Of a stretch of DNA of 25,261 nt, positions 1 through 25,261 are shown piece after piece. The position numbers and the translations under genes were made by a program. Below the pieces are notes generated by a model. It had not been told where the DNA came from. It worked only from the letters and a program-made list of their open reading frames with translations, and ran no database searches. Source of the DNA: a virus; the IMG/VR virus record IMGVR_UViG_3300017749_000122, positions 1-25,261 of that record, one strand, 5' to 3'. How positions within the stretch are numbered: position 1 is the stretch's first letter; every line of letters begins with the position of its first letter.

Positions 1-297
1 ATGCGGCGACGGCGGGACGCTGCCCCACTTCTGGCCGGGCTTGCGATCTCGCCAGCAGTGGCCGTTCCTGATTTCGCGGCGGTGTGCGTCCCAAAGCTGG
101 CGGGCCACGAAATTAGCGGCGCGTTCGTCGCCCATCGTCTTCAGGCATTTGCGAAACTGGCGAAGCGCCCAAGTAGTGTCCCACTGCTGCGGGCCTTCCT
201 GAAGCGCGCGCTGCACGATCTGGGGCAGCATGTCATACGCCTCCATCTGCGTGTAACGCGGCTTATAGTTAATGCGGCGTTTGCGTGAATTTCCCAT
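1..297 (-). CDS. Hypothetical phage protein, cut by left window edge
   Basis: An uninterrupted leftward reading frame of 99 codons runs off the left edge, so only the N-terminal part is seen. It begins MGNSRKRRINYKPRYTQ and is rich in Arg, Gln and Trp. A GGGAG ribosome binding site lies 7 nt upstream of the ATG at 297; another in-frame ATG sits directly before it at 300 with only 4 nt spacing, so 297 is preferred. The same GGGAGACAC leader precedes the next leftward gene. I recognise no family. The basic N-terminus could suit nucleic acid contact, but that is speculation. The opposite-strand frame over the same bases has poorer-looking composition and no comparable ribosome site. Confidence 0.6.
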   Translation of the reverse strand, partial: MGNSRKRRINYKPRYTQMEAYDMLPQIVQRALQEGPQQWDTTWALRQFRKCLKTMGDERAANFVARQLWDAHRREIRNGHCWRDRKPGQKWGSVPPSPH

Positions 298-331
298 CAT
301 GTGTCTCCCTTCGATGGTTGGGGCGGGGCCG

Positions 332-781
332 TTAAGCCGCCGCCTTTGCTTTGACCAGTGTGCGCTGATGCAGGCACTGGATGTTGTAGCCGCCAGCCAA
401 GATGGTGGTGATCGTTACGATGTGACCGGCGACCTTGAAAGAACCCTCGTAACCGTTGCCGCCCAGAGCGATGGCGAACTCAGGAATTTCGGTGATGCCC
501 TTCTTGTTCAAGGCGGCAACGATGCGACCGTTCCGGGCTTCGATCAGAGCGCCGACGTTCTTGGCGACGATCTCAAGAGCATCCTGCCTGCCGCGACCGT
601 AAAAAACTTCGTACCATTTTTTGCCGCCGCAAATCTCAATAGCACCTTCGATGAAGCCACGACCGTTGTGACCTTTGGTGTATTCAGCAAGCGCATCCAT
701 CCGCTCGTTGGCCCATTTCATCTGGGTCTCAAGCATCTCGGCGTCGATGGCGGCGAAGGCTTTGTTGATCTGGTTCAGCAT
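332..781 (-). CDS. Hypothetical early phage protein, 149 aa
   Basis: Leftward gene starting at ATG 781 with a GGGAG site 8 nt upstream. The first half is predicted helical (residues about 1-50, with MLETQMKWANERMDALAEY). The second half is mixed alpha/beta, with a Gly-rich segment (ALGGNGYEG) and a hydrophobic strand (HIVTITTILAGGYNIQC) before a short basic end. I do not recognise the family. Together with the partial gene to its left it forms a leftward unit, transcribed away from the replication genes from the shared control region at 782-892, so an early regulatory or host-takeover role is possible but unsupported by motif. A long rightward frame over the same bases is its shadow. Confidence 0.7.
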   Translation of the reverse strand: MLNQINKAFAAIDAEMLETQMKWANERMDALAEYTKGHNGRGFIEGAIEICGGKKWYEVFYGRGRQDALEIVAKNVGALIEARNGRIVAALNKKGITEIPEFAIALGGNGYEGSFKVAGHIVTITTILAGGYNIQCLHQRTLVKAKAAA

Positions 782-821
782 TGGTGTGTCTCCCGGTCGA
801 TGTGTCTACCTGATGTCTATG

Positions 822-849
822 TTGTAGCAAAACTATCATTGTGCTACAA
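822..849. promoter_or_regulatory. Inverted repeat in divergent promoter region, candidate operator
   Basis: The 111-bp gap between the leftward gene (starts 781) and the rightward gene (starts 893) contains perfect 8-bp arms TTGTAGCA (822-829) and TGCTACAA (842-849) around a 12-nt spacer. On each strand a TTGTAG and a TACAA-type hexamer sit 17 nt apart, so both arms could double as weak -35/-10 elements. The symmetry and location suggest a repressor site controlling both directions. The small ribbon-helix-helix-like protein encoded at 893 is an obvious candidate ligand, but this is inference. Confidence 0.45.
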
Positions 850-892
850 GCACTTTATAGCGTTCTGATAACGATTTTTCTGAGAGGGTCAA

Positions 893-1057
893 GTGTCTGA
901 TATCGAACAACAATTACTGAGGCTGCGCGCATCGACCAAACAAATGTTGCGCGAGGAACTCGAAATATCTCCGCAGCGTAGCCTTTCCGCGCTGGCGGAT
1001 GAGTTGATCAGCGACGCAATCGAAGCGAGGCGGGTTGAGCGTGACAGTAAACGGTAG
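893..1057 (+). CDS. Small ribbon-helix-helix-like protein, 54 aa
   Basis: A short frame starts at GTG 893 with AGAGGG a few bases upstream (883-888) and ends TAG 1055-1057. The product begins MSDIEQQLLRLRASTKQML and continues with SLSALADELISDAIEARR. The order strand-like RLRAS, helix, then a second amphipathic helix resembles Arc/CopG-type ribbon-helix-helix DNA-binding proteins, which dimerise and bind short palindromes; the match is by pattern only. It is the first rightward gene after the divergent control region with its inverted repeat and overlaps the start of the following nuclease gene by about 17 nt, as in coupled phage genes. It could instead be an unrelated small helical protein. 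Confidence 0.5.
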   Translation: MSDIEQQLLRLRASTKQMLREELEISPQRSLSALADELISDAIEARRVERDSKR

Positions 1058-1475
1058 GCAGAAGGGCGCAGCCGCAGAGCGCGAGATTGCCAAGCTGCTG
1101 CTGGACGAGATTGGGATCGCGTTCAAGCGTGACCTCGAACAGTACCGCGCGGCTGAACACGGCGACCTGATCTGCGACGATCCCGACTTCCCGTTTTGCA
1201 TTGAGGTGAAGAGATACAAGTCCGGGTGTGCGGCGCAGCCTGCTTGGTGGGATCAGGCATGTGCCGCCGCACGGGCGTGCCAGAAGCTGCCGTTGCTGGT
1301 TTACAAGTACAACCACCAGCAGTGGAAGTGGCGCATGCCAGCAGAGGCGGTGGTGCGTGCGGGCATGACGATTGAATACAAGGGGTGCCGCGACACAAGC
1401 GCGCTGGACTGGGGCTATGCGGTCGAGGTGGACACACGCACCGCGATGATGCTGATCAGGGAGATGCTGGTGTGA
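1041..1475 (+). CDS. PD-(D/E)XK-type nuclease (Holliday junction resolvase-like)
   Basis: A 144-residue protein from GTG 1041; an in-frame TTG at 1035 is the alternative start but lies only 4 nt from the GAGG site. A PD-(D/E)XK signature is visible: E13 in the first helix (AAAEREIAKLL), D42 in EHGDL, then E55-V-K57 in PFCIEVKRYK. Downstream WWDQA and the strand LPLLVYKYN follow the usual core layout. Proteins of this type cut branched or flapped DNA during phage recombination or packaging; the exact substrate cannot be read here. Its stop overlaps the start of a second, unrelated-looking nuclease of the same fold (TGATG), so the two are probably translated together. Confidence 0.7.
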   Translation: MTVNGRQKGAAAEREIAKLLLDEIGIAFKRDLEQYRAAEHGDLICDDPDFPFCIEVKRYKSGCAAQPAWWDQACAAARACQKLPLLVYKYNHQQWKWRMPAEAVVRAGMTIEYKGCRDTSALDWGYAVEVDTRTAMMLIREMLV

Positions 1476-1900
1476 TGTACAAGAAGTACGAGAGCCAGCA
1501 CGACCTGCAAAACGAGCGGCTGGTCGCCGACGCGCTGGAGAACATCGGCGTCGAGGTGTACAAGCTGCCGGTTCAGTACCGGCTCGACTGGCTGCTGCGG
1601 CGCGATGGTGAGGCGATTGGGTTCGCCGAGGTGAAGGCGCGCAAGTGCGACATGAAGAAATACCCGACCGTGATGATCAGCCTGTCGAAGGTGATCCACG
1701 CTCGGCTGCTTACCGAGGCAACGGGCTTGCCCTGTTACCTCATTCTGCTTTACCGTGACGGGCTGGCGCGACTGGATTTCGCGTCGGACTTCTCGGTAGG
1801 ACCGGGCGGTAGGTCAGACAGAAACGATCCGAACGATCAGGATGTCTGCGCCTACTACCCACACGAGCGGCTGCAAGTAATCAGCCAAAACAGTAACTGA
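1475..1900 (+). CDS. Second PD-(D/E)XK-type nuclease-like protein
   Basis: A 141-residue protein from ATG 1475, which overlaps the previous stop. Candidate active-site residues are E14 (QNERLVADAL), D38 (YRLDWLL) and E52-V-K54 (GFAEVKARK), the classic helix / D / ExK spacing of small phage restriction-like nucleases such as VRR-NUC or Hjc-like proteins. A later strand (LPCYLILLYRDGLARLDF) completes the core. The C-terminal 40 residues are polar and probably disordered. It shares the fold pattern but little obvious sequence with the preceding gene, so recent duplication looks unlikely. Likely a DNA-repair or recombination-type endonuclease; specificity unknown. Confidence 0.65.
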   Translation: MYKKYESQHDLQNERLVADALENIGVEVYKLPVQYRLDWLLRRDGEAIGFAEVKARKCDMKKYPTVMISLSKVIHARLLTEATGLPCYLILLYRDGLARLDFASDFSVGPGGRSDRNDPNDQDVCAYYPHERLQVISQNSN

Positions 1901-1926
1901 CGTTAGCGTTAAGGAGATATCAAGCT

Positions 1927-2565
1927 ATGGCGTTAGGATTTAACACGACAACCGCATCGAGCGGTGACATCTTGCCAATCGTCAAGTGGGACGCAAAGGC
2001 GGGCGACTTCATTCAACAGGACCGGACGCAGGGAGCCGACGGGGTATGGGTGAAAGATGAAAAGGAACTGGCACTTCCCCAGAAATTCGCAATGGATTTG
2101 GGAGAAATCGAAGTTGGATGGCTCTCATTCGCATCAGGTGCGCCTGACTTTCAGATGGTCAAAGCCACTGACGGACAGATGCCCGCCAAGCCGTCCGAGG
2201 ATCACAAGCAAGCCTTCCGAGTGCGGATCGCGTCGCGTGAACTTGGCCTTCGCGAATTTTCGCATTCTGCGAAAACTGTATTGCGTCAGATGGATGCTCT
2301 TCACAACGAGTATGAGGCGCAGGCTGCGGCAAATCCGGGCAAGGTTCCGGTAGTCACGGTACACGCGGCAGAAACCATTAAGATCAACTCGCCGCAGGGT
2401 GAGTTGCGCTTCAAGGTGCCGCAGTGGTCGATCACCGAGTGGATCGATCGCCCGGCGATGTTTGACGGCAACGCCGCGCCACAAGAACCCGCAGCAGCAC
2501 AGCCAGCGCCTATGGCGGTGTCGCAACCTCCGGCAGCCCAGCCAACGGGCAGCAACCTGTTCTGA
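1927..2565 (+). CDS. Probable ssDNA-binding accessory protein of replication block
   Basis: A 212-residue protein with AAGGAG (1911-1916) upstream of ATG 1927. Residues 1-175 form a folded, beta-rich region (LPIVKWDAKAGDF, IEVGWLSF, HKQAFRVRIAS, GKVPVVTVHA, FKVPQWSITEWIDRP). The last 35 residues are a Pro/Gln/Ala-rich linker ending SNLF. A folded core with a disordered tail ending in a hydrophobic residue is the architecture of many phage single-strand binding proteins. I recall this family directly before primase-helicase genes in alphaproteobacterial phages, but it is usually left as hypothetical. The role is inferred from position and architecture, not from a defined OB-fold motif. Confidence 0.55.
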   Translation: MALGFNTTTASSGDILPIVKWDAKAGDFIQQDRTQGADGVWVKDEKELALPQKFAMDLGEIEVGWLSFASGAPDFQMVKATDGQMPAKPSEDHKQAFRVRIASRELGLREFSHSAKTVLRQMDALHNEYEAQAAANPGKVPVVTVHAAETIKINSPQGELRFKVPQWSITEWIDRPAMFDGNAAPQEPAAAQPAPMAVSQPPAAQPTGSNLF

Positions 2566-2572
2566 TGCGGTA

Positions 2573-2609
2573 GTCCCGGCGGTGGGAAGTCTCCCCCCGC
2601 CGCCGGGAC
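2573..2609 (+). terminator. Strong GC hairpin between ssDNA-binding and primase genes
   Basis: Perfect 10-bp arms GTCCCGGCGG (2573-2582) and CCGCCGGGAC (2600-2609), extended inward by a T-G wobble and three G-C pairs, enclose a 9-nt loop. Only a short GTTT follows, so intrinsic termination would be weak. It may be an attenuator or mRNA-stability element that lowers primase expression relative to the upstream gene. Confidence 0.55.
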
Positions 2610-2641
2610 GTTTAACACGGGAGGCGGCTGGGAGACACAGC

Positions 2642-4477
2642 ATGACAAATTTGGCAGCACACGCTGAGAGGATTGCCCGTCACTACTGGGGCGAGCCGAA
2701 CGCGAAGCTATCGCAGAAGGGCAGGACGCTGCGTTGGGGAACCAACGGCAGCAAGGAACTCGATCTGGTCAAGGGCGCGTGGTACGACTTCGAGGCGGAC
2801 GCCGGTGGCGGCGCAGTCGACATCGTCAAGCAATACGGCAAGCTGGGCATATCCGGCTCAGTCGCTGACGTGCTGGAGCGCGACTTCGGCATACAGAAGC
2901 AGGCCCAGAAGGCGCTCGAACCCAAGCAATATATACAACGCATATACAGCTACTTCGACACGGACGGGGCCGAGGCGTATCAGGCGTGCCGCCTGTATCC
3001 GAAGTCCTTCAGGCTGCGTCAGCCGGACGGCAAGGGCGGTTACCTCTACAGCGTCAAGGACATTGAGCCGCTGCCGTATAACCTGCCAGCGATCATGCAG
3101 CACGCAGATCAGCCCGTCTTTATTGTCGAGGGCGAGAAGTGCGCCGACGTACTGATTGAGGCCGGGCTGGTCGCCACCACAAATCACGGCGGGTCCGGCA
3201 AGTGGCTGGACACGCACTCAAAGCACTTGGCTGGACGCAGCGTGATCGTGCTGCCCGACAATGATCAGGCGGGTCGAACCCACGCCGACAAGGTGATCGC
3301 AAGCCTGTGGGGTAAGGCGGATCGCATCAAGCGCATCGACCTGCCGGGGCTCCAAGAGAAGGGCGACGTGGCGGACTTTCTGAGCGAGCGCACTCTGGAT
3401 GAACTGATGGACATAGTGCGGCAAGCGCCAGTGGTTACGGCACAGCCGGAGGCAGGCGATGAGGTGCCAGCGGTGGAGGATGGCGCGGTTGAGCCGTACC
3501 AGACGATGCGCCGGGGCGCGGTGTTCGCGATGCCTCCGGTCGAGTTTCTGGTGGATGGGCTGCTCACCGACACAGGCTTTGCGATGATGTACGGTGCGCC
3601 CGGCACGGGCAAGTCATTCCTCGCCATCGACATAGCGCTGTCGGTCGCGCACGGCATGCCGTGGCAGGGGCAGGAGGTAAAGCCCGGCGCAGTGCTGTAC
3701 ATAGCGGGCGAGGGCATTGGCGGCTTTGGTAAACGCTGGAAGGCGTGGGAAAAGTATCACGGCGTCAAGGATGAGCCGGATATGTACCTGCTGCCAACGG
3801 CTGTGAATTTTCGTGAACCCGAAGATATCGCGCGCCTCGTCGCTACGATTGAGGGCATCGGGCAGAAGTTCTCGCTCGTGATCGTCGACACAGTGGCGCG
3901 CGCCATTGCGGGTGCTGAGGAGAACAGCAGCACCGATATGGGGCTGTTCGTCGCCGCGTGTGACGAAATAAAGGCGCTGACGGGCGGGGCGCTGCTGGCG
4001 GTGCATCACGCGGGCAAGTCGGCTGAACGTGGAGCGCGCGGATCGTCGGCGCTTCTGGGGGCGGTTGACACGTCACTGATGGTCGGCAAGAGCGATGACA
4101 TTGTGGTGCTGCGTACCGAGAAGATGAAGGATGCAGAGCCGATGGACGAGATCAATCTGATCATGCAGACAGTGCCTGCGTCGATCTCCGAGACATCCGT
4201 CGTGCTGGAGCGCACAGAAGAGCCAGCGCCTCGGCGGCAGAAAGCGGCAGGGTGGAGGGACAACCCGCAGGCTTATCACGCATTCCAAGCGCTGCAAAAC
4301 CTGCTCATTGATAAGGGCGTGACGCGCATTCATGTGACCGAATGGCACGAGGCTCACACGCAAAAAGAACCCGATTTGAGCAAGCAACAGAGGCAAAGAG
4401 CGCGTCAAATGCTGCTCGACGCAGGTCCCGTGGTGTGTGACAAGAAGATTGTGTGGATTAACAAAGAGTTAACTTAA
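2642..4477 (+). CDS. Primase-helicase (Toprim plus RepA/RecA-type ATPase)
   Basis: A 611-residue replication protein starting at ATG 2642, which has GGGAG 7 nt upstream; the reading frame stays open further upstream but only across the preceding gene and hairpin. Residues 1-100 include a DnaG/bifunctional-primase-like N-terminal segment (WYDFEADAGGGAVDIV). A Toprim domain follows with E163-G-E-K and D206-N-D208, the metal-binding acidic residues of primases. The C-terminal half is a hexameric RepA/AAA_25-type helicase: Walker A GAPGTGKS (318-325), the AGEG strand, Walker B LVIVD (D416), and an HH motif (AVHHAGK). A predicted helical tail ends the protein. It should unwind DNA and lay primers at the phage fork. 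No DNA polymerase gene is present nearby, so polymerase is either elsewhere or host-provided. Confidence 0.88.
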   Translation: MTNLAAHAERIARHYWGEPNAKLSQKGRTLRWGTNGSKELDLVKGAWYDFEADAGGGAVDIVKQYGKLGISGSVADVLERDFGIQKQAQKALEPKQYIQRIYSYFDTDGAEAYQACRLYPKSFRLRQPDGKGGYLYSVKDIEPLPYNLPAIMQHADQPVFIVEGEKCADVLIEAGLVATTNHGGSGKWLDTHSKHLAGRSVIVLPDNDQAGRTHADKVIASLWGKADRIKRIDLPGLQEKGDVADFLSERTLDELMDIVRQAPVVTAQPEAGDEVPAVEDGAVEPYQTMRRGAVFAMPPVEFLVDGLLTDTGFAMMYGAPGTGKSFLAIDIALSVAHGMPWQGQEVKPGAVLYIAGEGIGGFGKRWKAWEKYHGVKDEPDMYLLPTAVNFREPEDIARLVATIEGIGQKFSLVIVDTVARAIAGAEENSSTDMGLFVAACDEIKALTGGALLAVHHAGKSAERGARGSSALLGAVDTSLMVGKSDDIVVLRTEKMKDAEPMDEINLIMQTVPASISETSVVLERTEEPAPRRQKAAGWRDNPQAYHAFQALQNLLIDKGVTRIHVTEWHEAHTQKEPDLSKQQRQRARQMLLDAGPVVCDKKIVWINKELT

Positions 4478-4593
4478 CTGGTCACAAGGTCCGGGGACCG
4501 GTCACACGGTCTGGGGACTGGTCCGTCCGTCCCCACACCCTTAGGGGTGGGGACCGGGACCGTGACCGTGACCGGACCAGAAGGGAGATAAAG
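4478..4593. repeat. Structured hexamer-repeat intergenic region
   Basis: The 116-bp gap after the primase-helicase holds two near-identical 20-bp direct repeats (4480-4499 and 4500-4519, 17 of 20 identical), each beginning GGTCAC. Opposite them is a run of G(G/T)GACC hexamers (4550-4555, 4556-4561, 4562-4567, 4568-4573) followed by GGACC (4574-4578). The outer ends CTGGTC (4478-4483) and GACCAG (4575-4580) pair perfectly, and the centre CCCC-AC-ACCC-TTAG-GGGT-GGGG (4531-4552) folds into a hairpin. The whole can form one long imperfect cruciform or RNA stem. AAGGGAG at 4581-4587 then serves the next gene. Iteron-like origin, protein-binding array or transcription attenuator are the options; the sequence alone does not decide. 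Confidence 0.6.
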
Positions 4594-5193
4594 ATGGCTA
4601 CAAGAAAGAGAGTACCTAAGAGCAAGACGTCACGGGAGTGGCGGTTCTATCCGAGCGAGCGAGACGCTGATAAGTGTCAGGCTGCGCTTGCGACGTATGA
4701 TGCGGCGGTGAGGGCGCGCGAGGTGCATTGGGGCATCGACCGACTGCCGTTGCTGGTTGAGGCGGAATTGCGGGATCGGTTCTGGGCGCAGATGGATGTG
4801 CTTAACCGCGCGATTGAAAAGGGCAGCGGCGTCGAGGTTGAGGATGCGGTCGCCAGCACGATACGCGGCGTCGAGGCTCTGGAGCGTCGGGCGGTAGAGT
4901 TGGGGGCCGAACCCGTCAGCGGTGAGGTGTGGGAGGAGACGACGCCGAAGGGTGCTGTCATTGCGGTGTGCCGAGACAAGGCGGAGATTGCGAAGATCAG
5001 GGACAGCGGCAGGGTCGACCGGGTCTATGCGATGAGCGAGGTTGCGGCCATCGTCGAGGCGTTTGAGGACGGCAAGGCGGGTGAGGTGACGAAAAAGGTG
5101 AAGTCGCTGTTCGAGGGTGCTACAATCGAGAGCATCAAACCAAAGACGCCAGCGCAGGTTGTGGCGTCGTTAGATGATGAGATACCCTTTTAG
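4594..5193 (+). CDS. Unknown replication-block protein with SSB-type C-terminal tip DDEIPF
   Basis: A 199-residue mainly helical protein with a basic N-terminus (MATRKRVPKSKTSREWRFYP). Residues about 20-105 look like long helices with a heptad-like pattern (RDRFWAQMDVLNRAIEKG; DAVASTIRGVEALERRAVEL). A small alpha/beta segment follows (GAVIAVCRDKAEIAKIRDSGRVDRVYAMSE), then a lysine-rich linker. The final six residues DDEIPF closely match the acidic tip of bacterial single-strand binding protein (DDDIPF in E. coli), which recruits PriA, RecQ, RecO, exonuclease I and others. I recognise no enzyme domain. Placed directly after the primase-helicase and the repeat region, it may bind DNA or recruit host SSB partners; that is inference. 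Confidence 0.7.
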   Translation: MATRKRVPKSKTSREWRFYPSERDADKCQAALATYDAAVRAREVHWGIDRLPLLVEAELRDRFWAQMDVLNRAIEKGSGVEVEDAVASTIRGVEALERRAVELGAEPVSGEVWEETTPKGAVIAVCRDKAEIAKIRDSGRVDRVYAMSEVAAIVEAFEDGKAGEVTKKVKSLFEGATIESIKPKTPAQVVASLDDEIPF

Positions 5194-5436
5194 ATGACGG
5201 TAAAGGATTTGAACATAATTTACACAGACCAAGAGTACCAGTTGCTCGGCGGTCATGCGTGGGTCGATGTGCATACGCTCACGGTTCACATCATGCGTGT
5301 AAAGGATGGCGTGCGTGTCGAGGTGTATCCCGCAGCGCACGATGGCGTCAGCGAGCCGTTGGCGGAGTGTCGGGCGAAGTGGGAAGAGCCTGCGCCCGAA
5401 AGCAGTACAAAGGTGGTGAGGCGGTATGTTAGATAA
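5194..5436 (+). CDS. Hypothetical small phage protein, 80 aa
   Basis: The ATG at 5194 follows the preceding TAG with no gap, so translation is probably coupled; no strong ribosome site is seen. The protein has a beta-rich core (HAWVDVHTLTVHIMRVKDGVRVEVYP) followed by a polar, charged tail ending RRYVR. No known family or catalytic motif is recognised. Its end overlaps the start of the zinc-ribbon gene by 11 nt. Position within the small-gene string of the early block is the only functional hint. Confidence 0.6.
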   Translation: MTVKDLNIIYTDQEYQLLGGHAWVDVHTLTVHIMRVKDGVRVEVYPAAHDGVSEPLAECRAKWEEPAPESSTKVVRRYVR

Positions 5437-5764
5437 GGGCGACGGACTATTTGCGAAGTGGCTGGCACAGGGCTGCTGCCCGAAGTGCCAGTCGGATACG
5501 TTGGTTAAACACGCAGGCGGCTCGCAGTGCAGGTGCTGCGGCCTTGTGATAGGGAGAAGTGAGGATGGACAAGTTAGACGCGCTGGACGCAGCCATACAC
5601 GCCGTGGAGGCTCGTGGCGAGAATTATGGAAGCGTGCGGGAGAACCACGAGCGGATAGCGGCGCTGTGGTCGGTTGTGTTCGATCAGCGGGTTACGCCGG
5701 AGCAGGTTGTGCTTGCAATGACGTGCCTGAAGGTAGCACGGCTGATGGAGACGCCTTCGCATGA
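5426..5764 (+). CDS. Zinc-ribbon protein with long out-of-frame overlap
   Basis: From ATG 5426 the first 45 residues form a compact zinc ribbon: C18-P-K-C21 and C35-R-C-C38, with another Cys at 17. Beyond residue about 46 the frame stays open for 66 more codons, but those lie over the DUF6378-like gene at 5565-5828 in another frame and read as low-complexity Arg/Gly/Ala-rich sequence. The zinc-binding part is believable; the extended C-terminus is suspect and may be read only because GC-rich DNA has few stops. A frameshift joining the two genes is another possibility. The product probably binds nucleic acid or protein. Confidence 0.5.
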   Translation: MLDKGDGLFAKWLAQGCCPKCQSDTLVKHAGGSQCRCCGLVIGRSEDGQVRRAGRSHTRRGGSWRELWKRAGEPRADSGAVVGCVRSAGYAGAGCACNDVPEGSTADGDAFA

Positions 5765-5828
5765 AGATAGCTGGGTCGACATATGCGGCTACGGCGCATG
5801 CGGAGCGGAGATAGCAACAGATGGCTGA
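5565..5828 (+). CDS. DUF6378-like small phage protein
   Basis: An 87-residue protein. ATG 5565 is favoured over the in-frame GTG 5559 because AGGGAG (5551-5556) is 8 nt from the ATG but only 2 nt from the GTG. Conserved-looking motifs include ARGENYGSVRENHERIAALW, LKVARLMETPSHEDSWVDI and GYGACGAEI. This ENH...KVAR...DSWVDIxGY pattern is what I recall for DUF6378, a helical phage family sometimes compared with nucleotide pyrophosphohydrolases of the MazG/dUTPase kind. Enzymatic activity is not established. Its stop overlaps the next start at 5821. Confidence 0.65.
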   Translation: MDKLDALDAAIHAVEARGENYGSVRENHERIAALWSVVFDQRVTPEQVVLAMTCLKVARLMETPSHEDSWVDICGYGACGAEIATDG

Positions 5829-6024
5829 TGTCGTAGACCTTGAGGCGCAGGAGCGTGACTATGTGCGCTTCTTCCGCAATTACGTCGACTGTGACTGGTG
5901 CGGGATGCAGACGCGCGGCAGGGTCTACGAAGAGACGCAGACGATAGTGTGCAGCGCCTGTCGCAAGCCGCTGTTGGAAATAGACGAGGATGTCAGCTAT
6001 GTGCTGACGCTGGAGGACGAGTGA
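5821..6024 (+). CDS. Small zinc-finger-like protein, 67 aa
   Basis: Starts at ATG 5821 inside the end of the preceding gene and ends in TGATG shared with the terminase small subunit. Two CxxC pairs, C24-D-W-C27 and C44-S-A-C47, are 16 residues apart, as in small zinc ribbons or treble clefs. The N-terminus is an amphipathic helix (LEAQERDYVRFFRNYV) and the C-terminus is acidic (EIDEDVSYVLTLEDE). The acidic ends argue more for protein contact than DNA contact. No specific family is recognised. Confidence 0.6.
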   Translation: MADVVDLEAQERDYVRFFRNYVDCDWCGMQTRGRVYEETQTIVCSACRKPLLEIDEDVSYVLTLEDE

Positions 6025-6509
6025 TGGCATATCCTAAGACGCCAGAGAAACTGTTCGATATTTTTCTGGAGCGGGTCACAGAAGGACGTGCCGGTATCAA
6101 TGTCTGCAAGGACGATGACATGCCGGGCTGGACGACAGTGTGGCGCAAGATCACGTCTGATCCTGATTTCGAGCAGCGCTATCGCACAGCGCTGTCGTCT
6201 CGCGGTATGGTCTACGCTGACATGCTCGACGATCTGGACAAGAAGCTGCTGTCAGGGATGATTACAGAAAGCGCGCACAGGACGCTGTCAGACAACATCA
6301 AGTGGCGATCAGCACGCATGACGCCAAAGGTGTACGGCGACAAGCAGCAGATAGATGTGACGGCTTCTCCGGGCGGCGAATACCTTCAGGCATTACAGCA
6401 GATCAATGACAGCTTAGAGATGCGTCGGGCTGAGGCGATTGAGCATGAAGAGGGAGAGACACACACAACCGAAATCACTACGCGCGCGCAGTCAGAACGC
6501 TCAGAATGA
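6024..6509 (+). CDS. terS: Terminase small subunit
   Basis: A 161-residue protein beginning MAYPKTPEKLFDIFLERV at ATG 6024, overlapping the previous stop. The layout matches phage small terminases. There is an N-terminal helix-turn-helix region (residues about 5-50, with GINVCKDDDMPGWTTVWRKI resembling the recognition-helix segment), then a helical oligomerisation region ending in the typical NIKWRSARMTPKVYGDKQQ motif, and a charged C-terminal tail. TerS proteins form rings that recognise the packaging start site and regulate the large subunit. The position directly before the large terminase supports the call. The packaging site may lie in this gene or in the non-coding stretch that follows. 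Confidence 0.8.
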   Translation: MAYPKTPEKLFDIFLERVTEGRAGINVCKDDDMPGWTTVWRKITSDPDFEQRYRTALSSRGMVYADMLDDLDKKLLSGMITESAHRTLSDNIKWRSARMTPKVYGDKQQIDVTASPGGEYLQALQQINDSLEMRRAEAIEHEEGETHTTEITTRAQSERSE

Positions 6510-6721
6510 GTGTCCTGATAGCGACATAATATAGGGATATAATGGGACAATCGCTAAGTCATTGAAATCATTCAACCGCAATCTTCCATAATGAACGTTA
6601 TGCGACATTTATACAGGAATTAACCAGATTTCGGTTGACCCCCCCCGTCTCGCACACGCGGCGGGGCGGGTGTAAATATATATACCCCTACCACCCCCAC
6701 CCCGTTATCGGAGTAACCGCA
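6510..6721. other. Non-coding segment between small and large terminase genes
   Basis: No convincing gene lies in these 212 bp. The left 130 bp are AT-rich and contain a promoter candidate and small inverted repeats (TTGAA-ATCA-TTCAA at 6562-6575; CATAA-N6-TTATG near 6588-6603). The right part switches abruptly to a C8 run (6639-6646), a GGCGGGGCGGG block, an A/T run, and a C-rich tract just before the GGAG ribosome site (6710-6713) of the large terminase. A packaging (pac/cos) site or late promoter region would fit this position. Confidence 0.5.
6515..6543 (+). promoter_or_regulatory. Candidate sigma70-type promoter for late operon
   Basis: CTGATA (6515-6520, 4 of 6 consensus) is separated by exactly 17 bp from a perfect TATAAT (6538-6543). 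It lies just after the small terminase stop and points toward the large terminase and head genes. A second TATAAT-like hexamer (CATAAT, 6525-6530) overlaps the spacer. Confidence 0.5.
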
Positions 6722-8134
6722 ATGACCCCATCCGCCGCCGAAAAAAATGACCTTGTGGCGATGATCGCGCAGTTCCGCGACGACCCGCGCTTTTTCGTGC
6801 GCTCCGTCCTCGGCGCGACGCCGCAGAAGTGGCAGGGCGAGGCACTCGACGCGATTGCGGCGCACGACAAGGTCGCGATCAAATCCGGTCACGGCGTCGG
6901 GAAGACGGCCTTTGAGGCGTGGGTGACGTTGTGGTGGCTCCTGACCCACTACCCCTGCAAGGTCGCTGTCACGGCCAACAGCGCGCACCAGCTAAGTGAC
7001 GTCCTGTGGACCGAGATCGACCGCTGGGCGCGCAACATGCCGAAGGCGTTCAAGGATTTGCTCGAATTTAAGTCTGACAAGATCGCGCTCAAGGGTGCGC
7101 CGGACAGCTTCGCCGTCGCGCGAACCAGCCGCCGGGAGAACCCGGAGAGCCTCGCGGGCTTCCACTCGCCGCACATGCTGTTTGTGGTCGAGGAGGCGTC
7201 GGGCGTGCCGAACGTGATTTTCGAGACTGCGTCGGGTGCGCTGTCCACCCCCGGCGCGAAGATTATCATGTGCGGCAACCCGACCCGCTCGGATGGGTAT
7301 TTTTACGACGCATTTCACGCGGACCGCGAGAAGTGGCACTGCATCACTGTGTCGTGCGAGGACGGCGAGTACGTCGATCCGAAGTTCATTGGCGATATGG
7401 CCGAGAAGTATGGCGAGGCGAGCAATGTGTTCCGCGTGCGCGTTTTGGGCGAGTTTCCGACGCAGTCTGACGACGTGCTGCTGCCGCTGCATTTGGTGGA
7501 GGACGCGACGAAGCGCGACGTGGAGGCTGGCCCCACCACCCCCGTGGTTTGGGGTTTGGACGTGGCGCGCTTCGGATCGGATCGATCGGCGCTGGCAAAA
7601 CGTCAAGGCAATGTCTTGGTTGAGCCGATCAAAACGTGGCAGAATAAGGACTTGATGGAGTTGGCGGGCATTGTTTTGGCGGAGCACGACGCCGTGCCGT
7701 ACAGCATGCGCCCGCAGGCGATCTACATTGACGCAATCGGGCTGGGAGCCGGTCTCGCCGACCGGCTGCGCGAGTTGGATTTGCCAGCGGTGGCGGTGGC
7801 GGTCAGCGAGACTGCGTCCCTGAAGGATCGCTTCAATCGCCTGCGCGATGAATTGTTTTGGAGTGCGCGCGAGTGGTTTGAGGCGCGTGACTGCCACATG
7901 CCGGAGGACGACACGCTGATCGCGGAGTTGACGGGGATCAGGTACAAGTATTTGAGCAGCGGCAAGCTGAAGATTGAGGGCAAGGACGAGATGAAGAAGC
8001 GCGGGCAGCGCTCGCCCGACACGGCGGATGCGTTCGTGCTGACGTTCGCGGGGCAAGGTGCGGTTGCCGGAGGCTACTCAAGGGGTTACAATAGCAGCCG
8101 CGTAGTCAAGCCGAAAACGAACTGGGTAGTGTGA
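6722..8134 (+). CDS. terL: Terminase large subunit
   Basis: The DNA-packaging motor and headful/cos nuclease, 470 residues. ATG 6722 is chosen because GGAG lies 8 nt upstream; the open frame extends upstream through C-rich non-coding DNA that is unlikely to be translated. The ATPase domain has Walker A GHGVGKT (56-62) and a Walker B-like strand MLFVVEE (152-158, with Glu where Asp is usual), followed by the coupling region CGNPTRSDGYFY. The RNase H-like nuclease domain supplies D280 (WGLDVARFGSD), D337 (YIDAIGLG) and D433/D436 (SPDTADAF). All key residues are present, so the enzyme should be active. It acts at the portal with TerS. Its stop overlaps the next start (TGATG). Confidence 0.95.
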   Translation: MTPSAAEKNDLVAMIAQFRDDPRFFVRSVLGATPQKWQGEALDAIAAHDKVAIKSGHGVGKTAFEAWVTLWWLLTHYPCKVAVTANSAHQLSDVLWTEIDRWARNMPKAFKDLLEFKSDKIALKGAPDSFAVARTSRRENPESLAGFHSPHMLFVVEEASGVPNVIFETASGALSTPGAKIIMCGNPTRSDGYFYDAFHADREKWHCITVSCEDGEYVDPKFIGDMAEKYGEASNVFRVRVLGEFPTQSDDVLLPLHLVEDATKRDVEAGPTTPVVWGLDVARFGSDRSALAKRQGNVLVEPIKTWQNKDLMELAGIVLAEHDAVPYSMRPQAIYIDAIGLGAGLADRLRELDLPAVAVAVSETASLKDRFNRLRDELFWSAREWFEARDCHMPEDDTLIAELTGIRYKYLSSGKLKIEGKDEMKKRGQRSPDTADAFVLTFAGQGAVAGGYSRGYNSSRVVKPKTNWVV

Positions 8135-9885
8135 TGGCCGTTAATGATCAGTTTGCCGGGTATGCCCAGCAGGGGCTTTTGGCCGAGCCGATGGATATTT
8201 CGCCCTTGGGCGACTTTGGGCGCGGATTGCAGTATTCGCCCTTTGATTTGCTTGGTGCGCCGGTTGATTTGATGAATATGGGCTTGCAGAGCGTCGACGC
8301 CTTATACGGCGCTCAGAACGTGCTTGGCTCGGAGCGGCCCTTTCTTGGCTCTGAGTATCTGATCGACAAGTACGCGGACCTCGGCGAGGCGACGGGGCTG
8401 TTTGACTATCAGCGGCCCACCGGCTCGCTTGCCGAGACTGCCGGACGTATCACTGGCGGCGTTTTAGCGCCCACAGGCGGCGCTGCTGCGCTTGGGCGCG
8501 GCGTTGACCTAGTAGAGGCGGGAATGGACGCCTACGCCGCTGGAGCGCCTGCACGGGTCGCAGAACGCGCCCGGACCACCACGCTTGGGTCGGGCATTGA
8601 TCCCACCGCTGCGCTTGACGATATGATTGTGCGTCGGATGGAGGCTGTCGCCCCGCCTGCGGACCAGCCCGATGTGGGGCTGACCCCTCTTCTTGTCGAA
8701 GACGAGCTTCGCGGCACTGTGTTCCCAACTGCTTATATGGAGGACGGAAGCAGGGTTATGCTTGATGAGGCCGGAGAGCCTTACATAGAAGATATGAGAA
8801 TTAATAAGCTAAAGACTGGCACCCCTATAACTGAAATGTCTTCTGTTAGGACGCCGCCTTCAGCAGGAATTTTGGTTGACGAAGTCAGAACCTCTCCAGA
8901 AGACTTTGAGGGCGAGTGGATGCTACAGGCTGCGGGCGACAGGACCGGGTTTGGCAGCCTTGTAGAGGTGGACGGCATGCCTCTTTATGGGGCTGTTGAG
9001 CAGCAGGGCGGAAATGACTTTATGCGCTCTGGTCGGGGAGGCTGGGCCTCTGCTTCTGGTGCTATAACTTCGATGAAAAACCAATCAGACCTTTTGCGTC
9101 AAGGGAAGGTCTCAGAGTCCAGAATTGACCCGGACACCGGCAAAGCTGTCACCAAAACAATAGATATACCTAAAGAAGACCAATATGATCTTGATGCGCC
9201 AATTAATTTAATTACCTCAAATATGGCGGAAAGGTCTGGCGACTTTTCTCTTGATACCGCTGAAACTATTGCGCGCGCTATACCGTCATCAAAGATCAAG
9301 CGCTCTGATCAAAAAGCGTTTGATAATAAAATAAAGGAAAAATTTTCTGACTACCCCGGTTCCAGAGACCCGGACAAATTGATTGAATGGCTTCAGTCTG
9401 ATGCCCAAACTGATGGCGCTGGTGCCAAGAGGCTTTTCTTTGTTCAAACCGTGGCAGCATCTCCCGCGCAAAAGGCTGGTTTCCCCGACATTGGGTCGGT
9501 GCGTGCGGCGGTTTCGTTACCTGAAACGCGCTTTATGCCATATGGCAGAACAGGCGGAGCAATCAGCCGGATTGCTGATGCGGGTGAGCTTCCGGTGGTT
9601 ACTAGGTTTGACGGTCTTCTTTCGCCTCACCCAACATACCCAGACACTATTGGCGAAGGTAACGTGTATCGCGGCGGGTATTCTGTCACCATTCCAAGGA
9701 ACTTAGGATTTCCCGATGCCTATCAGAATATGATTGCTCGCGGGAGCGACCCCGCTGGCATCCGAAGGGCTTTTGATGTTGGACGTCAACGCCAGTTCAT
9801 GTATCCAGAAGTTGTGGACACGCAAATGAAATACATTGAAGATCAAGAGCGCCTTCTCAGAGAGTTTGGGCTTTTGGCGCGTTAG
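8134..9885 (+). CDS. Large accessory protein with polyvalent-protein-like region
   Basis: A 583-residue protein starting at ATG 8134 (a GTG at 8131 is alternative). Residues 1-140 are hydrophobic and Gly/Ala-rich (LAETAGRITGGVLAPTGGAAALGRG), similar to phage ejection proteins. From about residue 260, GEWMLQAAGDRTGFGSLVEV, GGNDFMRSG and WASA, then AGFPDIGSVRAAV (near 447) and SPHPTYPDTIGEGNVYRGGY (near 495), resemble a domain I recall from large polyvalent phage proteins delivered with DNA. No catalytic residues are identified. Base composition drops in GC with AGA/AGG arginine codons from about 8730 onward, unlike its neighbours, suggesting transfer. Its location between terminase and portal is unusual for an ejection protein. 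Its stop overlaps the convergent gene's stop by 3 nt. Confidence 0.65.
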   Translation: MAVNDQFAGYAQQGLLAEPMDISPLGDFGRGLQYSPFDLLGAPVDLMNMGLQSVDALYGAQNVLGSERPFLGSEYLIDKYADLGEATGLFDYQRPTGSLAETAGRITGGVLAPTGGAAALGRGVDLVEAGMDAYAAGAPARVAERARTTTLGSGIDPTAALDDMIVRRMEAVAPPADQPDVGLTPLLVEDELRGTVFPTAYMEDGSRVMLDEAGEPYIEDMRINKLKTGTPITEMSSVRTPPSAGILVDEVRTSPEDFEGEWMLQAAGDRTGFGSLVEVDGMPLYGAVEQQGGNDFMRSGRGGWASASGAITSMKNQSDLLRQGKVSESRIDPDTGKAVTKTIDIPKEDQYDLDAPINLITSNMAERSGDFSLDTAETIARAIPSSKIKRSDQKAFDNKIKEKFSDYPGSRDPDKLIEWLQSDAQTDGAGAKRLFFVQTVAASPAQKAGFPDIGSVRAAVSLPETRFMPYGRTGGAISRIADAGELPVVTRFDGLLSPHPTYPDTIGEGNVYRGGYSVTIPRNLGFPDAYQNMIARGSDPAGIRRAFDVGRQRQFMYPEVVDTQMKYIEDQERLLREFGLLAR

Positions 9886-10079
9886 GCATCTAGCCAGTGT
9901 TCGATTTTTTCTGGGTCGAGACCTAAGGTGCGAGAAAGGAAGTCGTCAATTTCTGTAACAGCCTCTTCGGCCTCGTCTATAGTAATGTTTTGCATGTGGG
10001 CGTCTGCAACTAATTTAGATATGCGCCACATCAAAGTATTGCGCTCAGCAAGAGCTTGCTCTTCGTCTATTTTAACCAT
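9882..10079 (-). CDS. Small acidic reverse-strand protein, 65 aa
   Basis: This gene runs opposite to all surrounding late genes. The start at 10079 (MVKIDEEQALAERNTLMWRI) is chosen because a GGAGG lies 5 nt upstream; an upstream ATG at 10091 adds MEVE but has no good site. The product is almost wholly helical and acidic (ITIDEAEEAVTEIDDFLSRTLGLDPEKIEHWLDA), with no recognised domain. It has its own promoter candidate with a perfect TATAAT and an operator-like palindrome, so it is likely expressed independently of the late operon. Such isolated reverse genes are typical of morons, which can alter host physiology or superinfection; this role is inference. Confidence 0.6.
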   Translation of the reverse strand: MVKIDEEQALAERNTLMWRISKLVADAHMQNITIDEAEEAVTEIDDFLSRTLGLDPEKIEHWLDA

Positions 10080-10103
10080 CTCAACCTCCATTGTGAGGCA
10101 AAG

Positions 10104-10129
10104 ATTATAGGATATATCGAAGCGATATA
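10104..10129 (-). promoter_or_regulatory. Leftward promoter candidate with palindromic operator-like site
   Basis: Read leftward, a perfect TATAAT occupies 10109-10104. Immediately upstream is a 7-bp inverted repeat TATATCG-CTT-CGATATA (10129-10113), placed between -10 and a poor -35 region. It would start a transcript about 20-25 nt before the reverse gene at 10079. The palindrome could bind a repressor or activator that compensates for the weak -35. Confidence 0.5.
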
Positions 10130-10141
10130 AAAGGTAAAAAG

Positions 10142-10432
10142 ATGGCCCCACGCGCCCCTAAAGACCCACGCCTAGCGCGCGCCGGTGTTTCCGGCTACAA
10201 TAAGCCGAAGCGCACCCCGAACCACCCCAGCAAGTCGCATGTGGTTGTGGCTAAGGAGGGCGACAAGGTTAAGCTGATCCGCTTCGGCCAGCAGGGCGTT
10301 AGCGGTGCGGGCAGCAGTCCGAGGACAGCATCCGAGAGGGCGAGGCGCAAGTCATTCAAGGCGCGTCACGCCCAAAACATTGCCAAGGGCAAGATGTCTG
10401 CGGCGTACTGGGCGAACAAGGAGAAGTGGTGA
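10142..10432 (+). CDS. DUF6321-like basic protein
   Basis: A 96-residue basic protein with AAGG about 8 nt before ATG 10142. The order YNKPKRTPNHPSKSHVVVAKEGDKVKLIRFGQQGV, then SERARRKSFKARHAQNI, then KMSAAYWANKEKW is the pattern I recall for DUF6321, a short family common in phage head-gene regions and of unknown function. Strong positive charge and conserved aromatic end suggest binding to DNA or to another virion protein. It starts the cluster of small coupled genes before the portal and its TGA overlaps the next start. Confidence 0.7.
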   Translation: MAPRAPKDPRLARAGVSGYNKPKRTPNHPSKSHVVVAKEGDKVKLIRFGQQGVSGAGSSPRTASERARRKSFKARHAQNIAKGKMSAAYWANKEKW

Positions 10433-10509
10433 TGGGATACGGTAAGGGCAAGAAAAAGGGCAAGGGCGGCAAAGCCGCAAACGAAGTGCTTGGGAAGTAT
10501 TGCGGCTAA
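10432..10509 (+). CDS. Tiny Lys/Gly-rich peptide, 25 aa
   Basis: An ATG overlapping the previous stop (TGATG) opens a 25-codon frame whose product starts MGYGKGKKKGKGGKAANE and ends VLGKYCG. The stop at 10507-10509 overlaps the next start. The perfect coupling on both sides and the absence of any other use for these 78 bases support a real gene, although its length and low complexity make this tentative. The charge would suit DNA or scaffold binding; no family is recognised. Confidence 0.5.
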   Translation: MGYGKGKKKGKGGKAANEVLGKYCG

Positions 10510-10685
10510 TGGCTAAAAGCGTCGCACACTACTTTCGCGATGGCACACGGCATATGGGCGGGTCGCACAAGATGCCGAACGGCGAATTGCACAGCGGCGC
10601 TCGGCACACTGCGTCGAGCAAGAGGCTGTATCACTTCGGCCAGTTGTCGGCCACCGCCAAGAAAAAAGCGAAAAAGAAAGCCTGA
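10509..10685 (+). CDS. Small basic hypothetical protein, 58 aa
   Basis: ATG 10509 overlaps the previous TAA. The product (MAKSVAHYFRDGTRHMGGSH ... KKKAKKKA) has several His, Gly and aromatic residues and ends in a lysine-rich tail. The motif GGSHKMPNGELHSGARHT recurs in small proteins encoded near phage portals, as I recall, without assigned function. The stop overlaps the next start at 10685. Confidence 0.6.
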   Translation: MAKSVAHYFRDGTRHMGGSHKMPNGELHSGARHTASSKRLYHFGQLSATAKKKAKKKA

Positions 10686-10894
10686 TGGCGCGGAGGCTCC
10701 CGAATGTCTCGAAAGACAAGCGCACCGGCCTGCCGGAGAAGTACCTTCGCGGTGCGCGTTCTCGCCGCCGCAAGGCAGCGGAGATTAAGCGCACCGCCAA
10801 AGCCTACAAAGAAGGCCGCAACATCGACGTGAAGAAGGTGAGCGCCTCGCGCGCCGCACAAGCGAAGAGGAAGAAAAAGCGTGGCAAAAGCTAA
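10685..10894 (+). CDS. Small basic hypothetical protein, 69 aa
   Basis: Starts within TGATG at 10685. The sequence LPNVSKDKRTGLPEKYLRGA, then RRRKAAEIKRTAKAYKEGRN, resembles a short phage protein type with TGLPxKYLxG followed by a basic helix and TAxxYxEG, seen near portal genes of marine phages; function unknown. More than a third of residues are Lys or Arg. The 3' end overlaps the next gene by 14 nt. Confidence 0.6.
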   Translation: MARRLPNVSKDKRTGLPEKYLRGARSRRRKAAEIKRTAKAYKEGRNIDVKKVSASRAAQAKRKKKRGKS

Positions 10895-11138
10895 ACCACT
10901 ATCTGAGGCGACGAAAAAGACGCTTCGCGAGAAAGCTGAAAAGGCGAATATGACTTATGGAGAACTTGCGAAAGTATATCGCAGAGGTCAGGGCGCGTAT
11001 CTCTCATCGGGTTCGCGCAATGTACCTATGGCTGCTTGGTCTATGGGGCGGGTGAATAGTTACATTCGCGGCGACAAGGCGCGCACCGCTGACAAGGATA
11101 TTTACAAGGCCGCTCGCGGCAGGAGTAGCAGGGCATGA
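10881..11138 (+). CDS. Small protein with DUF5824/DUF5872-like GQGAYxSSGSR motif
   Basis: Begins at GTG 10881 with GAGGAAG upstream, overlapping the preceding gene. A helical N-terminus (KPLSEATKKTLREKAEKANMT) precedes the motif VYRRGQGAYLSSGSRNVPMA, then WSMGRVNSYIRGDKARTADKD. This motif string occurs in short domains found in phages and giant viruses (I recall DUF5824/DUF5872). The conserved glycines, serines and arginine suggest a binding site, but no activity is known. It is the most recognisable member of this basic cluster. Confidence 0.6.
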   Translation: MAKAKPLSEATKKTLREKAEKANMTYGELAKVYRRGQGAYLSSGSRNVPMAAWSMGRVNSYIRGDKARTADKDIYKAARGRSSRA

Positions 11139-11356
11139 TTGACTGTGGAAACTGCGGGCATCCGCGCCGCTGCGTTACAATGGACAAGTGCATTATGGGC
11201 AAGATGCGACCCGCATATGAGCCGCCAGTGCGCGAGAAGATGCCAAAGAATGTAAACACCAGCAGGGGCAACGTCTTGATGCAAGGCGACAGTCCCGTGG
11301 CGGACGTCCCGAAAAAGTCCGCCAAGAAAAAAACGTATAAGAAAAAGGCAAACTGA
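11135..11356 (+). CDS. Small Cys-containing basic protein, 73 aa
   Basis: ATG 11135 overlaps the previous TGA, and the final TGA overlaps the portal start. The N-terminus MIDCGNCGHPRRCVTMDKC has Cys at 4, 7, 13 and 19, which could hold one zinc or iron-sulphur ion. The C-terminus is a Lys-rich tail (KKSAKKKTYKKKAN). No family recognised. Tight coupling to the portal suggests expression at the same time as the head proteins. Confidence 0.55.
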   Translation: MIDCGNCGHPRRCVTMDKCIMGKMRPAYEPPVREKMPKNVNTSRGNVLMQGDSPVADVPKKSAKKKTYKKKAN

Positions 11357-13398
11357 TGTCAGAGATGGACGACGTACAGCTTGGGTCGATTGTCAGCGGC
11401 GAGATCACCGACGCGCTGAACCACTTCGACAGCGAGTACACGCAGGACCGCCTCCGGGCGCTCGACTTTTATCTGGGCGAGCCGCTCGGCAACGAGGTTG
11501 AGGGTCGGTCGTCCGTCATTGCCACCGAGGTCGCAGACACGGTTGAGGCGATTATGCCGAACCTGATGCGCGTGTTTACGGCGAACGATAAGTATGTGCG
11601 GTTCGCCGGACGCACGGGCGAGGATATGGAAGCCGCCGAGCAGGCGTCAGATTATGTCAATTATCTAATCCAGAACCAGAACGACGGATACAAGCTGCTG
11701 CACACATTCTTCAAGGATGCGCTGCTATTCCGTATGGGCGTCATTAAATACTTCTACGAGGAAGTCGAGGAAGTAGACGAGGAAGAATATAACGGCCTGT
11801 CCGAGCCGGAGATGGTGCTGCTGCTGAACGACCCGTCGATTGAGATCGTGGAGCAGCGCGAGACCGTCACGCAGTCGATGATGGACGAGGACGGGGTCGA
11901 GGTTCCGCTCGACGTGATGTACGACCTGTCGGTCCGGGTGAAGCGCAAGTCGGGCCAGATCAAGGCAATCAACGTGCCGCCCGAAGAGTTTCTTGTGTCG
12001 CGTCACGCGACCGGCAACCTTGAGGACGCGCACTTCGTGGCGCACCGCACGTCGCTCACTGTGAGCGAACTTGTGGCGATGGGCTACGACCGCGACATCA
12101 TCGAGCAGTACGCCGGCGAAAACGAACTGGACACTGACCGCGAAGTCAACAACCGCTTCCAAGACTTAGAGGCGGCGACGGGGGTTGACCCCGCCGATCC
12201 AACCCTGCGCTCTGTGATTTATCACGAGTGCATAATGAACATTGACTTCGACGGCGACGGCATTGCCGAGCGTCGGCGCATCTGCGCGATTGGCTCTGAC
12301 GGCGCGTACATCCTGCACAATGAGCCGTGGGATCACATGCCGTTCGCGGTCTGCTCGCCGATCCTGATGCCGCACCGTCTGGTGGGTCGCTCGGTCTACG
12401 ACTTGACCGAGGACTTGCAGGTGATCAAGACGACGCTGATGCGCCAGTACCTCGACAGCGTGTACAGCAGCACGCTGCCGCGCATGATCGCGGTCGAGGG
12501 ACAGGTCAATCTGGACGACTTGCTTGACGGCTCCGCAGGCGGTGTGATCCGCGCGCGCCAGCCCGGTATGGTTCAGCAGATCACCGGCGCGTCGGTTGGC
12601 GGCGAGATACGCCCGCTGATGGATTATCTCGACAGCGTGAAAGAGCAGCGCACCGGCATGTCCAAGGCGTCGCAGGGACTGTCACCCGACGCGCTGCAAT
12701 CTTCGACCGCTGGCGCAGTCGCGGCGACTGTTCGCGGCGCTCAGGTGAAGCTGGAGAGTTACGCCCGCACAATGGCTGAGACCGGCGTGAAAGACTTGTT
12801 CAAGGGCATCCTGCACTTGGTGCTGAAGCACGACAACAAGCCGAGGGTCTTCCGCCTGCGTAATAACTTTGTGCCGATTAACCCGGCGGAGTGGAAGTCG
12901 CAGTTCGACACGGTCGTGCAGGTCGGGCTTGGCACCACAGACGACGAGACCAAGATTGCGTTCCTGACGCAGATCGCGGCCAAGCAGGAGCAAATCCTGA
13001 TGCAGCTTGGCCCGCAGAACCCGATTGTGTCGATGCCTCAGTACGTCAACACGCTGCGTTCGATTGCCGAGATCGGCGGGTTCAAGGATGCGGATCAGTT
13101 CTTTAACTCACCGCAGATGATCCAGCAGCAGATGATGATGCAGCAGCAACAGCAGCAGGCACCGCAGCCTGACCCTGAGATGGTCAAGATGCAGCAGGAA
13201 ATCGAGATGGATCGCGCCAAGGCGCAGGCCGACATGCAGCTTGAGCGCGAGAAGATGCAGGCGGACATCCAGCTACAGCGCGAGAAGATGACGATGGAGA
13301 TGGAACTGCGTCGCCAAGAACTACAGGCAGAGGCCGAACTTCGCGTCGCGAAGGCCGTCACCGATGCCGATATTTCAACTAACTTGCCGAGGGTTTAG
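11356..13398 (+). CDS. Portal protein (P22/SU10-like)
   Basis: A 680-residue portal, the dodecameric ring at the capsid vertex through which DNA enters and leaves and to which terminase and tail dock. The N-terminal LDFYLGEPLGNEVEGRSSVI and DTVEAIMPNLMRVF, the mid-region VPPEEFLVSRHA, the wing SPILMPHRLVGRSVYDLTEDLQVIKTTLMRQYLDSV, and GMSKASQGLSPDALQSSTAG are typical of P22/SU10-type portals. A Met/Gln-rich stretch (residues about 588-606) leads to a long charged helix (EIEMDRAKAQADMQLEREKM) that would form the internal barrel, as in P22. Length fits the family. It is followed by a 2-nt gap to the next gene. Confidence 0.92.
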   Translation: MSEMDDVQLGSIVSGEITDALNHFDSEYTQDRLRALDFYLGEPLGNEVEGRSSVIATEVADTVEAIMPNLMRVFTANDKYVRFAGRTGEDMEAAEQASDYVNYLIQNQNDGYKLLHTFFKDALLFRMGVIKYFYEEVEEVDEEEYNGLSEPEMVLLLNDPSIEIVEQRETVTQSMMDEDGVEVPLDVMYDLSVRVKRKSGQIKAINVPPEEFLVSRHATGNLEDAHFVAHRTSLTVSELVAMGYDRDIIEQYAGENELDTDREVNNRFQDLEAATGVDPADPTLRSVIYHECIMNIDFDGDGIAERRRICAIGSDGAYILHNEPWDHMPFAVCSPILMPHRLVGRSVYDLTEDLQVIKTTLMRQYLDSVYSSTLPRMIAVEGQVNLDDLLDGSAGGVIRARQPGMVQQITGASVGGEIRPLMDYLDSVKEQRTGMSKASQGLSPDALQSSTAGAVAATVRGAQVKLESYARTMAETGVKDLFKGILHLVLKHDNKPRVFRLRNNFVPINPAEWKSQFDTVVQVGLGTTDDETKIAFLTQIAAKQEQILMQLGPQNPIVSMPQYVNTLRSIAEIGGFKDADQFFNSPQMIQQQMMMQQQQQQAPQPDPEMVKMQQEIEMDRAKAQADMQLEREKMQADIQLQREKMTMEMELRRQELQAEAELRVAKAVTDADISTNLPRV

Positions 13399-13400
13399 AT

Positions 13401-14336
13401 ATGGCCAGATTAGACTACACGGGTGGCAGTCGCTCTCAACAGGAGAGAACTTCAGCGGCAAGAGCCTCTGCTGGCATGTCCACAGACGTGGGCGGTGGCT
13501 CTTTGCAAGAACAGCATATGGCGAATGTGTATGCCGACCCCGGCCCGTCAGCAATCCAAGTGATACAAGCCAACATAGAGGCCGCCGCTCAAGAGCAGGC
13601 GCGTCGGGCCGCACAAGCGCAGGCGATGACAGTCGGCACCCCAGAGATGGGTTTCACCGAGGCTATGGGCGGGGCGACCGGAGTTAGTCCCGGCGGCATG
13701 TTTGCGCGGTATGGCGTTAATGCACCAGCGGTCATGCAGTTTGCTGAGGCACCTACTTTTGGCGGCCTCTCGACCGGCGTCTTGGGCGCGCTTGGCTTTA
13801 ACACGGCGCAAAGTCAATTGCAGGCAGGCACCGGCCAGCCAGTAATGGATGCGTCTGGTCGCGTGCGCGGCGCTCTCAGCACCGGCCCGTTTGGCAGCAC
13901 TGTTTATTCTGGCACGCCCATCCCCGGATATGAGGGGCCATATGCAGACTTAATTGCGCCGTCTGTGGGCGTGTCTGACGACCAGCCGCAGATAACGTCA
14001 ACCGTCACCAACCCGGCGACGGGTCGCGAGGAGTGTCCCGACGGGTACATCTTTGATGAAGACCTAAACGCCTGCCGCCTCGACACACGCGGCGGCACAA
14101 CAACAGCGCCAGACGCCCCAGCAGCGCCCGGAACACCCGGCGCGCAGTATGCGAGAATGGGGCTGCTGGACGTGGCTCCAGAGGGCTTGATGGGCTTCCA
14201 AGAGCGCTACGGCGCAGGCTTTGGCACCCCGGCAGACTTTGGCGCGGCGAACCTTGCTTTCCGTCAGCAAGGTGCTATATCTCCAGAATATTATCAGACA
14301 CCCCCGAAACTGACAGGGTACACATTGCTGGGATGA
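13401..14336 (+). CDS. Hypothetical virion protein with Cys-loop motif
   Basis: A 311-residue protein with GAGGG upstream of ATG 13401. It is Gly/Ala/Pro-rich and low in charge, with a helical segment at about 45-75 (IEAAAQEQARRAAQAQ). A small conserved-looking motif C212-PDGYIFDEDLNA-C225 may form a disulphide or metal loop; short CPxGYxxDxxxxxC elements recur in marine phage structural proteins as I recall. The last 60 residues (LLDVAPEGLMGFQERYGAGF) are again Gly/aromatic-rich. The location between portal and scaffold suggests a minor virion or ejection protein. No catalytic motif. Confidence 0.6.
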   Translation: MARLDYTGGSRSQQERTSAARASAGMSTDVGGGSLQEQHMANVYADPGPSAIQVIQANIEAAAQEQARRAAQAQAMTVGTPEMGFTEAMGGATGVSPGGMFARYGVNAPAVMQFAEAPTFGGLSTGVLGALGFNTAQSQLQAGTGQPVMDASGRVRGALSTGPFGSTVYSGTPIPGYEGPYADLIAPSVGVSDDQPQITSTVTNPATGREECPDGYIFDEDLNACRLDTRGGTTTAPDAPAAPGTPGAQYARMGLLDVAPEGLMGFQERYGAGFGTPADFGAANLAFRQQGAISPEYYQTPPKLTGYTLLG

Positions 14337-14611
14337 ACGAGGGCAAGACACGGCAGCGACAGGCTCGCGCCGAAAAAGCCGCAGCGTTGCTGCGAAACGA
14401 ACTTTTTGTTGAGGCGTTTGAATTCCTCGACGAGCAGTTTGTCGACGCTTGGAAGACATCCGGCATCGACGATGAAGAGGCACGCGAGAAGCTATTCCAA
14501 CTGATGCAGGCACTTAACGCAGTCAAGGGGTACTTCCAGAGCGTTGTCGAGGATGGTAAGCTGGCACAGGCACAGCTTGACGAATTTAAGCGGTACAGCC
14601 GCGTAAACTAG
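14333..14611 (+). CDS. Small helical protein before scaffold, 92 aa
   Basis: ATG 14333 overlaps the previous stop (ATGA). The protein is all helical: a basic N-terminus (GKTRQRQARAEKAAALL) and then FVEAFEFLDEQFVDAWKTSG and LFQLMQALNAVKGYFQSV. Similar short helical proteins sit between portal and scaffold in P22/SU10-type modules, where they may be assembly factors; no function is proven. It ends 10 nt before the scaffold start. Confidence 0.65.
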   Translation: MNEGKTRQRQARAEKAAALLRNELFVEAFEFLDEQFVDAWKTSGIDDEEAREKLFQLMQALNAVKGYFQSVVEDGKLAQAQLDEFKRYSRVN

Positions 14612-14621
14612 GAGTTTTTTT

Positions 14622-15629
14622 ATGTCCGACAATCCGCAAGGAACCGGCCCCATTTCTTTTAATGATGCAATTTCTCTTCTAAACACACCCGCACAGGACA
14701 CCGTGACAGAAGAGCAGGTCGAGGCACAAGAGCCTCAACAGCCTGAGACCGAGGCGTATGAGCCGGAGGCGGAGAACGCAGACGCGACCGTCGAAGAGGA
14801 TTACGAGGAGGACGATGAGGGCGAAGACGCCTACGAGGCGGATGACGATGACGAGTACGAAGAGGAGCCTGTCCAGACCTACACCGTGAAGGTGGACGGT
14901 CAGGAACTAGAGGTAGACCTTGACGAACTTCGGAGTGGTTACTCGCGGCAGCAGGCGTACACTAAGCGTTCGATGGAGTTAGCCGAGCAGCGCAAAGCCT
15001 TTGAGGCGGAGCAAGCTGAGACGAAACAACTTCGAGACGCTTACGCGCAGCAACTTGATCAAGTGGCTGCCCAAATCCATCAGGCAACCCATCAGGAACC
15101 TGACTGGAGAGCATTGGCCGAGACGATGACCGAACGTGATTTGTTTCTGGCGAAGACCGATTGGGACCAGCAGAAGGAATACCAGAAGCAGGTCGAGGTC
15201 GAGCGTCAGCGTATCGCGGCGGAGCAATCTCGCGAGCAAGAGCAGAGCCTGCGCCAGCACTTAGAAGTGCAGCGTGGCGAAATGCTTAACCGCATCCCTG
15301 CGTGGCAGGATGAGGACACTCGCGACGCAGAGCGCAAGGAAGTGATTTCTTACGCTCAAAAGCGGATCGGGTTTAGTGAAGAGGAGATTGCAAACGCATC
15401 TGACGCGCGCGCGATTGAGCTTCTCTATAAAGCGTGGCGCTGGGACCAGCTACAAGACAAAGCCCCCGCCGCCAAGAAACGCACCCGCAAAGCACCGAAG
15501 ATGGCCAAGGCAGGGCGACCAAAGACCAAGCGCGAAGTTGCTACCCGTTCTCAGCGTGATGCCCGAAAGCGCTTTGAAAGCGCCGGAACGGTGGACGCTG
15601 CTGTTGAGTATCTAATGGGCCGAAAGTAG
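14622..15629 (+). CDS. Capsid scaffolding protein
   Basis: A 335-residue protein with GGAG followed by a T7 spacer before ATG 14622. The N-terminal 90 residues are strongly acidic (runs of D/E around residues 55-90). Next comes a small beta segment, VQTYTVKVDGQELEVDLDEL, then a long Gln/Glu-rich coiled coil (about 110-230), and a basic Lys/Arg-rich C-terminus (KKRTRKAPKMAKAGRPKTKRE). Acidic N-terminus, central coiled coil and basic capsid-binding end are hallmarks of P22-type scaffolds, and it lies directly before the major capsid gene. It would guide procapsid assembly and then exit. Confidence 0.85.
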   Translation: MSDNPQGTGPISFNDAISLLNTPAQDTVTEEQVEAQEPQQPETEAYEPEAENADATVEEDYEEDDEGEDAYEADDDDEYEEEPVQTYTVKVDGQELEVDLDELRSGYSRQQAYTKRSMELAEQRKAFEAEQAETKQLRDAYAQQLDQVAAQIHQATHQEPDWRALAETMTERDLFLAKTDWDQQKEYQKQVEVERQRIAAEQSREQEQSLRQHLEVQRGEMLNRIPAWQDEDTRDAERKEVISYAQKRIGFSEEEIANASDARAIELLYKAWRWDQLQDKAPAAKKRTRKAPKMAKAGRPKTKREVATRSQRDARKRFESAGTVDAAVEYLMGRK

Positions 15630-15651
15630 CCCGCAAAGAAAGGAAAAGGTT

Positions 15652-16602
15652 ATGACAACCTTCGCAACCGCCGCAGCAATCGGCGAACGTGAACAGCTTG
15701 CCGATGTGATTTATCGGATCGATCCCGCAGAAACGCCAATATTTTCAAACGTTAAGAAGGAAACTTCCAACGGTATCTTCACCGAGTGGCAGGTTCAGGA
15801 ATTGGCTTCAGCCAGCGCCACGAACTATCACAACGAAGGTGCAGACACAGCGACTGCGGCGGCCACGCCGACAGCGCGTGTGGGTAACTACCACCAGATT
15901 TCCAAGAAAGTCTTCGCGACTTCTGGCACTCTGGACGCGGTAGACACCGCAGGCCGTGAGCGTGAACACAACTACCAGAAGGTGCTGAAGGCACTGGAAC
16001 TGCGTCGCGACATCGAAAAGATGATTGGCGACACAGACGTTGCTCGCTCTTCTTCTGAGCCACGCAAGTCGGCGTCTCTGTCTTGCTGGATCACCAACGG
16101 CTCTGTTGGTGCTGGCGACGGCGCTTTCGCTACTGGCGACGGCACTGACGCAGTAACCGGCGGTACTGACCGCGCACTGACGCTTGCCCTCATTGAGGAC
16201 GCGCAGCAGGACGCTTGGACCGACGGTGGCAACCCACGCATGATGATCATGTCGGCTGGGAATAAAGCCAATTTCTCGGATTTGGCTGCTTCCGGCAACC
16301 TCGTCAGCAATGACGTGAACATGACCGCTGCCAAGGAAGTCACCTATGTCGGTTCGACTTCGGTGTTCCTCGGCGACTTCGGTACTGTTGAGGCAACTCC
16401 GTCTCGCCAGCTTGGTAACGACCGCATCTTCCTGATCGACCCAGACTTTGTGTCGCTCTGCACGCTGAACGGTCGTAACTTCCTTGAGGAAGATTTGGCC
16501 AAGACTGGCGACGCAACCGACACGCACATCCTGTGCGAGTGGGCGCTCAAGCCAACTGCGCCCAAAGCGCATAGCATGATCCTTGATCTGAACGGCTCCT
16601 AA
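15652..16602 (+). CDS. Major capsid protein (SU10/DUF5309-like)
   Basis: A 316-residue protein with AAGGAAAAGG a few bases before ATG 15652. The opening TTFATAAAIGEREQLADVIY and RIDPAETPIFSNVKKETSNG, the segment ARVGNYHQISKKVFATSGTLDAVD, and the C-terminal ILCEWALKPTAPKAHSMILDL match the SU10/DUF5309 major capsid type, which has the HK97 fold. Length is usual for the family. A Gly/Asp/Thr-rich loop near residues 150-170 (GAGDGAFATGDGTDAVTGG) may be a surface loop. It is the most abundant virion protein by expectation, and a hairpin directly after it may limit downstream transcription. Confidence 0.93.
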   Translation: MTTFATAAAIGEREQLADVIYRIDPAETPIFSNVKKETSNGIFTEWQVQELASASATNYHNEGADTATAAATPTARVGNYHQISKKVFATSGTLDAVDTAGREREHNYQKVLKALELRRDIEKMIGDTDVARSSSEPRKSASLSCWITNGSVGAGDGAFATGDGTDAVTGGTDRALTLALIEDAQQDAWTDGGNPRMMIMSAGNKANFSDLAASGNLVSNDVNMTAAKEVTYVGSTSVFLGDFGTVEATPSRQLGNDRIFLIDPDFVSLCTLNGRNFLEEDLAKTGDATDTHILCEWALKPTAPKAHSMILDLNGS

Positions 16603-16610
16603 TCTAGCGG

Positions 16611-16632
16611 GAGGGCGGCTTTGGCCGCCCTC
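16611..16632 (+). terminator. Terminator-like hairpin after major capsid gene
   Basis: Nine perfect base pairs, GAGGGCGGC (16611-16619) with GCCGCCCTC (16624-16632), enclose a TTTG loop; outer bases add G-U and G-C pairs. The tail (TCCTCTAT) is pyrimidine-rich but not a run of T. Placement after the capsid gene is a common point for partial termination or mRNA stabilisation. Confidence 0.65.
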
Positions 16633-16649
16633 TCCTCTATGAGGACAGA

Positions 16650-16973
16650 ATGAAAAGATATCTATACACCGACCCGCGCACCCGCAAGGAAGTCACCTTG
16701 CAGCAGAACAGCGACGGGTCTTCTGTTATTGAGCAGCGGCAGGAATTTGGCGGCCTGCTAAAACTTAACAAGCAGATGTCGGGTGACTACCAGCCCGGAT
16801 CAATGATCGGCAACACGCAGCGTCACATGCAGCATGTGGCGGAAATCCCAAACGTAGTGTACAATCACTTGCTGGAGAAGTTTGGCCCGATGCGCGAAAA
16901 TCCAAAGGCGTGGAAGGCTTGGCTGAACGACAGTGAAAACCGGGCATTCAGAACGGGCGGCGGACATTTATAA
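16650..16973 (+). CDS. Conserved protein downstream of major capsid, 107 aa
   Basis: ATG 16650 has GAGGA about 7 nt upstream. The N-terminus is beta-rich (MKRYLYTDPRTRKEVTLQQ), and the C-terminal half has HVAEIPNVVYNHLLEKFGPM and KAWKAWLNDSENRAFRTGGG. The latter pattern (VAEIPxVVYxxLL...WLNDxxNRAFRT) is one I recall immediately after capsid genes in P22/SU10-type phages; role unproven, possibly head completion. The stop TAA overlaps the next ATG. Confidence 0.7.
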   Translation: MKRYLYTDPRTRKEVTLQQNSDGSSVIEQRQEFGGLLKLNKQMSGDYQPGSMIGNTQRHMQHVAEIPNVVYNHLLEKFGPMRENPKAWKAWLNDSENRAFRTGGGHL

Positions 16974-17617
16974 TGGCGATTTCGACCTACACCGAATTGA
17001 AGACGGCAATAGCCAACTTCCTCGCGCGTGACGATTTGACCAGCGTCATCCCCGACTTTATCCAACTTGCAGAGGCGACGATGTCTCGCGAACTGGAGAC
17101 ACGGTCACAGGAGAAGCGCGCCACGGCAACGCTGACCAGCGGCGATGAATACATTGCGCTGCCAACAGACTTACGCGAGGTGCGCGAGGTCAAGCTGAAC
17201 ACGACACCGCTGACGGTCCTGACCTATTACAGCCCGGTCGCGCTCGACAGCAACTTCTCATCCGGCGGCGTCGGCAAGCCGAAGGGCTTCAGCATTATCG
17301 GCGACGAGATGAAGATGCGCCCTGTGCCGGACGACAGCTACACCGCCGAGATTATCTATATTGGGTCGATCACGGCGCTGTCTGACAGCAACGCCACAAA
17401 TAATATCTTGACCCGCTCGCCGGATGCCTACCTATACGGATCACTCGCAGAGGCGTATGCTTACCTGCTTGATGAACAGCGTGCGTCGCAGTATCTGCAA
17501 CGCTTCAACCTCGCCCTTGAGCAGATCAAGGTCGATGAGCAGCGCGCGCATTACGGCACGGGTTCGCTGCAAATCAGCAGTATTTACGCCCGTCAAAACG
17601 CAGCAGTGGAGAGTTAA
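16973..17617 (+). CDS. Head-tail adaptor protein (SU10 adaptor-like)
   Basis: A 214-residue protein overlapping the previous stop. The helical N-terminus (YTELKTAIANFLARDDL, IPDFIQLAEATMSREL), then beta region (TSGDEYIALPTDLREVREVKL, FSIIGDEMKMRPVPDD, TAEIIYIGSITAL), and C-terminal helices (YLYGSLAEAYAYLLDEQRA) match phage adaptor proteins that bind beneath the portal and connect to the tail nozzle, equivalent to P22 gp4 in position. Sequence order and position agree, so the call is good. Confidence 0.82.
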   Translation: MAISTYTELKTAIANFLARDDLTSVIPDFIQLAEATMSRELETRSQEKRATATLTSGDEYIALPTDLREVREVKLNTTPLTVLTYYSPVALDSNFSSGGVGKPKGFSIIGDEMKMRPVPDDSYTAEIIYIGSITALSDSNATNNILTRSPDAYLYGSLAEAYAYLLDEQRASQYLQRFNLALEQIKVDEQRAHYGTGSLQISSIYARQNAAVES

Positions 17618-17620
17618 ACA

Positions 17621-18007
17621 ATGTCTGCAATGAGTGATTACTTAGAGAACAAAATCCTAGATCACGTTCTCGGAACAACGGCATACACCCACCCATCGAC
17701 GGTCTACATCGGGCTTTCGACCGGGTCGTTTGCTGATGACAACAGCGGCACCGAACTGAGCGGCAGCAACTACAGCCGTGTGGCGGCTGCGTTTGATGCG
17801 GCTTCTGGCGGCACGACTGACAACACCTCGGCGATTGAGTTCGCTGCGGCGACAGGGTCGTGGGGTACGGTCTCGCACTTCGGTATCTTCGATGCGGCGT
17901 CAAGCGGGAATTTGTTGATCCACGGTGCTTTTTCGACAGGTAAACTGATAAGCTCCGGCGACGTTCTGAAAATCTCAGCGGGTGACCTTGACGTTACCGC
18001 AGCGTAG
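17621..18007 (+). CDS. Phage tail fibre/beta-sandwich protein, 128 aa
   Basis: GGAGAG lies 8 nt before ATG 17621. The protein opens MSAMSDYLENKILDHVLG and continues with YTHPSTVYIGLSTG, SRVAAAFDAASGG, IEFAAATGSWGTVSHFGIFD, NLLIHGAFSTGKLISSGDVLKI. This is the pattern of a small phage family usually labelled tail fibre or minor tail protein, with a jelly-roll-like beta sandwich. It may decorate the tail or capsid. The following gene starts 8 nt later. Confidence 0.7.
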   Translation: MSAMSDYLENKILDHVLGTTAYTHPSTVYIGLSTGSFADDNSGTELSGSNYSRVAAAFDAASGGTTDNTSAIEFAAATGSWGTVSHFGIFDAASSGNLLIHGAFSTGKLISSGDVLKISAGDLDVTAA

Positions 18008-18015
18008 GTGATGCC

Positions 18016-18741
18016 GTGGCCACTGGCACCCCAAATTTAGACAATTTCACAAGCAGTATCGACGCGCTTCCATATTCTTTGGACAGCGCGTTATTGCTGA
18101 CGCAGGTTGATTGGTCTAACCCGACGCTGGAGCAGCTAGATGCTTGGGGGACGATGGATGCCCTTGACACCTTCGGCACCCTAGAGCAGCTTGCAAACCT
18201 TGAGGTAAAGCATTTTGGCGGCAGCGCGTCTGTGTCGATGTCCGCCACCGCGACGCCGGTCTTCCCCGTATTATTTGACGCCGCTGTGTCTGTGTCTATG
18301 TCCGCCGCGTCTGACAGTGACCGTGTCCGAGGCTTTGACGCATCAGTCACCGGCGCTGCGTCTGTTGCCGCCACCGCAGCGTTTATCGCGCGGATGGATG
18401 GCGCTGCAAGCGTCGCGATTACGGTGGCATCCGACAGCGACCGCATACGCGGCTTTGATGGTGCCACCAGCGCCTCTGTGACGGTCACTGGCGCGTATGT
18501 GACGGTGTTCACGACTGCTGGCAGCGCAAGCGTGTCTATGGACGCCACAGGCGCTTCTGTGGGCGTTTTCGTCATGTCCGGTTCCGCTGACGCATCAATG
18601 TCTGCTACAATGCGCGGCAAGGTGTTGGGCGAGGACTGGTCAGAAGTCGCCGACGGCACAGAGACTTGGACAGATATCGCGGCAGGCTCTGAGGTCTGGT
18701 CGCAAGTGTCTGTAGGCAGCGAGGTTTGGCACCAGCAATGA
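18016..18741 (+). CDS. Repeat-rich beta protein of the tail region, 241 aa
   Basis: GTG 18016 with AGGTG 5 nt upstream is preferred; the nearer ATG at 18011 closes at once. Residues 14-26 (SIDALPYSLDSAL) and 37-42 (TLEQLD) recur in the following gene. Residues 68-203 consist of about seven imperfect units of some 20 residues, each with an ASVSMSA-like strand and often DSDRxRGFDG. Residues 208-241 hold a 10-residue tandem repeat (WSEVADGTET, WTDIAAGSEV, WSQVSVGSEV, WHQQ), with TGG codons exactly 30 nt apart. No known domain is recognised. Extended beta repeats suit a fibre, a fibre adaptor or an adhesin-like tail component. Confidence 0.65.
   Translation: MATGTPNLDNFTSSIDALPYSLDSALLLTQVDWSNPTLEQLDAWGTMDALDTFGTLEQLANLEVKHFGGSASVSMSATATPVFPVLFDAAVSVSMSAASDSDRVRGFDASVTGAASVAATAAFIARMDGAASVAITVASDSDRIRGFDGATSASVTVTGAYVTVFTTAGSASVSMDATGASVGVFVMSGSADASMSATMRGKVLGEDWSEVADGTETWTDIAAGSEVWSQVSVGSEVWHQQ
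18637..18729 (+). repeat. 30-nt tandem repeat encoding W-x9 units
   Basis: Tryptophan codons lie at 18637, 18667, 18697 and 18727, exactly 30 nt apart, and the residues between them follow W(S/T)xVxxG(S/T)E. The copies have diverged at third positions, so the repeat is old or selected at protein level. Confidence 0.7.
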
Positions 18742-20198
18742 TACAGTTTGGCGAGTTCCTACCAGATCAGCCCGATTACTCGAACCCCGGCGTCACAAAA
18801 GCCGAGAACGTCATCCCTGCGGCTGGCGGTTATCGCAGCCTGCCTGAGTTCGTTGCGTACTCCGGCGCGGCAGACGCAGACATAAATGGCGTGTTTGCTG
18901 CAAAGGATAACAGCGGAAACGTCAAGCTGTTTGCGGGCGACAACGCCAAAATCTATGAGTTCGACAGCAGTGACAGCAGCCTCGACAATATCTCGAAGTC
19001 CGGCAACTACACATTGACTGCGCCGGAAGAGCGGTGGCGGTTCGTGCAGTTTGGCACTGACGTGATCGCAGTCGGCGGCATTGGTGTGCCGCCACAGCGC
19101 TACACTCTCGGCACCAGCAGCCTCTTCGCCGATCTGGCTGGCTCACCGCCGGACGCTGACTTCATTGCGGTGGTGCGCGATTTCGTGTGGCTGGGCAACG
19201 TCGAGGATGGGTCGGGCAACCGCCTGCCGTACCGCGTGCAGTGGTCGGGCTTCAACGACATCACAAGCTGGACCGCTGGCACCGAGCAGTCCGACTTCCA
19301 AGACATACCGGACGCTGGCAACATTACCGGGATGGTCGGCGGTGAATACTGCACGATCCTGATGGAGCGCGCGATTGTCCGCGCCACCTACTCCGGCCCG
19401 CCGCTGATCTTCCAGTTCGACAAGGTCGAGACGGCGCGCGGCTGTCAGGTGCCGGGGTCGATCTGCAACATTGGCCACACTGTCTTCTATCTGTCGGACG
19501 ATGGCTTCTATGCGTTCGACGGCCAGCGGTCTCAGAACATCGGGGCCGAGAAGGTGGACAAGTTCTTCTTCGACGACTTCAATATCGCGCACAAGGACCG
19601 CATGACATCAAGCGTCGACCCGCAGAACCAGATCGCGGTCTGGTCCTATGTGTCAAACTCCAGCATCGACGCCAAGCCCGACAAGCTGCTGATCTACAAC
19701 TACGCAATCGGGCGCTGGTCTACCGCCAACGTGCAGGCCGGTCTGATTGCGCCGATGTTTACGCCAGCCTACACGCTGGAGCAGCTAGACACGATCAACA
19801 CCAGCATCGACGCGCTGCCTGCGTCGCTTGACAGTGCGCTGTACAAGGGCGGGCAGTTCCTCTTCGGCGGTGCCGTCGGCAACAAAATTCACACCTTCAC
19901 CGGCGACCCGCTCGCCGCAACCATTGAGACGGCTGAGGCAGGGCTGGCGACTGGCAAGTTCAATATGATCACGCGCGTCTACCCGTATCACGAGGGCGGC
20001 AGCGTCACGATGCAGATCGGCACGCGCGGCCTGCACTCCGACACAACGACATTCACGACGGCGCAGTCGCCGAACACTGACGGCTTCGCGCCGTTCAGGG
20101 CGCAGGGCCGGTATCACCGCGCGCGCATGAACCTGAGCGGGCAGTGGTCATTCGCGCAGGGTATGGACGTCGAGGCGAGGCAGGTGGGCAGGCGATGA
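18738..20198 (+). CDS. Tail nozzle/stabilisation-type protein
   Basis: A 486-residue protein starting at ATG 18738, overlapping the previous stop. The start MIQFGEFLPDQPDYSNPG and ENVIPAAGGYRSLPEFVAYS, repeated hydrophobic strands with WxxGF-type turns (DFVWLGNVEDGSGNRLPYRVQW, WSGFNDITSWTAG, VFYLSDDGFYAFDGQRSQNIG), and overall length resemble beta-propeller nozzle proteins equivalent to P22 gp10, which close the portal channel below the adaptor. The identification rests on position and architecture rather than a precise motif. Residues 346-368 (TLEQLDTINTSIDALPASLDSAL) form a module shared with the preceding gene and look inserted between propeller strands. Confidence 0.7.
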   Translation: MIQFGEFLPDQPDYSNPGVTKAENVIPAAGGYRSLPEFVAYSGAADADINGVFAAKDNSGNVKLFAGDNAKIYEFDSSDSSLDNISKSGNYTLTAPEERWRFVQFGTDVIAVGGIGVPPQRYTLGTSSLFADLAGSPPDADFIAVVRDFVWLGNVEDGSGNRLPYRVQWSGFNDITSWTAGTEQSDFQDIPDAGNITGMVGGEYCTILMERAIVRATYSGPPLIFQFDKVETARGCQVPGSICNIGHTVFYLSDDGFYAFDGQRSQNIGAEKVDKFFFDDFNIAHKDRMTSSVDPQNQIAVWSYVSNSSIDAKPDKLLIYNYAIGRWSTANVQAGLIAPMFTPAYTLEQLDTINTSIDALPASLDSALYKGGQFLFGGAVGNKIHTFTGDPLAATIETAEAGLATGKFNMITRVYPYHEGGSVTMQIGTRGLHSDTTTFTTAQSPNTDGFAPFRAQGRYHRARMNLSGQWSFAQGMDVEARQVGRR

Positions 20199-20512
20199 CA
20201 ACGCGCGTCAGTAACTTCCGCATCCTCAACCCGATCCTTGCCACAACGCGAGAGATTGCCGAACTGCTTAACCGCACGATTAACGGCGGACTGAATAGCT
20301 GGGATTATGTGACGCTGTCTGCCAGCGTTACCGAGACAACAAAGACAGACCCGCGCTTCTCAAAGGAAAGCGTGGTGTTTTTTACGGCGATCAACGGATC
20401 GCCTGAGCATCATCATCCGTACATCAAATCGACCAGCACTGACGGGACGATGAAGATTGGACACAAGAACCACGGCCACGCACAGGAATTCGCCTACCTT
20501 ATTATTGGGTGA
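20195..20512 (+). CDS. Small fibre-like knob protein, 105 aa
   Basis: ATG 20195 overlaps the previous stop. The first 35 residues are helical (ILNPILATTREIAELLNRTI), and the rest is beta-rich (WDYVTLSASVTETTKTDPRF, ESVVFFTAINGSPEHHHPYI, GTMKIGHKNHGHAQEFAYLI). A helical attachment segment followed by a His/Gly-rich beta knob that ends at a strand is usual for short trimeric tail-fibre heads and tail-tip proteins. Clustered histidines may bind metal along the trimer axis. No family name is claimed. Confidence 0.65.
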   Translation: MTTRVSNFRILNPILATTREIAELLNRTINGGLNSWDYVTLSASVTETTKTDPRFSKESVVFFTAINGSPEHHHPYIKSTSTDGTMKIGHKNHGHAQEFAYLIIG

Positions 20513-20519
20513 GTATCGT

Positions 20520-20882
20520 ATGAGTGAACACTGGCAGCGCTGCAAGCGCTACATTGAGGACGCGCTGGAGTACGCTGGCGGGTCGCACACGATAGACGAC
20601 GTGGCCGTCGCTATAGCCGAGGGGAAAGCCCAGTTCTTTCCTCTGTCAAGGTCTGCTATAGTGACTGAGATAGTCGACTACCCGCAAAAGGCGATGTGCC
20701 GGATTTGGCTTGCGGGCGGCGACTTAGACGAATTAATGCAAGCGGAGGTTGCACTCAGTGCGTGGGCCAAGACGCAAGGGTGCGACGGGATGGAGATCAT
20801 CGGGCGTAGGGGTTGGTCTCGCACATTAAAAGATTACCGCGAGAGCGCGGTGGTACTGATGAAGGATTTTAGTGATGAGTAA
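20520..20882 (+). CDS. GNAT-fold-like phage protein (T7 gp13-like context)
   Basis: A 120-residue protein from ATG 20520, with GGGTGAG upstream. The string LEYAGGSHTIDDVAVAIAEG, FFPLSRSAIVTEIVDYPQKA, RIWLAGGDLDELMQAEVALS, AWAKTQGCDGMEIIGRRGW, SRTLKDYRESAVVLMKDF follows the pattern of GNAT-fold proteins encoded beside internal virion proteins in podoviruses (as T7 gene 13 is). In that phage the product is needed for assembly of internal proteins rather than known as an acetyltransferase. Here the GRRGWSRxL segment matches the acetyl-CoA-side end of GNAT folds. Activity is unknown. Confidence 0.6.
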   Translation: MSEHWQRCKRYIEDALEYAGGSHTIDDVAVAIAEGKAQFFPLSRSAIVTEIVDYPQKAMCRIWLAGGDLDELMQAEVALSAWAKTQGCDGMEIIGRRGWSRTLKDYRESAVVLMKDFSDE

Positions 20883-21621
20883 AGGCGGAAGCACGACAAG
20901 GACGGTGATGAGCCAGACGGAGCCGCCAGAGTACGCGAAGCCGTTTCTGGAGTTTGGCCTTTCTGAGGCCAAAGAGATGTACGGCTCGCCGCAGCAGTTC
21001 TACCCCGGCGCGACAACGGTTGGCTTCTCGCCAGAGAGCGAGATGGCACTGGGCGGCTTGCGACAGCAGGCAATCACCGGCTCGCCCTTTATCGGCGCGG
21101 TTCAGGACGTAGTGATGCAGAACCTGACCGGCACAAACCCACTGATGGCGGCGGCGTTCAGGCCAGCCATTGAGGCGGTGCAGGCCGAGGCATCAAAGGC
21201 CGGGCGCTACGGCTCAGGCTACCAACAGGCTGCACTGGGTCAGGCACTTGCGCCGATGGCGTATCAGGCGCAGCAAGCCGCAATCGCACAGGCACCCGGC
21301 GCACGCCAGTTTGGTCAGGCTGACCTTCAGACGCTGGCGCAGGTCGGCGCAGCACGCGAGGCGCAGGATCAGGCAGAACTTGCGTCTAGCATGCAGCGCT
21401 TCCAGTTCGAGCAGGAGGCACCGCGCGCGGCTCTGGCGGACTATATGGCAACGGTTAGGGGTGGCACGATTGGCGGCCAATCAATGCAGCCAGTATTCCG
21501 TCAGCCTGCGCTTTCGGCGCTGTCTGGCGCAATGGGCGGCGCGCAGCTTGCCGGAATGATACCGGGGATGGGTGGCGGCGTTGGCGCTGGCTTAGGCGCA
21601 CTCGCAGGATTGTTGGGGTAA
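20875..21621 (+). CDS. Candidate ejection (internal virion) protein, 248 aa
   Basis: Starts at ATG 20875 (a GTG at 20872 is the alternative). The N-terminus has PPEYAKPFLEFGLSEAKEMY and FYPGATTVGFSPESEMAL, common in a phage family following nozzle/GNAT genes. The centre is Ala/Gln-rich helical (AYQAQQAAIAQAPGARQFGQ). Residues about 218-248 are a hydrophobic Gly/Ala-rich C-terminus (AGMIPGMGGGVGAGLGALAG) able to insert in membranes. Such features fit proteins ejected ahead of DNA to span the cell envelope. First of three adjacent genes of this type. Confidence 0.65.
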   Translation: MSKGGSTTRTVMSQTEPPEYAKPFLEFGLSEAKEMYGSPQQFYPGATTVGFSPESEMALGGLRQQAITGSPFIGAVQDVVMQNLTGTNPLMAAAFRPAIEAVQAEASKAGRYGSGYQQAALGQALAPMAYQAQQAAIAQAPGARQFGQADLQTLAQVGAAREAQDQAELASSMQRFQFEQEAPRAALADYMATVRGGTIGGQSMQPVFRQPALSALSGAMGGAQLAGMIPGMGGGVGAGLGALAGLLG

Positions 21622-21624
21622 GAT

Positions 21625-22803
21625 ATGGCAAACAGAATGACACGGCCTGTACAGCTTGGGTTTATGTCCCCGCAGCGAGCGAACCAACTGCTGCTTCAGG
21701 GCTTCCCGCAGCCAACCGCCACAGCGGCACGCATCCCGCAGTACACGACGCCGTCTGGCGCTGTGCCGCCGATGGCTCTGTCACCTTCTCAGCTTTCCGC
21801 CGCAAGGTCACAACAGCGTGCGGCGGCTGGCCCTATCATGCCACTTGAACAGGCGGCGATGCGCGGCGCATCTATCCCGCCCGGCCCACGCCTTGCGCCG
21901 CCAGCACCCCGCCCGATGCAAACTATCGGCGACGCCTTCCGTCAGCCACTGACATCACCGACGGGTCAGGGTCTGGCGGCGGCAGCGCTGACCGGACTTG
22001 AGTATGGCGGGCCGTCAATGACGCCAACATCTTTGGGTCAGGGTCTGGCGCGTATGGGCGCGGCTGGCTTAAAGGCGTTTACGCAGGCCGAGCAGGCGCG
22101 GGTGACGAGAGAAGCCGCTGAAGCTGAGGCGGAAAGAAAGAGAAGATCAGACGAGGCTCTGGCTGAATACAGGACCACTCAACTTGATCTGCGGCGCAAA
22201 GAGATTACGGCTGCCGAGCGCACAGCCGGAATAAAGGGTGGCAGGGAGACGGTTAGGCTAGAAAGAGACTTAAGAAAAGATTATGAGACGAGGGCAAAGC
22301 CGTTCTCGGACACAAGGCAGTTTTTCTCCGATGTTGTGAATTTTTCTGGGGAAGACAATAGCGCTGCTGAAGACTTGGCCTTGGTGTTTTCTTACATGAA
22401 GTTGCTTGACCCCGGCTCTGTTGTAAGAGAGGGGGAGCAGTATCAGGTCAGGAGCCTTGGAAACATACCCGACACATTCAAAGTGATTTTGTCTCAGTAT
22501 GGGTTTGTTCAAGATGACAGTGGGGAAATGCAGAAGATGTTGCTGCCTCAACCGGTCAGGAATGACATCAGAGCGGCGGCCAGCGAAAAATATGCTGACC
22601 TAATCACAAACCAACACGGACTAGAGCAAGAGTATGTTGCAATAGGTGAAAGAGGCAATTTAGATAAAAACTATTTTACCCCTAAACTGAAACAAACTGG
22701 GGACATTAGAAACCCAATTTATGCGACTACCTTGGCAGAGGCAGAGGCCGTCCCACAAGGTTCGTATGTTGTTTACAACGGCAAAATGTATAGGCAGAAC
22801 TAA
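21625..22803 (+). CDS. Candidate ejection protein with coiled coil, 392 aa
   Basis: Residues 1-150 are Pro/Gln/Ala-rich and low complexity. Residues about 155-225 form a charged coiled coil (EQARVTREAAEAEAERKRRS). A folded C-terminal part has KPFSDTRQFFSDVVNFSG and ALVFSYMKLLDPGSVVREGE (about 251-275), a motif I recall in phage internal virion proteins, followed by EQYQVRSLGNIPD. The final residues ASYVVYNGKMY-like (EAVPQGSYVVYNGKMYRQN) look like a short terminal beta hairpin. Codon usage changes at about 22130 from GC-rich to AT-richer with AGA/AGG arginines, inside the coiled coil. The stop TAA overlaps the next ATG. Confidence 0.65.
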   Translation: MANRMTRPVQLGFMSPQRANQLLLQGFPQPTATAARIPQYTTPSGAVPPMALSPSQLSAARSQQRAAAGPIMPLEQAAMRGASIPPGPRLAPPAPRPMQTIGDAFRQPLTSPTGQGLAAAALTGLEYGGPSMTPTSLGQGLARMGAAGLKAFTQAEQARVTREAAEAEAERKRRSDEALAEYRTTQLDLRRKEITAAERTAGIKGGRETVRLERDLRKDYETRAKPFSDTRQFFSDVVNFSGEDNSAAEDLALVFSYMKLLDPGSVVREGEQYQVRSLGNIPDTFKVILSQYGFVQDDSGEMQKMLLPQPVRNDIRAAASEKYADLITNQHGLEQEYVAIGERGNLDKNYFTPKLKQTGDIRNPIYATTLAEAEAVPQGSYVVYNGKMYRQN

Positions 22804-24530
22804 TGACATTAGTAGAAGTAGGAAAAGATAAGCCAGCGAAGGATTTACCTGCCGCTCCTACTATTGAGGAGTTTTCTCCCGATTACTGGCAGGGGTTCCG
22901 CCGAGCGCTTTATCAGGGTTTGACGTTTGGGACCGCTGACGAGATTGAGGCTTTTGTTGAAAGCAAGAGGACGGGCCGCCCATATGGCGACGTCATAAAA
23001 GATGTCAGGGGCGATATCTCTACTTTTCGGTCTGAGTATCCAAAAACGGCTTTTGGCGCTGAGATTGCATCATCTTTTGCTCCGGGTGTGGGCTTAGCGG
23101 CTGGTTTGGGCCGACTTGGGGTTGGCGCGGTTAAGTCGGCAGTAGCCGGAGGCGGGCTGTACGGATACGGCGCAGCCGAAGGAACACCTTCGGAGAGATT
23201 GCCGGAGACGATTACTGGCGCGGCTTTGGGCGGTGTTTTGCAGAAGGCCGTGCCTGTGGCTAGTGAGGCAGCAAAGTCTATGATTAAGGCTGGCGTACCT
23301 ACAACCATTGGGCAGACGATTGGGGGTGCTGCAAAGACTTTTGAGGAGGCTGCGACTAGCCTTCCCTTTGTTGGCCCCACAATAGCAGAGGCTCAAAGAA
23401 GGGCGATTGAGGGATTTAATGTAGCAACTTTTAACAAAGTCCTTGAGCCAATCGGCGCGACAGTTCCAAAAGATTTAACTGGCAGGAAGGCATATGATTA
23501 TACCCTTAACAAGCTAAGGTCTTCTTATCAGTCATTAGTCCCTAAGCTGGAAATACCAGAAAAATCTAACCTTATAGACCCGCTGGCGAATACCGTTGGC
23601 AATGTTAGGAAAAAATTAGGTGAAAGCCCCAAAGGCCAAGAGATATACGAGGCCTTTGAAGACCTTATCAATCAGATGGTTGATGAGACCTTTGACCCGT
23701 CTGGAGCGGTTTCCGGGAAAAGCGTTCAAGACCTTATGATAGCTTTGCGGACCACAGGAGAGGACTTTGTTATGGAGGGCGGCGGCATTGATGCCCGCCT
23801 TAGCAACATTGCCTCAACCGGGTTTAAGCAAGCCGCAGATGATGTTTGGGAGGCGCTTGCCTCAGCGAACCAACCAAACGCCGAGGCGCTAAGGTCAATC
23901 AACAAGGGCTGGGCGCTGTTTATCCCAGCCGAGAGGGCGGCAACATCCGTAGGCGCTAAGGGCGGCAGGTTCACTCCCGCCCAAATCGTGAGCGCAATTC
24001 GCGCAACTGAGCCGGGGGCGAAGAGGGCTTTCGGTGCTGGCACGGCTAGGCTTCAGCCCTTTGCTGAAACCGCAGAAGAAGTTATCGGCAGTAGATTGCC
24101 AACAAGCGGCTCTATGGAGAGGGCGTTGACAACAGGCTTGATGACCGGCGGCGGATACGGCATTGGGGGCGGAGCGGGAGCGCTGGCTCCTCTGGCGCTT
24201 TCCGCTGTTTCGTCTCCGTTATATTCTTCTGCCGGGCAAACCGCCGCGAGAAGACTTCTTCAATACGTTACTCCGGCGGCTCAGGGCGCTGTGCGTAGAG
24301 CGCCAGCAGCGCCCGGACTTTTGAGCGAGCCGGTGGCTAATGTTGGCAGGATGTTAGGATCAGGAATTTTTGGCATCCCATCCGCTGAGGCGGGCATGTT
24401 GCCCGGCGCAGGTGAGGCGCGCATCCCTGAGCAGGGCGTCGAGTACCGCACCGTCCGCGACCGTCTCGGTAAACCCGTAACGTATGCCGTCACTGAGGGC
24501 GGTGCGCGCATGACCCGCGTCACCCCATAG
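22803..24530 (+). CDS. Candidate ejection protein with hydrophobic segments, 575 aa
   Basis: Starts at ATG 22803 (TAATG overlap). The N-terminus has SPDYWQGFRRALYQGLTFGT and ADEIEAFVESKRTGRPYGDV, a motif frequent in phage internal or lysozyme-less ejection proteins. Hydrophobic Gly/Ala-rich segments at about 80-125 (FAPGVGLAAGLGRLGVGAVK) and 440-475 (TTGLMTGGGYGIGGGAGALA) could be membrane-active. A mixed helical region lies between (TIGQTIGGAAKTFEEAATSL). No catalytic site is seen. The gene is AT-richer than its neighbours up to about 24360, then the last 50 codons return to the GC-rich codon style, pointing to a recombination junction near the 3' end. Confidence 0.65.
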   Translation: MTLVEVGKDKPAKDLPAAPTIEEFSPDYWQGFRRALYQGLTFGTADEIEAFVESKRTGRPYGDVIKDVRGDISTFRSEYPKTAFGAEIASSFAPGVGLAAGLGRLGVGAVKSAVAGGGLYGYGAAEGTPSERLPETITGAALGGVLQKAVPVASEAAKSMIKAGVPTTIGQTIGGAAKTFEEAATSLPFVGPTIAEAQRRAIEGFNVATFNKVLEPIGATVPKDLTGRKAYDYTLNKLRSSYQSLVPKLEIPEKSNLIDPLANTVGNVRKKLGESPKGQEIYEAFEDLINQMVDETFDPSGAVSGKSVQDLMIALRTTGEDFVMEGGGIDARLSNIASTGFKQAADDVWEALASANQPNAEALRSINKGWALFIPAERAATSVGAKGGRFTPAQIVSAIRATEPGAKRAFGAGTARLQPFAETAEEVIGSRLPTSGSMERALTTGLMTGGGYGIGGGAGALAPLALSAVSSPLYSSAGQTAARRLLQYVTPAAQGAVRRAPAAPGLLSEPVANVGRMLGSGIFGIPSAEAGMLPGAGEARIPEQGVEYRTVRDRLGKPVTYAVTEGGARMTRVTP

Positions 24531-24586
24531 TGCCATAGCCCGCGAGCCGTGATAAACTGCACGCACGATAACGAAGGAACAACCTG

Positions 24587-25261
24587 ATGGCCAAAAACTC
24601 GATCCGCGATTACGACGCAACGTCCGGCAACAACACCGACGTGCAGTCGGTTGACATATCCGAAGGCTGCGCCGCGAGTGGGATCAACAACGCGCTGCGT
24701 GAAATCATGACCGACCTGAAGAACGTCAGCACCGGCGCGGTGGCGCTTGAGACGCCAGCGGCAGATCAGCTTAACGTCGACAACATACGCATCGACGGCA
24801 ACACCATCTCAAGCACAGACACGAATGGCAACGTGAACATCGACCCAGCGGGAACGGGCGATACGATTATTTCGTCGGGCAACGTGGGCATCGGCACTAG
24901 CAGCCCCCGTTCTGATTTGGAACTTGCTAACAGCGGTGGCGGCGAACTAACGCTGAAATACATCGGAAATTCTGGTTACGCTTCAATTAAAACAAATAGC
25001 ACTAATGACCTTGTCTTTACTGGTAGTGCCACCACCGCAGAACGTATGCGTATCGACAACAGCGGCATATTAATGGTGGGAAAGACCGCTACGAATTATC
25101 AAAGTGTAGGAGTCGAGGCAAAAGGCAACGGTAGTCTTTGGGCTACGGCGGATGGTAATGGTCCGCTGATTTGTGTAAGAAAATCAAGTGATGGCACAAT
25201 AGTACAACTCTATAAAGACACTGCAAAGATTTCAGAGTTTAAAGTCACAGATGGCGACAAT
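24587..25261 (+). CDS. Tail fibre protein, N-terminal part, open at right edge
   Basis: AAGGAA lies about 9 nt before ATG 24587, and the frame is open for 225 codons to the last base of the window, so the C-terminus is missing. The first 55 residues (MAKNSIRDYDATSGNNTDVQ, ISEGCAASGINNALREIMTD) match an N-terminal attachment segment common in phage tail fibres, binding the tail. Beta-helical style repeats follow: GNVNIDPAGTGDTIISSGNVGIGTSS and TTAERMRIDNSGILMVGKT are classic fibre repeats. The host-recognition part would lie beyond the window. The 56-bp gap before it shows no clear promoter. Confidence 0.85.
   Translation, partial: MAKNSIRDYDATSGNNTDVQSVDISEGCAASGINNALREIMTDLKNVSTGAVALETPAADQLNVDNIRIDGNTISSTDTNGNVNIDPAGTGDTIISSGNVGIGTSSPRSDLELANSGGGELTLKYIGNSGYASIKTNSTNDLVFTGSATTAERMRIDNSGILMVGKTATNYQSVGVEAKGNGSLWATADGNGPLICVRKSSDGTIVQLYKDTAKISEFKVTDGDN

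Follow-up and report, generated by a model that had tools for sequence, protein, structure and literature searches.

The intergenic gap of 116 bases (positions 4478-4593) directly following a primase-helicase gene in the window, i.e., the whole stretch of 25,261 nucleotides analyzed here (IMG/VR record IMGVR_UViG_3300017749_000122), is very probably a phage replication origin, the iterons of which would be bound by a winged helix predicted at the C-terminus of the upstream primase-helicase and which, together with this domain, constitutes an exchangeable specificity cassette. The proposed origin proper (4478-4581; like the elements within it, not assigned to a strand) consists of a central GC hairpin with one iteron set on either side. 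The evidence computed for it comprises the repeats themselves, a constant plan common to relatives, co-variation with the C-terminus of the primase-helicase, joint exchange of both, and the occurrence of arrays after related genes.

As noticed in the original prediction, two adjacent 20-bp direct repeats are present (4477-4496 and 4497-4516; 85% identical at a spacing of 20), each of which contains one GGTCAC, at 4480 and 4500. The left iteron set (4480-4524) carries GGTC at 4480, 4488, 4500, 4508 and 4520 and GACC at 4496, and its GGTC copies alternate between spacings of 8 and 12 bp with a period of 20 bp. The right set (4551-4580) is inverted with respect to the left one and has GACC at 4552, 4558, 4564, 4570 and 4575, spaced by 6, 6, 6 and 5 bp; the array of G(G/T)GACC hexamers described before was thus recovered, with the first four GACC in a 6-bp register and a closing GGACC (with its GACC at 4575). 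The predicted outer arms, CTGGTC (4478-4483) and GACCAG (4575-4580), do pair perfectly, and the predicted central GC hairpin was found at 4529-4554, where 8-bp arms, GTCCCCAC and GTGGGGAC, surround the core CCCTTAGGG (4538-4546) with one unpaired A on the left, in the order GTCCCCAC-A-CCC-TTA-GGG-GTGGGGAC.

The earlier view that such regularity lies far beyond chance was borne out. In total, the gap contains five GGTC and six GACC, i.e., 11 words within 104 bp, whereas no other piece of this length in the window has more than 5 (mean 0.98), and it ranks top in the whole 25-kb window with respect to repeated 6-mers. The second most repetitive place of the window is located within the portal gene (13061-13225), where the repeated 6-mers encode a Gln/Met-rich stretch. 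Comparison of the predicted fold with shuffled sequences, as had been suggested, yielded z-scores of -2.9 for RNA and -3.4 for DNA, and none of 200 shuffles folded equally well. The suggested analysis of GC skew gave no support for an origin, as no inversion occurred at the gap in the window or in three relatives of 35-37 kb; in a phage whose skew may follow transcription, this speaks neither for nor against an origin.

The primase-helicase gene upstream of the gap extends from about 2642 to 4477 on the plus strand. The open reading frame at 1927, which had been taken for the preceding protein, turned out to be a separate gene (212 aa, ending at 2565); just upstream, at 1035-1900, two different PDDEXK nuclease families, PDDEXK_15 and PDDEXK_14, adjoin each other. 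The primase-helicase comprises a TOPRIM-like N-terminal half, a RecA-like helicase of the AAA_25 (RepA) type and a winged-helix-like C-terminal domain. It matched AAA_25 in Pfam (4.8e-39) and DNA polymerase/primase among the PHROGs, while the Pfam match to Toprim_2 was weak and below threshold. The best fold match of the model of the whole protein was the T7 gp4 primase-helicase, and the helicase part matched RSF1010 RepA. For residues 541-606 (4262-4459, plus strand), the proposed iteron reader, which segregates with the class of the gap, the AlphaFold2 model displayed a helix-helix-helix-beta-beta arrangement at a pLDDT of about 90. This layout is that of a predicted winged helix; searches of Pfam and PDB gave no sequence match to a winged helix in this domain.

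To identify relatives, viral contigs were searched with the primase-helicase and with the protein encoded downstream of the gap (starting at 4594; the 4594 protein), and many loci were found to carry both genes. All relatives that share these flanking genes have a repeat-rich gap right after the gene for the primase-helicase, and in nearly all cases it measures 101-136 nt. The exceptions are L117-L119, with a gap of 252 nt in which the last ~120 nt form the repeat region, and L120 (4099-4636), in which the primase-helicase frame is seemingly interrupted before the C-terminal part, which may reflect a sequencing error or decay, and the iteron array and the core are intact. The repeat words fall into at least eight vocabularies that differ entirely between lineages, for example GGTCAC/GGACC (window), ATCACAC (L011), CGGAG with TCGTAG (L025), CTGCGC (L019), ACGTAG/ACGAAG (L020), ATCCGA (L009), CCGTATC (L117) and CGCACG (L094). 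The plan, in contrast, is constant, with a left word set, a CCCT-(1-3 A/T)-GG core within a flanking stem, and a right word set; the core is invariant across all classes and the flanking words vary. Among 17 representatives, all possess the core hairpin, with an asymmetric stem of 6-12 bp whose left side bears 1-3 additional bases, and all exceed the shuffle mean in repeated 6-mers. Fold stability of the class F gap was unremarkable (z -1.4). Between L041 and L017, CGGAG is changed to CGTAG at three direct copies and the inverted copy, CTCCGAC, is unchanged; such a concerted, uncompensated change is what would be expected of protein-binding words evolving in concert, and not of base pairs evolving by compensation.

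Phage C72C1 (OQ984150.1, L127) is the closest in structural genes (74% for TerL and 68% for the portal shared with the window). It was rejected for comparison, its replication region being annotated differently and this primase-helicase not being listed; the annotated replication initiation protein, DNA methyltransferase and Sak-like annealing protein point to an exchange of the whole module.

Word content of the gaps was compared with protein distances across 31 loci, and the correlation was r 0.81 for the ~80 C-terminal residues of the primase-helicase. It decreased to 0.59 for the helicase core and to 0.28 for the N-terminal half of the enzyme and likewise for the downstream protein. The partial r for the C-terminus given the other three distances was 0.75, with a Mantel permutation p of 0.0005 in which phylogenetic dependence is still included. 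C-terminal distances below 0.1 were always accompanied by gap distances of at most 0.05, and those above 0.5 by gap distances of at least 0.73. As the C-terminus adjoins the gap, linkage contributes to this correlation. However, the gene to the right is equally adjacent and does not co-vary, and we regard this asymmetry as the main argument that the coupling is not explained by linkage alone.

DNA identity profiles between relatives delimited an exchange cassette of C-terminal domain plus origin at 4227-4580 (no strand assigned). Between the window and L025, L028 or L034, the flanks are mostly 85-99% identical, whereas identity is 44-59% in the C-terminal domain and the gap is unrelated; the drop to 44-59% against L006 is likewise confined to this cassette. 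Conversely, L025 and L007 are 91-100% identical in domain and gap within surroundings of mostly 56-90%. A larger cassette including the helicase is swapped between L006 and L013, and identity returns to at least 93% right after the gap. The 3' boundary of the gap is where the swaps stop; it thus marks the right edge of the cassette and leaves the next gene outside. Hence, the C-terminal domain and the matching gap are exchanged as one cassette between related marine phages. The 4594 protein is 97-99% identical among phages with unrelated gaps, which disfavors the earlier suggestion that the following protein binds this DNA. Unrelated gaps between the same flanking genes had been proposed to speak against a function, and such gaps do occur; yet the cognate protein domain is replaced along with them, and this is an argument for a function.

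We infer that the gap is contacted directly, that the helicase is loaded there and that the core is the place of opening or priming, as follows. The iterons on both sides of the CCCTTAGGG hairpin would be recognized in double-stranded form by the winged helix at the C-terminus of the primase-helicase, and docking there would load one or more helicase rings, on either side. Opening or extrusion of the core hairpin would follow, and the TOPRIM half of the enzyme, the primase, would produce the first primer at the core. Iterons and winged helix would accordingly form the specificity cassette that is swapped as one unit, the core being common to all cassettes.

The helicase of the phage P4 alpha protein belongs to SF3, in contrast to the RecA-like AAA_25 helicase with a T7 gp4/RSF1010 RepA fold present here. 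Like the enzyme encoded here, alpha is a fused primase-helicase, the winged helix of which binds origin repeats (PMC4234260), and a C-terminal winged helix is predicted for the phage enzyme studied here as well. The interpretation as an origin follows the precedent of origins directly 3' of the initiator gene: in phage-inducible islands, the origin is located immediately 3' of the initiator gene and has an AT-rich stretch between two sets of iterons (PMC6092414), and the C-terminal domain of SaPI Rep recognizes the iterons (PMC7581432). Like the pri-rep-ori systems of SaPI and E. coli PICIs, the window has noncoding repeats directly behind the initiator/primase gene and a core with iterons on both sides; a C-terminal domain as iteron reader is here proposed from co-variation and joint exchange. 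The window differs by the GC hairpin CCCTTAGGG (CCCTWWGGG) in place of an AT-rich core, by the TOPRIM primase with a RecA-like (RSF1010 RepA-type) helicase, and by the phage setting. In the PLE satellites of Vibrio cholerae, the DNA-binding domain of RepA and the iterons also co-vary and are swapped as a module, and only cognate pairs replicate (PMC8263062). The PLE initiator, however, is of the RepA_N type without primase or helicase, its noncoding origin is separate, and the exchanged domain is N-terminal. RSF1010, with RepA, RepB' and RepC, combines iterons with ssi hairpin priming sites (PMC4234260) and has a related helicase fold, but employs three separate proteins, of which RepC and not the helicase binds the iterons. 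Compared to known origins of this organization, the one proposed here differs in its T7 gp4/RSF1010 RepA-like enzyme, in having a GC hairpin as core and in its occurrence in a phage. No description of the core hairpin was found in the literature, most subscription journals being outside the search, so that this is no proof of novelty; a search with four spellings of the core string gave, among the matches listed, none on replication origins.

Arrays also occur at more distant loci. In the Rhizobium phages RHph_Y3_1, 16-3 and RHph_N65, 9-13 repeat copies lie within 300-380 nt directly 3' of the related gene, with TGGGAACG, GCGTGACA or GCGGAGAT as the word, one per phage, and a CCCT...AGGG hairpin in two of them. 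Microcystis phage Mae-JY30 and ctyzp037 encode a related primase and showed no clear array in the stretch inspected. Among 60 bacterial loci with a related helicase, the 450 nt after the helicase gene exceeded every background piece of the same locus in repeated 7-mers in 31 cases, roughly half thus not being outstanding, and a CCCT...AGGG-type core was present within this distance in 20 compared to 3.4 expected (binomial p 4e-11), although some of these loci are interrelated and the counts not fully independent. The arrangement of iteron, core and inverted iteron recurs as GCCGGAAACC-CCCCTTTAGGGG-TTCCGGCG in L201, CGTAACACAA-CCCTAAGGGG-TGTTACGG in L182 and ATTCCAATGT-CCCTGTAGGG-ACATTGGAAT in L159. 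Generally, the distant homologues have mainly direct-repeat arrays, and in most of these loci the downstream gene differs while array and core remain 3' of the helicase gene. It is about an even chance that all this represents a widespread, undescribed replicon type of phages and integrated elements, characterized by TOPRIM/RepA-type primase-helicases, a 3' origin with a universal CCCT-N-AGGG opening/priming hairpin, lineage-specific iterons, and a winged-helix/iteron lock-and-key cassette. Cassette exchange in such replicons possibly serves the escape from origin-targeting competitors.

Other functions of the gap have to be weighed against this. For ORF904 of pRN1 and for Bordetella phage BIP-1, a ~100-nt stem-loop of variable sequence and conserved structure lies directly 3' of the gene for a primase-helicase with a C-terminal winged helix, and pRN1 requires it for replication (PMC4234260). 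As a sequence-variable, structure-conserved stem-loop is located 3' of the gene here too, and the core hairpin is kept while the sequence varies, the structure and not the repeat sequence might be what is recognized. We consider this unlikely, as the words here recur within the gap and track the C-terminus, whereas the pRN1/BIP-1 systems, which have an archaeal-eukaryotic primase and an SF3 helicase, lack iterons, and no specific binding has been detected there. Co-variation with the C-terminus would look identical if the gap were an operator at which this domain controls downstream transcription or translation and not the start of replication, and the gap does directly precede the ribosome-binding sequence of the 4594 gene (AAGGGAGA, within the leader at 4581-4593, plus strand). 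The chance of this appears small: the promoter scan gave none overlapping the gap, array and core keep their place behind the helicase gene in distant loci mostly with another downstream gene, and iteron origins 3' of the gene are an established feature of initiator helicases.

A structured mRNA leader or switch, e.g., for autoregulation by the SSB-like 4594 protein, as partly envisaged in the original prediction, is very improbable. The predicted fold is strong (RNA z -2.9), stems occur in all classes, and the gap is positioned in front of 4594, but the leader changes wholly while the 4594 protein is constant. In addition, direct repeats change in concert without compensation, class F folds at a z of only -1.4, the distant members are mainly direct-repeat arrays, and the Rfam search of the gap identified no family, the sole match being mir-1296 with 19.3 bits against a cut-off of 100. 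That the gap serves for packaging, for termination or as a recombination hotspot and takes no part in initiation has a nearly negligible probability: the terminator scan of the gap gave no match and no T-run, co-variation is with a helicase domain, and other elements likewise carry arrays behind related helicase genes, which outweighs the GC-rich hairpin and the frequent exchange at the gap. Among the initial interpretations, the mRNA switch and binding by the following protein are thus disfavored, and an iteron-like origin to which the preceding protein would bind is retained as a candidate with strong comparative support, its words tracking the C-terminal domain and both being exchanged jointly.

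In uncultured phages with this enzyme, the origin would be locatable from sequence, directly 3' of the primase-helicase gene. About ten natural pairs of protein domain and DNA word would provide material for a recognition code of winged helices. As near-identical marine phages appear to swap origin specificity in the form of a small cassette, origin compatibility, competition or escape at the origin become directly testable.

The 4594 protein (4594-5193, plus strand) is a conserved protein of 199 aa with an SSB-like acidic tail, DDEIPF, on which tail the SSB idea is based. No Pfam, PHROG or convincing PDB match (none with E below 0.001) was obtained, and the AlphaFold model is mostly helical at a pLDDT of 69. 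Homologues follow related helicase genes in some bacterial contigs (L139:5863-6516, L143:2970-3593, L142:2477-3358 and L200:1025-1711), and the protein may be a partner or loader of the helicase. Further downstream, an 89-aa DUF6378 protein (5559-5828) matches PHROGs named phosphofructokinase, a name that is probably wrong as the domain is too short.
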